NCBI GenBank assembly: GCA_944381625.1
Contig: CALWLW010000003.1
Span: 1-64,000 of the forward strand
From: an uncultured Lachnoclostridium sp.
GTDB lineage: Bacteria > Bacillota > Clostridia > Lachnospirales > Lachnospiraceae
Direction: 5' to 3'
Length of the DNA: 64,000 nucleotides
Positions 1 through 64,000 of this stretch are shown here, piece after piece. The position numbers and the translations under genes were made by a program. The notes beneath the pieces are model-generated. The model was not told where the DNA came from. It was given only the letters and a program-made list of their open reading frames with translations, and ran no database searches. Every line of letters starts with the position of its first letter. Position 1 is the stretch's first letter.

Positions 1-562
1 TCAGCTCTATTAAGTGTACCCATTTTTAGTAATACAAAATTTAAAAATAATGCTTGACATCTGTTAGCAGGTTTCGTTTATCCCTGGTGATCTCATAAAC
101 GAGACCTACAAGGGCAACGGTCAAATACCCCGATGTTTCCCATCGGGGTATTTGACCCCGCGGCAGTCGCCAAATGGACATGCAAGCATGTCCGCTTGGC
201 TCGTTGCTCGCGGGAATGAACGTACAAAACTGAGTCAGATCAGGATATGTAATCATTGGCAACGCCCTCCTTCCTCTTCGGTCTGGAGGGTCAGCCCCTC
301 CGAAAAACAGGAGGGTAAGCCGCCCTGGCTCTCTGGTTTCCCATGGGGACAGTATAGCGTATTTTTGAGGTTTGGACAATGAGCAAAATCTATTGATATG
401 ATACGGATAGTTGTGCTTTTGTTGTGTAATATATAAAACTAACTGCCTAGCGAAAAAAAGCGGTTTTGTAATTTTAGGTTGAAAGCCCTTCCCGGATACG
501 CTAAAATAGCAGTAAGAGACATGAGCTAAGACAACAGGACAGACCTATGGGAGGAATAGACG
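1..562. other. Non-coding, hairpin-rich leader stretch
   Basis: There is no convincing gene here. The short reading frames on both strands run through perfect inverted repeats and have no good ribosome site or recognisable domain. The stretch holds two strong hairpins (119-157 and 158-213) and a cluster of CCCTCC/GGAGGG inverted segments at 265-315. From about 380 to 500 the DNA is AT-rich and may hold the promoter of the gene at 563, but no clear -35/-10 pair was found. Confidence 0.5.
119..213. repeat. Two adjacent strong hairpins
   Basis: The first hairpin has a perfect 17-bp stem: bases 119-135 pair with 141-157 around a 5-nt loop, and the arm contains ATACCCCGATG. The second is nested: CCGCG (158-162) with CGCGG (209-213), GCCAA (169-173) with TTGGC (196-200), and GGACATGC (176-183) with GCATGTCC (186-193). 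Neither is followed by a T-run, so they do not look like simple terminators. They resemble a dispersed structured intergenic element, but only one copy is present in this window. Confidence 0.55.
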
Positions 563-1543
563 ATGGGGGAACGGGAAGAATTTGGATTTTGCCCGAAATG
601 CGGAGCGGTGATGCAGGGAGGCGTGTGCCAAAGCTGCGGATATACGAAAAAAGGCGCCAAAGAGGGGACGAAAAAGCCGGAGGCAAGACGGCCTGTGAAG
701 GATAACAGGAGCGGCGGGACAGCGGGAAAGGTACTGGCCTGCATCGGGATCATTGCGGGCGTGCTGCTGATCGTGCTGTTCGTAGTCTTTTTGGGGGCGC
801 TTACGTTTGGAAATGTGGTGTCCGACCAGGCCCGGTCCAGCATCAGCGACGGTTTTGACCGCTATTATGATTATTATAACGGCGGCGGGTATGATTCTTA
901 TGATGATTACGGCTCTTATGAGCCGTATGTGCCGGACAGCAGCGATGAATTCTACCAGGAGATCACCGACGCAACATCCCTGGAATGCAGCTATCAGGTG
1001 ATCTGGCAGTCACAGTCCCTGTATCCGGACGATCCGGACGACGGATGTACCTATGACAGTGTATATCCTGTGGTGACCGGGGAGAATGACGGAAGGTATG
1101 CGGCCGTGAACGCCAGGATCCGGGATATGGTATGCGAATATCAGGATACTTACCGGGAGTATGAGAGCGGCGTGTCCAGCTACGCATATGTGACCTATAT
1201 GGACGAGGAGACGCTGAGCGTAGTGGTGCAGCACCGCATCTATGACGGGAGTTCGGTACTCCCTGAGGTGAAAGCGGTGAGCTTCCGCATGGACACGGGA
1301 GAAGAGATCCCGAAGGAACAGATGATCACGGTGGACGAAGAACTGGCCCGCCAGTTCCGTACCAGGGACTCGGCCCAGAACGGGGGCGTGGAGTTTGTGG
1401 AAGAGGCGTCGGATGAAGAACTGATCCGCCTGCTGAACGACGAGGAGACAGCGATAATGTTCTACACGCCCGTGGGCCTGGAGATCGGCTTCAATTATGA
1501 TGGGGGCTGGGTGACCGTCACCATCAAGAATACGATTCTGTAA
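563..1543 (+). CDS. Zinc-ribbon membrane protein with extracytoplasmic DUF3298/RsiV-like domain
   Basis: A 326-residue protein of unknown function. A zinc ribbon at the N-terminus shows two CxxC pairs (C10/C13 and C22/C25). A basic linker follows, then one membrane segment at about residues 57-82, then a Tyr/Asp/Gly-rich stretch (about 99-122). The C-terminal half (about 140-326) resembles DUF3298/RsiV-type domains, which in sigma-factor regulators face outside. The expected topology is ribbon inside, domain outside. The start is set by GGGAGG eight bases before the ATG. No sigma-factor gene lies next to it, so an anti-sigma role is not supported by context. A small hypothetical gene follows 15 bp later, probably co-transcribed. 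Confidence 0.7.
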   Translation: MGEREEFGFCPKCGAVMQGGVCQSCGYTKKGAKEGTKKPEARRPVKDNRSGGTAGKVLACIGIIAGVLLIVLFVVFLGALTFGNVVSDQARSSISDGFDRYYDYYNGGGYDSYDDYGSYEPYVPDSSDEFYQEITDATSLECSYQVIWQSQSLYPDDPDDGCTYDSVYPVVTGENDGRYAAVNARIRDMVCEYQDTYREYESGVSSYAYVTYMDEETLSVVVQHRIYDGSSVLPEVKAVSFRMDTGEEIPKEQMITVDEELARQFRTRDSAQNGGVEFVEEASDEELIRLLNDEETAIMFYTPVGLEIGFNYDGGWVTVTIKNTIL

Positions 1544-1558
1544 GGGACGGACGCGTTT

Positions 1559-1846
1559 ATGGTAGAACGGATGGATTTGTTTCATCTTCCATTTTATAAA
1601 AAGGAAGCGTTTACCGGATCGGACCGGGGTCTGCGGTTCTGGATCGGCAAGACAGAGCTTCCGGCGGAGGAAGAAGGCGGGACGGGAGAGACGAGACTGC
1701 GCGCAGTGGTCTGGCCGGAGCCGTTTTCACTGAAGCACACGGAGGATGAGAAGAAGAAAAGCAAGGATTTTCCTTTTTCAGAGGAAGGTCTGGATCAGGC
1801 ATACGAGTGGATCATGGGAGAGGGCAGGGAACTGATCCTGTCCTGA
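1559..1846 (+). CDS. Hypothetical protein, 95 residues
   Basis: I do not recognise this small acidic protein. It has no membrane segment, signal or Cys motif; it contains a Lys-rich patch near residue 65 and a predicted helical C-terminus. It starts 15 bp after the zinc-ribbon gene and ends just before a good terminator, so it is probably the second gene of a two-gene unit. An internal ATG 12 bases in (1571) is an alternative start. The long frame and the terminator placement make a real gene likely. Confidence 0.55.
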   Translation: MVERMDLFHLPFYKKEAFTGSDRGLRFWIGKTELPAEEEGGTGETRLRAVVWPEPFSLKHTEDEKKKSKDFPFSEEGLDQAYEWIMGEGRELILS

Positions 1847-1847
1847 A

Positions 1848-1875
1848 GAAAGCGGCCCCGGCAGGGGTCGTTTTT
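1848..1875 (+). terminator. Rho-independent terminator after the 563-1846 pair
   Basis: CGGCCCC (1853-1859) pairs with GGGGTCG (1864-1870) around loop GGCA with one G-U pair; the flanking AAAG and TTTT extend the stem, and five Ts follow. A second hairpin, ACGGAGGG with CCCTCCGT (1917-1938), lies 40 bp downstream and may be a back-up. Confidence 0.75.
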
Positions 1876-1986
1876 AAATGCAGGGACATGAATGCAGAGA
1901 CAGAAAAACATGGAAAACGGAGGGCAGGGACCCTCCGTCTTCCATCGCAAACACATTTTATACAACAAAAGAAATAATATCTGGTG

Positions 1987-2015
1987 TTGACTTTATGATT
2001 TCATTCTAATATAGT
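1987..2015 (+). promoter_or_regulatory. Possible sigma-A promoter of the LysR gene
   Basis: TTGACT (1987-1992) and TATAGT (2010-2015) are 17 bp apart in an AT-rich leader. Downstream, 2032-2062 holds an interrupted inverted repeat (ATTCATTTTT with ATGAAAAAT) that could be an autoregulatory LysR site. This is inferred from sequence only. Confidence 0.45.
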
Positions 2016-2132
2016 TTTATACATAAGTAAAATTCATTTTTTTCATGTTATAGATGAAAAATATTACAGTTCACACGCGCCATTTGCGAAGCCGTGTTTT
2101 TCATGGACTGTAACAAGAATCAGGAGAAAATC

Positions 2133-3032
2133 ATGACGCTGTTATCGTATCAGGTATTTATGGCGGTGGCTGATCAGGGCAGCTTTCAGAAGGCGGCGCA
2201 GACGCTGCAGCTGACGCCCTCCGCGGTCAGCCATGCGGTGGCCGCCATGGAGGAGGAACTGGGATCGCCGCTGTTTGTGCGGAGCAAACGGGGCGTGAGT
2301 CTGACCAATTATGGAAAAGAGCTGTTCCCCTATATCAAAAATGTATTGAACAGCGATGAATATTTACAGCAGGCGGTGGCTCAGTTCAATGGACTCCAGA
2401 AGGGATCGGTGCGGCTGGGTACGTTCAACAGCGCCTGCGTGGAGTGGATGCCGGGGCTTCTAAAGGACTTTCAGCAGGAATATCCCAATGTGCGGGTGGA
2501 GATCTATCAGGGGAGCTACCATGACGTGAAACGCTGGCTGAAGGACGGGATCGTGGACCTGGGCTTTTTGTCTTCTCTTAGCGTGGGTGACCTGAACTAC
2601 GAACCGGTCTATGAGGACCGGATCGTCTGCGTGACGCCGAAAGGATTCCAGCCCCGCCACCCCGGTTATATCACGGTGGAAGAACTGAAGGAGCAGAAAT
2701 TTGTGACCCAGATGGAAGGCTGTGATGCGGATGTGAACAGTTTTATGAAGAAATATGGACTTCCGGCGAGGGGCAACAGCTACATTGTGGACGATATGTC
2801 CGCCATTGCCCTGGTGATGGGAGGCTACGGACTCTGTCTGGTGCCGGAGCTGGTGATTCGGAACCTCTCTTTCCCGGTGGATGTTTACCCGCTGGACGTG
2901 GATGAGAAACGGACGATCGTACTGGCCAGCCTCAACGCCGCGGCCCAGGCGCCCGCTGTGCGGCGGATGCACGACTATATCGTGGCGCGCCTGCGGGACG
3001 GCGGCTCTGAGGCGGACAAGAAGAAGCCATAA
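2133..3032 (+). CDS. LysR-family transcriptional regulator
   Basis: A 299-residue protein of standard LysR length. The N-terminal winged helix-turn-helix (about residues 1-60) has the family pattern GSFQKAAQTLQLTPSAVSHA, followed by EEELGSPLFVR. The rest is a periplasmic-binding-protein-like effector domain. The ATG at 2133 has AGGAG six bases upstream; the frame also opens at 2094, but that would add residues absent from the family. It is monocistronic: a terminator precedes it and a structured repeat starts on its stop codon. The target is not evident, since no divergent gene adjoins it; the effector cannot be read from the sequence. Confidence 0.9.
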   Translation: MTLLSYQVFMAVADQGSFQKAAQTLQLTPSAVSHAVAAMEEELGSPLFVRSKRGVSLTNYGKELFPYIKNVLNSDEYLQQAVAQFNGLQKGSVRLGTFNSACVEWMPGLLKDFQQEYPNVRVEIYQGSYHDVKRWLKDGIVDLGFLSSLSVGDLNYEPVYEDRIVCVTPKGFQPRHPGYITVEELKEQKFVTQMEGCDADVNSFMKKYGLPARGNSYIVDDMSAIALVMGGYGLCLVPELVIRNLSFPVDVYPLDVDEKRTIVLASLNAAAQAPAVRRMHDYIVARLRDGGSEADKKKP

Positions 3033-3201
3033 CTATTCAGCCATATATCTCGGATCCCCGCAGCTGACGCTGCTCTGCCGCCGCTTGCGCGGCTGAATCC
3101 TCGATTAGGGCTAAGCGCCCTATGTCTGAAGATTGCAAAACCTCTCTGCAAGCCAGCTTGCGCCGGGTTTTGCGATCTTCAGACGCATGGCTGGATAGTT
3201 A
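3030..3201. repeat. Cloverleaf-like structured repeat, copy 1
   Basis: The outer arms TAACTATTCAGCCAT (3030-3044) and ATGGCTGGATAGTTA (3187-3201) pair over 15 bp with one wobble. Inside are a GCCGC/GCGGC hairpin, an AGGGC/GCCCT hairpin, and a long hairpin of 19 bp (3124-3142 with 3166-3184, one wobble). The first arm includes the lysR stop codon. A second copy lies at 20670-20831: its core is nearly identical, its long arm differs, yet it still pairs. It resembles a MITE/REP-like element or a structured RNA. No coding content was seen. Confidence 0.85.
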
Positions 3202-3224
3202 CAGAAAGTTCGTTCAACGGACCA

Positions 3225-3254
3225 TTGACACCTGAGACGGAATCCGGGTATTCT
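3225..3254 (+). promoter_or_regulatory. Sigma-A promoter of the HAD phosphatase gene
   Basis: TTGACA (3225-3230) and TATTCT (3249-3254) are 18 bp apart, starting 24 bp after the structured repeat and ending 20 bp before the ATG. Confidence 0.5.
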
Positions 3255-3274
3255 GTTGTCAGGAGGAAAATACG

Positions 3275-3928
3275 ATGTACCAGTATATTTTATTTGATGT
3301 GGACGGGACGCTCTCCGATTCCAGGGAAGGGATCACCAGGAGCGTACAGTATGCCCTTTCCAGACTGGGAGCCCCGGAGGAGGACCAGAAGAGGCTGGAG
3401 CTTTACGTGGGGCCGCCTCTGATCACTTCGTTTACGGAGCTTGCGGGGCTGTCTCTGGAGGATGCCAGGCAGGGCGTGGTCTATTACCGGGAGTATTTCA
3501 GTAAATACGGAATTCACCAGAACCGCATGTTCGACGGCGTTCCCCGGATGCTGGAGCGGCTGAAAAAAGAGGGACGGGTTCTGGCCACGGCCACCTGCAA
3601 GGCGGAGCCCTACCTTATGGAAACGTTGAAGATGTTTGGCCTTACGGACTATTTTGATTATATCTGCGGAGGCTCCATGGACGAATCCTGCCGGACCAAG
3701 GAACAGGTGATCGCCAAGGCGCTGGGTCAGATGAACCTGCCGGAAGGGGAGAAGCAGAAGGTGCTGATGGTGGGCGACCGGAAGCATGATGTGGAAGGCG
3801 CACTGGCCCACGGGATTCCCTGCCTGGGCCTGTCCATGGGCTTCGCGCCCGAAGGGGAGCTGGAAGAGGCGGGAGCCGTGGCAGTGGTTGATACCCTGGA
3901 CGAAGTGGTGGAATATATTTTAAGATAG
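3275..3928 (+). CDS. HAD-superfamily hydrolase, phosphoglycolate-phosphatase-like
   Basis: A 217-residue cytosolic phosphatase-type protein. HAD motif I is FDVDGT (D8 nucleophile, D10 acid/base), a small cap domain follows, motif III lysine lies in the TKEQVI region, and motif IV is VGDRKHD. Family members remove phosphate from phosphoglycolate, pyrophosphate or small sugar phosphates; the substrate cannot be read here. AGGAGG precedes the ATG by seven bases. It seems to be transcribed alone: its own promoter is upstream and a strong terminator lies at 3987-4019. Confidence 0.85.
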   Translation: MYQYILFDVDGTLSDSREGITRSVQYALSRLGAPEEDQKRLELYVGPPLITSFTELAGLSLEDARQGVVYYREYFSKYGIHQNRMFDGVPRMLERLKKEGRVLATATCKAEPYLMETLKMFGLTDYFDYICGGSMDESCRTKEQVIAKALGQMNLPEGEKQKVLMVGDRKHDVEGALAHGIPCLGLSMGFAPEGELEEAGAVAVVDTLDEVVEYILR

Positions 3929-3986
3929 AACAGTTCACTCGTCAGCCAGGATCAGTCAGATATCGTGCTTGCACGAACAACGGAAG

Positions 3987-4019
3987 AAAGCGGAGGATGG
4001 TTGAAATCCTCCGCTTTTT
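3987..4019 (+). terminator. Strong terminator before prmA
   Basis: AAAGCGGAGGAT (3987-3998) pairs perfectly with ATCCTCCGCTTT (4006-4017) and a T-run follows. A small hairpin TCGTGC/GCACGA lies just before it (3963-3976). Confidence 0.85.
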
Positions 4020-4069
4020 ATGATATGATAACGGGTATTGTAAAGACGGCAGAGAAGGAGGAAGATGCG

Positions 4070-5026
4070 ATGAAATGGAACAAATACACTCTGACCACCA
4101 CCTCGGAGGCGGAGGATCTGATCAGCAGCATGATGATGGATGCGGGGATCGAGGGAATCGAGATCGAGGACAAGGTGCCCCTTTCTGACGGGGACAAGGC
4201 GCAGATGTTTGTGGATATTCTTCCGGATGTGCCGGTGGACGACGGGGTGGCCAGGATCAGCTTTTATCTGGAGCCGGACCAGGACAACGCCGCTGTTCTG
4301 GCCGCGGTCTATCAGGGACTGGATGAGATCCGCGGCTGGGGCGTGGATGTGGGCGCAGGCACCATCGAGGCCTCCCAGACGGAGGATAAGGACTGGATCA
4401 ATAACTGGAAAGAGTATTTCCATCAGTTTTATGTGGACGATATCCTGATCAAGCCGTCGTGGGAAGAAGTGAAGCCGGAGGATCAGGACAAGCTGCTGAT
4501 CCAGATCGATCCGGGGACCGCTTTCGGGACCGGGATGCATGAGACGACGCAGCTCTGCATCCGCCAGATCAGGAAATACATGGCGGAGGGGACGAAGCTT
4601 CTGGACATTGGAACCGGCAGCGGCATCCTGTCCGTGGCCGCGCTGAAGCTGGGCGCGGAGTCCGCGGTGGGGACGGATCTGGATCCCTGCGCGGTGACGG
4701 CGGCGGAGGAGAATATGGAAGTCAATGGCATCGCCCCGGACCGTTATACGGTGATGCTGGGCAACCTGATCGACGACCGGGAACTACAGGAGAAAGTGGG
4801 ATACGGGAAATATGAGATGGTGGCGGCCAATATTCTGGCGGAGGTGCTGGTGCCTCTGGCTCCGGCGGCGGCCGCGGCCCTGAAGGACGGAGGCGTGTGC
4901 ATCACTTCCGGCATCCTTTCCGGCAAGGAGGAGCTGGTGGCGCAGGCGCTGAAGGACGCCGGCCTGCGGATACTGGAGATCGCCCATCAGGGCGAGTGGG
5001 CGGCTGTGACCGCGCGCAAAGACTGA
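4070..5026 (+). CDS. prmA: Ribosomal protein L11 methyltransferase
   Basis: A 318-residue SAM-dependent enzyme that methylates ribosomal protein L11. The N-terminal domain (about 1-120) recognises L11; the Rossmann methyltransferase domain carries the SAM motif DIGTGSGILSVAALKLGA, and before it lies the family sequence DPGTAFGTGMHETT. The start at 4070 has GGAGGAAG upstream and begins MKWNKYTL as is usual; the frame opens further up at 3965, but this would run through the terminator. It heads a cluster with rsmE, the cysteine desulfurase and thiI, spaced 4-17 bp, so all four are probably one operon for rRNA/tRNA and ribosome modification. Confidence 0.95.
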   Translation: MKWNKYTLTTTSEAEDLISSMMMDAGIEGIEIEDKVPLSDGDKAQMFVDILPDVPVDDGVARISFYLEPDQDNAAVLAAVYQGLDEIRGWGVDVGAGTIEASQTEDKDWINNWKEYFHQFYVDDILIKPSWEEVKPEDQDKLLIQIDPGTAFGTGMHETTQLCIRQIRKYMAEGTKLLDIGTGSGILSVAALKLGAESAVGTDLDPCAVTAAEENMEVNGIAPDRYTVMLGNLIDDRELQEKVGYGKYEMVAANILAEVLVPLAPAAAAALKDGGVCITSGILSGKEELVAQALKDAGLRILEIAHQGEWAAVTARKD

Positions 5027-5041
5027 GACAGGAGACAGGCT

Positions 5042-5779
5042 ATGCATCGTTTTTTTGTGGAACCGGAGCAGATTCATCCGGAATACGTGGAGATTCTGGG
5101 CGGGGATGTGAACCATATCCGAAACGTGCTGAGGATGGTTCCCGGAGATAAACTTTCGGTCAGCGACGGCCTGGGGATGGACTATACCTGCCAGGTGGAA
5201 GAACTGGACGGAGAGCGGGTGAGAGTCCGTATCCTGGAAAAGAACCCCATGGACGTGGAGCTTTCTTCCCCGCTGGTGCTGTACCAGGGCCTGCCCAAAG
5301 GGGATAAGATGGAACTGATTATCCAGAAGGCGGTGGAACTGGGCGCGTCCCGGATCGTACCCGTCTCTCTGAAGCGCAGCGTGGTGAAGCTGGACGCGAA
5401 GAAGGCGGCGGCGAAGGGCAGGCGCTGGCAGGCTGTGGCGGAGAGCGCAGCCAAACAGTCCGGGAGATCCGTGATCCCCCAGGTGGGGCCGGTTATGACA
5501 TTGAAGGAGGCCCTGGAGGATGCGGAGGCGCTGGACGTCCGTCTGATCCCGTATGAATGCGCCCGGGGGATGGAGGCGGCCAGGGAGGAACTGGCAGGTC
5601 TTAGGAAAGGACAGTCCGTCGGCGTCTTTATCGGGCCGGAGGGCGGTTTTGAAAAAGCGGAAGTGGAGGCGGCGGTGGAAGCCGGAGCCCGTCCCATATC
5701 GCTGGGAAGAAGAATTTTGAGAACGGAGACGGCGGGGCTGTGCATCCTGTCCGTGCTGATGTTCCGGCTGGAGGATTAA
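5042..5779 (+). CDS. rsmE: 16S rRNA (uracil1498-N3)-methyltransferase
   Basis: A 245-residue SPOUT-class methyltransferase acting on U1498 of 16S rRNA in the assembled small subunit. The N-terminal part is PUA-like; the C-terminal trefoil-knot part shows IGPEGGFEKAEVEAA and LGRRILRTETAG, the SAM-binding knot. It starts 15 bp after prmA, a pairing common in Firmicutes, and ends 4 bp before the cysteine desulfurase gene. Length and motifs are normal. Confidence 0.95.
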   Translation: MHRFFVEPEQIHPEYVEILGGDVNHIRNVLRMVPGDKLSVSDGLGMDYTCQVEELDGERVRVRILEKNPMDVELSSPLVLYQGLPKGDKMELIIQKAVELGASRIVPVSLKRSVVKLDAKKAAAKGRRWQAVAESAAKQSGRSVIPQVGPVMTLKEALEDAEALDVRLIPYECARGMEAAREELAGLRKGQSVGVFIGPEGGFEKAEVEAAVEAGARPISLGRRILRTETAGLCILSVLMFRLED

Positions 5780-5783
5780 GAGA

Positions 5784-6938
5784 ATGGAAGCATATCTGGA
5801 TAATTCCGCCACCACCCGGTGCCTGGAGCGGGTGACGGACAAGATGGTGGAAGTCATGAGAGCGGATTTCGGGAATCCCTCGTCCATGCATACCAAGGGC
5901 GTGGAGGCGGAAAAATATATCCGGGAGGCAAAGGCTTTCTTTGCCCGGAACCTGAAGGTACAGGAAAAAGAGATCTATTTCACGTCCGGGGGCACGGAAT
6001 CCAACAATCTGGCCCTGATCGGGGCGGCTATGGCCAACCGCAGAAAAGGAAACCATCTGATCACCACGAGCCTTGAGCATGCTTCGGTGTTCAGTCCCAT
6101 GAAATACCTGGAGGGACAGGGCTTCCGTGTGACGTACCTGCCGGCGGACGAGAGCGGGAAGATCCGGACGGAGGATCTGAAGGCCGCCATTTGTGAGGAC
6201 ACCATCCTGGTGTCGGTGATGTATGTGAACAATGAGACCGGGGCCGTACAGCCGGTGGATGAGACAGGGAAACTGTTAAGAGAGAGCGGAAGGGATATTT
6301 TATTCCATGTGGATGCGATCCAGGCGTACGGCAAGTACCGGATTCACCCTAAGCGGGAGGGCATCCACCTCCTCTCGGTCAGCGGGCACAAGATCCATGG
6401 ACCCAAGGGCAGCGGGCTTCTGTATGTGGATGAAAAGGTGAAAATTCAGCCCATCCTGTTCGGAGGGGAGCAGCAGAAGGGTCTGCGTTCCGGTACGGAG
6501 AACGTGCCCGGCATCGCGGGGATCGCGGAGGCTGCCGCGGCCTGCTACGAGGATCTGGACGGGAAGGTGGAGCGGCTGTACCAGTTGAAAGAGCGGTTTG
6601 TGGAGGGCATAAGCCGCCTTCCGGAGGCTGTGGTCAACGGGGAGACGGGCCGGGGATCGGCGCCCCATATCGTCAATGTGAGTTTCCCGGGCGTGCGCAG
6701 CGAGGTGCTCCTCCATGCGCTGGAGGATAAAGGCGTCTATGTATCCGCCGGCAGCGCATGCTCGTCCAATAAGCCCTCGCCCAGCCATACGCTGACGGCC
6801 ATGGGGCTTTCCAAAGAGCGGGTGGAGAGCGCGCTGCGCTTCAGTTTCTGCTTTGAGACGACGCAGGAAGAGATCGATTATTGCCTGCAGGAGCTTTCGG
6901 AACTTCTGCCGGTGCTTCGGCGCTATGTGCGCAGATAG
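5784..6938 (+). CDS. Cysteine desulfurase (NifS/NifZ type)
   Basis: A 384-residue PLP enzyme that takes sulfur from cysteine as an enzyme-bound persulfide. The PLP lysine lies in SVSGHKIHG (K203) and the catalytic cysteine in SAGSACSSNKPSP (C326); TSGGTESNN near residue 75 binds the cofactor phosphate. It sits directly before thiI, 17 bp away. In Bacillus the neighbour of thiI, NifZ, is the dedicated sulfur donor for 4-thiouridine, and I infer the same role here, because ThiI lacks a rhodanese domain. It may also feed other pathways; no iscU/sufU is next to it. Confidence 0.92.
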   Translation: MEAYLDNSATTRCLERVTDKMVEVMRADFGNPSSMHTKGVEAEKYIREAKAFFARNLKVQEKEIYFTSGGTESNNLALIGAAMANRRKGNHLITTSLEHASVFSPMKYLEGQGFRVTYLPADESGKIRTEDLKAAICEDTILVSVMYVNNETGAVQPVDETGKLLRESGRDILFHVDAIQAYGKYRIHPKREGIHLLSVSGHKIHGPKGSGLLYVDEKVKIQPILFGGEQQKGLRSGTENVPGIAGIAEAAAACYEDLDGKVERLYQLKERFVEGISRLPEAVVNGETGRGSAPHIVNVSFPGVRSEVLLHALEDKGVYVSAGSACSSNKPSPSHTLTAMGLSKERVESALRFSFCFETTQEEIDYCLQELSELLPVLRRYVRR

Positions 6939-6955
6939 ATAAAAGGAGAGAAAAG

Positions 6956-8134
6956 ATGTTTCAGGCTTTTTTGATAAAATACGGCGAGATCGGCGTGAAG
7001 GGCAAGAACCGCTATGTGTTCGAGGACGCGCTGGTAAAACGCATAAAAGAGGTGCTGCGCCCGGTGGACGGCCATTTCCAGGTCACCAAGGACCAGGGCC
7101 GCATCTACGTGGAAGCGGTGGGCGCGTTTGATTATGAAGAAGCGGTGAGTGCGCTTCGCAGGGTCTTCGGCATCGTCAGCATCTGCCCGGTGGTGATCCT
7201 GGAGGACTGCGGCCTGGAGGCACTGACCCAGGATGTGCTGGACTATGTGGGAAAACTGTACGCAGGACAGAAGAAGACCTTCAAGGTACACACCCGGCGG
7301 GCAAATAAAAAGTATCCGGTGGAATCCATGGCGGTGAACGCCGAGATCGGCGGGAAGATCCTGGAAGCCTTTCCAGATCTGTCGGTGGACGTGCACCACC
7401 CGGATATCATGCTGTATATTGAACTGCGCAGCCAGATCTACCTCTATTCGGAGGTGATCCCGGGTCCGGGCGGTATGCCGCTGGGAACCAACGGGCGTTC
7501 CATGCTGCTGCTCTCAGGCGGGATCGACAGCCCGGTGGCGGGCTATATGGTGGCCAAAAGGGGCGTCTGCATCGACGCCGTCTATTTCCATGCGCCGCCC
7601 TACACCAGTGAGCGGGCGAAACAGAAAGTGGTGGATCTGGCGAAGGAAGTAGCCGCCTACACGGGTCCCATCCGCCTGCATGTGATCAATTTCACAGACA
7701 TTCAGATGTATATCTACGATCAGTGCCCTCACGATGAACTGACCATCATCATGCGCCGGTACATGATGCGGATCGCCGAGACGATCGCAAAGGAGACCGG
7801 CTGTCTGGCCCTGATCACGGGCGAGAGCATCGGACAGGTGGCGAGCCAGACGGTGGCGAGCCTGGCAGCCACCAACGATGTGTGTACCCTTCCGGTATTC
7901 CGTCCGCTGATCGCCTTTGATAAAGAAGATATTGTGACGCTGGCCAAGAAGATCGGCACCTATGAGACGTCGATCCTGCCCTACGAAGACTGCTGCACCA
8001 CCTTTGTGGCGAAGCACCCGGTGACCAAACCCAAGGTGGAGCTGATCCGGAAATCAGAGGGACTGCTGGCGGAAAAGATTGAAGAAATGGTGGCGGAGGC
8101 GCTGGCCGGGGAGGAAGTGCTGGAGATCCGCTGA
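6956..8134 (+). CDS. thiI: tRNA 4-thiouridine synthase ThiI
   Basis: A 392-residue enzyme that adenylates and thiolates U8 of tRNA; in some bacteria it also serves thiazole synthesis. Domains in order: N-terminal ferredoxin-like region, THUMP (about 60-165), then a PP-loop ATP pyrophosphatase domain with LLSGGIDSPVAGYM. No C-terminal rhodanese domain is present, the short form of Firmicutes. The start at 6956 has AAAGGAGAG upstream; the frame opens at 6881 inside the desulfurase gene, which is unlikely. It closes the prmA-rsmE-nifS-thiI operon. Confidence 0.95.
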   Translation: MFQAFLIKYGEIGVKGKNRYVFEDALVKRIKEVLRPVDGHFQVTKDQGRIYVEAVGAFDYEEAVSALRRVFGIVSICPVVILEDCGLEALTQDVLDYVGKLYAGQKKTFKVHTRRANKKYPVESMAVNAEIGGKILEAFPDLSVDVHHPDIMLYIELRSQIYLYSEVIPGPGGMPLGTNGRSMLLLSGGIDSPVAGYMVAKRGVCIDAVYFHAPPYTSERAKQKVVDLAKEVAAYTGPIRLHVINFTDIQMYIYDQCPHDELTIIMRRYMMRIAETIAKETGCLALITGESIGQVASQTVASLAATNDVCTLPVFRPLIAFDKEDIVTLAKKIGTYETSILPYEDCCTTFVAKHPVTKPKVELIRKSEGLLAEKIEEMVAEALAGEEVLEIR

Positions 8135-8201
8135 GTTCCGCGGCTGAGTATGCAGCCATAGCGCGGTTCCGCCCGTTATAGTGAGGTTCCGCTCGGAGGG
8201 C

Positions 8202-8231
8202 AAAAAAAAGAATCCTGCTTTGCAGGATTCT
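8202..8231 (-). terminator. Terminator of the HPr-like gene (minus strand)
   Basis: AGAATCCTGC (8209-8218) pairs perfectly with GCAGGATTCT (8222-8231) around a 3-nt loop. On the minus strand the hairpin is followed by eight Ts, so it ends transcripts coming from 8282-8515. On the plus strand it may slow thiI transcripts, but there it lacks the T-run. Confidence 0.85.
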
Positions 8232-8281
8232 CCGCGTGCGGCGGGCCGCATATGCAGCATGATTTCTTACCGCCGGAAAGA

Positions 8282-8515
8282 TCAGTCGACAATGTACGGA
8301 GCAAGGACCTCCAGGATCTCGTCCGCGTTATTCTCAGAATGGATGTTCAGTTCGATGGGCTTGGAAAGATCCAGACTGAAGATGCCCATGATAGATTTGG
8401 CGTCGATCACATAACGGCCGGACACCAGATCAAAGTCATTGTCAAATTTCGTGATCTCATTTACGAATGCTTTCACTTTATCGATAGAATTTAAAGAAAT
8501 ATGAACGGTTTTCAT
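8282..8515 (-). CDS. HPr-like protein without the catalytic histidine (Crh-like)
   Basis: A 77-residue protein with the HPr fold pattern. The usual His15 context (GIHARPA) is replaced by NSIDKVKAF, so PEP-dependent phosphotransfer through histidine is not expected. The Ser46 region is kept: DAKSIMGIFSL, matching the KSIMG motif phosphorylated by HPr kinase and read by CcpA. This combination resembles Crh of Bacillus, though Crh has Gln at the histidine position. It has its own promoter and terminator on the minus strand, between thiI and mtaB, apart from any PTS gene. A regulatory rather than phosphocarrier role is an inference. Confidence 0.8.
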   Translation of the reverse strand: MKTVHISLNSIDKVKAFVNEITKFDNDFDLVSGRYVIDAKSIMGIFSLDLSKPIELNIHSENNADEILEVLAPYIVD

Positions 8516-8554
8516 TGGAACGTTCCTCCTCCTGCTTGTTTCATTTTATACAAT

Positions 8555-8582
8555 ATTATAAGATTTGGGGGGAGAAAGTCAA
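8555..8582 (-). promoter_or_regulatory. Sigma-A promoter of the HPr-like gene (minus strand)
   Basis: On the minus strand TTGACT (8582-8577) and TATAAT (8560-8555) are 16 bp apart, followed by an AGGAGGAGG ribosome site before the ATG at 8515. Confidence 0.65.
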
Positions 8583-8633
8583 GGGAAAAAGCGATTCCCT
8601 GGAAAGATATGCCATAAAAAACGGAGGAGAGGA

Positions 8634-9956
8634 ATGAAAAAAGCTGCGCTGCACAACCTGGGCTGTAAAGTAAACGCATATGAGACGGAGGCCATGCAGG
8701 AAATCCTGGAAAAACACGGATATGAGATCGTTCCCTTCGGGGAAAAAGCCGACCTGTATATCGTCAATACCTGCAGCGTGACCAATATTGCGGACCGCAA
8801 ATCCCGGCAGATGCTGCACCGGGCAAAGAAGATGAACCCGGACGCGGTGGTGGCGGCGGCCGGCTGCTACGTGCAGTCTGCCGGACAGGAGCTTCTTCAG
8901 GACGGCGCGGTGGATATCCTGATTGGAAACAATGAGAAGGAGAACCTTCCGGAGATCCTGCGGGCCTGGGAGGAGGAGCATGCCGCGGCTCATATCCGGG
9001 ACCTGACCCATGAAAAAGAATATGAGCGCCTGAGCCTGAGCCGTACGGCCGGGCATACCCGGGCCTACGTGAAGATCCAGGACGGATGCAACCAGTTCTG
9101 CAGCTACTGTATCATCCCGTATACCAGAGGGCGGGTCCGCAGCAGGCGCATGGAAGACATCCTCCAGGAAGTCCGCGCTCTGGCGGCAAACGGCTATCAG
9201 GAGGTGGTGCTGACCGGCATCCACCTGGATTCCTACGGCGTCGACCTGGAAGGGGAGGATCTGCTCACGGCAGTGCGGCGGATCGCCGGCGTGGAGGGGA
9301 TCCGGCGGATCCGCCTGGGGTCTCTGGAACCCAGGATCATGACGGAGGAATTCGTGGCCGGCCTGGCGGCAGAGAAGAAGCTGTGCCCCCATTTCCACCT
9401 TTCTCTCCAGAGCGGCTGCGACGGGACGCTTCGGAGGATGAACCGGAAATACACGACGGAAGAATTCCGCGTCTGCTGTGAACGGCTCAGAAAATATTTT
9501 GACCATCCGGCCCTGACCACGGACGTGATCGTGGGATTTCCGGGGGAGACAGAGGAAGAATTTGGCGTCACTGTGGAATTTTTAAAAGAGATTGATTTTT
9601 ATGAGACCCATGTGTTTAAATTTTCCAGACGGAAAGGGACGCGGGCGGACCGGATGCCGGACCAGGTGCCGGAGCAGGTGAAAAGCGCGCGCAGCGACGT
9701 GCTGCTGGCCCTGACGGAGGAAAACAGCAGGCGCTACCGGGAGCGGCTGATCGGCCGCACGGTGGAGGTGCTGATGGAAGAAGAGTGCCGTTTCCAGAAC
9801 GCCCCCTATCAGACGGGACATACGGCGGAATATGTGAAAATCGCCGTTCCCGGAGGAGAATCTCTGGACAACCGGATGGTGCCGGTAAGGGTGGAAGGCT
9901 TCCTGGAGCCGGATGTTTTATACGGGAAGATCCAGGGGCAGGACAGCCCCGGATGA
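8634..9956 (+). CDS. mtaB: tRNA threonylcarbamoyladenosine methylthiotransferase MtaB
   Basis: A 440-residue radical-SAM methylthiotransferase that turns t6A37 of tRNA into ms2t6A. Domains in order: N-terminal UPF0004 iron-sulfur domain (Cys at LGCKVN, NTCSVTN and AAGCYVQ), the radical-SAM core with CNQFCSYCIIPYTRGRVRSR (CxxxCxxC), and a C-terminal TRAM domain. The short N-terminus (MKKAALHNLGCKVN) is typical of MtaB rather than MiaB or RimO. The ATG at 8634 has GGAGGAGAGG upstream. It is flanked by the divergent HPr-like gene and by the ireB promoter, so it is probably monocistronic. Confidence 0.93.
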   Translation: MKKAALHNLGCKVNAYETEAMQEILEKHGYEIVPFGEKADLYIVNTCSVTNIADRKSRQMLHRAKKMNPDAVVAAAGCYVQSAGQELLQDGAVDILIGNNEKENLPEILRAWEEEHAAAHIRDLTHEKEYERLSLSRTAGHTRAYVKIQDGCNQFCSYCIIPYTRGRVRSRRMEDILQEVRALAANGYQEVVLTGIHLDSYGVDLEGEDLLTAVRRIAGVEGIRRIRLGSLEPRIMTEEFVAGLAAEKKLCPHFHLSLQSGCDGTLRRMNRKYTTEEFRVCCERLRKYFDHPALTTDVIVGFPGETEEEFGVTVEFLKEIDFYETHVFKFSRRKGTRADRMPDQVPEQVKSARSDVLLALTEENSRRYRERLIGRTVEVLMEEECRFQNAPYQTGHTAEYVKIAVPGGESLDNRMVPVRVEGFLEPDVLYGKIQGQDSPG

Positions 9957-9982
9957 CTTTTGTCGGAAAATTTCCATTGAAT

Positions 9983-10013
9983 TTGTGAATGGATTATAGT
10001 AAACTGGTATTAT
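9983..10013 (+). promoter_or_regulatory. Possible promoter of the ireB-ruvX operon
   Basis: An extended -10 (TGGTATTAT, core 10008-10013) lies 24 bp before the ireB ATG, with a weak -35 TTGTGA at 9983-9988 and a 19-bp spacing. Confidence 0.35.
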
Positions 10014-10036
10014 ACTACAGTTGAGGACGTGGGACT

Positions 10037-10300
10037 ATGAAAAAATTGGAAAACACTCAGTATTTCAAGATTCAGTCCGACCAGGAATTAAAAGTTGGAG
10101 ATGTCTTACAGCTGGTTTATCAGGCCATGACCGAGAAAGGCTACGACCCGGTGAACCAGATCGTGGGTTATATCATGTCGGGAGATCCGACGTATATCAC
10201 CAGTCATAAAGGAGCCAGGAGCCTGATCATGAAAGTGGAGAGAGACGAACTGGTGGAAGAACTGCTCCGCGTATATGTGGACAAGACAGTGAAGGAATGA
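10037..10300 (+). CDS. ireB: IreB-family regulatory phosphoprotein (UPF0297)
   Basis: An 87-residue cytosolic protein. In Enterococcus IreB is a substrate of the Ser/Thr kinase IreK and lowers cephalosporin resistance; the family is small and well conserved. The sequence carries the family blocks [20 protein letters not shown] and [13 protein letters not shown], and Thr residues near the N-terminus that could be phosphorylated. It is 7 bp upstream of ruvX and then a DUF1292 gene, the invariant Firmicute order. No kinase gene is in the window. Confidence 0.93.
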
Positions 10301-10307
10301 CTGGCAG

Positions 10308-10739
10308 ATGAGAGTGATGGGACTGGACTACGGCTCCGTGACGGTCGGGGTCGCGGTCAGCGACGCGCTGCTTCTGACCGCGCAGGGCGTGGAGACGATC
10401 TTCCGGAAGGAAGAGAATAAACTGCGCAGGACACTGGCGAGGATCGAGAGCCTGTGCGCGGAATATGAAGTGGGCGAGATTGTAGTAGGTTTTCCGAAAC
10501 ATATGAATAACACCATTGGCGACAGGGCTGAGAAATCGCTGGCATTTGCAGAGATGCTGAGGAAGCGGACAGGTCTGCCTGTTGTCATGTGGGATGAGCG
10601 CCTGACGACTGTAGAGGCGAACCGTACGCTGATGGAAAGCGGTGTGAGAAGAGAACACCGTAAAGAATATCTGGATAAGATCGCTGCAGTGTTTATCCTG
10701 CAGGGATATCTGGACGCTAAGAAAAACAGGAGTGAATAG
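10308..10739 (+). CDS. ruvX: Putative Holliday-junction resolvase / pre-16S rRNA nuclease (YqgF)
   Basis: A 143-residue RNase H-fold nuclease. Motifs are [16 protein letters not shown] with the first catalytic Asp, [18 protein letters not shown], and [11 protein letters not shown] with [13 protein letters not shown] carrying further acidic residues. The family is linked to 16S rRNA 5-prime maturation in E. coli and to junction resolution; which one holds here is unknown. It is inside the ireB-ruvX-DUF1292-rnj cluster, 7 bp after ireB and 4 bp before the next gene. Its closeness to RNase J fits an RNA-processing role, though this is inference. Confidence 0.93.
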
Positions 10740-10743
10740 ATAG

Positions 10744-10998
10744 ATGGAAAAGTTGACCTTTCAGACAGAGGACGGAGCAGTGGATTTTTATGTACTGGAA
10801 CAGACCCGTTTCAATGGAGCGGGCTATCTGCTGGTGGCCGACTCTGCCGATGAAGACGCAGAATGCCTGATTTTGAGAGACCGCTCAGAGGATGGGGAGG
10901 CGGAGAGCCTCTATGAGATCGTGGAGGACGAGCGGGAGCAGGATGCGCTTCTGACCATTTTTGAACAGCTCCTGGAAGATGTAGAGATCGAAAAATAG
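10744..10998 (+). CDS. DUF1292 protein (UPF0473 family, YrzB-like)
   Basis: An 84-residue very acidic protein of unknown function. It shows the DUF1292 pattern: FQTEDGAVDFYVLEQT near the N-terminus, then LLVADSADEDAECLILRD. No catalytic motif or membrane segment is visible. It follows ruvX by 4 bp and precedes RNase J by 18 bp, the standard order in clostridia, so it is surely co-transcribed with both. Confidence 0.9.
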   Translation: MEKLTFQTEDGAVDFYVLEQTRFNGAGYLLVADSADEDAECLILRDRSEDGEAESLYEIVEDEREQDALLTIFEQLLEDVEIEK

Positions 10999-11016
10999 AC
11001 AACAGGAGGTATTTAT

Positions 11017-12681
11017 TTGAAAAACGTAAACAATTCAAAACTGCGCATCATCCCGCTGGGCGGGCTGGAGCAGATCGGCATGAACATTACTGCCTTCGAG
11101 TTTGAAGACAGTATTGTTGTGGTGGACTGCGGCCTTGCGTTCCCGGAGGATGACATGCTGGGGATCGATCTGGTGATCCCGGACGTGACTTATCTGGAAC
11201 AGAATCTGAGCAAAGTCAAGGGCTTTGTCATCACTCACGGGCATGAGGATCATATCGGCGCGCTGCCGTATATCCTGAAAAAAGTGAACGTGCCGGTGTA
11301 CGCCACCAAGCTGACCATCGCGCTGATCGAAGGGAAGTTAAAGGAGCACAACATGCTGAAGACCACCAAGCGCAAGGTGGTGAAGCACGGACAGTCCATC
11401 AACCTGGGACAGTTCCGCGTGGAATTTATCAAGACCAACCACAGTATCGCAGACGCGTCCGCGCTGGCCATCTATTCGCCGGCGGGAACCGTGGTGCATA
11501 CGGGAGACTTTAAAGTGGATTATACGCCGGTGTACGGGGACAGCATCGACCTGCAGCGTTTCGGTGAGATCGGCAAGAAGGGCGTGCTGGCGCTCATGTG
11601 CGACAGTACCAATGCGGAGCGCCCCGGTGTGACCATGTCCGAGCGGACGGTGGGGCATACCATGGACACGCTGTTTGCGGAACACTGCAATTCCCGCATT
11701 ATCGTGGCCACCTTCGCTTCCAATGTGGACAGAGTACAGCAGATTATCAATTCTGCGTATAAATACAATAAAAAAGTGGTCATCGAGGGCCGCAGCATGG
11801 TCAATGTAATCACTACAGCCACGGAACTGGGTTATATCCGTATACCGGACAATACCCTCATCGACATCGAGCGTCTGGGGAATTACCCGCCGGAGGCCAC
11901 GGTGCTGATCACCACCGGCAGCCAGGGCGAGTCCATGGCCGCGCTGTCCCGTATGGCGCAGAACCTGCACCGGAAGGTGCACATCATGCCGGGGGACACG
12001 GTGATCTTCAGCTCCAACCCCATCCCGGGCAACGAGAAGGCGGTGTCCAAGGTGATCAACGAGCTGTCCGCCAAGGGAGCCAACGTGATCTTCCAGGACG
12101 CTCACGTGTCCGGCCACGCCTGTCAGGAGGAGATCAAGCTGATCTATTCCCTGGTGCGGCCCAAGTATGCGATTCCGGCTCACGGCGAGTACCGTCATCT
12201 GAAAGCCAACGCATCTCTGGCTCTGCAGCTGGGGATTCCCAAGGAGAATATCTTTGTGATGCGTTCCGGAGACGTGATTGAGATGGACGCCCACTCTGCC
12301 AAAGTGGTGGACAAGGTGCATACGGGCGCGATCTTTGTGGACGGACTGGGCGTGGGCGATGTGGGAAATATCGTCATGCGCGACCGCCAGCACCTGGCGG
12401 AGGACGGGATCATGATCATCGTCCTGACCCTGGAGAAAGGGACCAATGTGCTGCTGTCCGGGCCGGATATCGTCTCCCGCGGCTTTGTGTACGTGCGGGA
12501 GTCTGAGGACCTGATGGAGCATGCCCGCGCCGTGGTCTATGACGCGGTGGAGAACTGCCTGGACCGCCACATCACGGACTGGGGCAAGATGAAGAATGTG
12601 ATGAAAGACGCGCTGGGCGACTACATTCGGAAGAAGACGAAGAGAAATCCGATGATTCTGCCGATTATCATGGAAGTCTGA
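11017..12681 (+). CDS. rnj: Ribonuclease J
   Basis: A 554-residue metallo-beta-lactamase/beta-CASP ribonuclease, with endo- and 5-prime exonuclease activity in mRNA decay and rRNA maturation. The zinc motif THGHEDHIGA lies at about residues 73-82; the beta-CASP domain and the C-terminal RNase J domain follow, and full family length is kept. It starts at a TTG: AGGAGG lies seven bases upstream, and no ATG suits the conserved N-terminus (KLRIIPLGGLEQIGMN). The TTG may keep translation moderate. It is the last gene of the ireB cluster; ylbF follows 31 bp later. Confidence 0.95.
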   Translation: MKNVNNSKLRIIPLGGLEQIGMNITAFEFEDSIVVVDCGLAFPEDDMLGIDLVIPDVTYLEQNLSKVKGFVITHGHEDHIGALPYILKKVNVPVYATKLTIALIEGKLKEHNMLKTTKRKVVKHGQSINLGQFRVEFIKTNHSIADASALAIYSPAGTVVHTGDFKVDYTPVYGDSIDLQRFGEIGKKGVLALMCDSTNAERPGVTMSERTVGHTMDTLFAEHCNSRIIVATFASNVDRVQQIINSAYKYNKKVVIEGRSMVNVITTATELGYIRIPDNTLIDIERLGNYPPEATVLITTGSQGESMAALSRMAQNLHRKVHIMPGDTVIFSSNPIPGNEKAVSKVINELSAKGANVIFQDAHVSGHACQEEIKLIYSLVRPKYAIPAHGEYRHLKANASLALQLGIPKENIFVMRSGDVIEMDAHSAKVVDKVHTGAIFVDGLGVGDVGNIVMRDRQHLAEDGIMIIVLTLEKGTNVLLSGPDIVSRGFVYVRESEDLMEHARAVVYDAVENCLDRHITDWGKMKNVMKDALGDYIRKKTKRNPMILPIIMEV

Positions 12682-12712
12682 AATTTCGGCTTTTAACAGA
12701 CGATGGGGGATA

Positions 12713-13042
12713 ATGATGGACAGAGTAAGAGACTGCATGGAAGACCTGGTGAGCGCCATCAAAGAAAGCGACGCGTATCAGAACTTTAAGGATGCGGAAG
12801 AACGGGTGACAAGCGTACCTGGACTGGAGGAAAAGATCCGGGAATACTGCTGGAAGAATTATGAACTCCAGACCAGCGACGTGGAGGATATGTACGAATG
12901 CATGGAAGCGTTCGAGGACGAGTACCGGGAGTTCAGGAAGAACCCTGTGGTGGCGGATTACCTGGAGAGCGAGCTGAGGATGTGCCGGATGCTCCAGGAG
13001 ATTAACGCGAAGATAACCAATGCGCTGGAACTAATGATATGA
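12713..13042 (+). CDS. YlbF/YmcA-family protein
   Basis: A 109-residue all-helical, acidic protein of the YlbF/YmcA family. In Bacillus these proteins form a complex that influences competence, sporulation and biofilm pathways and RNase Y activity. The helical pattern (LVSAIKESDAYQNFKDAEER) matches the family. Two ATGs in a row (12713 and 12716) are possible starts after GGGGGA. It lies just after RNase J, which fits a link to RNA turnover, and before the short MltG-like gene. A specific partner cannot be named. Confidence 0.8.
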   Translation: MMDRVRDCMEDLVSAIKESDAYQNFKDAEERVTSVPGLEEKIREYCWKNYELQTSDVEDMYECMEAFEDEYREFRKNPVVADYLESELRMCRMLQEINAKITNALELMI

Positions 13043-13091
13043 TACTCTGGCCCGGAGCGGTCCGCGGGTATCGAAGAGAAGGAGATACAGT

Positions 13092-13472
13092 ATGAACGGG
13101 CAGAAAGCGATGCTCTCGGCAGGGCTTTTCATGTTCCGCCTGGCGGTCTTTTTTCTGGTGATCGCCGGGATCTGCCGGGCGGGCGAGTTTGCATATAATT
13201 TTTGCTACAGCATCGTTCTGGACGCCGCGGTGGACGAGGAGCCGGGGCGCGATGTAAGCGTGACATTGAGCCAGGGCATGGGGGCCGGTGAGACGGCCCG
13301 GCTCCTGGAGCGCAAAGGGCTGATCGAGGACGCGGGCATCTTTCAGATTCAGCTTGTGATCACGGATTATGACGGCAGGCTGAAGGCGGGGAATTATGTA
13401 CTGAATACTTCCATGACGCCCAGAGAGATGATGCGGGTGATGGCCGGGGAGTCTGGAGGCGGCGCCACATGA
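13092..13472 (+). CDS. Short MltG-like membrane protein lacking the transglycosylase domain
   Basis: A 126-residue protein with one membrane segment (about residues 10-32) and an external domain resembling the N-terminal LysM-like part of MltG/YceG: VTLSQGMGAGETARLLERKG then YDGRLKAGNYVLNTSMTPREMM. The catalytic half of MltG (another 200 residues) is absent; the gene ends at a proper stop overlapping the next ATG by 4 bp, so this is not a frameshift inside the window. It may be a peptidoglycan-binding regulator; full MltG acts in septal and side-wall synthesis. GGAGA precedes the ATG. Confidence 0.75.
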   Translation: MNGQKAMLSAGLFMFRLAVFFLVIAGICRAGEFAYNFCYSIVLDAAVDEEPGRDVSVTLSQGMGAGETARLLERKGLIEDAGIFQIQLVITDYDGRLKAGNYVLNTSMTPREMMRVMAGESGGGAT

Positions 13473-14206
13473 TTGTAGACGAGAGGATGACCGCGTATAT
13501 CAATTCCCTGGACCCGGGAAACCGCGGAGTTCTGGATGAGATAGAACGGGAAGCGAAAGAGGCGTATGTGCCTGTGATCCGTCGGGAGATGCAGAGCTTT
13601 TTAAAGTTCCTGCTGGGCGTGGGGAAGCCCCGCCGCATCCTGGAGGTGGGAACTGCCGTGGGATTTTCTGCGATTCTCATGTGCCGGTACGCGCCTGAGG
13701 ACTGCACGGTTACAACCATTGAAAAGTACGAAAAACGGATCCCCATTGCCAGGGAGAATTTCCGCCGGGCCGGCATGGAGGAGCGGATCACGCTGCTGGA
13801 GGGCGACGCCATGGAGGTGCTGCAGGGCCTGGAAGGGCCTTATGATTTTATCTTCATGGACGCGGCGAAAGGCCAGTATATCTATTATCTGCCGGAGCTT
13901 CTGCGCCTGCTTGCGCCGGGCGGGATTCTGGTGTCCGACAATGTGCTGCAGGACGGGGACGTGATCGAATCGCGTTTCGCGGTGGAGCGCAGGAACCGTA
14001 CCATTCACGCCCGGATGCGGGAATATCTGTACCAGGTGACGCACTGCCCGGAGCTTCGGACTTCCGTCCTGCCCCTGGGCGACGGCGTAACTGTGAGCGT
14101 ACGAGTGGAAGCGACTGCGGGCGATGGCGTGGATGTGCGCAGGGGAGCCCCTGCGGACGAAGGGCAGGAGGAAAAAGGAGCGGATGGACATGAGAAGACA
14201 TCCTGA
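13469..14206 (+). CDS. SAM-dependent O-methyltransferase (YrrM-like)
   Basis: A 245-residue class I methyltransferase of the catechol-O-methyltransferase-like family 3. The SAM motif is ILEVGTAVGFSAILM, the acidic motif VTTIEKYEKR, and the metal site FIFMDAAKGQYIYYL. In Bacillus YrrM modifies 5-hydroxyuridine in the wobble position of tRNA to mo5U, and the next gene encodes a U32 protein that makes the hydroxyuridine. The pair here (13469-15422) matches that order, so I infer the same tRNA modification. The C-terminal 20 residues are charged and overlap the region of the U32 ribosome site. Confidence 0.88.
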   Translation: MIVDERMTAYINSLDPGNRGVLDEIEREAKEAYVPVIRREMQSFLKFLLGVGKPRRILEVGTAVGFSAILMCRYAPEDCTVTTIEKYEKRIPIARENFRRAGMEERITLLEGDAMEVLQGLEGPYDFIFMDAAKGQYIYYLPELLRLLAPGGILVSDNVLQDGDVIESRFAVERRNRTIHARMREYLYQVTHCPELRTSVLPLGDGVTVSVRVEATAGDGVDVRRGAPADEGQEEKGADGHEKTS

Positions 14207-15422
14207 ACTGCTGGTTCCGGCCAGCAGCCTGGAGGTGCTGAAGACTGCCGTCACATTCGGGGCGGATGCGGTTTATATCGGAGGGGAAGCCTACGGGCTC
14301 CGGGCAAAGGCCAAAAACTTCTCCATGGAAGACATGGCGGAAGGGATCCGCTACGCCCATGAGCACGGCGTCAAGGTCTATGTGACGGCCAATATCCTGG
14401 CTCATAACGAAGATATTGAAGGAGCGCGGGCATATTTCGGAGAATTGAAGGAGATCGGGCCGGACGCGCTGATTATCTCGGACCCGGGCATGTTTCTTGT
14501 GGCAAAGGAGGCCTGTCCCGGGATCGATATCCATATTTCTACCCAGGCCAACAATGTGAACTATATGACATTCCGTTTCTGGCATGCCCAGGGAGCCGCG
14601 AGAGTGGTGACCGGCAGGGAGCTTTCCCTGGAGGAGATCCGCCAGATCCGGGACAGGATTCCGGAGGAACTGGAGATTGAGACATTCGTACACGGAGCCA
14701 TGTGCATCTCCTATTCGGGGCGCTGCCTTCTGAGCAATTTTCTCACCGGGCGGGACGCCAACCGCGGAGCCTGCACCCATCCCTGCCGCTGGAAATACGC
14801 GGTGGTGGAGGAGACCAGGCCGGGGGAATACATGCCGGTCTATGAGAATGAGCGCGGCACCTATATTTTCAATTCCAAAGATCTGTGCATGATCGATCAT
14901 CTGCCGGATCTGATAGATGCGGGGATCGACAGCCTGAAGATCGAAGGGCGCATGAAGACGGCGCTGTATGTGGCGGTGGCGGCCCGCACGTATCGGAAGG
15001 CGCTGGATGATTATGCCGAAGACCCGGCCCTGTACCGGGAGAACCTGCCCTGGTACCGGGAGCAGATTTCCGGCTGCACGTACCGGCAGTTTACCACCGG
15101 TTTTTTCTATGGGAAACCGGACACCGGCGCGCAGATTTACGACAGCAATACTTATATCAAGGAATACACCTATCTGGGGATTGTTCAGGAGTTGAACCGG
15201 GACGGCCTGTGCCGGATCGAACAGCGGAACAAATTTTCCGTGGGAGACCGGATCGAGATCATGAAGCCGGACGGCAGGGATGTGGAAGCGGCGGTGGAAG
15301 GTATCTGGAATGAGGACGGCGTGCCGCAGGAGAGCGCTCCTCACCCGAAACAGAGCCTGTGGGTGAAACTGAGTGTACAGCCCGACGTGATGGATCTGCT
15401 GCGCTGCAGGGAAGAATCGTAA
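14190..15422 (+). CDS. U32-family protein, probable tRNA wobble-uridine hydroxylation enzyme
   Basis: A 410-residue protein with the U32 signature TFVHGAMCISYSGRCLLSNF followed by a Cys-rich segment (GACTHPCRWKY). Members once called collagenases; TrhP/YrrN-O make ho5U34 in tRNA from prephenate, RlhA hydroxylates 23S rRNA. Next to the YrrM-like methyltransferase the tRNA role is most likely. The start is 14190 or 14184: the GGAG at 14177 suits 14190 by spacing. It is a single gene here, where Bacillus has two. The sigK gene starts 2 bp after its stop. Confidence 0.88.
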   Translation: MRRHPELLVPASSLEVLKTAVTFGADAVYIGGEAYGLRAKAKNFSMEDMAEGIRYAHEHGVKVYVTANILAHNEDIEGARAYFGELKEIGPDALIISDPGMFLVAKEACPGIDIHISTQANNVNYMTFRFWHAQGAARVVTGRELSLEEIRQIRDRIPEELEIETFVHGAMCISYSGRCLLSNFLTGRDANRGACTHPCRWKYAVVEETRPGEYMPVYENERGTYIFNSKDLCMIDHLPDLIDAGIDSLKIEGRMKTALYVAVAARTYRKALDDYAEDPALYRENLPWYREQISGCTYRQFTTGFFYGKPDTGAQIYDSNTYIKEYTYLGIVQELNRDGLCRIEQRNKFSVGDRIEIMKPDGRDVEAAVEGIWNEDGVPQESAPHPKQSLWVKLSVQPDVMDLLRCREES

Positions 15423-15423
15423 G

Positions 15424-16113
15424 ATGGAAAGGCACTTTCAGGGGATTTTTTACATAAGATGTATTAAATCTGCGCTGAGGTGTCTTTTTTTGAAGACTTT
15501 TCCGAAACCTCTTACGGCGGAAGAAGAGAAGTATTATTTGCAGAGGCATAAGGAAGGCGACGAAAAGGCACGTCAGATTCTCATTGAGTACAATCTGCGC
15601 CTGGTCGCCCATATTGTGAAAAAATATCAGACCTCAGAGGACGACATGGAGGAGCTGATCTCCATCGGCACCGTGGGGCTGATCAAGGCAGTGGACACCT
15701 TTAACCACGAAAAGGCCAGCAAGCTGGCCACCTATGCGGCGCGGTGCGTGGAGAACGAGATCCTCATGTACATGCGGGTGAAGAAGAAGCTGCAGAAGGA
15801 ATCCTCCTATTACGAGCCCATCGGGACAGACAAGGAGGGAAATGAGATCCGGCTGCTGGACATTATGGAGAGCAAGGAGGCCCCGGCTCTGGAGCAGATC
15901 GGTCTGAAAGACGATACGGCGAAGCTCTACCGGCTGCTGGAGGATATCCTGCCGGAGCGGGAGCGCCAGGTGCTGATCATGCGCTACGGCCTTTACCATG
16001 GAAAGGAGTACACACAGCGGGAAATCGCCGGAAAGCTGGGAATTTCCCGTTCCTATATCAGCCGCATTGAGAAGAATGCGCTGTGCCGGCTCCGGGAATA
16101 CTTTCAGGATTGA
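15424..16113 (+). CDS. sigK: Sporulation sigma factor SigK
   Basis: A sigma-70 family factor of up to 229 residues. Region 2 shows LIEYNLRLVAHIVKKYQTSE, ELISIGTVGLIKAVDTF and LATYAARCVENEIL; region 4 has EIAGKLGISRSYISRIEKNA. FPKPLTAEEEKYYL at the front is typical of sigma-K, which drives late mother-cell genes in sporulation. The gene is uninterrupted, with no skin element. Two starts compete: ATG at 15424, giving a 24-residue hydrophobic leader like a pro-sequence, or TTG at 15490 with GAGGTG upstream, giving MKTFPKPL with no pro-sequence. It follows the U32 gene by 2 bp but probably has its own sigma-E promoter. Confidence 0.9.
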   Translation: MERHFQGIFYIRCIKSALRCLFLKTFPKPLTAEEEKYYLQRHKEGDEKARQILIEYNLRLVAHIVKKYQTSEDDMEELISIGTVGLIKAVDTFNHEKASKLATYAARCVENEILMYMRVKKKLQKESSYYEPIGTDKEGNEIRLLDIMESKEAPALEQIGLKDDTAKLYRLLEDILPERERQVLIMRYGLYHGKEYTQREIAGKLGISRSYISRIEKNALCRLREYFQD

Positions 16114-16209
16114 GTCTTGGGGGAAAATGTGCTATACTTATATCCTGTCTAAGATCTGAAATGCATATCGCAGAATTTTCCAAATAACAAATCCACAGAG
16201 AGGCGAACA

Positions 16210-17745
16210 ATGTTCAGTTCGGTCATGTCGGCGGCCGTACTGGGGATGGAGGCATACCCGGTACAGGTGGAAGCCGATATTTGTGATGGCCTTCCCATGT
16301 TCTGCATGGTGGGGGATCTTTCGCCGGAGGTGAGGGAGGCGGCGGACCGGGTGCGCACGGCGCTGCGCAACACGGGAATCCCTCTGCCGCCCAAGCGGGT
16401 GACGGTGAACCTGTCTCCGGCATACATCCGCAAGATGGGGACCCGTTTTGACCTGCCCATCGCTGCAGCGCTCCTGGCCGCGCTGGGGATCATACCCCCG
16501 GAGCATACGTCAGGGGTTCTGCTGGCCGGGGAGATGGGGCTTAATGGCAGGGTCCGGCCGGTGAGCGGTATCCTGCAGACTGTGATGCTGGCCAGGGATC
16601 TGGGGTGTTCCTGGTGTCTGGTGCCGGAGGAAAATGCTCTGGAAGGCGCGGCCATACCGGAGGTGGCAGTGACCGGCGTGGGGACGCTGAAGGAACTGCT
16701 GGGCTATATGAAGGATCCGCGGAAGGGAAAGGCGAGAGCCCGGACCGGCGGTGGGTGGGAGGATCTTTCCGGGGCGTATTCCGTGGATTTCTGCGAAGTG
16801 AACGCGCAGGAGGGGGCGAAGCGGGCGGCGGAGATCGCGGCGGCAGGTATGCACAATCTTTTGATGGTGGGGAGTCCGGGCGCGGGAAAGACGATGATTG
16901 CCAGGCGCATTCCCACCATCCTGCCGCCTCTTACCAGGGAGGAGAGCCTGGAGGTCACGCGGGTGTACAGTGCCTGCGGTCTGTTAAATGGTGGGAAAGG
17001 GCTGATCCGGGTCAGGCCGTTCCGCTCGCCCCACCACACCATTTCCGCCAATGCGCTGGCGGGCGGAGGACGGCGCATCCTGCCCGGCGAGATCAGTCTG
17101 GCCAACAGGGGCGTCCTTTTCCTGGACGAGCTTCCGGAATTTTCCAGAAGAGCGCTGGAAACGCTGCGTCAGCCGCTGGAGGAAGGCGTGATACAGATCA
17201 GCAGGGCGGATGGAAAATATACGTTTCCGGCCCGTTTTCAGCTGGTGGCGGCCATGAATCCCTGCAAATGCGGCTATTATCCGGACCGCAGCCGGTGCCG
17301 CTGTCTTCCCGGGGAGATCCGCCGGTACCTGGGCAGGATATCCGGGCCGCTTCTGGACCGGATGGACCTGTGCACAGAGGTGCCCAGGGTGGATTATCAG
17401 AGTCTGGTGACGACCGGGGAGAATGAAAGCTCCCGCGTGATCCGGGGAAGGGTGGAAGCGGCCTGGAGCATGCAGAGGGATCGGTACCGGGAATGCGGCT
17501 GGCAGTTTAACGCCCATCTGCCGGCACGGGCCATCCGGGAATACTGCGCCCTGGGGCGGCAGGAGGAGCGTTTGATGGAGACTGCCTTTGAAAAACTGGA
17601 ACTGAGCGTGCGGGCGTATCACCGGGTCGTCAAGACGGCGCGGACGATTGCGGACCTGGAAGGAGAGAAGAAGATCCGGGAGCATCATCTGATGGAGGCC
17701 CTGGGATTCCGCATGCTGGACCGGAAGCTGTGGGACGGAGAGTGA
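16210..17745 (+). CDS. comM: YifB/ComM-family AAA ATPase (Mg-chelatase-like)
   Basis: A 511-residue hexameric helicase-type ATPase. The N-terminal Lon-like fold (ChlI domain, about 20-140) is followed by the AAA core with Walker A GSPGAGKTMIARRIP, Walker B VLFLDELPEF, and a C-terminal Mg-chelatase-type domain. A Cys-rich insert CKCGYYPDRSRCRC may bind zinc. In transformable bacteria ComM drives branch migration during uptake of DNA. Here it lies 4 bp before dprA, supporting a role in DNA uptake or recombination. A short spacer after sigK (96 bp) may hold its promoter. Confidence 0.92.
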   Translation: MFSSVMSAAVLGMEAYPVQVEADICDGLPMFCMVGDLSPEVREAADRVRTALRNTGIPLPPKRVTVNLSPAYIRKMGTRFDLPIAAALLAALGIIPPEHTSGVLLAGEMGLNGRVRPVSGILQTVMLARDLGCSWCLVPEENALEGAAIPEVAVTGVGTLKELLGYMKDPRKGKARARTGGGWEDLSGAYSVDFCEVNAQEGAKRAAEIAAAGMHNLLMVGSPGAGKTMIARRIPTILPPLTREESLEVTRVYSACGLLNGGKGLIRVRPFRSPHHTISANALAGGGRRILPGEISLANRGVLFLDELPEFSRRALETLRQPLEEGVIQISRADGKYTFPARFQLVAAMNPCKCGYYPDRSRCRCLPGEIRRYLGRISGPLLDRMDLCTEVPRVDYQSLVTTGENESSRVIRGRVEAAWSMQRDRYRECGWQFNAHLPARAIREYCALGRQEERLMETAFEKLELSVRAYHRVVKTARTIADLEGEKKIREHHLMEALGFRMLDRKLWDGE

Positions 17746-17749
17746 AGAC

Positions 17750-18667
17750 ATGGAGAGGGAAAATACATATAATAGAAGAAACACGACTGTAAACGAAAAG
17801 ATATGCATAGAATATATTCCACAGGAGGATGTCCGGTATCCAAAGCGTCTCCGCCTCCTGCCGGGGATGCCGCGGGGGCTCTATGTGTGCGGGAGACTGC
17901 CTCAGGATGGATGTCCCTCGGTGGCTATTGTGGGCGCCCGCAGCGCCAGCGTCTATGGGAGTGAGACTGCGCGGCGTTTCGCCCGGAAACTGGCCGAAGC
18001 GGGCGTCCAGATCATCAGCGGGATGGCCTGGGGGATCGATGGAAAAGCTCATGAGGGCGCGCTGGAGGCGGGCGGGGATACCTTCGGCGTGCTGGGCAGC
18101 GGCGTGGATATCTGTTATCCCGCCGGGCACAGGCGGCTCTATGAGCGGCTGAGAACGGAAGGCGGGCTGATCTCCGAGCAGCCGCCGGGGATGCCGCCCA
18201 AACCGGGACATTTCCCCGCGCGCAACCGGATCATCAGCGGCCTGGCCGACCTGGTGCTGGTGGTGGAGGCCAGGGAGCGCAGTGGTTCGCTGATTACCGC
18301 CGACCTGGCGCTGGAACAGGGGAAAGACGTATTTGCGGTGCCGGGAAGGATTGGGGACGAACTGAGCCGGGGCTGCCTGAACCTGCTGAAGCAGGGGGCG
18401 GGGCTCGCGGACTGCCCGGAGACGCTTCTGGAATGTCTGGGAATCCGGTTGGATTCAGAGGGAGATGGGACGGATGAAAGAAAAATTGTACTTGCCAAGG
18501 ATGAAAATATCGTGTATAGTTTGATACGTTTACAGCCGGCAGGTCTGGATGATCTGGTACAGAATACCGGATGGCCGGTTCAAAAAGTGATGACAGTTCT
18601 GACAGGACTGCAGCTTAAGGGCTGCATCCGGGAGGTTCGGAAGAATTATTATATAAGAACAGATTAG
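17750..18667 (+). CDS. dprA: DNA-processing protein DprA
   Basis: A 305-residue protein that loads RecA onto incoming single-stranded DNA. The Rossmann core shows IVGARSASVYG, SGMAWGIDGKAHEGAL and FPARNRIISGLADLV, then ERSGSLITADLALEQGK; a C-terminal winged-helix domain (about 235-305) is present. The N-terminal SAM-like domain is short: it begins about residue 20. It is 4 bp after the comM-like gene and 10 bp before topA, the usual Firmicute order. No other competence gene is in the window. Confidence 0.95.
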   Translation: MERENTYNRRNTTVNEKICIEYIPQEDVRYPKRLRLLPGMPRGLYVCGRLPQDGCPSVAIVGARSASVYGSETARRFARKLAEAGVQIISGMAWGIDGKAHEGALEAGGDTFGVLGSGVDICYPAGHRRLYERLRTEGGLISEQPPGMPPKPGHFPARNRIISGLADLVLVVEARERSGSLITADLALEQGKDVFAVPGRIGDELSRGCLNLLKQGAGLADCPETLLECLGIRLDSEGDGTDERKIVLAKDENIVYSLIRLQPAGLDDLVQNTGWPVQKVMTVLTGLQLKGCIREVRKNYYIRTD

Positions 18668-18677
18668 AGGATGATCG

Positions 18678-20663
18678 ATGGCAAAGTATTTAGTGATCGT
18701 GGAGTCGCCTGCGAAGGTGAAAACTATAAAAAAATTTTTGGGAAGCAATTATGAGGTGCTGGCCTCCAACGGCCATGTGCGGGATATGCCCAAGAGCCAG
18801 CTGGGCATCGATGTGGAGCATGACTACGAACCCAAATATATTACGATCCGGGGAAAAGGAGAGATTCTGGCCAAACTGCGTAAGGAAGCGAAGAAGGCTG
18901 ATAAAGTGTATCTGGCGACCGACCCTGACCGGGAAGGAGAGGCGATCTCCTGGCACCTGTCCAAAGCGCTGAACCTTGACCCGAAGAAGATGTACCGGAT
19001 CACGTTCAACGAGATCACCAAGAGCGCGGTGAAAGAATCTATCAAACACGCCCGGGAGATTGATCAGGATCTGGTGGACGCCCAGCAGGCCAGAAGGATG
19101 CTGGACCGCATGGTGGGCTACCGGATCAGCCCTCTTCTGTGGGCGAAGGTGAAAAGGGGCTTAAGCGCCGGACGCGTGCAGTCCGTGGCCCTTCGGATTA
19201 TCGCGGACAGGGAGGAAGAGATCAACGCGTTCGTGCCGGAGGAGTACTGGAGTCTTGACGCCCAGTTTGCGGTGAAAGGGGAAAGGAAACCTCTGACAGC
19301 CAAATTTTACGGCACGGAGAAAGAAAAGATGGAGATCCGCTCCCGGGAGGAGATGGACCGTATTCTGGAGGCGGTGAAGGACGCCCGGTTCCAGGTGACA
19401 GATGTGAAGAACGGAGAGCGGACGAAGAAAGCGCCGCTGCCGTTTACCACCAGTACGCTCCAGCAGGAGGCGTCAAAAGTACTGAACTTTTCCACGTCCA
19501 AAACCATGCGTCTGGCTCAGCAGCTTTACGAAGGAATCGACGTGGAAGGCCAGGGAACGGTGGGTATCATCACGTACCTGCGTACCGATTCCACCCGCGT
19601 GTCGGAGGAAGCGGAGCAGATGGCCGTATCCTACATCGGGGAGACCTACGGGAAAGCCTATGTGAACCAGAGAAAGAACGACGGGAAGAAACAGGATAAG
19701 AAGATCCAGGACGCCCATGAGGCCATCCGCCCCACGGACATCCGCAGGCTGCCCGCCGCTATTAAAGAGTCCCTTTCCAGGGATCAGTTCCGGCTCTACC
19801 AGCTGATCTGGAAACGGTTCACGGCCAGCTGCATGGCGGACGCCAGGTACCATACCACCTCCGTGAAGATCGACGGGAACGGATACCGTTTTACTGTGTC
19901 CGCATCGTCCGTGGCTTTTGAGGGATTTATGTCCGTCTACACCCAGGAGGAGGACGAGAAGGGCGCAGAGAACCAGCTGGTGAAAGCCATCGGGAAGGAT
20001 TCGGAGCTGACTCTGAAAGAGCTGGAAGACAAACAGCATTTCACACAGCCGCCCGCGCATTTCACAGAGGCGGCGCTGGTGAAGACGCTGGAGGAACTGG
20101 GTATCGGACGTCCCAGCACGTACGCCCCCACCATCAGTACCATCATCGCCCGCCGTTATGTGGCGAAAGAAGGCAGAAATCTGTATCTGACGGAACTGGG
20201 CGAGGTGGTCAACAATATGATGAAGAAATCCTTCCCCGGCATCGTGGAAGCGGATTTTACCGCCAACATGGAGTCTCTGCTGGACATGGTGGAGGAAGGA
20301 AAAGTAGGCTGGAAGACGGTGGTGAGCAATTTCTATCCGGATCTGAACGAGGCGGTGAAGAAAGCCGAGGCAGAGCTGGAGAAGGTGAAGATCGAGGACG
20401 AGGTCACCGACGTGGTGTGCGAGCAGTGCGGCCGCAATATGGTGGTCAAGTACGGGCCCCACGGCAAGTTCCTGGCCTGCCCCGGTTTCCCGGACTGCCG
20501 GAACACCAAGCCATACCTGGAGAAGATCGGCGTGCCCTGTCCCAAATGTGGAAAAGATATCGTTCTGCGCCGTTCGTCCAAGGGAAGGAAATTCTACAGC
20601 TGCGAAGGCTATCCGGAATGCGATTTCATCTCCTGGAAGAAGCCGGAGGCGCAGCAGAAGTAA
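18678..20663 (+). CDS. topA: DNA topoisomerase I
   Basis: A 661-residue type IA topoisomerase that relaxes negative supercoils. The Toprim domain is at the start (VIVESPAKVKTIKKF, ATDPDREGEAISWHL), the catalytic tyrosine is Y300 in ITYLRTDSTRVS, and two C-terminal zinc ribbons follow (CEQCGRNM...CPGFPDC and CPKCGKDI...CEGYPEC). Length is normal. It follows dprA by 10 bp and is the last gene before the second structured repeat and the codY promoter, so the operon ends here. Confidence 0.96.
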   Translation: MAKYLVIVESPAKVKTIKKFLGSNYEVLASNGHVRDMPKSQLGIDVEHDYEPKYITIRGKGEILAKLRKEAKKADKVYLATDPDREGEAISWHLSKALNLDPKKMYRITFNEITKSAVKESIKHAREIDQDLVDAQQARRMLDRMVGYRISPLLWAKVKRGLSAGRVQSVALRIIADREEEINAFVPEEYWSLDAQFAVKGERKPLTAKFYGTEKEKMEIRSREEMDRILEAVKDARFQVTDVKNGERTKKAPLPFTTSTLQQEASKVLNFSTSKTMRLAQQLYEGIDVEGQGTVGIITYLRTDSTRVSEEAEQMAVSYIGETYGKAYVNQRKNDGKKQDKKIQDAHEAIRPTDIRRLPAAIKESLSRDQFRLYQLIWKRFTASCMADARYHTTSVKIDGNGYRFTVSASSVAFEGFMSVYTQEEDEKGAENQLVKAIGKDSELTLKELEDKQHFTQPPAHFTEAALVKTLEELGIGRPSTYAPTISTIIARRYVAKEGRNLYLTELGEVVNNMMKKSFPGIVEADFTANMESLLDMVEEGKVGWKTVVSNFYPDLNEAVKKAEAELEKVKIEDEVTDVVCEQCGRNMVVKYGPHGKFLACPGFPDCRNTKPYLEKIGVPCPKCGKDIVLRRSSKGRKFYSCEGYPECDFISWKKPEAQQK

Positions 20664-20669
20664 CGATGA

Positions 20670-20831
20670 TCCAGCCATGCATCTCGGATTCCCGCGGCTT
20701 TGCGCCGCTCTCCCGCCGCTTGCGCGGCTGAATCCTCGATTGGGGCTAAGCGCCCTATGCCTGCTGACAGCAAAATTCCTCTGCAAGCGAGCTTGCGCCG
20801 TATTTTTGCTGTCAGCAGGCGCATGGCTGGA
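20670..20831. repeat. Cloverleaf-like structured repeat, copy 2
   Basis: The outer arms TCCAGCCATGC (20670-20680) and GCATGGCTGGA (20821-20831) pair perfectly. Inside are a GCCGC/GCGGC hairpin, GGGGC/GCCCT, and a perfect 17-bp long hairpin (20759-20775 with 20804-20820). The core GCGGCTGAATCCTCGATT and GGCTAAGCGCCCTATG matches copy 1 at 3030-3201. Five positions in the long arm differ from copy 1 and each is matched by a change in the partner arm. It begins 7 bp after the topA stop. Confidence 0.85.
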
Positions 20832-20841
20832 CAGGTAACAA

Positions 20842-20856
20842 AAACGTCAGAAAATT
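20842..20856 (+). promoter_or_regulatory. Candidate CodY box upstream of codY
   Basis: The 15-mer AAACGTCAGAAAATT matches the known CodY consensus AATTTTCWGAAAATT at 12 of 15 positions. It lies 11 bp before the -35 box of the codY promoter, a position suited to autoregulation. The match is in otherwise mid-GC DNA. Confidence 0.5.
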
Positions 20857-20867
20857 CAAATAGTTGA

Positions 20868-20896
20868 TTGAAATATGCGCATGGTTGTGCTAATAT
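20868..20896 (+). promoter_or_regulatory. Sigma-A promoter of codY
   Basis: TTGAAA (20868-20873) and TAATAT (20891-20896) are 17 bp apart. Confidence 0.65.
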
Positions 20897-20900
20897 GCAA

Positions 20901-20930
20901 AGTGCAGTTACAATTGTAGCTGCACTTTTT
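20901..20930 (+). terminator. Terminator-like palindrome just before codY
   Basis: AGTGCAG (20901-20907) pairs with CTGCACT (20920-20926) and five Ts follow. It could end topA transcripts. The codY start site predicted from the promoter (near 20903) falls within its first arm, so for codY it may act as an operator rather than as an RNA hairpin. Confidence 0.5.
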
Positions 20931-20951
20931 GGGTATTATCAGGAGGAAGAA

Positions 20952-21740
20952 ATGAGCGTACAACTGTTAGACAAGACAAGGAAAATCAACAAACTTTTGC
21001 ATAACAACAATTCCAGCAAAGTGGTGTTCAATGATATCTGCCGGGTATTGTCAGATATTTTGAAGTCCAACGTGCTGGTCATCAGCAAGAAGGGCAAGGT
21101 CCTGGGCGTGGGCCTGTATGACGGAGTGGAAGAGATCCATGAGCTGATCGTGGATCAGGTGGGAAGTCTGATCGATCCCCTTCTGAACGAGCGTCTTCTG
21201 GGCATCCTTTCTACGAAGGAGAACGTCAATCTGCAGACGCTGGGATTTGTGGTGGAGAATATCCGCAGGTATCAGGCGCTGGTGACGCCCATCAACATCG
21301 CCGGAGAACGGCTTGGCACGCTGTTTCTCTATAAATATGAGGACGATTACGATATCGACGACATTATCGTCAGCGAGTACGGCACGACGGTGGTGGGCCT
21401 GGAGATGATGCGTTCGGTGCATGAGGAGAATACGGAAGAGATCCGCAAGAGACAGATCGTACAGTCTGCCATCAGCACTCTTTCCGCCACGGAACTGGAG
21501 GCGATCCTCCTGATTTTCCAGGAGATGAAGGGCGACGAATGCACGCTGGTTGCCAGCCGGATCGCCGATAAGGCGGGCATCACCCGTTCTGTGATCGTGA
21601 ACGCATTAAGGAAGTTCGAGAGCGCGGGCGTGATCGAGTCCAGATCCTCCGGCATGCGCGGAACCAACATCAAAGTGCTGAACGACTGCGCGTTTGAAGA
21701 ACTGGATCGGGTGCGCCAGAATAAATCGAAAAAAATATAA
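20952..21740 (+). CDS. codY: GTP- and branched-chain-amino-acid-sensing repressor CodY
   Basis: A 262-residue global regulator. The N-terminal GAF domain (about 1-155) binds isoleucine/valine; the C-terminal winged helix shows ASRIADKAGITRSVIVNALR and ESAGVIESRSSGMRGTNIKV, nearly invariant in the family. The ATG at 20952 has AGGAGGAAG upstream and gives MSVQLLDKTRKIN; the frame opens at 20868 inside the promoter. It represses amino-acid uptake and synthesis when nutrients are ample. A candidate CodY box upstream suggests self-control. It is monocistronic; groESL follows with its own promoter. Confidence 0.96.
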   Translation: MSVQLLDKTRKINKLLHNNNSSKVVFNDICRVLSDILKSNVLVISKKGKVLGVGLYDGVEEIHELIVDQVGSLIDPLLNERLLGILSTKENVNLQTLGFVVENIRRYQALVTPINIAGERLGTLFLYKYEDDYDIDDIIVSEYGTTVVGLEMMRSVHEENTEEIRKRQIVQSAISTLSATELEAILLIFQEMKGDECTLVASRIADKAGITRSVIVNALRKFESAGVIESRSSGMRGTNIKVLNDCAFEELDRVRQNKSKKI

Positions 21741-21749
21741 AATTCCCCA

Positions 21750-21778
21750 TTGACATTTTTCCTCAATCATACTAATAT
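21750..21778 (+). promoter_or_regulatory. Sigma-A promoter of groESL
   Basis: TTGACA (21750-21755) and TAATAT (21773-21778) are 17 bp apart, and the CIRCE operator starts 12 bp later. Confidence 0.85.
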
Positions 21779-21790
21779 AATAACCAGAAG

Positions 21791-21817
21791 TTAGCACTCA
21801 TATGAGGTGAGTGCTAA
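21791..21817 (+). promoter_or_regulatory. CIRCE operator (HrcA binding site)
   Basis: A perfect match to the CIRCE consensus: TTAGCACTC (21791-21799), nine bases, GAGTGCTAA (21809-21817). HrcA binds it and represses groESL until heat stress. The hrcA gene is not in this window. Confidence 0.95.
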
Positions 21818-21870
21818 CAAGGAAAATTATCTTCTATACAAGAGACTGAAGGATTGAAGGAGGCTTAATC

Positions 21871-23798
<1,928 letters not shown>

Positions 23799-23846
23799 TG
23801 AGCGCAGGCGAGCCAGAGGGAGTATGCTCACTCTTGGCGAGCGGCG

Positions 23847-23879
23847 AAATTACTGAGTGATAAAATCACGATGTAATTT
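23847..23879. repeat. Symmetrical hairpin downstream of groEL
   Basis: AAATTAC (23847-23853) pairs with GTAATTT (23873-23879), then an internal loop TGA/GAT, then GTGAT (23857-23861) with ATCAC (23865-23869) around AAA. No T-run follows. Just before it, 23810-23840 holds a weaker inverted segment (GCCAGAG with CTCTTGGC). It may stabilise the groESL mRNA end or be part of a dispersed element. Confidence 0.5.
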
Positions 23880-23893
23880 ACCCATGCGGTGAA

Positions 23894-23926
23894 AAAAAGA
23901 GCGTTGCAGACAGCAGCGCTCTTTTT
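23894..23926 (+). terminator. Terminator of groESL
   Basis: AAAAAGAGCG (23894-23903) pairs perfectly with CGCTCTTTTT (23917-23926); the arm itself gives the T-run. It is symmetrical, so it may work on both strands. Confidence 0.85.
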
Positions 23927-24006
23927 CGCACAGAGTCTCTCAGATCGGAAGCCGCACGGATCGGAATCTGCACAGACCTGGCTTGTACAGATCTGTGGAA
24001 AATACA

Positions 24007-24035
24007 TTGACATCCGCCGGACGATCTGCTAGACT
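24007..24035 (+). promoter_or_regulatory. Sigma-A promoter of guaB
   Basis: TTGACA (24007-24012) and TAGACT (24030-24035) are 17 bp apart. No purine riboswitch was seen in the short leader. Confidence 0.7.
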
Positions 24036-24040
24036 GATGA

Positions 24041-25528
<1,488 letters not shown>

Positions 25529-25539
25529 ATAATCATAAG

Positions 25540-25628
25540 AACCGCTGCGGATTTTTACACAGCATTTTCCTTTCCTGTTGCAAACGGGAGCGGGAAATGT
25601 TAAATTAGAAATATGCAGCGGTTTTTAT
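25540..25628 (+). terminator. Long-range hairpin terminator between guaB and pyk
   Basis: AACCGCTGC (25540-25548) pairs perfectly with GCAGCGGTT (25616-25624), followed by a short T-run. The 67-nt interior forms its own stem (CATTTTCC with GGGAAATG). The unusual span makes it either a terminator with an insert or a leader structure of pyk. Confidence 0.55.
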
Positions 25629-25681
25629 GTGGAGCACTGCAGATTACTGAATGAGATCAGCGATATGAAAGGATTAAGACT

Positions 25682-27424
25682 ATGAGAAAAACAAAGATCG
25701 TATGTACGCTTGGACCGGCTACGGAGAGTGAAGAGGTTATGCGCCAGCTGATGCTGGAAGGAATGGCGGTCGCCAGGATGAACTTTTCCCACGGCTCCCA
25801 CGAAGAGCAGAAAAAGCGTTTGGATATGGTAAAGAAACTCCGTGAGGAGCTGCATCTTCCAGTGGCGGCCCTGCTGGATACGAAGGGGCCAGAGATCCGC
25901 ATCGGCGACGTGGAAGGCGGCAAACTGGAACTGAAGGCAGGCCAGGATTTTGTTCTTACCACCGAGGAAGTGCTGGGTACAGCAGGCAAGGTTTCCATCA
26001 CCTACAAAGATCTGTATAAAGACGTGTGTCCGGGAGATTCCATCCTCATCGACGACGGCCTGATCGGCATGGAGGTCAAAAGGATCGAGGGTCAGGACAT
26101 TATCTGCCAGGTAAGGAACGGCGGATTCATCTCCAATCATAAAGGTGTAAATGTTCCCGGCGTGGAGCTGAAGATGCCTTTTGTCAGCGAGAAGGATTAT
26201 TCCGATATCCTGTTTGCGGCGGAGCAGGAGTATGATTTTGTGGCGGCTTCCTTTACCCGTACGGCGGAGGACATCCTGGAGATCCGCAAGATCCTGGATG
26301 AGAACGGAGGCGGCGGCATCAACATCATCGCCAAAATCGAGAATATGCAGGGCGTGGAGAACGCGGAGGCGATCCTGCGGGTGGCCGACGGCATCATGAT
26401 CGCCCGCGGCGACATGGGCGTGGAGATCCCGCTGGAGGAAGTGCCGATCATCCAGAAGAAGCTGATCCGTCTGTCCATCCGTATGGGCAAGCCGGTGATC
26501 ACCGCCACGCAGATGCTGGATTCCATGATGAAGAACCCGCGTCCCACCAGGGCGGAGACCTCCGATGTGGCCAATGCCATCTATCAGGGCACCAGCGCCA
26601 TCATGCTTTCCGGCGAGACGGCTGCCGGCGCGTATCCCATCGAGGCGGTGCGTACCATGGCCAGGATCGCGGAACGTACGGAGCGGGATATTGATTATAC
26701 GACGGAATTCAAGCCGAGACGCCTGGCGGAGCGCCCGGATGTGACCAGCGCCATCTCCCATGCCACCTGTACCACGGCTATGGATCTGCATGCTGCGGCC
26801 ATCGTAGCGGTGTCCAAATCCGGAAGGACGGTGGGCAAGGTGTCCAAATACCGTCCCAGCTGCCCGATTATCGGCTGCGCCATGGACGACAGGGTGTGCC
26901 GTCAGCTGAACCTGAGCTGGGGCGTGGTCCCGCTGAAGCTGGATGAGGAAAAGACGGCGGACGATCTGTTCGACCATGCGGTGGACGCTGCGGAACAGCG
27001 CGGGCTGGTGTCCAGGGGAGAACTGGTGGTAATCACCGCCGGACTGCCGCTGGGTATGTCCGGAACCACCAATATGATCAAGGTACATGTGGCAGGAAGA
27101 ATTCTGATCTCCGGAAAGGGAGTCAATAACCTGAAGGGTACCGGCAACGTCTGCGTGTGCAATACCCTGGAGGATCTGGAACAGAACTTCCATCCGGGAG
27201 ATATTGTAGTCGTACCGCAGACCACCAACGAGATGATGCAGAAGTTAAGAGACGCCGGCGGCATCATCACGGAGACCGGAGACCGGTATTCCCATGCGGC
27301 TGTGGTGGGCATGGCTCTGGATATCCCGGTGATTACTTCTGCAAGAAACGCCACCAAGATCCTGAAATCCGGCGCGTTCATCACTGTGGACGCGGAGCAG
27401 GGTACGGTGTACAGCGGATGCTGA
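25682..27424 (+). CDS. pyk: Pyruvate kinase, long form with C-terminal PEP-utilising domain
   Basis: A 580-residue glycolytic enzyme making pyruvate and ATP from PEP and ADP. The TIM barrel shows ARMNFSHGSHEEQ and IIAKIENMQGVENAEAIL with the catalytic Lys/Glu, then TRAETSDVANAI; the usual C domain ends about residue 475. An extra domain of about 100 residues follows, with GGIITETGDRYSHAAVVGMA, the swivelling PEP-utiliser fold seen in Bacillus-type pyruvate kinases, but its phosphohistidine (TGGxTCHxA pattern) is represented by SHAAV. A GTG/ATG choice does not arise: ATG at 25682. It may share the structured leader at 25540-25628. Confidence 0.95.
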   Translation: MRKTKIVCTLGPATESEEVMRQLMLEGMAVARMNFSHGSHEEQKKRLDMVKKLREELHLPVAALLDTKGPEIRIGDVEGGKLELKAGQDFVLTTEEVLGTAGKVSITYKDLYKDVCPGDSILIDDGLIGMEVKRIEGQDIICQVRNGGFISNHKGVNVPGVELKMPFVSEKDYSDILFAAEQEYDFVAASFTRTAEDILEIRKILDENGGGGINIIAKIENMQGVENAEAILRVADGIMIARGDMGVEIPLEEVPIIQKKLIRLSIRMGKPVITATQMLDSMMKNPRPTRAETSDVANAIYQGTSAIMLSGETAAGAYPIEAVRTMARIAERTERDIDYTTEFKPRRLAERPDVTSAISHATCTTAMDLHAAAIVAVSKSGRTVGKVSKYRPSCPIIGCAMDDRVCRQLNLSWGVVPLKLDEEKTADDLFDHAVDAAEQRGLVSRGELVVITAGLPLGMSGTTNMIKVHVAGRILISGKGVNNLKGTGNVCVCNTLEDLEQNFHPGDIVVVPQTTNEMMQKLRDAGGIITETGDRYSHAAVVGMALDIPVITSARNATKILKSGAFITVDAEQGTVYSGC

Positions 27425-27444
27425 TATAAGAAGGAGTGGACAGG

Positions 27445-28434
27445 ATGGCGAAGGTGCATGGCAGGATGGGCCTGAAGGCGCTGAAGATCGCGGTGGGGAG
27501 CTGCGCGGCGATTACGCTGGCGGAGCTGTTCGGGCTGGAATACGCCACCTCCGCGGGGATTGTGACGCTTCTCACAGTCCAGAATACGAAGATGGATACC
27601 ATCCGCCTTGCGCTGGACCGTTTCTTTTCGTTCATCCTGTCCGTCTGCCTGATCGCCGTATGCTTCCATCTGCCGGGGATCGGCTGGGTGAATTACGGTA
27701 TTTATCTGCTTCTGATGGTGACCGCCTGCTATGTCATGGACTGGCAGAACACCATATCGGTGAACGCCGTCATGGGCACTCATTTCATGGTATCGGGGAA
27801 TTACAGCCCGGCGTTTGTGTTGGAAGAATTTCTGATGATTGCGGTGGGCACCGGGTTCGCCCTGCTGATGAACTGGAAGATGCCGGATCACGGCAGGCGG
27901 ATCCGGGAAGATATCCATCAGGTGGAAAACGACATGCAGCGGGTGCTGCTGGCCCTGGCGGGGTATCTGCGGGGCGAACACGGCGGGGAAGAAGTCTGGG
28001 ACCGGCTGGACCGGATGGAGACTTATCTCCACGAAGGGCTGGAGCGCGCCCATGAGCACGCCCACAATACCCTGCGGGAAGAAGACCGGTACTATGCGGA
28101 CTATCTGGAGATGAGGCTCCAGCAGTGCGGGCAGCTTCAGCTGATGAAAGCGCGCATGAGACGGGTCGCCAGAATGCCCAGTCAGGCGGAGATCATCAGC
28201 TGCTCTCTGGAGAACCTGGTGCACTATATGCACGAGCAGGACATCCCGGAGCAGCAGATGGAAGAACTGCAAAGGCTGTTTAAACGGATGCAGCAGGAAG
28301 CCTTGCCGGTTTCCAGGGAGGAATTTGAGAACCGGGCTATCCTGTACCATGTGATGATGGATCTGGAAGAGTTTCTGCTGATCAAAAAACATTTCCTGGA
28401 GATTAACGGACAGAGGCCGAAACAGCTCCAGTAA
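27445..28434 (+). CDS. FUSC/aromatic-acid-exporter-family membrane protein
   Basis: A 329-residue protein with four to five membrane segments in its first 150 residues (ALKIAVGSCAAITLAELFG, ATSAGIVTLLTVQ, FFSFILSVCLIAVCFHLPG, YGIYLLLMVTACYVMDW, FLMIAVGTGFALLMNW), followed by a long cytosolic, helical, His/Glu-rich C-terminal half. This is the ArAE_1 layout; the transported compound is unknown. The ATG at 27445 has AAGGAG at the right distance; a GTG at 27436 lies inside the ribosome site and is unlikely. It sits 20 bp after pyk and 21 bp before moaC, possibly one transcript. Confidence 0.8.
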   Translation: MAKVHGRMGLKALKIAVGSCAAITLAELFGLEYATSAGIVTLLTVQNTKMDTIRLALDRFFSFILSVCLIAVCFHLPGIGWVNYGIYLLLMVTACYVMDWQNTISVNAVMGTHFMVSGNYSPAFVLEEFLMIAVGTGFALLMNWKMPDHGRRIREDIHQVENDMQRVLLALAGYLRGEHGGEEVWDRLDRMETYLHEGLERAHEHAHNTLREEDRYYADYLEMRLQQCGQLQLMKARMRRVARMPSQAEIISCSLENLVHYMHEQDIPEQQMEELQRLFKRMQQEALPVSREEFENRAILYHVMMDLEEFLLIKKHFLEINGQRPKQLQ

Positions 28435-28455
28435 CGGGACAGGAGGCAGGAAGAA

Positions 28456-28926
28456 ATGGGATTTAATCATTTTGACGATAACGGCAATGCGGTCATGGTG
28501 GACGTGTCCGGGAAAGATGTGACCTTTCGGACGGCCACGGCTCAGGGCAGCATCCAGGTGTCGCCTGAGATCATGGAGGCGGTGGTGAACCGCACCATGA
28601 AGAAAGGGGACGTGCTGGGTGTGGCAAGAGTGGCCGGGATCATGGCGGTGAAGCAGACCTCGTCCATCATTCCCATGTGCCATCCCCTGCTGATCAGCAA
28701 ATGCTCCGTGGATTTTGAACTGTTTCCGGAAGAAGGGAAGATCCTGGCCCGCTGTACGGTCCGCACGGAAGGGCGTACCGGCGTGGAGATGGAGGCGCTT
28801 CACGGGGTCAGCGCATCTTTGCTGACCATCTACGATATGTGTAAGGCCGTGGACAAGCGCATGGTGATTCAGGATATCCACCTGGAAGAGAAGACCGGAG
28901 GCAAAAGCGGAGATTTCCGGTTTTAG
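28456..28926 (+). CDS. moaC: Cyclic pyranopterin monophosphate synthase MoaC
   Basis: A 156-residue enzyme that, after MoaA, forms cyclic pyranopterin monophosphate, the first intermediate of molybdenum cofactor. Family blocks are [16 protein letters not shown] and [20 protein letters not shown] with the catalytic residues. GGAGG precedes the ATG by eight bases. Its partner moaA is 6.5 kb away on the other strand, with the sugar island between. No moaD/moaE/mogA/moeA or molybdoenzyme gene is present in the window. Confidence 0.95.
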
Positions 28927-28947
28927 ACGGACAGGGAAGCCCTTTCT

Positions 28948-29823
28948 TTACTCTTCCCTTATAATTTCATTATCAATGGTGCGGAATTCCGTCGTTTTTG
29001 AGAGTCCTGTCTTATAAGCGTAGCGCTTTTCATAATCCATCCGGAACAGACAACTATATAAAATATCCAATATCAATGAGATGGATTCCAGTGAAGTAAA
29101 AGCCCCGATCTTAGAGTAAGACTTTTCACGGGTCGTGACATGTAAAATTACATTCCCGAGCCGGGTCAGGCTGTTCTCACCAACGCTGGAGACGGCAATA
29201 ATGGGAACATGGTTTTGCTTTAAATAATTTGCCGCGCAGATCAGTTCCAGTGTTTCACCCGAATAGGAGATGCACACGGCACATTCCCCGGGGACACACA
29301 TCTTAGCCTCCTGCAACAGGGCGTTGCTGTTGGAATAGGTTTCTGCCTTCACGCCCATATGACGGAGCTTATGGACGAATTCTTCGGCAGGAAATGTCAG
29401 GTTTGCCACGGCAAACACTTTGATCACAGACGCCTTCTGCATGAGCAGCACTGCTTTCTGTAAACTGTCATGATGGATCAGTGACAGGGTATCGCTTAAA
29501 CTTTCCCGCTTGAGCTTTGTAATAATTGCGGCGATATTCATGATAGAATCTTTCTGTGAAAAGGGAAGATTTGCGTCCAGATCACTAAAATTCCGTTTCA
29601 GATATATCACTTCTTCAAGAAATGCTTTTCGAAGCTCATTATATCCTTTGAATCCCAGTTTTTTCGAGATCCTTACCAGAATAGAAGGAGATGTATACGT
29701 CTCTCCGGCAATTGCCGTGGTGGTATAGCCTTCTATCAATTCTTGTTTTTCTAAAATAAAATCAATTACGATCCGCTCACTTGGCGAGAAATCTCCGGTT
29801 TTCATCTTTTCCTGAAGTAACAT
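28948..29823 (-). CDS. RpiR/MurR-family regulator with SIS domain
   Basis: A 291-residue repressor-type protein. The N-terminal HTH_6 domain (about 1-77) includes TTTAIAGETYTSPSILVRIS; the C-terminal SIS domain (about 105-240) binds phosphosugars, with CISYSGETLELICAANYLK and PIIAVSSVGENSLTRLG. It is transcribed away from the sugar operon starting at 30003, with a 179-bp shared control region that holds palindromes, so it probably controls that operon in response to a sugar phosphate made by its PTS or GH1 enzyme. Base composition is more AT-rich than in moaC or pyk, a sign of transfer. It converges with moaC. Confidence 0.9.
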   Translation of the reverse strand: MLLQEKMKTGDFSPSERIVIDFILEKQELIEGYTTTAIAGETYTSPSILVRISKKLGFKGYNELRKAFLEEVIYLKRNFSDLDANLPFSQKDSIMNIAAIITKLKRESLSDTLSLIHHDSLQKAVLLMQKASVIKVFAVANLTFPAEEFVHKLRHMGVKAETYSNSNALLQEAKMCVPGECAVCISYSGETLELICAANYLKQNHVPIIAVSSVGENSLTRLGNVILHVTTREKSYSKIGAFTSLESISLILDILYSCLFRMDYEKRYAYKTGLSKTTEFRTIDNEIIREE

Positions 29824-29869
29824 ATAAAACCCCCTCTTTCTGTAACTTATTATACAAAATTAGAACGAT

Positions 29870-29909
29870 TTTTACAAAACAGTTTTGGAAATAACATGAA
29901 TTTGTAAAA
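29870..29909. promoter_or_regulatory. Candidate operator between rpiR-type gene and the sugar operon
   Basis: TTTTACAAA (29870-29878) and TTTGTAAAA (29901-29909) form a 9-bp inverted repeat 22 bp apart. A tighter palindrome, TTTTGT-4-ACAAAA, lies at 29960-29975. Both are close to the divergent starts and could bind the RpiR protein. Confidence 0.4.
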
Positions 29910-29918
29910 GCGTTTCCA
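29905..29918 (+). promoter_or_regulatory. Candidate cre (CcpA) site
   Basis: TAAAAGCGTTTCCA matches the catabolite-response consensus TGWNANCGNTNWCA at 12 of 14 positions, about 85 bp before the first gene of the sugar operon. The match is imperfect. Confidence 0.35.
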
Positions 29919-30002
29919 GAGTGGCTGAGAAATATTTTCCAATTCTGCCGGATGTGATATTTTGTGAGTACAAAAACACAGGGGAAAGAAAGGAGACGCA
30001 AA

Positions 30003-30977
30003 ATGAAAGTAATCGTAATCGGAGCATGCGGGCATATCGGAAGCTATCTCGTTCCGAAGCTGGTGAAAGGAGGGTATGAGGTCGTTGCGGTAAGCAGAGG
30101 GAAAAGCAGGCCTTATATACAGGATCCGGCATGGAAACGGGTAGAATCCGTATATCTGGACCGGGCGAACGACAGAGATTTCGCCTACAGGATTGCCGCC
30201 ATGGAGCCGGATGTGGTGGTGGACCTGATTAACTTTGATATCAAGGATACCGAAGAGATGGTCGAGGCCTTAAGCGAAACGAAGCTGTCACACTATCTGT
30301 TCTGCTCATCAATCTGGGCACACGGCAGAGCGGAATTTCTACCGGCAGACCCGAACTGCTTGAAAGAGCCTTTGGACGAATATGGAATCCATAAGTTCAA
30401 GGGAGAATGTTACCTGAAAGAGCAGTACAGAAAGAACGGATTCCCGGCGACCATCATTATGCCGGGGCAGATATCGGGACCGGGCTGGACGATCATCAAC
30501 CCCCTCGGCAATACGGATTTCGGAGTATTCCAGAAAATTGCGGATGGAGAGGAAATTTATCTGCCAAATTTTGGGATGGAGACCCTCCACCATGTCCATG
30601 CGGATGATGTGGCTCAGATGTTCTATCAGGCGATCACCCACAGAAACGCGGCGTTAGGAGAAAGTTTCCACGCAGTGGCAGAGGAATCCATGACATTATA
30701 TGGCTATGCTCTCGCGATGTACCGTTACTTCAACCGGGAACCGAAGATCCGTTTCCTGTCATGGGAGAAGTGGTGTGAGTATGTGGGAAAGGACGATTTG
30801 ATCGACCATACCTATTATCATATCGCACGAAGCGGCCAGTACAGCATCGAAAACGCGAAACGGCTTCTGGAATACGCTCCGAAGCATACAACGCTGGAAA
30901 CCGTGGAGGCGGCAGTAGAAAGTTATGTAGAACGCGGGATCATCAAGATCCATGACGAAGAGGAGAGTAATAGATGA
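30003..30977 (+). CDS. NAD(P)-dependent epimerase/dehydratase-like protein
   Basis: A 324-residue extended-SDR protein. The cofactor motif is VIGACGHIGSYLVPKL at residues 4-19, the catalytic set is CSS around residue 100 with YGIHK (Tyr-x3-Lys) near residue 130. Such proteins change hydroxyl stereochemistry or oxidation state on sugars, often nucleotide-linked, but here the context is a PTS/6-phospho-glycosidase operon, which suggests a free or phosphorylated sugar or aglycone. The ATG at 30003 has AAGGAGA upstream. Its stop overlaps the SemiSWEET start by 4 bp, so translation is coupled. The substrate is not recognisable. Confidence 0.75.
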   Translation: MKVIVIGACGHIGSYLVPKLVKGGYEVVAVSRGKSRPYIQDPAWKRVESVYLDRANDRDFAYRIAAMEPDVVVDLINFDIKDTEEMVEALSETKLSHYLFCSSIWAHGRAEFLPADPNCLKEPLDEYGIHKFKGECYLKEQYRKNGFPATIIMPGQISGPGWTIINPLGNTDFGVFQKIADGEEIYLPNFGMETLHHVHADDVAQMFYQAITHRNAALGESFHAVAEESMTLYGYALAMYRYFNREPKIRFLSWEKWCEYVGKDDLIDHTYYHIARSGQYSIENAKRLLEYAPKHTTLETVEAAVESYVERGIIKIHDEEESNR

Positions 30978-31213
30978 TCGGTACAGTTGCAGGAGTCCTG
31001 ACCACCTGTGCGTTTCTTCCCCAGGTGATCAAGGTGCTGAAGACAAAAGAAACCTCATCCATATCTTTAGTCATGTACTGTGTTTCCGTGACCGGGCTGT
31101 GCCTTTGGATCATCCACGGACTCATGATAAAAGATGCGGCAGTGCTTCTTGCCAATTCCTTTACACTGCTGCTGTCTTCCATTATTCTGATCTGTAAGAT
31201 CAAATATAAATGA
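30974..31213 (+). CDS. SemiSWEET sugar transporter
   Basis: A 79-residue membrane protein of three helices, the bacterial half-unit of SWEET transporters, working as a dimer. The PQ-loop motif is CAFLPQVIKVLKTKETSSIS in helix 1, and helix 3 has LLANSFTLLLSSIILI. Known SemiSWEETs move mono- or disaccharides down a gradient. In this operon it is between an epimerase-like gene (4-bp overlap) and a PTS permease, so it may release or take up an unphosphorylated sugar product. That is an inference. Confidence 0.9.
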   Translation: MIGTVAGVLTTCAFLPQVIKVLKTKETSSISLVMYCVSVTGLCLWIIHGLMIKDAAVLLANSFTLLLSSIILICKIKYK

Positions 31214-31252
31214 CGAAAAGATAAGTGATTGAACGTTAAAAAGGAGAATGAG

Positions 31253-33112
31253 ATGGCTGAGAAAATTCGCGATTATGCAAAACTCGCGCAGGATATCATT
31301 GTACTTACTGGTGGAGAGGATAATATTTCATCGGTTACACATTGCGCAACACGGCTTCGTCTGGTGTTAAACCATACGCCGGAGGATGCCAACAAGAAAA
31401 TTTCCGCATTACCCGGAGTAGTATCTGTGGTAGAGAAAGGCGGGCAGTTTCAGGTCGTGATTGGAACCCACGTCACAGATGTATATGCGGCAGTGGCAGA
31501 ACAGATGCATCTGGACAGCAGGGCATCCGGAGAAATGGCGGCGCCGAAGCAAAGTATTTTTACAAAAGTGATCGGAGCGATGTCGGGCTGTATGTCTCCC
31601 TGTATCTATCTGATGGCCGCGTGCGGACTTTTACAGGGGATTCTGATCATCCTGTCAGCGCTGCTTCCGTCATTTACAGCGACAGGAACCTATGAGGTGC
31701 TGAATTTTATGTCGTGGACGCCGTTTACTTTTTTACCGGTGCTGATCGCGGTGGCGGGATCAAAATATTTCCACTGCAACACTTATATCGCGATGCTGTG
31801 CTGCTGCGCGCTGGTCAATCCGGCTTGGGGCGAGATCGCGGCGAGGATCGCGGGGGGAGAATCTGTGCGGTTCCTGATTTTTGAACTGGCGGAGACGACC
31901 TATACCTCATCCTTCCTTCCGCCCATTATTGTAGTGGCTGTGCTCGCTTATCTGGAGCGGTTTTTCAACAAAGTTCTGCCGGATATGCTCAAAGCCGTAT
32001 TTACGCCGCTTTTGTGCTTTCTGGTCATGGTTCCTGCCACGCTGATCGTACTGGGGCCGGTTACTTCTGCGGCGGCACACTGGATCGCAGACGCTTACGG
32101 AATCTTTTACGATGCGCTTCCACAGCTTGCGGCGCTGGTATTTGGCAGCCTATGGGAATGTCTGGTCATTTTCGGCGTCCACTGGACATTTACGCCCATC
32201 GTCCTTGCGGATTATGAATTTTACGGACAGTGCGCACTGCAGAATATGTTTGCTATTGCGGCATGCTGTCAGATGGCGGCCTGCTTTGCCATCTGGTTCA
32301 GGAGCAGGAACAGGAAAACAAAGATGACGGCAATATCGGCCGGGATTACCGGTATTTTCGGAATCACAGAGCCTGCTGTCTACGGCGTCACCCTGCCGTT
32401 AAAAAAACCGTTTATCTGCGCCTGCATCGGCGGGGGTGTCGGTTCTATGATCGCGTCGTTTTTCAATTCGTACTATTATGCCTATTCAGGGCTGGCAGGG
32501 ATGCTTACCATTCCTAACGCTTACAATGCAGACAATCCGACCTCAATCTACGGTGCAGTTCTCGGAACATTAGGAGGAATCATTCTTACATTTGTCCTTG
32601 TGATGATCACAGGATTCCATGAAGAGCCGGAAGAAAATGAGAGCGCAGAGGTACAGAATCTCACTGTATGCGCGCCGTTGGACGGGGAATGTATCCCTTT
32701 AGATTCTGTAAATGATCCGACTTTCGCGCAGGGAGCGCTTGGAGCAGGGATTGCCATCTGTCCATCAGGCGGAAGCCTGTATTCCCCTGTAGACGGTACG
32801 GTCAGCCTACTGGCAGATACTGGGCATGCAGTTGGACTGCTTGCGGAAAACGGTACGGAACTGCTCATACATGTTGGACTGGATACGGTCACGCTGGAAG
32901 GGAAACCATTCCATGCAAAAGCTTCTGAAGGTGCAAAGGTACATAAAGGAGATCTTTTAATGGAGATCGACTGGGACATGATACAGGCGGCCGGGCTGGA
33001 AATTGTGACCCCGGTGCTGGTCACTGGCATGGAGGATCCTTTGAAACTTGAGATTATCAAAGATAACGGAGCCGTCAAAGCTGGCGAACCTGTTATGAAG
33101 ATCACTTATTAA
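31253..33112 (+). CDS. PTS beta-glucoside transporter subunit IIBCA
   Basis: A 619-residue permease that takes up and phosphorylates a beta-glucoside. EIIB comes first, with the phosphocysteine C31 in THCATRLRL; EIIC has about ten membrane segments (residues 100-470) and the GITEPAVYGVTLP signature; EIIA is at the end (about 480-619) with its His540 in LLIHVGLDTV. All phosphorylation sites are present, so it should be active. The ATG at 31253 has AAGGAG six bases upstream. With the GH1 enzyme two genes on, the substrate is likely an aryl- or disaccharide beta-glucoside. No antiterminator site was seen before it, unlike the paralogue at 62667. Confidence 0.93.
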   Translation: MAEKIRDYAKLAQDIIVLTGGEDNISSVTHCATRLRLVLNHTPEDANKKISALPGVVSVVEKGGQFQVVIGTHVTDVYAAVAEQMHLDSRASGEMAAPKQSIFTKVIGAMSGCMSPCIYLMAACGLLQGILIILSALLPSFTATGTYEVLNFMSWTPFTFLPVLIAVAGSKYFHCNTYIAMLCCCALVNPAWGEIAARIAGGESVRFLIFELAETTYTSSFLPPIIVVAVLAYLERFFNKVLPDMLKAVFTPLLCFLVMVPATLIVLGPVTSAAAHWIADAYGIFYDALPQLAALVFGSLWECLVIFGVHWTFTPIVLADYEFYGQCALQNMFAIAACCQMAACFAIWFRSRNRKTKMTAISAGITGIFGITEPAVYGVTLPLKKPFICACIGGGVGSMIASFFNSYYYAYSGLAGMLTIPNAYNADNPTSIYGAVLGTLGGIILTFVLVMITGFHEEPEENESAEVQNLTVCAPLDGECIPLDSVNDPTFAQGALGAGIAICPSGGSLYSPVDGTVSLLADTGHAVGLLAENGTELLIHVGLDTVTLEGKPFHAKASEGAKVHKGDLLMEIDWDMIQAAGLEIVTPVLVTGMEDPLKLEIIKDNGAVKAGEPVMKITY

Positions 33113-33132
33113 AAAGAAAGGAAATAAAGAAA

Positions 33133-33918
33133 ATGGGGAAATATGCAGTCATCACAGGCGCCGGATCGGGTATCGGAAGGGCAGCGGCGAAACAGTTCGC
33201 GTCAAAAGGATTTTCATTGATTATCGTGGGCCGAAATGAAGAGAAACTGCTCACACTGAAAGAAGAGTTGGGAAATAAGACGGACATACAGGTAATGCCG
33301 TGCGATCTGTCAGATGAGAGCGCAGTATATGAACTGTATGAAAAGACAAAAGCGTATGAGGTAGCTGTCTGGGTCAATAATGCAGGATTGGGGAATCTGT
33401 GCCCGATCCTTGAAACAGATGTTCACAAGGCAATCCAGCTAAATCGGGTCAATGTGGATGCGGCCGCAATATTGACGCTGCTGTATGCGCAGGATTATCA
33501 GGACAAAAAAGGGACGCTTATCAATATTTCCTCGTGGAACGGCTACAGCATCACGCAGGGAAATCCTGTCTACAGTGCGACGAAGTTCTATCTGAGCGCG
33601 CTGTCAGAGGCTTTATACTGGGAATTAAAGCGGGGTGACAAGCCGATGAAAGTAAAACTGATCTGTCCTGCGGCGACGAAAACTGCCTTTATAAAAGCAG
33701 CCTCAGCCGATAAAAAGCCCGAAGAAATAAAGGATTATGATAATCTTTTTGCGAAATGCAATACAGCGGAAGAGGTCGCAGAATTTATTTACGAGATGTA
33801 TGAGAGCGAAGAACTGATCGGATATGCTGACGGTACAGATTATACGTTCCATAAGACAGGTCCCAAGCTGCCGCACACATACAATAAGAGCGAGAACCCC
33901 TGCCTGCTGATCCGCTGA
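33133..33918 (+). CDS. Short-chain dehydrogenase/reductase
   Basis: A 261-residue classical SDR. The cofactor motif is TGAGSGIGRAAAKQF, NNAGLG stabilises the sheet, and the catalytic set is Ser in NISSWNG and YSATK (Tyr-x3-Lys). R36 after the second strand (VGRNEEK) favours NADP. GC content is lower than in most of the window. It lies between the PTS permease and the GH1 gene, so it probably oxidises or reduces the sugar or the aglycone released by the operon; the compound cannot be named. Confidence 0.85.
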   Translation: MGKYAVITGAGSGIGRAAAKQFASKGFSLIIVGRNEEKLLTLKEELGNKTDIQVMPCDLSDESAVYELYEKTKAYEVAVWVNNAGLGNLCPILETDVHKAIQLNRVNVDAAAILTLLYAQDYQDKKGTLINISSWNGYSITQGNPVYSATKFYLSALSEALYWELKRGDKPMKVKLICPAATKTAFIKAASADKKPEEIKDYDNLFAKCNTAEEVAEFIYEMYESEELIGYADGTDYTFHKTGPKLPHTYNKSENPCLLIR

Positions 33919-33957
33919 TGAAAAAAGACATATAATTGTAGAGAGGAGTATGACCGT

Positions 33958-35373
33958 ATGCAGCACAAACATTTAAAGCCATTTCCAAAAGAGTTCCTCT
34001 GGGGAGCAAGTACCTCGGCATATCAGGTGGAGGGCGCCAGTTTGGAAGACGGGAAGGGTCCATCCTGCCAGGATGTAAAATCTGTCCCTGTGGGCACCAC
34101 GGATTTGAGCGTATGCGCGGATCATTACCACCGGTATAAAGAGGATATCGCCCTGATGGCGGAAATGGGATTTAAAGTCTATCGTTTCTCCGTTTCATGG
34201 TCCAGAATCCTTCCGGAAGGGACGGGAGACGTGAATCCAAAGGGGATTGAATACTACAATCATGTCATCGATGAGTGTCTGAAATACAACATTACACCGC
34301 TGGTCACCATGTTCCATTTTGACATGCCTGCGGCGCTGGATCAGAGAGGTTCATGGTCAAACAGAGAATCTGTAGACTGGTTTGTGGATTACGCAAGGAT
34401 ATTGTATGAGAATTTCGGGGATCGGGTAAAATACTGGCTGACCATTAACGAACAGAATATGCTGACTTTAGTGGGAAAGGTACTCGGTTCACTGCATATT
34501 CCCGAAGGGTGTACAAATGAATTAAAAGAAATCTACCAGCAGAACCATCACATGCTGGTGGCGCAGGCAAAAGCCATGGCATTGTGCCATGAAATGCTGC
34601 CGGATGCGAAGATCGGGCCGGCGCCGAACATCTCCCTTATCTACCCGGCGAGCTGTAAGCCGGAGGATATCCTTGCCGCACAGAATTATAACGCGGTACG
34701 CAACTGGCTGTATCTGGACGTATCCGTTTACGGCAGATACAACAATCTGGTATGGTCATGGCTGGAAGAGCATGACGCTACGCCGGAATTTGCAGAAGGA
34801 GATGCCGAGGCACTGCGGATGGGGAGACCGGATTACATCGGCTTTAACTATTATAATACAGCGACCTGTGAGGAAGAGGACGGGACATGCGAAGTCACCT
34901 ATGCCGAAAACCAGCAGGACGCAAGCGGAGAGAAGGGAATGTTCCGCGCGGCGGCAAATCCGTACCTCACAAAAACCGAGTTTGGGTGGCTGATCGATCC
35001 AGTGGGCTTCCGTGCCACAATAAGGGAGATTTATTCCCGTTATCATCTGCCGCTGATCGTTACGGAAAACGGTCTCGGAGCCTATGACAAGCTGACGGAG
35101 GACGGAAGGATCCATGACCCATACCGCATCGAATATTTGCGGAAACATATTGAGCAGATCCAGCTTGCGGTCACAGACGGGGTCGATATGATGGGCTATT
35201 GCCCATGGAGCGCTCTTGATCTTGTCTCCACCCATGAAGGGATGGTCAAGCGTTATGGGTTTATCTATGTGGACAGAGATGAGTTTGACCTGAAAACACT
35301 GAACCGATACAGGAAAGATTCTTTCTACTGGTATAAGAAAGTCATAGAAACAAACGGAAGTGACCTGACATAA
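33958..35373 (+). CDS. Glycoside hydrolase family 1, probable 6-phospho-beta-glucosidase
   Basis: A 471-residue TIM-barrel retaining glycosidase. The N-terminus FPKEFLWGASTSAYQVEGA is the family signature; the acid/base is E165 in LTINEQN and the nucleophile E370 in VTENGLG. Being behind a PTS permease it should act on 6-phospho-glycosides inside the cell; the phosphate-binding residues after the nucleophile (about 420-435, MVKRYGFIYVD) fit the phospho type only loosely, since many such enzymes have Lys and Tyr there, as this one does. A strong terminator ends the operon at 35379-35406. Confidence 0.9.
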   Translation: MQHKHLKPFPKEFLWGASTSAYQVEGASLEDGKGPSCQDVKSVPVGTTDLSVCADHYHRYKEDIALMAEMGFKVYRFSVSWSRILPEGTGDVNPKGIEYYNHVIDECLKYNITPLVTMFHFDMPAALDQRGSWSNRESVDWFVDYARILYENFGDRVKYWLTINEQNMLTLVGKVLGSLHIPEGCTNELKEIYQQNHHMLVAQAKAMALCHEMLPDAKIGPAPNISLIYPASCKPEDILAAQNYNAVRNWLYLDVSVYGRYNNLVWSWLEEHDATPEFAEGDAEALRMGRPDYIGFNYYNTATCEEEDGTCEVTYAENQQDASGEKGMFRAAANPYLTKTEFGWLIDPVGFRATIREIYSRYHLPLIVTENGLGAYDKLTEDGRIHDPYRIEYLRKHIEQIQLAVTDGVDMMGYCPWSALDLVSTHEGMVKRYGFIYVDRDEFDLKTLNRYRKDSFYWYKKVIETNGSDLT

Positions 35374-35378
35374 AATCT

Positions 35379-35406
35379 ATAAGCCCGCCAAAGGCGGGCT
35401 TATTTG
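35379..35406. terminator. Bidirectional terminator between the GH1 gene and moaA
   Basis: ATAAGCCCGCC (35379-35389) pairs perfectly with GGCGGGCTTAT (35393-35403). Ts follow on the plus strand and a lesser T-stretch on the minus strand. It separates the convergent sugar operon and moaA. Confidence 0.9.
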
Positions 35407-35412
35407 GCGTTT

Positions 35413-36387
35413 TCACCCTCCGATCTGCGACATCCTGCGCTGTTCAGGGATGCCGCCGGTATTCTGCGCCTGAAACTGATGGCAGGCAGGTTTTTTCAGG
35501 ATCCCCTGGCAGATCAGCTCCCGGAGCTGTTTCTGGGAGGCGCCCTGCCGGAGCGGCGTTTTCAGGTCGATGCCGTCCCCATAGTAGAGACAGGGCTTCA
35601 ACATCCCGTCGGAGGTCAGCCGGATGCGGTTGCAGGAACCGCAGAATTTCCCGTGGATCGCGTCAATGAACCCGATACAGCCGCGGAAGCCGGGGATGGA
35701 GATATAGGAGGCGGGTCCGTTGCCGCGGGAGGCCGTGACCTCCTGGTAGTCCGGGAACTGTCCGGCCAGCCGGGTCAGCAGCGTGCTCCGGTCGTACCCC
35801 TGGTAGCCCTGCCCGTATCCGATGGGCATGATCTCAATGAACCGCACGTCTATGGGGTATGCTTCTGCGATGCGGACCAGGCTCTCGAAGTCCTGTCCAT
35901 TGACGCCCTGGAGCAGTACGGCGTTGACCTTGGTGCGGATGCCGGATGCCTGGGCGGCCATCAGCCCTTCCCAGACCTGTGAGAAGTCGCCCCGTCCGGT
36001 GATGCTCTGGAAGGTATGGGGGTCTGTGGTATCCAGGCTCACATTGATGCCATCAATGCCCATCTCCTTCAGCATGGGGACCGCCGGCGCCAGCAGCATG
36101 CCGTTGGTGGTCAGGGTGACCTGTTCCACGCCGGGAAGCTCCTTTAAACGTTTCAGGAAGGGGAGGCAGCCCTTGCGGACGAAGGGCTCGCCCCCTGTAA
36201 CTTTGAATTTCCGGATGCCCAGCAGGACCGCGCTCTGGCAGATCTGAAGGATCTCTTCAAAACGCAGGATCTCTTCATGGGAGATGGAAGGGATGTCCTC
36301 CGGCATGCAGTAGCGGCAGCGCAGGTTGCACCGGTCGGTGATGGAGATCCTCATATAGTCGATGGTGCGCCCGTACTGGTCTTTCAT
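35413..36387 (-). CDS. moaA: GTP 3',8-cyclase MoaA
   Basis: A 324-residue radical-SAM enzyme that rearranges GTP in the first step of molybdenum cofactor synthesis; MoaC completes it. The N-terminal cluster is CNLRCRYC (CxxxCxxC) and the C-terminal cluster binds GTP through CGSCNRIRLTSDGMLKPC. The protein ends in Gly-Gly (SQIGG), as the activating tail of MoaA does. Its ATG overlaps the stop of the upstream aldo-keto reductase by 4 bp on the minus strand, so the two are one transcript. Confidence 0.95.
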   Translation of the reverse strand: MKDQYGRTIDYMRISITDRCNLRCRYCMPEDIPSISHEEILRFEEILQICQSAVLLGIRKFKVTGGEPFVRKGCLPFLKRLKELPGVEQVTLTTNGMLLAPAVPMLKEMGIDGINVSLDTTDPHTFQSITGRGDFSQVWEGLMAAQASGIRTKVNAVLLQGVNGQDFESLVRIAEAYPIDVRFIEIMPIGYGQGYQGYDRSTLLTRLAGQFPDYQEVTASRGNGPASYISIPGFRGCIGFIDAIHGKFCGSCNRIRLTSDGMLKPCLYYGDGIDLKTPLRQGASQKQLRELICQGILKKPACHQFQAQNTGGIPEQRRMSQIGG

Positions 36388-37409
36388 ACGCGAACCTCGC
36401 CTGCCAGGACTTTTTTATAGTCTTCGTAATTCCGCTGCAGCAGCGCGGGCGTATCCAGACCGAAGGGACATTTCTTGCTGCAGGCGCCGCAGTGCTGGCA
36501 TTCTTCGATCTTCTTCATCCGGGCCTGCCATTCCGGCGAGAGATAGGAGGCCGAAGGCGCCCGGCGGAGCAGCAGGGACATGCGGGCGCAGTTGTTGATC
36601 TCGATGCCGGCGGGACACGGCATACAATAGCCGCAGCCCCGACAGAAGTCGCCCTGCAGCTCCTTACGGTCTTTTTCAATCACGGCGGACAGCTCTTCAT
36701 CCATGGCCGGCGGGTTCTGGATAAAGGAAAGGAACTGATCCAGCTCGCATTCCCGCTGGATGCCCCACAGAGGCAGGGTCTCCGGGAACTGAGCCTGGAA
36801 GGCATAGGCCGCGGCGGCGTTGGTGATCAGCCCGCCGGAGAGGGCTTTCATGGACAGAAAACCCATATCCTGCCGGCGGCAGCCGTCCAGAAGCTTAAGC
36901 TCCGCTTCACCGGACAGGTAACAGAACGGGAACTGCAGCGTCTCGTAAAGGCCGCTTTCGATGGCTTCCTGCGCCACGTTCAGCCGGTGGTTGGTGATGC
37001 CGATATGCAGGATCATACCCTTTTTCTTCGCCTCCAGGGCGGCGTCGTAAAGGCCGCTTTCATCGTCCGGTCCGGGACAGAAGGCGGGGTTATGGAACTG
37101 GTAGATGTCCAGATGGTCGGTCTTCAGGTTCCGCAGGGTAGTCTCCAGATCCTTCCAGAATCCTTCCGCGCCTGCCGCCATGGTTTTGGAGGAGATCCGA
37201 ATGTGGTTCCTGCGGTCCGCGAAGGCCTCGCCCAGCTTCTCTTCACTGTCGCTGTAAGCCCGCGCCGTGTCGTAGAAATCCATGCCTCCGTCATATGCTT
37301 TGTGCAGGAGGTATACGGCGTCCTGCATTGTAATCCTCTGGATGGGGAGCGCCCCGAATCCGTTCTTGTTCACCGTGATCCCGGTTTTTCCTAAACGTAC
37401 TGTGGTCAT
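36384..37409 (-). CDS. Aldo/keto reductase with C-terminal 2x[4Fe-4S] ferredoxin domain
   Basis: A 341-residue protein. Residues 1-240 form an AKR barrel (FYDTARAYSDSEEKLG holds the catalytic Asp/Tyr, and HIRISSKT the Lys); the last 90 residues carry two cluster motifs, CRGCGYCMPCPAG and CQHCGACSKKCPFGL. Such fusions are common in anaerobes and may pass electrons between ferredoxin and a carbonyl substrate, which is not known. The start is the ATG at 37409 with AAGGAG upstream; the frame opens at 37463. Translational coupling to moaA is odd and unexplained; it might be chance. It diverges from the ROK gene at 37589. Confidence 0.88.
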   Translation of the reverse strand: MTTVRLGKTGITVNKNGFGALPIQRITMQDAVYLLHKAYDGGMDFYDTARAYSDSEEKLGEAFADRRNHIRISSKTMAAGAEGFWKDLETTLRNLKTDHLDIYQFHNPAFCPGPDDESGLYDAALEAKKKGMILHIGITNHRLNVAQEAIESGLYETLQFPFCYLSGEAELKLLDGCRRQDMGFLSMKALSGGLITNAAAAYAFQAQFPETLPLWGIQRECELDQFLSFIQNPPAMDEELSAVIEKDRKELQGDFCRGCGYCMPCPAGIEINNCARMSLLLRRAPSASYLSPEWQARMKKIEECQHCGACSKKCPFGLDTPALLQRNYEDYKKVLAGEVRV

Positions 37410-37588
37410 GTTCAGAACTCCTTTACTGATAGTCAGTTTTCCATTATACTGGGGTAAGAGCATAAAGGATGGCGGCCCGTTTCCCGGGCCGGGTATTTCT
37501 TTTAGTATAATACAGGAGAGGCAGCGTTGTACAGAGTAATTCCCCGGTTTTTACGGAGGTCTGCCGTATGCTGCAGAAGTGAGGGAGT

Positions 37589-38749
37589 ATGGGGAAAAAA
37601 TCAGGAGAAAATCTCAGAAAGTCCAGCGCCCACAACAGAGGGCTGGTGCTGCAGCTGGTGGCCACGGGGGAGGCGGTGACCAGGATCGAGCTGGCCCGCC
37701 GCACGGGCCTGACGAAGATGACGATCAGCAATATTGTATCTGAGTTCCTGGAGCGGGGACTTCTGGAAGAATGCGAGGAAGAATTGACGCAGAACTGCGG
37801 GCGCAACCCTATCCGGCTGGAGATTTCCCCCCATGCACCGAAGATCGTGGGGCTGCTGATCTTCCGGGAACGGCTGGAAGCGGTACTGTGTGATCTTCGC
37901 CTGCAGATTCTGCGCAGAGCGCGATGGGATTTCACGGAGCTTGACAGGGAGGAACTGCTGAAACGCTCCTGCGGGCTGATCGACCAGGTGGCCGAAGGAG
38001 GTGAACGGATCCTGGGCATCGGCGTGGCCAGCATCGGGCCGGTAAACATTAAAAAAGGCATGATCCTGAACCCGCCCAGATTTTTCGGCATCACGGATGT
38101 GCCGATTGTGGAAGAACTGAAAAAACGGTATGAGTGGCCGGTCTATATGGATCATGACAGCAACAGCGGCGCGTTGGCGGAGAAGCTGTTCGGCGTGGGA
38201 AAAAGGGTGCAGGATTTCCTGTTCCTGGAGGTGACCAACGGCATCGGTTCAGGGATCGTCAGCAACGGGGAAGTGGTGCACAACAGCCGGGGCTACGCGC
38301 CGGAGATTGGCCATATCAGTATCCATGGGAACGGAGAGCCCTGTTCCTGCGGAAACCGGGGCTGTCTGGAGTTGTACGCGGGCGCCAATGTGGTGCGGGA
38401 CCGGCTGCGCCTGGAGCTGGGGATCGACGCCGATTTTGAAAGCCTGTGCGGGATGTGGCAGAGGAAAGAGGTGGACGCGGCGCTCCGGCAGATGGCGGAG
38501 GACCTGTCCGTGGCGCTGGTATCGGCGGTGAACCTTCTGCAGCCGGAACTGATTGTGCTGGGCTATGAGGCGATCTTTCTGCCCCAGAGATACGTGGATT
38601 ATCTGGAAGAACTGGTGAACCGGAGGAAATTCATCCGGGACGCCCAGCGGACGGTGGTGAAGAAGGCGCATTTTGGGACGGACGCCCAGCTCGTGGGGGC
38701 TGCGGCCAATCTGCTGTCACAGGTGTTTTCGGGAAAAATTTTGTTTTAA
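37589..38749 (+). CDS. ROK-family transcriptional regulator (XylR/NagC type)
   Basis: A 386-residue protein. The N-terminal winged helix (about 15-75) has RIELARRTGLTKMTISNIVS; the ROK domain has the ATP-like loop FLEVTNGIGSGIV, the zinc motif EIGHISIHGNGEPCSCGNRG and C-terminal helices. The Cys cluster keeps the zinc site. It lies directly upstream of the D-lyxose isomerase gene, with a promoter and a palindrome between them, so it most probably represses the sugar locus 38832-45305 and lets go on sugar binding. The region before it (37410-37588) also contains a CGGCCCG/CCGGGCCG hairpin (37472-37491). Confidence 0.9.
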   Translation: MGKKSGENLRKSSAHNRGLVLQLVATGEAVTRIELARRTGLTKMTISNIVSEFLERGLLEECEEELTQNCGRNPIRLEISPHAPKIVGLLIFRERLEAVLCDLRLQILRRARWDFTELDREELLKRSCGLIDQVAEGGERILGIGVASIGPVNIKKGMILNPPRFFGITDVPIVEELKKRYEWPVYMDHDSNSGALAEKLFGVGKRVQDFLFLEVTNGIGSGIVSNGEVVHNSRGYAPEIGHISIHGNGEPCSCGNRGCLELYAGANVVRDRLRLELGIDADFESLCGMWQRKEVDAALRQMAEDLSVALVSAVNLLQPELIVLGYEAIFLPQRYVDYLEELVNRRKFIRDAQRTVVKKAHFGTDAQLVGAAANLLSQVFSGKILF

Positions 38750-38761
38750 CTCGTTTTTGGA

Positions 38762-38789
38762 TTGACATTTTTGTGCTGTATGCTAGAAT
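38762..38789 (+). promoter_or_regulatory. Sigma-A promoter of the lyxose isomerase operon
   Basis: TTGACA (38762-38767) and an extended -10 TGCTAGAAT (core TAGAAT 38784-38789) are 16 bp apart. Confidence 0.75.
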
Positions 38790-38790
38790 T

Positions 38791-38812
38791 TTAGTAAAAT
38801 AAATTTACGATT
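38791..38812. promoter_or_regulatory. Candidate ROK operator over the start site
   Basis: GTAAA (38794-38798) and TTTAC (38804-38808) flank five A/T bases, with TTA before and TTA after at a looser match. It lies just downstream of the -10 box, a repressing position. Known ROK sites are AT-rich palindromes of about this size. Confidence 0.4.
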
Positions 38813-38831
38813 AATCATAGGAGGGATGATT

Positions 38832-39509
38832 ATGAAACGATCCAGAATCAACCAGGTGATCAAAGACATGGAAGCGCTGGCGAAGGAGCATGGGTTCCAG
38901 ATCCCGCCGTTCTGCGGCTGGACGCCGGAGGAATGGGCACAGAAGGGACCGGAGTGCAACGAGATCCGCGACAATATGCTGGGCTGGGATATCACGGATT
39001 ACGGCCTGGGCCGGTTCGATGAAGTGGGGTTTGCGCTGATCACGATCCGCAACGGGAATGTGAAGAACCCCATTTACAAAAAGCCCTATGCGGAAAAGCT
39101 GCTGATGCTGTACGAGGGACAGACTTCTCCGCTTCACTATCACTGGAGCAAGATGGAGGATATCATTAACCGCGGGGGCAACGATCTCTACATCACGGTG
39201 TACAACGGCGCGGAGGATGGAACTAAGCTGGATACGGATGTGGAGGTCACCACGGACGGCGTGAAGCGGGTTGTGCCGGCGGGCACGCAGATCAAACTGA
39301 CGCCGGGAGAGAGCATCACGATCACTCCGTATCTGTATCATGATTTTGTAGTGCCGAAGGAAGGCGGCCCGGTGCTGCTGGGGGAAGTATCCATGTGCAA
39401 CGACGACGAGAACGACAACCGGTTCTATGATTCCATCGGCCGCTTCCCCGAGATTGAGGAGGACGAAGCGCCGTACCGGTATCTTTGCACGGAGTATCCG
39501 AGAGCGTAG
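38832..39509 (+). CDS. D-lyxose ketol-isomerase
   Basis: A 225-residue cupin enzyme that turns D-lyxose into D-xylulose and D-mannose into D-fructose. The metal ligands are seen in SPLHYHWSKMEDI (two His, one Glu) and YLYHDF (His). Family length is about 225-230. GGAGGG lies six bases before the ATG at 38832; another ATG at 38826 is too close to it. It is the first gene behind the ROK-type operator. The kinase, aldolase and ABC genes follow, so it feeds the ketose product into them. Confidence 0.9.
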   Translation: MKRSRINQVIKDMEALAKEHGFQIPPFCGWTPEEWAQKGPECNEIRDNMLGWDITDYGLGRFDEVGFALITIRNGNVKNPIYKKPYAEKLLMLYEGQTSPLHYHWSKMEDIINRGGNDLYITVYNGAEDGTKLDTDVEVTTDGVKRVVPAGTQIKLTPGESITITPYLYHDFVVPKEGGPVLLGEVSMCNDDENDNRFYDSIGRFPEIEEDEAPYRYLCTEYPRA

Positions 39510-39520
39510 GGGGAAGACGC

Positions 39521-40642
39521 ATGGAGAAAAAGATCATCGTGGCGGGGCATCTGTGCGTGGATATCACGCCGGTGTTCCCGGAGGGGAAGACAAGATCCAT
39601 CGGTGAACTTCTGACGCCGGGAAAGCTTCTGCAGATGAAGCCTGCGACGGTACATACGGGAGGCGTGGTGGCCAATACGGGACTGGCGCTGAAGAAGATG
39701 GGCGCGGACGTGCGGCTGATCGGCAAGCTGGGAGAGGATGCCTTCGGCCATATGGTGAGAAACATACTGAAAGCGCACGGGGCGGACGGGGACGTTCTGG
39801 CAGATCCGCAGGACTCCACCTCATATACCATCGCGCTGGCTCCGCCGGGGATTGACCGGATCTTCCTGCACAATCCGGGAGCCAACGACAGCTTCTGCGC
39901 GGACGACGTGCCGGAGGAGGCGCTGGAAAGCGCGGCTCTGCTGCATTTTGGCTATCCACCCATTATGAAAAGATTCTATGAAAACGGAAGCGAAGAGCTG
40001 CTGAAACTGATCCGCCGCGCCCATGGATGCGGTGCAATGGTATCCCTGGATATGACCGCTGTTGACGAGGACTCTGAAGCAGGGAAGGCGGACTGGGAGC
40101 AGATCTTAAAGGATGTGCTGCCCCAGGTGGAGTTTTTTGTGCCCAGTGTGGAGGAACTGTGTTTCATGCTGGACCGTCCCCGCTATGAGGAGTGGACCCG
40201 CCGCGCGGCCGGCGGCGACGTGACGGAGATCCTTACGCTGGAGGATATCCGCTCGCTGGCAGAGCGGACCATGGCGCTGGGAGCCCGGGTCCTGCTGCTC
40301 AAATGCGGCGTGCCCGGCATGTATTACCGCACGGCTCCGGCAGAACAGATGGAGGGCTACAGGGAAGCGGGACTGAACCTGGACGCGTGGGGCGGAAAGG
40401 AAGGCTTTATGGGAAGCTACATCCCGGACCGGGTGCGCTCCGGAACCGGAGCCGGCGACACGAGTATCGCAGCGTTCCTGCTGTCCATGCTGCGGGGGTA
40501 TCCGCTGGAGCAGTGTGTCCGGCTGGCGGCGGCGGAGGGTGCGTCCTGCGTGGAAGAGTTTGACGCGCTGAGCGGCGTGCGTACACTGGAAGAGCTGGAA
40601 GAGAAGATCGCGTCCGGCTGGAAGCAGAGAGAACTGTCATAG
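39521..40642 (+). CDS. PfkB-family carbohydrate kinase
   Basis: A 373-residue sugar kinase. The N-terminal signature region is GGVVANTGLALKKMGADVRL, and the C-terminal ATP/catalytic motif is SGTGAGDTSIAAFLLSM with the base Asp. It is longer than ribokinase (about 305) owing to insertions near residues 200-280. The likely substrate is the ketose made by the isomerase (xylulose or fructose); whether C1 or another hydroxyl is phosphorylated cannot be read. The ATG at 39521 has GGGGGAAG upstream, 11 bp after the isomerase stop. Confidence 0.85.
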   Translation: MEKKIIVAGHLCVDITPVFPEGKTRSIGELLTPGKLLQMKPATVHTGGVVANTGLALKKMGADVRLIGKLGEDAFGHMVRNILKAHGADGDVLADPQDSTSYTIALAPPGIDRIFLHNPGANDSFCADDVPEEALESAALLHFGYPPIMKRFYENGSEELLKLIRRAHGCGAMVSLDMTAVDEDSEAGKADWEQILKDVLPQVEFFVPSVEELCFMLDRPRYEEWTRRAAGGDVTEILTLEDIRSLAERTMALGARVLLLKCGVPGMYYRTAPAEQMEGYREAGLNLDAWGGKEGFMGSYIPDRVRSGTGAGDTSIAAFLLSMLRGYPLEQCVRLAAAEGASCVEEFDALSGVRTLEELEEKIASGWKQRELS

Positions 40643-40693
40643 AACCAGTGCAGACAGAGCTGTTGTGGAATTCATATAAAAGGAGAGAGTAAG

Positions 40694-41560
40694 ATGCTGG
40701 TAACATTAAAAGAAGTCCTGAAAATCGCAGATGAGAAACAGATCGCCGTGGGAGCCTTCAACGCGCCCAACCTGGAGAGCCTGCAGGCGGTGACCATGGC
40801 GGCGGAGGAACTGGATCTGCCGGTGGTGATCCAGTTCGCCCAGTGCCATGAAGTATATAACCCGGTGGACGTGATGGGCCCCTTGATGGTGGAATTCGCA
40901 AAGAAGACGAAGATTCCCATGTGCGTGCATCTGGATCACGGCGAGACGCTGGATTATGTGGAAAAATGCCTGGATATGGGATTTACGTCCATTATGTACG
41001 ACGGATCCACGCTTCCCTATGAGGAGAATGTGGAAAATACGAAGAAGGCCGTAGCCATGGCCCGTGAAAAAGGCGCCAGTGTGGAAGCGGAGCTGGGCAG
41101 TATGGGAAGAAGGGAGTCCGGCGCGGGCGACGGAAGCGGCGCCGACGATGAGACCAAGATCTATACCGACCCGGTACAGGCGAAGGATTTTGTGGAGAGA
41201 ACCGGGATCGACGCCCTGGCCTGCTCCTTTGGGACGACCCATGGCATCTATCTGACGAAACCGCGCCTGGATTTCTCCGTGGTGGAAAATGTACGCAGGA
41301 TGACCGGCGGTATCCCGGTGGTGATGCATGGAGGTTCCGGTGTGAGCAGGGAAGATTTCCATGCGGCGATCCGCGCGGGCGTGCGCAAGATCAACTATTT
41401 TACTTACATGGACAAAGCGGCCGGGACCGCAGTGACGCAGTGGGCGCAGGCTCTGGAAGAAGGCCAGCCGCCGTTCTTCCTGGACGTGGAGATCGCGGCC
41501 AAGAAGGCCATGAAAGAGAACCTGAAAGAAGCCATGAAGATGTTTGCCTTCATGGAATAA
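40694..41560 (+). CDS. Class II ketose-(bis)phosphate aldolase
   Basis: A 288-residue zinc aldolase of the FbaA/GatY family. Metal and catalytic residues are seen in CVHLDHGETLDYV (His79, Asp81, His82), EAELGSMG and VVMHGGSGVS. The usual INVxT phosphate-binding block near the end reads RKINYFTYMDKAAG: Asn and Thr remain, but bulky aromatic residues lie between them. This suggests a substrate other than fructose 1,6-bisphosphate, for instance a ketose 1-phosphate, giving DHAP and an aldehyde. It is in the operon after the kinase (51 bp). Confidence 0.85.
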   Translation: MLVTLKEVLKIADEKQIAVGAFNAPNLESLQAVTMAAEELDLPVVIQFAQCHEVYNPVDVMGPLMVEFAKKTKIPMCVHLDHGETLDYVEKCLDMGFTSIMYDGSTLPYEENVENTKKAVAMAREKGASVEAELGSMGRRESGAGDGSGADDETKIYTDPVQAKDFVERTGIDALACSFGTTHGIYLTKPRLDFSVVENVRRMTGGIPVVMHGGSGVSREDFHAAIRAGVRKINYFTYMDKAAGTAVTQWAQALEEGQPPFFLDVEIAAKKAMKENLKEAMKMFAFME

Positions 41561-41567
41561 GACAGAT

Positions 41568-41598
41568 ATGACAAATGTCATCCGGAATTCGTTACAAT
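41568..41598 (+). promoter_or_regulatory. Possible promoter/operator before the binding-protein gene
   Basis: ATGACA-AA-TGTCAT (41568-41581) is a palindrome that overlaps a weak -35, with TACAAT (41593-41598) as -10. The ABC genes may thus have a start of their own, perhaps controlled by the response regulator at 47683. Confidence 0.4.
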
Positions 41599-41677
41599 GG
41601 ACAGGTGTCTTTTTCCAGAAATTCCCTTATGATGGAATCACCCAATAAACCAACACCAGAAAGGGGAGGAAAAAGAA

Positions 41678-42718
41678 ATGAAAAGAAAAATCTTGAGCGC
41701 GCTTTTGTGTGCATCCATGGTAGCGGCTATGGTCGTAGGATGCGGAAGCAGCAACACCGCGGACACAGCGGCAGATACGGCTGCTGAGGACACGGCAGAC
41801 ACGGAGGACGCGGCTGCAGCAGACACGGAAGAGGCGGCTGACGATACGGCTGCTGCTTCTGAGGGCGGCAGAGTCTTCGGCTACACCTGTATGGACGGAA
41901 CGAACCCGTTCTTCGTTGCACTGGAAGGCGCAATCAGAGAAGTGGTGGAAAGCAACGGCGACACTCTGATCTCCATGGACCCGGCAAACGATTCCAATAC
42001 GCAGGTAAACCAGATCGAGGATATGATCTCCAGAGGCGTACAGATCATGTTCGTGAACCCGGTGGATGCGGACGGCATCATCCCGGCGCTGGATATGCTG
42101 CAGCAGGCTGAGATCCCCATGTTCGGCTTTGACACGGAAGTGGGCGACATGAGTTACCTGGTATCCTACGCAGGATCTGACAACTACAATGCAGGCTATG
42201 TGTGCGGCGAAGACCTTGCCAAGAAGATTCCGGAAGGCGGAGATATCCTGGTACTGGATTCCCCGACCATGCAGTCCGTAACTGACCGTACCAACGGTTT
42301 CCTGGATGCCATCGAAGAGTCCGGCGTGACCTTCAATGTGGTAGGACAGCAGGATGCGCAGGGCAACCAGCAGGTGGCAAACGAGAAGGCAACCGACCTT
42401 CTGACCGCTCACCCGGACGTAGTTGCCATCTTCGGCGGCAATGACCCGACCGCTCTTGGCGCTTACACGGCAGCAGACGCGGCAGGCTTAAGCCCGATGA
42501 TCTATGGCGTGGACGGATCCCCGGATGTGAAAGCGCTTCTGAAAGATACCATGATGGAAGGTACCGGAGCACAGTCCCCGATCACCATCGGCAAGACCAT
42601 CGCTGAGACCGCTTACGCCTGGCTTGGCGGAGAAGAAGTAGAAGAGTACATCCCGATCGAGACTTTCCTGGTTACCGCAGACAATGTGGACGACTACGGA
42701 ACCGACGGATGGCAGTAA
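41678..42718 (+). CDS. Sugar ABC transporter substrate-binding lipoprotein (RbsB type)
   Basis: A 346-residue exported protein. The lipoprotein signal ends at C22 (AAMVVGC). A low-complexity Ala/Asp/Thr/Glu linker (about 25-60) tethers the binding domain (about 65-346), a type I periplasmic fold for pentoses/hexoses: GYTCMDGTNPFF, GGNDPTALGAY and GVDGSPD mark the cleft. GGGGAGG precedes the ATG. Codons are strongly biased, pointing to high expression. The ATPase and permease follow. A close paralogue lies at 45410, linked to a histidine kinase. Confidence 0.92.
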   Translation: MKRKILSALLCASMVAAMVVGCGSSNTADTAADTAAEDTADTEDAAAADTEEAADDTAAASEGGRVFGYTCMDGTNPFFVALEGAIREVVESNGDTLISMDPANDSNTQVNQIEDMISRGVQIMFVNPVDADGIIPALDMLQQAEIPMFGFDTEVGDMSYLVSYAGSDNYNAGYVCGEDLAKKIPEGGDILVLDSPTMQSVTDRTNGFLDAIEESGVTFNVVGQQDAQGNQQVANEKATDLLTAHPDVVAIFGGNDPTALGAYTAADAAGLSPMIYGVDGSPDVKALLKDTMMEGTGAQSPITIGKTIAETAYAWLGGEEVEEYIPIETFLVTADNVDDYGTDGWQ

Positions 42719-42739
42719 TCATCAGATAATCATATGAAT

Positions 42740-42777
42740 AGAAGGGCTTTGCTCCTGAAGCGGAGCAGGGCCCTTCT
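42740..42777 (+). terminator. Intercistronic hairpin between binding protein and ATPase
   Basis: AGAAGGGC (42740-42747) pairs with GCCCTTCT (42770-42777) and inside it TGCTCC with GGAGCA. No T-run follows, so it probably works as a partial terminator or RNA stabiliser that keeps the binding protein more abundant than the ATPase. Confidence 0.6.
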
Positions 42778-42823
42778 CCTCACACGGGGAATCCGTTGGA
42801 AAGAAGACAGGTGGTGGCGATAT

Positions 42824-44308
42824 ATGAGTGAGCAGTACTTACTGGAAATGAAAGGGATCAGCAAATCCTTCCCCGGCGTCAAGGCGCTGCAGGATGTAAG
42901 TCTTCAGCTGAGGGCCGGAGAGGTACATGCGCTTCTTGGAGAAAATGGCGCGGGAAAGTCCACCCTGATAAAAGTTCTGGGTGGTATCTACCATGCAGAA
43001 GAGGGAGAAATCTATATTGATGGGAAGAAAACGGAGATCGACGGCGTGGTGGCGGCCCGTCATGCAGGAATCTCCATCGTCCATCAGGAGCTGGTTCTGG
43101 TTCCGTATATGACGGTTGCCGAGAACATTTTCCTGGGGAGAGAGCCGGGAAACAAGATGAACATTAACCGCCGGCAGATGTCCGAGGAAGCGCAGAAGCT
43201 CCTGGATACCTATGAGATGAACATCGACGCGGACACGCTGGTGGAAAGACTGACGATCGCGCAGCAGCAGATGGTGGAGATCGTGAAAGCGATTTCCCTG
43301 AACGCGAAAATTCTGGTTATGGATGAGCCGACGTCATCCATATCTGACAAGGAAGTCGGCTTCTTATTTGAGACGATGCGCTCGCTGGTGAAAAAGGGCG
43401 TGGGCATCATCTATATTTCTCATAAGATGAGCGAGTTGGAAGAGATATGCGACCGCGTGACCGTCATGCGCGACGGCCAGACCGTGGGTACAAGGGTGGT
43501 AAAAGAGACCAGTACCGACGAACTGATCGCCCTGATGGTGGGACGCGAGCTGACAAATTATTATACAAGAGACTATCTGGAGCCGGGAGAGGTGATCCTC
43601 AAATGCGAACACATCTCCGATGGGAAAATGGCCAAGGACGCCAGTTTTGAACTGCGCAAAGGTGAGATCATCGGCTTTGCGGGGCTGGTGGGCGCAGGGC
43701 GCAGCGAGACCATGAAAGCCATCTTCGGCCTGGCCCCGCACATGACCGGCGACGTCTATGTGGAGGGAAAGAAGGTATCCATCAAATCTCCGGTGGACGC
43801 CCTGAAATACGGGATTGCCCTGGTCCCGGAGAGCCGCAAGGAGGAAGGGCTCTACAAGGTGCAGAGCGTGAAGTTCAATACGACCATAGAAGTCCTGGGA
43901 CAGTTTATCAGCAAACTGAACGTGAATTCCAAAAAGGAAGAGGAGATCACGCAGAAATATATTGACATGATGGCGACGAAAACGCCCAGCCAGGAGCAGG
44001 TGATCGGGAACCTGTCCGGCGGCAACCAGCAGAAAGTGATGATCGGCCGCTGGCTGGCCACAGACCCGAAGATCCTGATCCTGGACGAACCCACCAGAGG
44101 CGTGGATGTGGGCGCGAAGGCGGAGATCTATTCCATCATGAACGAGCTGGTGAAAAACGGGATGTCCATCATCATGATCTCTTCGGAGCTTCCGGAGATC
44201 ATCAATATGAGCGACAGGATTTATGTGATGAATGACGGCCGTATAACCGGATGCCTGGATCATACTTCCGTGACCCAGGAAAGCATCATGCAGTTGGCGG
44301 CGAAGTAA
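42824..44308 (+). CDS. Sugar ABC transporter ATP-binding protein (RbsA/XylG type)
   Basis: A 494-residue ATPase with two nucleotide-binding halves. The first half has Walker A GENGAGKST and Walker B ILVMDEPTS; the second has the degenerate Walker A GLVGAGRSE typical of this family, signature LSGGNQQKVMIGRWL and Walker B ILILDEPTRGVDVGAK. The start at 42824 is chosen because MSEQYLLEMKGISKSFPGV matches the family; the frame opens at 42734 within the hairpin. The permease follows 25 bp later. Confidence 0.94.
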   Translation: MSEQYLLEMKGISKSFPGVKALQDVSLQLRAGEVHALLGENGAGKSTLIKVLGGIYHAEEGEIYIDGKKTEIDGVVAARHAGISIVHQELVLVPYMTVAENIFLGREPGNKMNINRRQMSEEAQKLLDTYEMNIDADTLVERLTIAQQQMVEIVKAISLNAKILVMDEPTSSISDKEVGFLFETMRSLVKKGVGIIYISHKMSELEEICDRVTVMRDGQTVGTRVVKETSTDELIALMVGRELTNYYTRDYLEPGEVILKCEHISDGKMAKDASFELRKGEIIGFAGLVGAGRSETMKAIFGLAPHMTGDVYVEGKKVSIKSPVDALKYGIALVPESRKEEGLYKVQSVKFNTTIEVLGQFISKLNVNSKKEEEITQKYIDMMATKTPSQEQVIGNLSGGNQQKVMIGRWLATDPKILILDEPTRGVDVGAKAEIYSIMNELVKNGMSIIMISSELPEIINMSDRIYVMNDGRITGCLDHTSVTQESIMQLAAK

Positions 44309-44333
44309 GCGCAAGAGCGAAGGAGGAGAAGAT

Positions 44334-45305
44334 ATGGCATCCAGATTTGGTAATGGAGTAGTCAAATATTTCAAGGACAATATTGGAATTATCATTGCAC
44401 TGTTTGCAATGTGTATCTTTTTGGTGATTTTCCCCACGACAAGAACCACGTTCCTGACCCCCAGCAATGTATTTAACATTCTGCGTCAGAACGCGTCGAA
44501 CCTGTTCCTGGCGACGGGTATGACCATGGTTATCATCCTGGGCGGGATCGAGCTTTCCGTAGGTTCCGTCATCGCGCTGTCCGGCTGTGTGGCCGCAGGC
44601 TGTGTGGTGAACCTGGGACTCCCGGAAGCGGTTGGTTTCCTGGCTGCCATCGGCGTGGGCGCGCTGGTGGGTATGTTCAACGGCCTTGTGATCTGCAAGA
44701 CGGATATCCCGCCGTTCATCGTGACCCTGGCATCCATGAACATCGCCAAGGGTATTGCGCTGGTCTATACCCAGGGTGCTCCGATCCGCTGTATGACGGA
44801 CGCGTTCAAATTCCCCGGCGCAGGCTATGTGGGACCGGTTCCCACGCCGGTGATCCTGATGGCGATCGTCTTTGTGCTGGCGGCGCTGATCATCAACCGG
44901 ACGCAGCTGGGCCGTCACATCTACGCGGTGGGCGGAAACGCACAGGCGGCAAAGTTCTCTGGAATTAATGTTTCAAAAGTGAAATTTATCGTTTATACTT
45001 ATACAGGAATCATGTCCGGCCTGGCCGGCGTTGTGGTGGCGTCCCGTCTGTATTCCGGACAGCCGACCGCAGGCGACGGCGCCGAGATGGACGCCATCGC
45101 GGCCGTGGTCGTGGGCGGAACGTCCATGAGCGGCGGTTCCGGACGGATCGGCGGAACATTGATCGGCGTGCTGATCATAGGCGTGCTGAACAACGGCCTG
45201 AACCTGATGGGCGTGGATTCCAACTGGCAGTATATTGTAAAGGGTCTGGTTATCCTTCTTGCGGTATACGTGGACTTTATCCGGAACAAGAAAGCCGGAA
45301 GATAA
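44334..45305 (+). CDS. Sugar ABC transporter permease (RbsC type)
   Basis: A 323-residue membrane protein with about eight to ten helices and the family loop GGIELSVGSVIALSGCVAAG near the front and VGGTSMSGGSGRIGGTLIGV near the end, which contacts the ATPase. A single permease gene implies a homodimer, as in ribose and xylose systems. It ends the transport operon; a terminator with a 13-bp stem follows at 45323-45359. Confidence 0.94.
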   Translation: MASRFGNGVVKYFKDNIGIIIALFAMCIFLVIFPTTRTTFLTPSNVFNILRQNASNLFLATGMTMVIILGGIELSVGSVIALSGCVAAGCVVNLGLPEAVGFLAAIGVGALVGMFNGLVICKTDIPPFIVTLASMNIAKGIALVYTQGAPIRCMTDAFKFPGAGYVGPVPTPVILMAIVFVLAALIINRTQLGRHIYAVGGNAQAAKFSGINVSKVKFIVYTYTGIMSGLAGVVVASRLYSGQPTAGDGAEMDAIAAVVVGGTSMSGGSGRIGGTLIGVLIIGVLNNGLNLMGVDSNWQYIVKGLVILLAVYVDFIRNKKAGR

Positions 45306-45322
45306 ATACAGGCAGCGCATCA

Positions 45323-45359
45323 AGTCTCCTGGACTTTTTTGGAGTCCGGGGGGCTTTTG
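45323..45359 (+). terminator. Terminator after the ABC permease
   Basis: AGTCTCCTGGACT (45323-45335) pairs with AGTCCGGGGGGCT (45343-45355) through three G-U pairs, followed by TTTT. Some read-through into the sensor genes is likely because no clear promoter was found between it and 45410. Confidence 0.7.
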
Positions 45360-45409
45360 CGCTCAGTCAGGGTTTGTCCTGTTAAGGGCCGGCTCTGTCG
45401 GAGGAAAAG

Positions 45410-46366
45410 ATGAAAAAGTATGTGTGCATGGCGCTTACCGCGGCCTGCGTCCTGCTGCTCTGTGGATGCAGGATGCCTGCGGAGGTGGAGGATATACATA
45501 AACCGAGAGTATTCGGGGCCACTTATATGACCAGGAATAATCCTTATTTTGACGTGCTCCATGAGGCCATCGAAGAGGTGGTGGAGGGGAACGGCGATAT
45601 CCTCATATCCCGGGATCCCTGCCAGGACCAGGAAAAACAGAACGGCCAGATCCTGGAGATGATCGAAGAGGGAATCGAGGTCCTGTTCCTGAACCCGGTG
45701 GACTGGGAAAAGGTAAGACCCGCCCTGGAAGCGTGCAGGGAGGCGGGGGTGGTCGTCATCAATATTGATACGGTAGTGAAGGATACAGAGTACGTGGTAT
45801 CCATCGTAGAAACGGATAATTACCAGGCAGGTGTGCTCTGCGCACAGGATATGATGCAACAGGTGGACAGCGCCCGGATTGTCATCATAAATAACCCCAT
45901 ACAGACATCTATTGTAAACCGGGTACAGGGGTTCCTGGATACGATAGAAGGCAATGAAAATTACCAGGTGGTGTATCAGGGCGTTGGAGCCGGGGAGATC
46001 GAGGTCTCCGCGGAAGTGATGGCGGATTTCCTTCAGGAAGTTTTATCCAAAGACATGGAGTTCAATGTGGTGCTGGGGGGGAATGACCCGTCTGCGCTGG
46101 GGGCGCTGGCTGCTTTGCAGCAGTACCGGATGGAAGATGGTATCCTGATCTATGGCATTGACGGTTCCCCTGATTTTAAAGCCATGTTGAACCTGGGATA
46201 TGTGTCGGGTACCAGCGCTCAGAGTCCCAAAACGATAGGCACTGTAGCCGCAGAGACTGCCTATGAATATTTGGCAGGCGAGGCGGTGGCTCCCTATATC
46301 AGCATTGAGCCGTACTTGATTACAAGGGAAAATCTGGATGAATATGAGATTAATGAGTGGCAGTAA
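45410..46366 (+). CDS. Sensor-associated sugar-binding lipoprotein, paralogue of the transport protein
   Basis: A 318-residue lipoprotein (signal ending at C20, LLLCGC) of the type I periplasmic binding fold. It aligns throughout with the transport protein at 41678: RVFGATYMTRNNPYF versus RVFGYTCMDGTNPFF, GGNDPSALGA versus GGNDPTALGA, YGIDGSPD versus YGVDGSPD, SAQSPKTIGTVAAETAY versus GAQSPITIGKTIAETAY. The long acidic linker is missing. Its gene abuts the histidine kinase, which lacks an external sensor domain, so I infer that it reports sugar binding to the kinase. Confidence 0.88.
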   Translation: MKKYVCMALTAACVLLLCGCRMPAEVEDIHKPRVFGATYMTRNNPYFDVLHEAIEEVVEGNGDILISRDPCQDQEKQNGQILEMIEEGIEVLFLNPVDWEKVRPALEACREAGVVVINIDTVVKDTEYVVSIVETDNYQAGVLCAQDMMQQVDSARIVIINNPIQTSIVNRVQGFLDTIEGNENYQVVYQGVGAGEIEVSAEVMADFLQEVLSKDMEFNVVLGGNDPSALGALAALQQYRMEDGILIYGIDGSPDFKAMLNLGYVSGTSAQSPKTIGTVAAETAYEYLAGEAVAPYISIEPYLITRENLDEYEINEWQ

Positions 46367-46376
46367 AGAACAGAAT

Positions 46377-47690
46377 ATGATAAATGAGAAAAAAGACCGC
46401 CGTCTGGCGCTTTTTCAGGGAGCTATGCTGGCAGTGAACTTTGTTGCGGTTTCTTTTATCTGCATTTTCATTTACATAACTACGGAGCAGATACGGGCTC
46501 ATTATAATGCCAGGGAATTTTTGGATGGAGTGGTGACGATCCCGGAAAATCCACAGATGAACCTGATCATCTGTCTTGGCCTGATGGGGGCGCTGGTACT
46601 GACTTTCGCCGTCCGCCACTTCTGGATCAGTCTTTCCAATTCCTGGACGGTGGCCACGCTGCTTGTGGACTTCCTTGTGTGCGCGGCTGTAATCTATCAG
46701 TTGGATTTTAATTATAACGGGCTTTTGCTGCTGGCGTTCGCTAATGTGATCGCGTATGTCAGAGACGGAAAGAGCAAACTCCTTTTTGTTGTGCTTGCGA
46801 TCTGCGGTTATCTGGTGGCCGATTATAACCTTTTGTCCATCTATATGCCTTTATACCGGATGGCGGATTACATACAGTATTATCCCGCCAACGCACAGCA
46901 GTACCTGTCCAGCATTAACAGCATTATGGTTTCTCTGAATGTGATCCTGTTCATTGCTTACTGCATTTATGTGATCAATCAGCAGAGAGGAACGATCGAA
47001 GAGGTGAACCAGCTGTATCACGAGCTGCAGACGGCCAATGAACAGCTTCATGAATACGCAGATATGTCGGAACGGATGGCTCAGACGAAGGAGAGAAACC
47101 GCCTGGCGCGGGAGATCCATGATACGTTGGGACATACGCTGACCGGGATCGCCACCGGTCTGGACGCCTGCCTGGCTTTGATGGACATCTCGCCGGAACA
47201 GACCAAGAAGCAGCTGGAGCTTCTGTCTAAGGTAAGCCGCGAGGGGATCAAGGATATTCGCCGTTCTGTGAATGAATTGCGGCCGGATTCTCTGGAACGG
47301 CTGAGTTTGGAGGTGGCCATCCGTAAGATGGTCACAGAGATGAGCCAGGTATCCGATGTGAAGATCTATTTTGAAACGGATGAGAAACATCTGAAATTTG
47401 ACGAAGACGAGGAGAACGCCATCTACCGGGTGATCCAGGAAGGGATCACCAATGCCGTCCGACATGGAAAAGCGAACCGGATCTGGATTACGCTGAAGAA
47501 AGTGGATGGAGAGATTATTCTTGTGATCCGTGACGACGGGATCGGTGCGAAGGAGATTAAGAGCGGCTTCGGAACAAAACATATCAAAGAAAGGATCGAG
47601 ATGCTGAGAGGCACGGTAACCTTCGACGGGAGCAGCGGGTTTACTGTGACCGCGCGGATACCGATCCGATGGGGTGAGACATATGATTAA
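46377..47690 (+). CDS. Sensor histidine kinase, NarL-type (HisKA_3)
   Basis: A 437-residue membrane kinase. Five or six helices fill residues 10-200, with only short external loops; a coiled coil leads to the HisKA_3 box with phospho-His248 in LAREIHDTLGHTLTG, then the ATPase domain (EGITNAVRHGKAN, DDGIGAKEI, GFGTKHIKERIEML). The start is uncertain: ATGs at 46338 and 46353 overlap the binding-protein gene, 46377 lies after its stop; none has a strong ribosome site, so coupling is likely. Lacking its own sensor domain it probably reads the lipoprotein next door. It overlaps the response-regulator gene by 8 bp. Confidence 0.9.
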   Translation: MINEKKDRRLALFQGAMLAVNFVAVSFICIFIYITTEQIRAHYNAREFLDGVVTIPENPQMNLIICLGLMGALVLTFAVRHFWISLSNSWTVATLLVDFLVCAAVIYQLDFNYNGLLLLAFANVIAYVRDGKSKLLFVVLAICGYLVADYNLLSIYMPLYRMADYIQYYPANAQQYLSSINSIMVSLNVILFIAYCIYVINQQRGTIEEVNQLYHELQTANEQLHEYADMSERMAQTKERNRLAREIHDTLGHTLTGIATGLDACLALMDISPEQTKKQLELLSKVSREGIKDIRRSVNELRPDSLERLSLEVAIRKMVTEMSQVSDVKIYFETDEKHLKFDEDEENAIYRVIQEGITNAVRHGKANRIWITLKKVDGEIILVIRDDGIGAKEIKSGFGTKHIKERIEMLRGTVTFDGSSGFTVTARIPIRWGETYD

Positions 47691-48354
47691 AGTATTGATC
47701 GCAGACGACCAGGAGCTGATCAGGCAGAGCCTGCAGATTGTATTGGACAGCAAGCCGGATATTGAGGTGAGCGACGTGGCGGCGGACGGACAGGAAGTGA
47801 TCCGCTGCATTCGGAAGCAGAAACCGGATGTGATTCTCATGGATATCCGGATGCCGAAGATGGACGGCGTCCAGTGTACAAAGATCATCAAGGAGAATTA
47901 TCCGCAGATCAAAATCATCATCCTGACCACATTCGATGATGACGAATATGTATATAACGCTCTGAAATTCGGCGCCAGCGGCTATCTGCTGAAAGGCGTG
48001 TCCATGGATGAACTGGAAAACGCCATTAAGACCGTATACAGCGGACGGGCCATGATTAACCCGGACATTGCCACCAAGGTACTCAGGCTGTTCTCGCGGA
48101 TGGCCAAGGCGGATTATACGATTCCGGTGGGCGATAAAGGCGTGGAGGAGCTGACAAAGACGGAGTGGAAGATCATCGGTCAGGTGGCCACTGGAGCGAC
48201 GAACAAAGAGATCGCGGAGGCATTGAAACTGTCCGACGGGACGGTGAGAAATTATCTCAGCGCGATCCTGAATAAACTGGATCTGCGTGACCGTACGCAG
48301 CTGGCCATCTGGGCTGTACAGACCCGGGCGGCTGAATATGATCCTGAAGAGTGA
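47683..48354 (+). CDS. Response regulator, NarL/FixJ family
   Basis: A 223-residue regulator. The receiver domain has the acidic pocket ADDQELIR, phospho-acceptor D54 in LMDIRMPKMDG, and K in LLKGVS; the LuxR-type helix-turn-helix (about 150-215) is LTKTEWKIIGQVATGATNKE followed by IAEALKLSDGTVRNYLSAIL. The ATG at 47683 has GGGGTGAG upstream and is preferred to a GTG nine bases before. Pairing with the overlapping kinase is clear. Probable targets are the ABC genes at 41678 and its own cluster. Confidence 0.94.
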   Translation: MIKVLIADDQELIRQSLQIVLDSKPDIEVSDVAADGQEVIRCIRKQKPDVILMDIRMPKMDGVQCTKIIKENYPQIKIIILTTFDDDEYVYNALKFGASGYLLKGVSMDELENAIKTVYSGRAMINPDIATKVLRLFSRMAKADYTIPVGDKGVEELTKTEWKIIGQVATGATNKEIAEALKLSDGTVRNYLSAILNKLDLRDRTQLAIWAVQTRAAEYDPEE

Positions 48355-48373
48355 CCCAATGGGGGACAGACAG

Positions 48374-49684
48374 ATGAAAAAAAGAACTGCGCTGGCAGCA
48401 ACAGCAGCTGCGGCTTTCCTGGGTGTGGGGCTGGCGGTATATACGGGAAATATGCGAAGGGAAATCGTACTGGAATTCGGAATGTTCACCGGAAGCAACT
48501 GGGATGTGGCCAATGCCAACAGCTTTGTGATCATTGATAAGGCCATTGAGCTGTTTGAGGAGGAGCATCCGGGAGTGCGGATCCACTATTACAGCGGCGT
48601 CCGTAAGGATGACTATTCAGAATGGTTTTCCAGGAAGCTCCTGGCGGGGGAAGAACCGGACGTATTCATGGTGCTGGGGACGGACTTTAATCAGTTTTCC
48701 TCCATGGGCGTTATGAAAGATCTGGGAACTTTGATGGATCAGGATGAGAATTTTGAGCCCGGACGATATTTTGACAGCGCGTTCCGTACGGGGCAATATA
48801 GCGGAAGACAGTATGCGCTGCCTTATGAGGTGGTGCCGACATTGATGTTTGTGAATAAGTCTCTTCTGACCAAAGAAGGAATTGCCATGCCGGATGAGGA
48901 CTGGACCTGGGACGATCTGTATGAGATTTGCAGGAAAGTGACGAAGGATGTGGATGGGGACGGGCTCTTAGACCAGTTTGGAACATATAATTATGATTGG
49001 TTGGACGCGGCATATGCCAATGATGCAGAGATCTTTGAAACGGACGGAGATGAGTGCTATTTTGCCAACGACCGTGTGGTGGAGGCGGTAAAATTCATTG
49101 GGCAGATAGACGATCTGTATCGGGGGCAGAACGTGACTCAGGAGGACTTCAATGCCGGAGACGTGGCCCTGATGCCGCTGACGTTTGCAGAATACCGTAC
49201 CTACAAGACATACCCTTACAAGATTAAACGTTACACAAATTTTCAGTGGGACTGTATTACGATGCCGGCGGGAAGCCATGGGGAGAATCTGTCCCAGGTG
49301 GATACACTGCTGATGGGAATCAGCGCCAATACCAGATATGAGGAGCTGGCCTGGGAATTCTTGAAACTGCTTACTTATAATGAAGAAATCCAGATGGAGA
49401 TCTTCCGTTCCTCCCAGGGAGCTTCCGTCCTTAAGGCAGTGACCGAGTCGGAGGAGATGGAGAGCATCGTACAGGAGGACATGGAAGAAGGCGATACCGT
49501 CATCAGCGGGAAGCTTCTGGGGCAGGTGATCGAGGACGGCAGGATCAAGCCTCAGTTTAAGAAGTATGAGCAGGCCATGTCCCTGGCGGACAGCGAGATC
49601 AGCAACATTCTGGAAAACGACCGGACGGTGGACAGCAGCCTGAAGATCCTTCAAAGGACGGTGAACAGCTTTCTGCAGCAGTAA
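48374..49684 (+). CDS. Extracellular solute-binding protein, family 1 (orphan)
   Basis: A 436-residue exported protein. A single hydrophobic segment (about residues 5-25) has no lipobox Cys, so it is either a cleaved signal or a membrane anchor. The rest is a family 1 sugar-binding fold (LLAGEEPDVFMVLGTDFNQF, ALPYEVVPTLMFVNKSLL, DWTWDDLYEICRKV). No ABC permease or ATPase of the matching MalFGK type is adjacent. It lies 19 bp after the response regulator, so it may be a co-sensor of the kinase or serve a transporter elsewhere. The ATG at 48374 follows GGGGGACAG. Confidence 0.85.
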   Translation: MKKRTALAATAAAAFLGVGLAVYTGNMRREIVLEFGMFTGSNWDVANANSFVIIDKAIELFEEEHPGVRIHYYSGVRKDDYSEWFSRKLLAGEEPDVFMVLGTDFNQFSSMGVMKDLGTLMDQDENFEPGRYFDSAFRTGQYSGRQYALPYEVVPTLMFVNKSLLTKEGIAMPDEDWTWDDLYEICRKVTKDVDGDGLLDQFGTYNYDWLDAAYANDAEIFETDGDECYFANDRVVEAVKFIGQIDDLYRGQNVTQEDFNAGDVALMPLTFAEYRTYKTYPYKIKRYTNFQWDCITMPAGSHGENLSQVDTLLMGISANTRYEELAWEFLKLLTYNEEIQMEIFRSSQGASVLKAVTESEEMESIVQEDMEEGDTVISGKLLGQVIEDGRIKPQFKKYEQAMSLADSEISNILENDRTVDSSLKILQRTVNSFLQQ

Positions 49685-49762
49685 CGCCGCAGGGGGACGT
49701 ATGGAGCGGGGATGTGGATAGCAGACAGCAGAGCCGCGGAGTTAAAATATTTCTATTTGCTA

Positions 49763-49790
49763 TTGCATCCCTGAAAAGGTGTGCTATAAT
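49763..49790 (+). promoter_or_regulatory. Sigma-A promoter of the folate operon
   Basis: TTGCAT (49763-49768) and TATAAT (49785-49790) are 16 bp apart. The transcript would begin near 49797, some 87 bases before the riboswitch and 265 before folE. The stretch from 49685 to 49762 shows nothing else. Confidence 0.75.
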
Positions 49791-49883
49791 GTTCCCATAA
49801 GTACGCAGTGCGAGGATTCGAAGCGGATGCGCGCTGCGGAGAAGAATCACAGGTTCACACCATGAATGGACAATAGAATAATA

Positions 49884-49980
49884 TGCAAAATAGGTTTTCA
49901 TGCGTCAAGTGTTCGGTGGATGGGGAGTTGCCGCCGAAACGAAAAGCCTGTCTTACGATATGGAGACCGCACCCGTTGCA
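49884..49980 (+). ncRNA. THF riboswitch upstream of folE
   Basis: The fold matches the known tetrahydrofolate riboswitch. P1 is TGCAA (49884-49888) with TTGCA (49976-49980); P2 is GGTTTTC with GGAGACC; the conserved strand GCGTCAAGTG follows; P3 is TTCGGTGG (49912-49919) with CCGCCGAA (49931-49938), closing the loop ATGGGGAGTTG, close to the consensus AUGGGA-GUC; GCACCCG stands before P1, like GCAUCCG in the family. Downstream, CAATAT (49982-49987) can pair with ATATTG (50001-50006), while an overlapping TTGTGAA (50004-50010) can pair with TTCACAA (50034-50040), a possible switch just ahead of the ribosome site at 50047. Confidence 0.85.
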
Positions 49981-50062
49981 GCAATATAAGATCGCATCTC
50001 ATATTGTGAAGGGATATTTCGTCATATGTTCTGTTCACAAAAGATTAGGAGGTGCTTTTTTT

Positions 50063-50620
50063 ATGGATTACGAAAAGATTAAAGAAGGTGTCCGGCTCCT
50101 GCTGGAAGGAATCGGTGAAGACGTGGACAGGGAAGGGCTTCTGGAGACTCCCGACCGGATTGCCAGGATGTGCGCGGAGATCTATGGAGGGCTGACGGAG
50201 GATGCTTCCGTACACCTTCAGAAACAGTTTGCGGCCGAGGGAAGCGGGATGGTGATTGAGAAGGATATTACCTTTTATTCCACCTGCGAGCACCATCTGC
50301 TCCCGTTTTACGGGAAAGCCCATATCGGCTATTTTCCCAATGGCCGTGTGGTGGGACTCTCCAAGCTGGCCCGGACGGTGGACGTGTTTGCCAGAAGGCC
50401 GCAGATCCAGGAGAAGATGACCGCCCAGATTGCCCAGGCGCTGGAGGAGAACCTGGATCCCAGGGGTGTGATCGTCATGATTGAAGCGGAGCATACCTGC
50501 ATGACCATGCGCGGGATCAAGAAACCGGGAAGCAAGACGGTGACGTTAAAAGCCACCGGCGTGTTTGAGGAGCATCCCGAACTTCAGGACCGGTTCCTGG
50601 CCATGGTAAGGCAGGGCTAG
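50063..50620 (+). CDS. folE: GTP cyclohydrolase I
   Basis: A 185-residue enzyme that makes dihydroneopterin triphosphate from GTP. Zinc ligands are in [10 protein letters not shown] and [20 protein letters not shown] and the QxxEK part ([13 protein letters not shown]) are family blocks. The start is 50063 with AGGAGG ten bases before; the frame opens upstream at 49883, but this would be translation through the riboswitch and is rejected. It is the first gene of folE-HD-folP-folBK and should be repressed by tetrahydrofolate through the upstream riboswitch. Confidence 0.96.
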
Positions 50621-50623
50621 TAT

Positions 50624-51115
50624 ATGCGGGGGACGAGACTGGAGCGGGTGGACCGCATCTGGAACCACCCGGAATATCAACGATGTTTGGAGGAGATCCG
50701 GATCTGTGAAAAAGACCGGATCTTCTGCCGCCATACGCCGGAGCATTTTCTGGACGTGGCCAGGATTACCTGCCTGCTGGCGTGGGAGCGTGGACTGGAC
50801 GTGGATCGGGAGACCATATATGCTGCAGCGCTCCTGCACGATATCGGCAGGCATCTGCAGTACAGGGAGAGGATTCCCCATGAACAGGCCAGCGCCCGGA
50901 TCGCGGAAGGCATCCTGGCAGACTGTGGATTCGCAGAAGAGGAGCAGGCGGAAATCCTGCATCTGATCCGAAGCCACAGGACGAAGACGAACCGGGAAGA
51001 TCTGACTGGACTTTTCTACCAGGCGGATAAGCTGTCAAGGAGCTGTTTTTCCTGCCCTGCCAGAGATCTGTGCGACTGGCCTGAAGAAAAGAAAAATCAG
51101 AAAATTACATATTAG
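50624..51115 (+). CDS. HD-domain phosphohydrolase in the folate operon
   Basis: A 163-residue HD-superfamily protein. Metal ligands are H38 or H43 (CRHTPEHFLDV), the HD pair in LLHDIGRHLQY, and later HEQASAR and HLIRSHRTKT. The C-terminus has a short Cys cluster, CFSCPARDLCDW. It is 3 bp after folE and 21 bp before folP. The operon lacks a gene for removing pyrophosphate/phosphate from dihydroneopterin triphosphate, and HD proteins hydrolyse phosphate esters, so it is a candidate for that missing step. This is inference; it might be unrelated. Confidence 0.8.
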   Translation: MRGTRLERVDRIWNHPEYQRCLEEIRICEKDRIFCRHTPEHFLDVARITCLLAWERGLDVDRETIYAAALLHDIGRHLQYRERIPHEQASARIAEGILADCGFAEEEQAEILHLIRSHRTKTNREDLTGLFYQADKLSRSCFSCPARDLCDWPEEKKNQKITY

Positions 51116-51136
51116 AAAGGCTTGTAAAGAACGGAC

Positions 51137-51952
51137 ATGAGGATTGGAAATAAAGATTTTGACGTGAAAAATAAAACCTATATTATGGGGATCCTGAACG
51201 TCACCCCCGATTCGTTTTCGGACGGGGGAAGATGGAATGATCAGGACGCGGCCCTGAGGCACGCGGAGGAGATGATCCGGGACGGGGCGGCCATCGTGGA
51301 CATCGGCGGAGAATCCACCCGTCCCGGCCACCAGCAGATCACGGATGAGGAGGAAATCGCCCGTGTGACCCCAGTGATCGAAGCAGTGAAGACACGGTTC
51401 GGCGTGCCGGTATCGGTGGACACTTACAAATCCAGAGTGGCGGAAGCGGCGATCCAGGCGGGGGCCGATCTGGTCAACGATATCTGGGGACTGAAATACG
51501 ATCCGCAGATGGCGGGGCTGATCGCCCGCACCGGCACGGCCTGCTGCCTGATGCACAATAAAGATAAGGCGGAGTATGAGAACTTTTATCCGGATATGCT
51601 GCGGGAAACGGCGGAATGTGTCCGTATCGCCAGGGAAGCGGGGATCGCCAGGGACAAGATCATCCTGGACCCGGGCGTGGGTTTCGGCAAGGACTGCGCC
51701 ATGAATCTGGAGACCGTGCATTATATGGAGCGTTTCCACACACTGGGCTATCCGATGCTGCTGGGCACTTCCAGGAAGTCGTTCATCGGCCTGACGCTGG
51801 ATCTGCCGGCGGATCAAAGGGAAGAAGGAACGCTGGTGACGACGGTGATGGCGGTCATGAAGAAATACGCCTTTGTGAGAGTGCATGACGTGAAGGCCAA
51901 TGCCAGGGCCATTCAGATGACGGAAGCGATCCTGGCTGCGGGAGAGGAGTAA
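51137..51952 (+). CDS. folP: Dihydropteroate synthase
   Basis: A 271-residue TIM-barrel enzyme that joins the pterin diphosphate to p-aminobenzoate, the target of sulfonamides. Signatures are MGILNVTPDSFSDGG and IDIGGESTRPGHQQ at the front, and DPGVGFGKD and GTSRKSFIG further on. Full length. It starts 21 bp after the HD gene with GAAAGG upstream and ends 2 bp before folBK, so it is tightly linked in the operon. Confidence 0.96.
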   Translation: MRIGNKDFDVKNKTYIMGILNVTPDSFSDGGRWNDQDAALRHAEEMIRDGAAIVDIGGESTRPGHQQITDEEEIARVTPVIEAVKTRFGVPVSVDTYKSRVAEAAIQAGADLVNDIWGLKYDPQMAGLIARTGTACCLMHNKDKAEYENFYPDMLRETAECVRIAREAGIARDKIILDPGVGFGKDCAMNLETVHYMERFHTLGYPMLLGTSRKSFIGLTLDLPADQREEGTLVTTVMAVMKKYAFVRVHDVKANARAIQMTEAILAAGEE

Positions 51953-51954
51953 AG

Positions 51955-52767
51955 ATGGATAAGATTCACATAAAAAATCTGGAGGTTTTCGCAAAACACG
52001 GTGTATTTCCAGAAGAAAATGTTCTGGGACAGAAATTCCTCATATCGGCGGAACTCCATACCTCCGTGCGGGAAGCAGGGAAGTCCGACAGCCTGGAGCT
52101 GTCCATCGACTACGGAGCAGTCAGCCACAGGATCCAGTCGTTCCTGCAGGAGCATACGTATCGACTCCTGGAGACGGCGGCGGAGAAGTTGGCGGAGATG
52201 CTGCTTCTGGAGACGGCTCACCTGGAGCGGATCAGGATCGAGATCAAGAAACCCTGGGCGCCGGTGGCTCTGCCGCTGGAGACCGTCTCGGTGGAGATCG
52301 AGAGGGGATGGCATACGGCGTATATCGCTTTAGGCTCCAACATGGGAGACAAGAAGGCCCATCTGGATATGGGTGTGGAGGGCCTGAAAAAAACTCCCGG
52401 CTGTCAGGTGGAGGCAGTCTCTGATTATCTGGCGACGGAGCCCTACGGAGTGACGGATCAGGACGAGTTCCTGAACGGGGTGATGAGAGTCCGCACACTG
52501 CTGACGCCGCGGGAACTTCTGGACCGGCTCCATGAGATCGAGAAGGAGGCCAAGCGGGAGCGGATCGTACATTGGGGTCCCAGGACGCTGGATCTGGACA
52601 TTCTGCTCTACGACGATCTGGTGCTGGACGACGAGCAGCTTCACATCCCGCATATTGAGATGCACAAACGGGAATTTGTGCTGAAGCCGCTCTGCCAGAT
52701 CGCCCCCTACGTGCGCCACCCGGTGTACCGGCGCACGGCGCAGGAGATGCTGGACGCGCTGGGATAA
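51955..52767 (+). CDS. folK: Bifunctional dihydroneopterin aldolase / HPPK
   Basis: A 270-residue fusion of two folate enzymes. Residues 1-118 are FolB, dihydroneopterin aldolase (KHGVFPEENVLGQKF, SIDYGAVSH, ETAAEKLAEMLL, and a Lys in IEIKKPW). Residues 121-270 are FolK, hydroxymethyl-dihydropterin pyrophosphokinase (YIALGSNMGDK, DQDEFLNGVMRV, RTLDLDILLYDD, IPHIEMHKREFVLKPL). The fusion channels the product to the next enzyme. It is 2 bp after folP and is the last gene of the operon. Confidence 0.96.
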   Translation: MDKIHIKNLEVFAKHGVFPEENVLGQKFLISAELHTSVREAGKSDSLELSIDYGAVSHRIQSFLQEHTYRLLETAAEKLAEMLLLETAHLERIRIEIKKPWAPVALPLETVSVEIERGWHTAYIALGSNMGDKKAHLDMGVEGLKKTPGCQVEAVSDYLATEPYGVTDQDEFLNGVMRVRTLLTPRELLDRLHEIEKEAKRERIVHWGPRTLDLDILLYDDLVLDDEQLHIPHIEMHKREFVLKPLCQIAPYVRHPVYRRTAQEMLDALG

Positions 52768-52775
52768 GGGTTGAG

Positions 52776-52826
52776 AAGCAGCCATGAAACTCTTTCTATA
52801 TTTTGGGGTTTTATGGTTGCTTTTTT
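52776..52826 (+). terminator. Terminator of the folate operon
   Basis: AAGCAGCCATGAAAC (52776-52790) pairs with GTTTTATGGTTGCTT (52808-52822) with two G-U pairs, followed by more Ts. Confidence 0.8.
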
Positions 52827-52926
52827 GCATACTGTATGTTACAATTTTCTCATAAAAATCTAAGCTATCTGACCGTATCGGTCTGATTACCCCTAAGGAT
52901 TAGGCCGCGGCGCGGCCAGGTGAAAA

Positions 52927-53850
52927 TTGAAGAAGAGACGAAGGAACAGAAGCTCTGATGCGGCCGGAGGAAAAGGTACCGCGGGTGTCCGGCCCGGATA
53001 CCGGCAGTGGCACCTTCCATTTCAGAATGCCCTGTGTGTGACGTTGGAGGCAGATGATGGGCACTATGCCATCAGCCCGGAACGGGAACTGACGCGTAAA
53101 CCATTGAGGATGGATTTTCTTATTCTGAGAACGGACAGAGGCTGGCATATGAAGAGTAAGCTGGGAAAAATTTTAAAAAATCACACAATACTGGAATATA
53201 AAGGAGCAACTGACCGGTTGTGCATAAACGATATTTATAAGGGGATGGCGTACTTCTGCCTGTATATTTCTTCCGGGACGGGAGATTCGGTGCAATTAAA
53301 AGAGTCCCCGGATGCGGAGGAGGTTCTGTTGATGTTTATCTGCAATGCTTATCCAAAGAAAGTGATGGAATATCTGAAAGACGTTTTTCAGGGAGAAGCA
53401 GACCCCGGTATTTATCGTTTCCGGTTTTGGAGAACGGATGTGGTCATCATGGTGCAGTCCCGTTTGCAGGGCGAGGAGTTTATTTGGCTGAAAAATTTTT
53501 CGCTTCGTGTGGATGCCGGGGAGTTTGACCAGATGGCGCGGCAGGCGCTGGACAGGCCGGAGGATGTCAGAAGGGATGAACTGATCCAGTTCATCGGCGA
53601 GGCGAATCCGCATCTTTGGGAGGAGAGTGAGAGAATGTGCAAGATTTTTGAAGAAGTGGAACGAAGAGGGGAAGAAAGAGGCGAAAAGCGAGGAAGGCAG
53701 GCCGGGATTGCGGCGGGAAAACAGCAGGGCGAGTCACGCCTGTCCAGTCTGATCCAGGCCCTTTTACGTGAAGGAAGAATTGATGAGATCTCTGCAGTAA
53801 CCAGTGACGCAAAGGAGCGGAAGAGGCTGTACCGCAAATATGGAATCTGA
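52927..53850 (+). CDS. Rpn-like PD-(D/E)XK family protein
   Basis: Up to 307 residues. It resembles a protein family frequent in Lachnospiraceae with a PD-(D/E)XK nuclease-like core: D63 in PLRMDFLIL and E90/K92 in ILEYKGATD. Rpn-type nucleases promote recombination; activity here is unproven. The C-terminus is charged and low-complexity (EERGEKRGRQAG). The start is doubtful: the open frame begins with a TTG at 52927, and the first 26 residues are basic and unlike the family, whose homology begins at QWHLPF. The gene may be decayed at its 5-prime end. It is isolated between two units. Confidence 0.65.
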   Translation: MKKRRRNRSSDAAGGKGTAGVRPGYRQWHLPFQNALCVTLEADDGHYAISPERELTRKPLRMDFLILRTDRGWHMKSKLGKILKNHTILEYKGATDRLCINDIYKGMAYFCLYISSGTGDSVQLKESPDAEEVLLMFICNAYPKKVMEYLKDVFQGEADPGIYRFRFWRTDVVIMVQSRLQGEEFIWLKNFSLRVDAGEFDQMARQALDRPEDVRRDELIQFIGEANPHLWEESERMCKIFEEVERRGEERGEKRGRQAGIAAGKQQGESRLSSLIQALLREGRIDEISAVTSDAKERKRLYRKYGI

Positions 53851-53944
53851 TGACTGTAAAGCGCCACATTCTCATTGACAAAGTCGTTTTCTTGATATAT
53901 TATTGTATTAGAAAACTAATACAATAAGGAGCGAATGATATAAT

Positions 53945-54325
53945 ATGGAAGGTGAGAAGCTGTTTCTTTGTCTGATTGCGGCCATTGCGCTGATCTTTTC
54001 TGCTTTCAACGGCGTTCGTCTGGTCCAGCTGCAGCACAGGACCGTGTGTGTGGAGGGGAAGATTGTATCGATCATGATGCCCAATCCGGAGAGGGTAAGG
54101 TTTCGCAATTCCAAATGGGCCCAGGTCGCCTACCGGGTGGACGGACGTACCTATACGTCTCAGAACCGTGTGCAGGTGCCCATGGCGGCCAGGGTGGGGA
54201 CGCCGGTGACGGTTCGTTATGACAGGAAACACCCGGACAGACTTTACAGCTTTTCCGCACAGAGGGTGCTGGCGGGTATGTGCATTGCGGCCGTGTGCGC
54301 GGCGGTCATGTTCTATCTCGAATAG
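53945..54325 (+). CDS. DUF3592 membrane protein
   Basis: A 126-residue protein with a membrane helix at each end (about 5-25 and 105-124) and a beta-rich middle, the DUF3592 pattern: VEGKIVSI, VAYRVDGRTYTSQNRV, VTVRYDRKHPDRLYS. The function of the family is not known. The ATG follows AATAAGGAGCG at a distance of about ten bases. It appears to be a single-gene unit ending at the terminator at 54368-54400. Confidence 0.75.
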   Translation: MEGEKLFLCLIAAIALIFSAFNGVRLVQLQHRTVCVEGKIVSIMMPNPERVRFRNSKWAQVAYRVDGRTYTSQNRVQVPMAARVGTPVTVRYDRKHPDRLYSFSAQRVLAGMCIAAVCAAVMFYLE

Positions 54326-54367
54326 AGTGGAGGAAACACGCATTGTTTTGAGTAAGACAGGAAAAAG

Positions 54368-54400
54368 AGGGAACCTGGGACGTTTTGTTCCAGGTTCCCT
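54368..54400. terminator. Bidirectional terminator between the DUF3592 gene and pyrI
   Basis: AGGGAACCTGG (54368-54378) pairs perfectly with CCAGGTTCCCT (54390-54400). On the minus strand it is followed by CTCTTTTTC, suiting the end of pyrBI; on the plus strand by TTAATAATATTT. Confidence 0.85.
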
Positions 54401-54456
54401 TAATAATATTTCATGGTTTTCAGGTAAATGAACTCCGCTGAGTTTTGCTGGCGGAA

Positions 54457-54891
54457 TTACTTCTTCTTCCTGCGATACTTCTCTTCGCAGTATTTGCACC
54501 GGTAGATCTCTCTGGCCTCGTCGGTGAGGACGAAGATATGGTCCAGCTCCTGCTCGATGGAAGTGATGCAGCGGGGATTTTTGCACCGCACGATATTCTT
54601 GACTTCCCTGGGCAGGGACAGCATCTTTTTCTCCACCACCGCGTCGTCCTTGATGATGTTGACGGTGATGTTGTGGTCGATGAATCCCAGTACGTTTAAG
54701 TCGATCTGGTCGATGGGGCACTCGATCTTGATGATGTCCTTCTTGCCCATCTTGTTGCTGCGGGCGTTCTTGATGATCGCCACACAGCAGTCGAATTTAT
54801 CCAGGTTCAGATATTTGTAGATCTCCATGCTCCGGCCGGCCTCAATATGGTCCAGCACAAAGCCTTCATGAAGAACGCCTATGTTTAACAT
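54457..54891 (-). CDS. pyrI: Aspartate carbamoyltransferase regulatory subunit
   Basis: A 144-residue allosteric subunit that binds nucleotides at its N-terminal domain and zinc at its C-terminal one. Zinc ligands are in CKNPRC and [10 protein letters not shown]. It associates with PyrB to give feedback control by CTP. Its ATG overlaps the end of pyrB by 7 bp on the minus strand. Bacteria with pyrI usually lack PyrR control of pyrB, and no PyrR-binding loop was found in the leader. Confidence 0.96.
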
Positions 54892-55805
54892 ACTTTCACC
54901 TCCAGCAGAGTCAGGATCAGGGCCATGCGCACGTAAACGCCGTACTGCACCTGGCGGAAATAAGCCGCGCGGGGATCTTTGTCCACTTCCACGGAGATCT
55001 CGTTGACGCGGGGAAGGGGATGCATGACGATCATGTCGTCTTTGGCCAGGGACATCTTTTTGTTGTCCAGGATATAAAAATCTTTCAGACGGATGTAGTC
55101 TTCCTCGTTGAAGAAACGCTCCTGCTGTACGCGGGTCATGTAGAGGATATCCAGATCAGCCATCACGTCTTCCAGCCGCTCCACTTCCCGGTAAGGGAGG
55201 TTCTGGGCGTCCAGCACGTCCTCTTTGATATAGCTGGGAACGCGGAGTTCTTCCGGGGAGATGAAGACGAAGGTCACATTCTCGTACCGGGCCAGGGCTT
55301 TTACCAGGGAATGTACCGTACGCCCGAATTTCAGATCGCCGCACAGACCGATGGTAAGGTTCCCCAGTCGTCCTTTCAGGGAACGGATAGTAAGCAGGTC
55401 GGTTAATGTCTGGGTGGGATGCTGATGTCCGCCGTCGCCGGCGTTGATGACGGGAATAGATGAGACTGCGCTGGCTACCATCGGAGCGCCTTCTTTGTGG
55501 TGGCGCATGGCACAGATGTCAGCGTAGCAGGAAATCATGCGAATGGTATCGGAAACACTTTCCCCTTTGGAAGCGGAACTGCTTGCCGCGGAAGAAAATC
55601 CAAGAACACTGCCGCCCAGGTTGAGCATGGCTGCCTCAAAACTGAGACGGGTCCGGGTGCTGGGTTCATAAAAAAGGGTTGCGAGCTTCTTGCCGTCGCA
55701 CGCGTGCGCGTATTTTTCCGGATGTCTTTCAATGTCTCCGGCCAGATCCAGAAGCTGGTCCAGCTCTTCCACACTGAAATCCAGAGGACTCATTAGATGC
55801 CTCAT
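54885..55805 (-). CDS. pyrB: Aspartate carbamoyltransferase catalytic subunit
   Basis: A 306-residue enzyme that condenses carbamoyl phosphate and aspartate in pyrimidine synthesis. Motifs are [13 protein letters not shown] (carbamoyl phosphate), [17 protein letters not shown] and [11 protein letters not shown]. The ATG at 55805 (minus strand) has AGGAGG six bases upstream; the frame opens at 55880, inside the leader. It is followed directly by pyrI, so it forms a classical regulated holoenzyme. The leader has a notable inverted repeat (55827-55876). Confidence 0.97.
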
Positions 55806-55826
55806 AGAAACCTCCTGTATGAAAAT

Positions 55827-55876
55827 ATTCTTATGGATTGGATTTATCCTTTCCAGGATATCCTTCCCATAAGAAT
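55827..55876 (-). promoter_or_regulatory. Inverted repeat in the pyrBI leader
   Basis: ATTCTTATGG (55827-55836) and CCATAAGAAT (55867-55876) are perfectly complementary over 10 bp with a 30-bp interior that itself has GGATTTATCC. On the minus strand the far arm overlaps the -10 box of the predicted promoter, and a short ATTTT follows the near arm. It could be an operator pair or, if transcription starts further up, an attenuator. Confidence 0.5.
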
Positions 55877-55900
55877 ACACGATACAGGAACAAAATTCAA
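55872..55900 (-). promoter_or_regulatory. Probable promoter of pyrBI (minus strand)
   Basis: On the minus strand TTGAAT (55900-55895) and TATTCT (55877-55872) are 17 bp apart. The -35 overlaps the stop codon of the upstream gene. Confidence 0.5.
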
Positions 55901-56298
55901 CTTCTTTTTGAAGAAGTCAGAATCCGTTCAAACATGAGGCCCACCAGGAACCACAGGGGCGCGAAGTCCAGCCGGATCACTTCATGGATCTGGAACGGGC
56001 TGCGTTCGTAGCTCCAGGGGCACATGCCCCGCAGCTTTAAAAGGCTTCCGCTGATGAACTCCGCCGCATAGATGAAAGACATGTATACCAGTCCCCGCTG
56101 CCAGAAGGCCCAGGATTTCATACGCCGCATGAGAGGTGCAAGGAAAGCGGCGCTGCCGTATATGGGGAACATCCACAGGGAGGAGGTCCCGGTAAGTTTG
56201 GGGTCGCGGATGCGGAAGGCGTGCAGGCCGGTCCAGAAGATTTCCAGGGCCCAGCCAAGGATTCCGCACCGAAAAAAATTTTGTCTGATCATAGGCAT
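55897..56298 (-). CDS. CmpB-like putative ABC-transporter-permease-family membrane protein
   Basis: A 133-residue protein with about four membrane helices and the ABC_trans_CmpB family pattern ([53 protein letters not shown]). Despite the family name no ATPase partner is present and the function is unknown. Its last codons contain a small ACTTCTT/AAGAAGT hairpin, and the pyrB promoter overlaps its end. It is divergent from folC. An internal ATG two codons in is an alternative start. Confidence 0.75.
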
Positions 56299-56303
56299 AG
56301 TAT

Positions 56304-56332
56304 TTGAAATATGGGAAGAAATATACTATACT
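56304..56332 (+). promoter_or_regulatory. Sigma-A promoter of the folC-pheA unit
   Basis: TTGAAA (56304-56309) and TATACT (56327-56332) are 17 bp apart; the ATG of folC is 37 bp further on. Confidence 0.7.
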
Positions 56333-56368
56333 GTAAGCGGCTAGAAACAGATTTGAAGGGGAAACTAT

Positions 56369-57661
56369 ATGACATATAAAGAGGCGAGAGAATTCCTGGA
56401 CGGTTGTAATCAATATGCGGGCGAAGAGCTGACGCTGGAGCCCCTGCGTGAGATGCTGCGCCGCCTGGGAGACCCTCAGGAACAGTTTGTGACAGTGCAT
56501 ATCGCCGGGACCAACGGCAAAGGCTCCACACTGGCATTTGTGTCTTCTGTACTGCAGGAGGCGGGATACCGGGTGGGGCGCTACATATCTCCTACGATTT
56601 TTGAATACCGGGAACGGATCCAGATAAATGGAAACTATATTTCAGAAGAGGATCTGGCGCGTCTGACGGAGCGTGTCCAGAAGACAGGCGCTCAGATGCT
56701 GGAGGAAGGATGGGGACATCCCACCACGTTTGAGGCGGAGACGGTTCTGGCCTTTTTGTATTTTGCCGAACAGGGATGCCAGATGGCAGCGGTGGAGTGC
56801 GGCCGGGGCGGCCTGACCGACGCCACCAACGTGATTGAACATCCGGGGACGGCGGTATTTTCTTCCATCAGCCTGGATCATCTGGGCGTTCTGGGAAATA
56901 CGTTGGGCGAGATCGCGGCCAATAAGGCCGGTATCATCAAGCCGGGGTGCCGGGTGGTCACATACCGCCAGGAACCGGAGGCCGGGCAGGAGATCCTGAA
57001 AAAAGCGGCGGAGTGCGGCTGTCCTTTGACAGAGGCGGACCCGGAGCTGGCGGTCAGCCGCAGAAGGGGTATCAGGACGCAGGGGTTTGATTATAAGAAC
57101 TGGAAGGACGTGGAGATCTCCCTGGCAGGGGAGTACCAGTTCGGAAACGCGGCACTGGCTCTGGAGACGGTGGAGGCTCTGAGAGAGCAGGGACACCGGA
57201 TACCGGATGAGAGTGTGTACCGGGGAATGAAAAACGCGTTCTGGCCCGCCCGCTTTATGGTGATCGGAGAAGACCCGCTTTTCATTATGGATGGGGCGCA
57301 CAACCGGGACGCGGCGCAGAAACTTTTCCAGACGGTGAGCCAGGTGCTTAAGGGCCGGCGCATTGTGGGAATCATGGGCATGCTGGCAGATAAAGAATAT
57401 GACGAAGTGGTAAAGACCATGGCTCCGTGCATGGCGCAGGTCTTCACCGTGACGCCGCCGGAGAATCCCAGGGCGCTGCCGGCGGAGGACCTGGCCAGGA
57501 GCGCGGAGCGCTGCGGCCTTCATGCACAGGCCTGCGGGAACCTGGACGAAGCGGTAAAGCGTGCGGAAAAGGCGGCCGGGAGGGAAGATGTGATCCTGGC
57601 CTTCGGTTCGCTGTCCTACCTGGGCGGTCTGGCCGGATGCTTACAAAAAAGGAGACAATAG
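56369..57661 (+). CDS. folC: Bifunctional folylpolyglutamate synthase / dihydrofolate synthase
   Basis: A 430-residue Mur-ligase-like enzyme that adds glutamate to dihydropteroate and to reduced folates. The P-loop is HIAGTNGKGSTLAF; further blocks are VECGRGGLTDATNV, SSISLDHLGVLGNTLGEIAANKAGI and DGAHNRDAA. GAAGGGG precedes the ATG. It lies away from the main folate operon and has its own promoter, without a riboswitch. The pheA gene begins at the very next base after its stop, so the two are one transcript. Confidence 0.95.
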   Translation: MTYKEAREFLDGCNQYAGEELTLEPLREMLRRLGDPQEQFVTVHIAGTNGKGSTLAFVSSVLQEAGYRVGRYISPTIFEYRERIQINGNYISEEDLARLTERVQKTGAQMLEEGWGHPTTFEAETVLAFLYFAEQGCQMAAVECGRGGLTDATNVIEHPGTAVFSSISLDHLGVLGNTLGEIAANKAGIIKPGCRVVTYRQEPEAGQEILKKAAECGCPLTEADPELAVSRRRGIRTQGFDYKNWKDVEISLAGEYQFGNAALALETVEALREQGHRIPDESVYRGMKNAFWPARFMVIGEDPLFIMDGAHNRDAAQKLFQTVSQVLKGRRIVGIMGMLADKEYDEVVKTMAPCMAQVFTVTPPENPRALPAEDLARSAERCGLHAQACGNLDEAVKRAEKAAGREDVILAFGSLSYLGGLAGCLQKRRQ

Positions 57662-58792
57662 ATGCAGGATTTACAGGAATTAAGGAAGCAGATCGACCAG
57701 ATCGACCGGGAGATGGTGCGGCTTTTTGAAGCCCGCATGGATGTGTGCCGGCAGGTGGCCGAGTACAAGATTGCCAACGGAAAGAAAGTACTGGACAGAA
57801 CCAGAGAGAGGGAAAAGCTGGAGACCCTGGGCGGTCTGGCGCACGGCAGTTTTAACAGGCACGGGGTACAGGAACTGTTCCAGCAGATCATGGCCATGAG
57901 CCGGAAGCTGCAGTACCAGCTTCTGGAGCAGGAGGGCGTGTCCGGAAGCCTGCCTTTTACTCGCATCGACCAGATTGACCGGAAACACTGCCGGGTGGTA
58001 TATCAGGGGGTGGAAGGCGCCTATCAGCACCAGGCAGCCATGGAGTATTTTGGGAAAGATGTGAATGTGTTCCATATGGAAACCTGGAGAGACTGTATGG
58101 AGGCGATCAAAGAAGGCATGGCGGATTACGCGGTGCTGCCCATTGAAAATTCTTCCGCCGGGGAGATCAACGACATCTATGATCTTCTGGAGGAATATGA
58201 GAATTACATCGTGGGAGAGCAGATTATCAGGATCCAGCATGCGCTTTTGGGGGTGCCGGGCGCGAAGCTCTCAGATATCCGTACCGTATTCTCTCATCCT
58301 CAGGCATTGATGCAGTGTGCAGGATACCTGAGCGGGCAGGAGCATTGGAAGCAGATCAGCCTGACCAACACGGCTGTTGCTGCGGAGAAGGTGGCGAGGG
58401 ACGGCGACAGGAGCCAGGCTGCCATCGCCGGAGAGATCACGGCGGGACTCTATGGGCTGGAGATCCTGGAGATGCCGGTGAATGACTGCAGGTTTAATTC
58501 CACCCGTTTCATCATCGTCACTAACCGGAAGATGTATGAGAAGGATGCGAAAAAGGTGAGCATCTGCTTTGAACTGCCCCACACCAGCGGAAGTCTTTAC
58601 AACATCCTGTCCCATATCATATACAATGACCTGAATATGTGCAGGATTGAATCCCGTCCCATCCCGGAGCGCAACTGGGAATACCATTTCTTCGTGGATT
58701 TCGAAGGGAATTTAAGCGACGGGGCGGTGAAGAACGCCGTGCGGGGGATCGCGGAGGAAGCAGTCAACTTTAAAATTCTGGGAAATTATTGA
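57662..58792 (+). CDS. pheA: Bifunctional chorismate mutase / prephenate dehydratase
   Basis: A 376-residue P-protein making phenylpyruvate from chorismate. Residues 1-90 are an AroQ chorismate mutase (LQELRKQIDQIDREMVRLFE); residues 105-285 are prephenate dehydratase (GVEGAYQHQAAMEYF, NSSAGEINDIYDLL, FSHPQALMQC, NSTRFIIV); residues 295-376 form the ACT domain with ESRP, which binds phenylalanine for feedback control. All parts look complete. It is joined to folC without a gap and is followed by degV. Confidence 0.95.
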   Translation: MQDLQELRKQIDQIDREMVRLFEARMDVCRQVAEYKIANGKKVLDRTREREKLETLGGLAHGSFNRHGVQELFQQIMAMSRKLQYQLLEQEGVSGSLPFTRIDQIDRKHCRVVYQGVEGAYQHQAAMEYFGKDVNVFHMETWRDCMEAIKEGMADYAVLPIENSSAGEINDIYDLLEEYENYIVGEQIIRIQHALLGVPGAKLSDIRTVFSHPQALMQCAGYLSGQEHWKQISLTNTAVAAEKVARDGDRSQAAIAGEITAGLYGLEILEMPVNDCRFNSTRFIIVTNRKMYEKDAKKVSICFELPHTSGSLYNILSHIIYNDLNMCRIESRPIPERNWEYHFFVDFEGNLSDGAVKNAVRGIAEEAVNFKILGNY

Positions 58793-58803
58793 GGAGGATG
58801 TAC

Positions 58804-59664
58804 ATGAGACCATATGTAATCACGACAGACAGCAGCGCGGATCTGGAGGAAAATTTTCTGAAGGAGCATGAGATCGGCATGGTGTCCCTGAACTGCCTTC
58901 TGGACGGGGAGACCTATAATTCGGAGAATCCGCTTCCGGTAAAGGAGTTTTATGCCAAAGTCCGGGGAGGAGCCATGCCCACCACATCTCAGGTGAATCC
59001 GGAGCAGGCGAAGGCTCTCTTCGAACCGTACGCAAAAGCAGGGACCGATGTGCTTCACCTGGCTTTCTCATCCGGGCTGAGCGGCAGCTGCCAGAGCGCC
59101 ATGATCGCGGCCCAGGAAGTGATGGAAGAATACCCGGACTGCAGGATCGTGGTGGTGGATACGCTGCTGGCGGCCATGGGGCAGGGGCTTCTGGTCTATA
59201 AAGCAGTGCAGAAAAAAGAAGCCGGCGCGTCCATGGACGAGGTGGCCCGGTGGTGCGAGGACAACAAGATGATGATCGCTTCCTATGTTACGGTGGACGA
59301 TCTGAACCATCTGTACCGGGGCGGCCGTATCTCCAGAAGCAGCGCGGTTCTGGGGAGTATGGTAGGTATCAAGCCGGTTATCCGCATTGATGATGAGGGC
59401 AAGCTGGAAGTGATCGGCAAGGCCAGGGGCAGAAAAAAAGCGGTGCAGACCATTATAGACAAACTGATGTCCCTGATCCAGGACGGCGAAAAGACCGTGT
59501 TTATCAGCCACGGGGACTGCCTGGAGGAAGCGGAAGCCATCCGGGATACGCTGGTGGAAAAATACGGCATAGAAGAGACGATGATCAACTTTGTGGGGCC
59601 GGTGGTGGGAGCCCATACCGGAGCAGGCGTACTGGCGGTATTTGCCATGGCAAAATCCAGGTAA
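58804..59664 (+). CDS. DegV-family fatty-acid-binding protein
   Basis: A 286-residue protein of the DegV/FakB family, which presents fatty acids to the kinase FakA. Motifs are TTDSSADL near residue 8, LAFSSGLSGSCQSA near 85 and GRISRSSAVLGSM near 175, lining the lipid pocket. The ATG at 58804 lies after GAGGAGG, 11 bp beyond the pheA stop. FakA is not in the window; several DegV paralogues are usual in these bacteria, so the bound lipid is not clear. Confidence 0.93.
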   Translation: MRPYVITTDSSADLEENFLKEHEIGMVSLNCLLDGETYNSENPLPVKEFYAKVRGGAMPTTSQVNPEQAKALFEPYAKAGTDVLHLAFSSGLSGSCQSAMIAAQEVMEEYPDCRIVVVDTLLAAMGQGLLVYKAVQKKEAGASMDEVARWCEDNKMMIASYVTVDDLNHLYRGGRISRSSAVLGSMVGIKPVIRIDDEGKLEVIGKARGRKKAVQTIIDKLMSLIQDGEKTVFISHGDCLEEAEAIRDTLVEKYGIEETMINFVGPVVGAHTGAGVLAVFAMAKSR

Positions 59665-59677
59665 CGGCGGATTTTAT

Positions 59678-61012
59678 ATGAAAGAATTTCTGAAAATAGT
59701 ATTTTATCTCGCCTTTCCCATTGCCCTGCAGAATCTGATCAATACGGCGGTGACCACGGCCGATGTGGTGATGCTGGGCATGGTGGGAGAGGTGGCATTG
59801 TCCAGCGGTTCCCTGGCGGGGCAGGTACAGTTCGTCATGAACCTGATGATCTTCGGCATGACCTCCGGAGCCTCCGTGCTGGCCGCCCAGTATTGGGGAA
59901 AGCAGGATATTCCTGCCATTGAGAAGATTTTCAGCATGACGGTGGGATTCTCCGTGGCGGCAGGGCTCATTTTCTTTGCGGCGGGAGAATTTTTCCCGGA
60001 ACAGCTGATGCATATCTTCTCTTCGGAAGAAGAAGTGGTGGCTCAGGGAGCGGTTTACCTGAGAATTGTTGCGCGGGCATACCCGCTGTCGGCTTTTTCC
60101 ACCGCATATCTCTATCTTATGCGCAGTATTGAGCGGGTGAGGATCGGTACGGCGGTGTTTGCCGGTTCCCTGGTGGTGAATGTGGTGCTGAACTCTGTCC
60201 TGATCTTTGGACTGGCCGGATTCCCGGCCATGGGAGTAGCCGGAGCCGCCTGGGCCACGTTCCTGGCGCGCTGTTTTGAATTCGCGGCAGTTCTGATTTA
60301 TATATGGAAGGGGAACCGCCAGGTGCGCCTGCGTCTCCGTTTCCTGTTCCGGCCGGACCGGGTGCTTTTGATGGATTTTCTGATCCTGTCGGTTCCGGTG
60401 GTGCTCAATGAGACCCTGTGGGGGGCAGGCATGTCGGCGAACGCGGCGATCCTGGGGCAGCTGGGCAGCGCCGCGGCGGCTGCCAATTCCGTGGTGCGTG
60501 TGATCAGGGAACTGATCATGGTCATGAGTATCGGCCTGTCGGCGGCGGCCGGCGTCCTGGTTGGGAAAGCCATCGGCTCGGAGCAGATGGATCTGGCAAA
60601 GCAGTACGCCAGGAGGATGATCCTTTTGAGCGTGTTTGTCACCTCCGCGGCCAGCTTTGCCATGTTTCTTCTGCGCCACACCATCGTAGGCGCCATGTCG
60701 CTGGGGCCGGAAGCCCGTGGTTATCTGGACTATATGCTGCTGATCCTGGTGTTCTACAGTCTGGCCCAGGCGGTCAATACACCTATCATCGTGGGCGTGC
60801 TCCGGGGCGGTGGAGATACCCGATTTGGCCTGATCCTGGAGGCGGCGGCTCTCTGGATGGGGTCGATCCTCATGGGCGCAGTGGGCGCATTTGTATGGAA
60901 ACTTCCGGTAAAAGCGGTGTTTACGCTTCTGATGCTGGACGAATTCATAAAATGTCCGTTCGCCCTGTGGCGGTATAAGAGCAGGGTCTGGCTGAAAAAC
61001 CTCACCCGGTAA
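59678..61012 (+). CDS. MATE-family efflux transporter
   Basis: A 444-residue membrane protein with about twelve helices in two similar halves, typical of multidrug and toxin extrusion (Na+ or H+ antiport). The N-terminal half has FPIALQNLINTAVTTADVVM, the second half begins near LILSVPVVLNETLWGAGMS. The ATG at 59678 is preferred because the frame upstream overlaps degV; its ribosome site (CGGCGG) is weak, so it may rely on coupling with degV. The exported compound cannot be told. Confidence 0.9.
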   Translation: MKEFLKIVFYLAFPIALQNLINTAVTTADVVMLGMVGEVALSSGSLAGQVQFVMNLMIFGMTSGASVLAAQYWGKQDIPAIEKIFSMTVGFSVAAGLIFFAAGEFFPEQLMHIFSSEEEVVAQGAVYLRIVARAYPLSAFSTAYLYLMRSIERVRIGTAVFAGSLVVNVVLNSVLIFGLAGFPAMGVAGAAWATFLARCFEFAAVLIYIWKGNRQVRLRLRFLFRPDRVLLMDFLILSVPVVLNETLWGAGMSANAAILGQLGSAAAAANSVVRVIRELIMVMSIGLSAAAGVLVGKAIGSEQMDLAKQYARRMILLSVFVTSAASFAMFLLRHTIVGAMSLGPEARGYLDYMLLILVFYSLAQAVNTPIIVGVLRGGGDTRFGLILEAAALWMGSILMGAVGAFVWKLPVKAVFTLLMLDEFIKCPFALWRYKSRVWLKNLTR

Positions 61013-61034
61013 ACGCACACCGGGCAAATGGGTA

Positions 61035-61063
61035 TTGACAGCGGACAAAGAATGATATATTCT
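61035..61063 (+). promoter_or_regulatory. Sigma-A promoter of the malic enzyme gene
   Basis: TTGACA (61035-61040) and TATTCT (61058-61063) are 17 bp apart; the leader to the GTG start is about 80 bases. Confidence 0.65.
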
Positions 61064-61150
61064 TAACAAAGTAGGGAATTTCCGTGTATATGGCTGTATG
61101 GCAGCTTTGAAATTTCATATTAAATCTATCTATTACAGGAGGATACAAAA

Positions 61151-62326
61151 GTGGATTACGCAAAAGAATCGTTAAGGCTTCACGAAGAATGGAAGGGCAA
61201 AATCGAAGTGGTAGCGACCGTTCCGGTCAAGACCAAGGACGACCTGTCTCTGGCTTATACTCCGGGCGTGGCACAGCCCTGTCTGGAGATCCAGAAGGAT
61301 GTGGAGAAGAGCTATGACCTGACCCGCCGTCACAATATGTGTCTGGTAGTTACCGATGGAAGCGCCGTACTTGGCCTGGGCGATATCGGACCGGAAGCGG
61401 GCATGCCGGTTATGGAAGGAAAATGTGTCCTCTTTAAGGCGTTCGGGGATGTGGATGCGTTCCCGCTCTGCATCAAGAGCCAGGATGTGGATGAGATCGT
61501 CAATACGATCTACCTGATCTCCGGCAGCTTCGGAGGAGTGAACCTGGAGGACATCTCCGCTCCCCGCTGTTTTGAGATTGAGAAAAAGCTGAAAGAAAAA
61601 TGCGATATTCCGATCTTCCATGACGACCAGCACGGAACCGCCATCATCACGCTGGCAGGTCTGACCAATGCACTTCGCCTGGTTGGAAAGAAGAAAGAGG
61701 ATGTGAAGATCGTGGTGAACGGAGCCGGCGCGGCCGCTATCTCCATCACCAAGCTGCTCCTCACCGCAGGATGCAAAAACGTAACCCTGTGCGACCGCAA
61801 GGGAGCGATCTACGAGGGGCGTCCGGAGGGTATGAACCCGGTGAAGGAAGAGATGGCTAAGATCACGAACCTGGATAAGAAGCAGGGAAGCCTGGCAGAT
61901 ATGCTGGTGGGCGCGGACGTGTTCATCGGTGTGAGCGCGCCGAAGACCGTGACGGTGGATATGGTGAAGACCATGAACAAGGACGCGATCATCTTCGCAT
62001 GCGCGAACCCGACTCCGGAGATCTTCCCGGATGAGGCAAAGGAAGGCGGCGCGAGAGTCATCGCCACCGGAAGAAGCGATTTCCCGAACCAGATCAACAA
62101 CGTGCTGGCCTTCCCGGGCGTGTTCCGCGGCGCGTTCGATGTGCGTGCGAAAGACATCAACGATGAGATGAAACTGGCGGCAGCCGACGCGCTGGCAAAC
62201 CTGATCACCGACGAAGAACTGTCGGAAGAGTACATCATCCCGAAGGCATTCGACGAGAGAGTGGGCAAAGCAGTAGCGGCCGCAGTGGCGGAAGCCGCAA
62301 GAAAGACCGGAGTGGCAAGACTGTAA
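61151..62326 (+). CDS. NAD(P)-dependent malic enzyme
   Basis: A 391-residue enzyme that decarboxylates malate to pyruvate. The catalytic domain has LAYTPGVAQPCLEI and GDIGPEAGMPVMEGKCVLFK, the metal site is FHDDQHGTAIITLAGL, and the Rossmann domain has VVNGAGAAAISITKLLLTAG. It is the short bacterial form without a phosphotransacetylase domain. Translation starts at GTG: AGGAGG lies eight to nine bases upstream. Biased codons point to high expression. It is monocistronic, with its own promoter and terminator. Confidence 0.95.
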   Translation: MDYAKESLRLHEEWKGKIEVVATVPVKTKDDLSLAYTPGVAQPCLEIQKDVEKSYDLTRRHNMCLVVTDGSAVLGLGDIGPEAGMPVMEGKCVLFKAFGDVDAFPLCIKSQDVDEIVNTIYLISGSFGGVNLEDISAPRCFEIEKKLKEKCDIPIFHDDQHGTAIITLAGLTNALRLVGKKKEDVKIVVNGAGAAAISITKLLLTAGCKNVTLCDRKGAIYEGRPEGMNPVKEEMAKITNLDKKQGSLADMLVGADVFIGVSAPKTVTVDMVKTMNKDAIIFACANPTPEIFPDEAKEGGARVIATGRSDFPNQINNVLAFPGVFRGAFDVRAKDINDEMKLAAADALANLITDEELSEEYIIPKAFDERVGKAVAAAVAEAARKTGVARL

Positions 62327-62363
62327 GAGCCGGGATGGTATAAAGTCAAGTAAGAGAATTGTG

Positions 62364-62394
62364 GAGGAACCGGAGGAATTCGGTTCCTCTTTAC
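62364..62394 (+). terminator. Terminator of the malic enzyme gene
   Basis: GAGGAACCG (62364-62372) pairs perfectly with CGGTTCCTC (62381-62389), with a short T-stretch after it. Confidence 0.75.
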
Positions 62395-62467
62395 ACAGGA
62401 CATAGACTAGAAAATATTTTCTGCATAATTCATAAAAATAACATTTGAATTTTGTCTGATTTCACTA

Positions 62468-62496
62468 TTGCGCTTGTAAAGAATATTTGTTAAACT
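62468..62496 (+). promoter_or_regulatory. Promoter of the downstream PTS gene
   Basis: TTGCGC (62468-62473) and the extended -10 TGTTAAACT (core TAAACT 62491-62496) are 17 bp apart. The start would be near 62503, just before the antiterminator site. Confidence 0.55.
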
Positions 62497-62505
62497 ATCG
62501 CCAGT

Positions 62506-62597
62506 AGACATGTTACTGGTAATGCAGGCAAGATCGAAAGAAGATACGATAACGGCTTAAAAGCTGATTATGTTCTTTTTTTCGATCTTTTTTTGTT
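62506..62597 (+). promoter_or_regulatory. RAT antiterminator site and overlapping terminator (BglG/LicT control)
   Basis: The segment TGTTACTGGTAATGCAGGCA (62511-62530) matches the ribonucleic antiterminator (RAT) element of bgl and lic operons. Its 3-prime part overlaps the first arm of a terminator: AAGATCGAA (62530-62538) pairs with TTCGATCTT (62581-62589), followed by seven Ts. When a BglG/LicT protein binds, the terminator cannot form and the PTS gene is read. No gene for such a protein is in the window; it may lie just beyond the end. Confidence 0.88.
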
Positions 62598-62666
62598 GCT
62601 TTCTTCGGCCGAAATGCAGCGAACCCCAAACGTAATGCACAAAAAATGAGCAAAGGAGAATGAATG

Positions 62667-64000
62667 ATGGCAAAGGATTATGCAGGCATCGCAAAATCGG
62701 TGTTGAAGCTTGTGGGCGGTGAGAAGAATGTCACCCACCTGGAGCACTGTTCCACCCGTCTCCGTTTTTCTGTGGCGGATCCGGTAAAGGTAGATAAGGA
62801 CGGACTGAAAGGGACCTCTGGCGTCATGGGCGTGATTTTCAACGGAAATCAGTGCCAGGTAGTAATTGGAAACGACGTAATCGAAGTATATGATGAGATT
62901 ATGAAGCTCGGCAGCTTTACGGGAACAGATGCGGCCCCGGTTTCGGCAGAAAAGCGTTCTGTCGGTGCTGTGGTACTGGATTTTATGGTGGGCGTGTTCC
63001 AGCCGCTTGTTCCGGCCATTGCCGGAGCGGGTATCTTAAAGGCGATGCTGTCTCTGCTTACGCTGGTGGGCCTGATGGAGTCTTCCTCTCCGTGGTATAC
63101 GGTGCTTTATAACGCCGCGGACGCGGCGCTTTACTTCCTGCCGCTTATGGTGGCGGTTACCATGGCCACGAAGCTGAAATGCAATCGTCTGGTAGCGCTT
63201 GGCGCGGTAGGCGCGCTGATTCTGCCAAGTATGACGGCGGCTATCACGGAAGGACTGGCGCTTTTCGGATTCACTGTTCAGAACATCGCTTATTCCTATC
63301 AGGTATTTCCTGCGATTCTGACAGTAGGACTGTTGTACTTTGTGGAAAAATGGGTTACAAAGATTTCTCCGAAACCTATCCGTGTATTCTTTGTCCCCAT
63401 GGTCTGCTTCCTGATTGTCGTACCGGTGTCTTTGTTGGTGCTTGGGCCTTTGGGTTATAATATTGGACAGATATTGACGACAGTGATTTTGTTCCTGTAT
63501 GATAAGCTTGGATGGCTGGCTGTGGGTGTTCTGGCGGCAATCCTGCCTCTGATGGTTTCCATGGGTATGCACAAGGCGCTGCTTCCCTATGCGGTTTCCT
63601 CCATCAGCGAGATGGGCGAGGAGCTTTTGTATATGCCCGCTTCTCTGGCCCATAATATTTCCGAGGGCGGCGCCTGCTTCGCGGTAGCCATAAAAACGAA
63701 AGACACGGAGCTTCGCTCTGCGGCGATCTCCGCGGGTATCTCGGCGATTTTCGGAATTACAGAGCCGGCTCTTTACGGTGTGACACTCCAGCATAGGCGT
63801 GCGCTCTATGGCGTTATGACCGGTAGCTTTGTCAGCGGTGTGATTGTGGGACTGACCGGATTGAAGGCATTTGTGGCCATGGGGCCGGGACTGGCAGGAA
63901 TGGCTATGTTCGTGGACGTAAACAACAGCATGAATATCGTATGGGGCTTTGTAGGTTTTGCGGCGGCTCTGGTGGTATCCTTTTTAGCGACCCTGTTCCT
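62667..64000 (+). CDS. PTS beta-glucoside transporter subunit IIBC(A), cut by window end
   Basis: At least 444 residues, continuing past the window. EIIB has the phosphocysteine C28 in LEHCSTRLRF; EIIC shows many membrane segments and the signature FGITEPALYGVT. It is a paralogue of the permease at 31253. The start is ATG at 62667 (AAAGGAG upstream) or the ATG immediately before it at 62664. Expression is set by the RAT/terminator just upstream. Whether an EIIA domain, a phospho-glucosidase and the antiterminator gene follow cannot be seen. Confidence 0.9.
   Translation, partial: MAKDYAGIAKSVLKLVGGEKNVTHLEHCSTRLRFSVADPVKVDKDGLKGTSGVMGVIFNGNQCQVVIGNDVIEVYDEIMKLGSFTGTDAAPVSAEKRSVGAVVLDFMVGVFQPLVPAIAGAGILKAMLSLLTLVGLMESSSPWYTVLYNAADAALYFLPLMVAVTMATKLKCNRLVALGAVGALILPSMTAAITEGLALFGFTVQNIAYSYQVFPAILTVGLLYFVEKWVTKISPKPIRVFFVPMVCFLIVVPVSLLVLGPLGYNIGQILTTVILFLYDKLGWLAVGVLAAILPLMVSMGMHKALLPYAVSSISEMGEELLYMPASLAHNISEGGACFAVAIKTKDTELRSAAISAGISAIFGITEPALYGVTLQHRRALYGVMTGSFVSGVIVGLTGLKAFVAMGPGLAGMAMFVDVNNSMNIVWGFVGFAAALVVSFLATLF

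Follow-up and report, generated by a model that had tools for sequence, protein, structure and literature searches.

A short structured transposable element of Lachnospiraceae with IS66-type ends and a probable distant kinship to Clostridiales-1 RNA

The window, as we call the whole stretch of DNA analysed (64,000 nucleotides of contig CALWLW010000003.1, from an uncultured Lachnoclostridium sp.), contains two copies of a structured repeat, to which no strand is assigned. Copy 1 (3029..3202; 174 bp, ends ATAAC...GTTAC) has its first base on the stop codon of a gene for a LysR-type regulator and is followed by a HAD-family gene, and copy 2 (20663..20838; 176 bp, ends ACGAT...GGTAA) lies at the end of topA, upstream of codY. 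Copy 1 is bounded by a left terminal inverted repeat, TAACTATTCAGCCATAT (3030..3046, plus strand), and a right one, GCATGGCTGGATAGTTAC (3185..3202, minus strand), both identified from the sequence; the general form of these repeats is (G)TAACTATTCAGCCATGC...GCATGGCTGAATAGTTA(C). Between them are found an arm, P1 (3047..3105), in which ATC/GAT and GGATCC/GAATCC pairings flank a TC/TC internal loop (GA/GA on the minus strand) and which encloses two hairpins (3060-3073 and 3080-3093); a short hairpin, P4 (3106..3122), with the sequence TAGGGC-TAAGC-GCCCTA; and a long hairpin, P5 (3124..3184), with an apical GCAAG/CTTGC hairpin. A search of the whole window against Rfam at gathering score returned only a THF riboswitch (49884-49980, 84.6 bits), and Clostridiales-1 RNA (RF01699) was found at that threshold neither in the window nor in five element-bearing loci.

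A preliminary description of this DNA had reported the two copies, with core strings that are indeed present in both, and four kinds of stem, all of which were recovered by folding: the z scores were -9.4 and -8.0 for the plus and minus strands of copy 1 and -8.2 for the plus strand of copy 2, and none of 200 shuffles folded as well in any of the three strand tests. Its outer arms are real, and are identified here as the terminal inverted repeats; the element extends one base (copy 1) or seven bases (copy 2) further on each side than had been described, and the list of stems omitted a further helix, GGATTC/GAATCC with ATC/GAT around the TC/TC loop, that encloses two hairpins. At the five positions at which the long hairpins were said to differ with pairing retained, both partners have changed in every case, four being exchanges of one Watson-Crick pair for another and the fifth a T.G wobble in copy 1 that is A-T in copy 2.

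The preliminary description had also allowed that only these two copies might exist, through a recent duplication; instead, BLAST with copy 1 found 31 matches in its own genome, in both orientations, 15 of which cover 134 or more of the query's 172 bases. A 15-mer from the end motif, with up to two mismatches, matched this genome 57 times, whereas its reversed form, used as a control, gave no match. Some copies are short forms that lack the long hairpin (L016, L018 and L020), and there are many truncated or decayed remains. Copies in tandem were seen at L006/L017, L110, L077 and L121, the second of these comprising three copies with an identical short spacer. The 21 listed sites with solo inverted repeats, considered as a possible hidden autonomous element, look truncated or decayed.

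Across 41 genomes, BLAST matches were confined to the own genome and one other of the same genus (G012), with 15 of the 16 other genomes of the genus lacking the element by this measure. The core pattern, with one mismatch allowed, occurred at 23 sites in the own genome; G012 had 43 such sites and G003 a single one, and the remaining 14 of the 16 others lacked it. An exact-core scan of species genomes added six carriers, in which sites with two mismatches numbered 41 in an uncultured Eubacteriales bin (CASFBR01), eight in Blautia sp. An249, 23 in Catenibacillus scindens, one in Candidatus Blautia faecipullorum, three in Candidatus Anaerobutyricum stercoripullorum and two in a Lachnospiraceae bin. 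Exact-core hits in Proteobacteria, Bacteroidetes, Paenibacillus and others were dismissed as chance, the remainder of the element being missing. No match was found by BLASTN to phages or plasmids, nor was the core pattern found in viral contigs. Four motif strings of the element did not occur in the literature searched, in which, as judged by titles and the openings of abstracts, no paper describes these elements.

The ends of the element follow the pattern GTAAC(T/A)(A/G)TTCAGCC...GTTAC. When 179 end pairs were taken whole, chance internal pairs included, 27 had target duplications matching at seven or eight of eight bases, compared with 0.31% of mismatched pairs, and the clearest excess was in the eight bases immediately outside the ends; among pairs with perfect GTAAC/GTTAC ends the proportion was 16 of 26. 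The full-copy set was picked by its ends, using a regular expression and end pairs, and hence the end repeats seem more conserved in it than they would in an unselected set. Forms with internal deletions, 49 to 79 bp long, retain duplications as well. One 76-bp deletion form, with a repeated GGCTGAA at its junction, recurs with duplications of seven or eight bases at five loci (L099, L195, L205, L234 and L237), and represents a deletion that arose in place several times or else a mini-form that is itself mobile.

It is from the target-site duplications of these other copies that transposition of the element is deduced. The window copies are two old copies of a non-autonomous transposable element (MITE) of around 174 bp: it is short, dispersed and multicopy, is too small to encode a transposase, and shares its ends with candidate autonomous elements, both ends in one case (L128) and the left end in three (L168, L174 and L175). 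The terminal inverted repeats are accompanied by a target-site duplication at other copies; the two window copies have kept none, each matching at only four of eight flanking bases. Palindromic elements of the IS200/IS605 type (PATE, REP) have neither inverted ends nor target duplications, and are thus excluded by the inverted ends and 8-bp duplications seen here; integron attC, IS605-type and retron readings were dropped on the same grounds, paired inverted ends and duplications being present.

A transposase gene between such ends was found in Candidatus Blautia faecipullorum, which also has a window-type element (L100). The L128 locus contains a single open reading frame of 499 residues, matching DDE_Tnp_IS66 (E 6.3e-25), DUF6444 (E 7.1e-9) and the NCBIfam IS66 model (154 bits, under the cut-off of 180), and sits between GTAACAGTTCAGCA and GGCTGAATAGTTAC; no clear target duplication was evident at this locus. 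A search of 299 genomes of the family with this protein gave 15 matches in 13 genomes. Three of these (L168, L174 and L175), 61-74% identical to L128 over the aligned N-terminal parts, have GTAAC(T/A)(A/G)TTCAGCC upstream of the transposase gene; they are truncated relatives, cut by the end of a contig or rearranged. The motif was missing, at up to two mismatches, from the other 11 of the 15 loci, L167 having it merely through sharing a contig with L175. Canonical IS66 elements, our first guess as the carriers of these ends, proved wrong for the 30 loci (L132-L161) that gave the best PF03050 matches in 120 family genomes, none of which had the motif within two mismatches. The ends are carried by a divergent, single-ORF IS66-type clade, and just four transposases having them were identified. 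PF03050, or DDE_Tnp_IS66, was not found in the own genome (94.7% complete) or in G012 (about 80% complete), nor in three of the six other carrier genomes (G043, G045 and G046); An249, Catenibacillus and Blautia faecipullorum do have it, and a transposase remnant in Catenibacillus (L127) lies near GTAACAATTCAGCC. One of the genomes from these transposase searches, G067, has a structural homologue (L178), 174 bp long with a perfect 8-bp duplication and with different stem sequences, approximately 1.5 kb from its piece of a transposase gene.

By eye, small hairpins at the ends of two transposase elements (L128 2441-2464 and L174 1007-1036) contain the end motif, and L177 (about 2405-4007) is a rearranged remnant in which an interrupted IS66-type gene precedes a Cas2-like reading frame.

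These ends resemble those of the ISBst12 group of the IS66 family. For ISDge4 of this group, the ends are given as GTGACTACTCAGCA and GTAACTGCTCAGCA, with a repeat of 8 bp (PMC12898284); ISDge4 and ISBst12 share with our element the GTAAC... ends, a TTCAGC/CTCAGC core and 8-bp duplications; in addition, the single-ORF DDE_Tnp_IS66 transposase of Blautia lies between similar ends. However, the window element is 174 bp long without a transposase gene, and the conserved fold that makes up its interior bears no resemblance that we could see to the tnpC reading frame. As it lacks a single-ORF TnpC gene, it would be a derivative moved in trans rather than an IS. The ends, the duplications and a transposase gene with such ends can all be read directly in the genomes, and from them we infer that a single-ORF IS66-type transposase, supplied in trans, would have recognised the GTAAC...TTCAGCC ends and inserted copies of the element with an 8-bp target duplication. 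We consider this transposon part of the explanation very likely to be correct.

The interior of the element is maintained as a fold. In an alignment of 41 elements, 90.8% of 2620 pair cells hold standard pairs, compared with 33.6-38.7% when the partners are slid; changes on both sides affect 38 of 64 pairs overall and all 17 pairs of the long hairpin, and none of 500 shuffles reached any of the five measures. In a set of 79 distinct elements, drawn from nine genomes after removal of L113 6640 as a spurious row, all 17 long-hairpin pairs take at least two Watson-Crick types and ten take all four, such that the sequence of the P5 stem varies between copies and species and stays largely complementary. 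The stem adjoining the TC/TC loop can be GGATTC/GAATCC, GAAAGC/GCTTTC, GCGTTT/AAACGC or GGAAA/GTTTCC, mostly being fixed per genome, whilst the loop itself is retained on both sides in 71 of the 79; the neighbouring ATC/GAT is present in 59, with AGC/GCT in three and ACC/GGT in two. A tandem GA/GA loop was predicted in all nine sequences folded singly, which included window-type, canonical and intermediate forms. The Blautia copy L113, which has intact duplications, carries the new state in one arm and the old in the other, giving a T.T mismatch; because such an intermediate is explained by stepwise compensation or by recombination between copies, no mechanism of arm-to-arm copying is needed.

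That stems vary while loops stay is what one would expect if selection acted on a folded strand in source copies, and is at odds with passive correction of arms. Active source copies may thus have kept the fold by compensatory change, a model that we infer from the covariation. A fold kept in this way implies that a single-stranded form matters to the element. The two proposals of the preliminary description, selection on structure and a spreading mechanism, are both upheld, the former by covariation in 41 and in 79 sequences and the latter by the many copies and the target-site duplications of others than the window pair; many copies with covarying stems, which it had held would support its reading, are what the 31 matches and these alignments reveal. 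ERIC, BOX, bcr1 and Correia/NEMIS elements are likewise short, intergenic, dispersed and foldable, with inverted ends; they are not known for cross-species covariation of whole stems together with conserved internal-loop motifs.

The preliminary description had recognised no named RNA or element here, and had held that a match to a known Rfam family or IS end would refute it; this part is not supported, in view of the IS-type ends (IS66 family, ISBst12 group) and of full-length matches, below threshold, to RF01699. At a relaxed threshold only, a search of 231 bases matched the minus strand of copy 1 (3039..3192) to this model from end to end (positions 1-166 of 166; 30.1 bits, E 4.4e-5). When nine loci, 16 kb in all, were searched together, the only matches at E <=0.01 were L222 (41.1 bits) and copy 2 (30.5 bits, E 0.0024); copy 1, L178, L199 and four others gave no match. 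The scores of the two window copies, and that of the best window-type copy (43.7 bits), are all below the gathering threshold of 48 bits. Fifteen G012 loci produced 11 matches in seven loci, the best being the copy with 43.7 bits (E 4e-7 in a 9.7-kb search), although a few of these 11 are probably members of another repeat family nearby; only L255 (33.8 bits) matched among 14 loci of G042 and G043. The own genome has eight matches at E <=0.01, neither window copy being among them: two, at the end of contig C27, exceed the gathering score (85.2 and 57.4 bits), four belong to a third repeat family (L294-L297) and two are window-type (L298 and L299); the full-length matches that speak for a kinship go down to E 6.0e-4 in this genome-wide search. 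All eight other carrier genomes searched contain RF01699 matches, which pass the cut-off in seven; none does so in G043, a genome rich in window-type copies.

The third repeat family (L294-L297, on contigs C16, C1, C30 and C9) comprises structured repeats of around 160 bp with GTTACAG...CTGTAAC ends, which are themselves sub-threshold relatives of RF01699. Duplications of seven or eight bases flank three of its four copies. In the predicted fold, L295 combines the window-type topology with the canonical UGAG/CGAA motif; L296 also has this motif, but its predicted sub-hairpins differ.

In common with Clostridiales-1 RNA, the window element appears to have, on one strand, a closing stem, a long first hairpin with a similar tip and an arm with a predicted tandem GA/GA loop, although the aligner, which matches the model over its full length, does not put this motif in arm B of the family. 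It differs in scoring below the gathering threshold, in having P4 as an additional short hairpin and a pair of sub-hairpins within the GA/GA arm, and in its ends and duplications, which are of 8 bp in the window type and 5 bp in the canonical elements. On these sequence comparisons we think it likely that the window element is related to RF01699 and belongs to the same broad group, probably as a distant relative rather than a member. The alternative is that the likeness reflects convergence of generic hairpins in two unrelated groups of MITEs: the long hairpin contributes most of the score, arms B and C of the model align poorly, and many window-type copies have no match at E <=0.01, with G043 contributing none above the cut-off. 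The matches are nonetheless full-length, with E values reaching those quoted above for G012 and genome-wide for the own genome, and L295 and L296 unite 8-bp-type ends with the canonical motif, the former in a window-type topology; convergence is accordingly judged rather unlikely, if less so than before the window-type copies that miss the model were counted. The class of element is already known, and it is the link to Clostridiales-1 RNA that appears to be new.

The canonical elements themselves look to be mobile, judging by their flanks. A 2010 source describes Clostridiales-1 as a probable RNA, probably not cis-regulatory, from Clostridiales and the human gut (PMC2864571). When up to 13 candidates were scored per genome, RF01699 matched in at least 112 of 200 genomes of the family, at least 87 of them above the gathering score, and in none of 14 controls. 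A search with end motifs composed after inspection of the flanks of canonical loci identified TGATnCCAGGGTCAAAAG...CTTTTGACCCCAACATCA ends around 24 elements in 23 of 30 canonical loci, and 14 of the 24 have identical 5-bp flanks, against an expectation of 0.61. Canonical loci L262-L290 form part of larger elements, which have inverted ends together with an additional hairpin at the end, and the 5-bp duplications are preceded by A and followed by T in 14 cases. No paper was found, from titles and the openings of abstracts, that calls Clostridiales-1 a mobile element.

We therefore propose, tentatively, that a Clostridiales-1-type fold is a portable module in MITEs of at least two transposon kinds, one with 8-bp IS66/ISBst12 ends and the other with TGATG...GGGTCAAAAG ends and 5-bp duplications, across at least 112 of the 200 sampled genera of the family (at least 87 above the Rfam cut-off), and that it would act as RNA or folded DNA in the life cycle of the element. 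The failure of window-type copies to match RF01699 slightly lowered our confidence in this proposal.

As to which of these forms is functional, we place minus-strand RNA ahead of folded DNA, with confidence in the RNA that is evenly balanced. The strand of the Rfam match, the GA/GA motif and an excess of A.C in P4 and P5 point weakly to it. Counted on the plus strand over the 79 elements, G.T and A.C cells number 40 and 90 in P4 and P5, which leans towards minus-strand RNA; the opposite leaning is seen in the end repeats (60 and 31) and in the apical hairpin (36 and 6), where some G012 sequences may be misaligned, and overall the counts are 153 and 139, or 80 and 84 as unique states. Rough ORF calls around 44 copies placed both neighbours along the plus strand in 19 cases, against it in eight and otherwise in 17, with 13 copies overlapping some called ORF; as neighbours mostly run with the plus strand, read-through would yield that strand and not the minus. 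The rival reading, in which selection acts on a folded DNA strand or a cruciform that serves the transposition machinery or the replication fork and transcription is irrelevant, agrees with the equally good folding of both strands, with the lack of a general excess of G.T over A.C, and with the coincidence of the ends of the fold with those of the transposon. However, canonical RF01699 elements share the GA/GA arm and general plan despite their other ends and 5-bp duplications, which implies that the fold is not bound to one transposase, and only one of the two strands gains favourable tandem G.A pairs; folded DNA as the selected form thus seems doubtful.

A host-kept, cis-acting regulatory role at adjoining genes, as a leader, insulator or 3' stabiliser, is considered improbable. 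Copies often occupy gaps beside promoter-like boxes, and over 76 copies the promoter score of right flanks exceeds that of left flanks (Wilcoxon p 5e-4), the right being higher in 16 of 21 copies in G043, 16 of 23 in G012 and eight of 12 in G000, the own genome. Yet there is no such bias in G041 (two of five) or G042 (six of 12), the element is missing from most other genomes of the genus by either BLAST or core pattern, many copies are decayed and truncated, and insertion preference plus tolerance would explain the positions; the bias itself may reflect target preference, tolerance or function. Promoter-like boxes around 10-30 bp past the right end, pointing away from it, were noted at L062, L077 and L045, and at 3225-3254 in the window. 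Least probable of all is that template switching, copying one arm onto the other, keeps the arms complementary without selection, for although the long-hairpin sequence is nearly free, arm copying would not conserve the TC/TC loop beside stems that have fully turned over, nor does it accord with the mismatch intermediate of L113.

Since 2010, Clostridiales-1 has figured as a probable RNA whose role is unexplained; if its copies are transposable elements, this would account for their copy number, for their scatter and for the absence of gene association, and the testable question would become why a MITE needs to conserve a fold that contains tandem GA. The exchange of whole stems between species around fixed loops amounts to a large natural experiment in compensatory evolution, and it carries the warning that RNA discovery by covariation may catch mobile DNA. 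Should the fold prove to be a portable module, an orphan 'noncoding RNA' of this family would be a working part of a structured mobile element.
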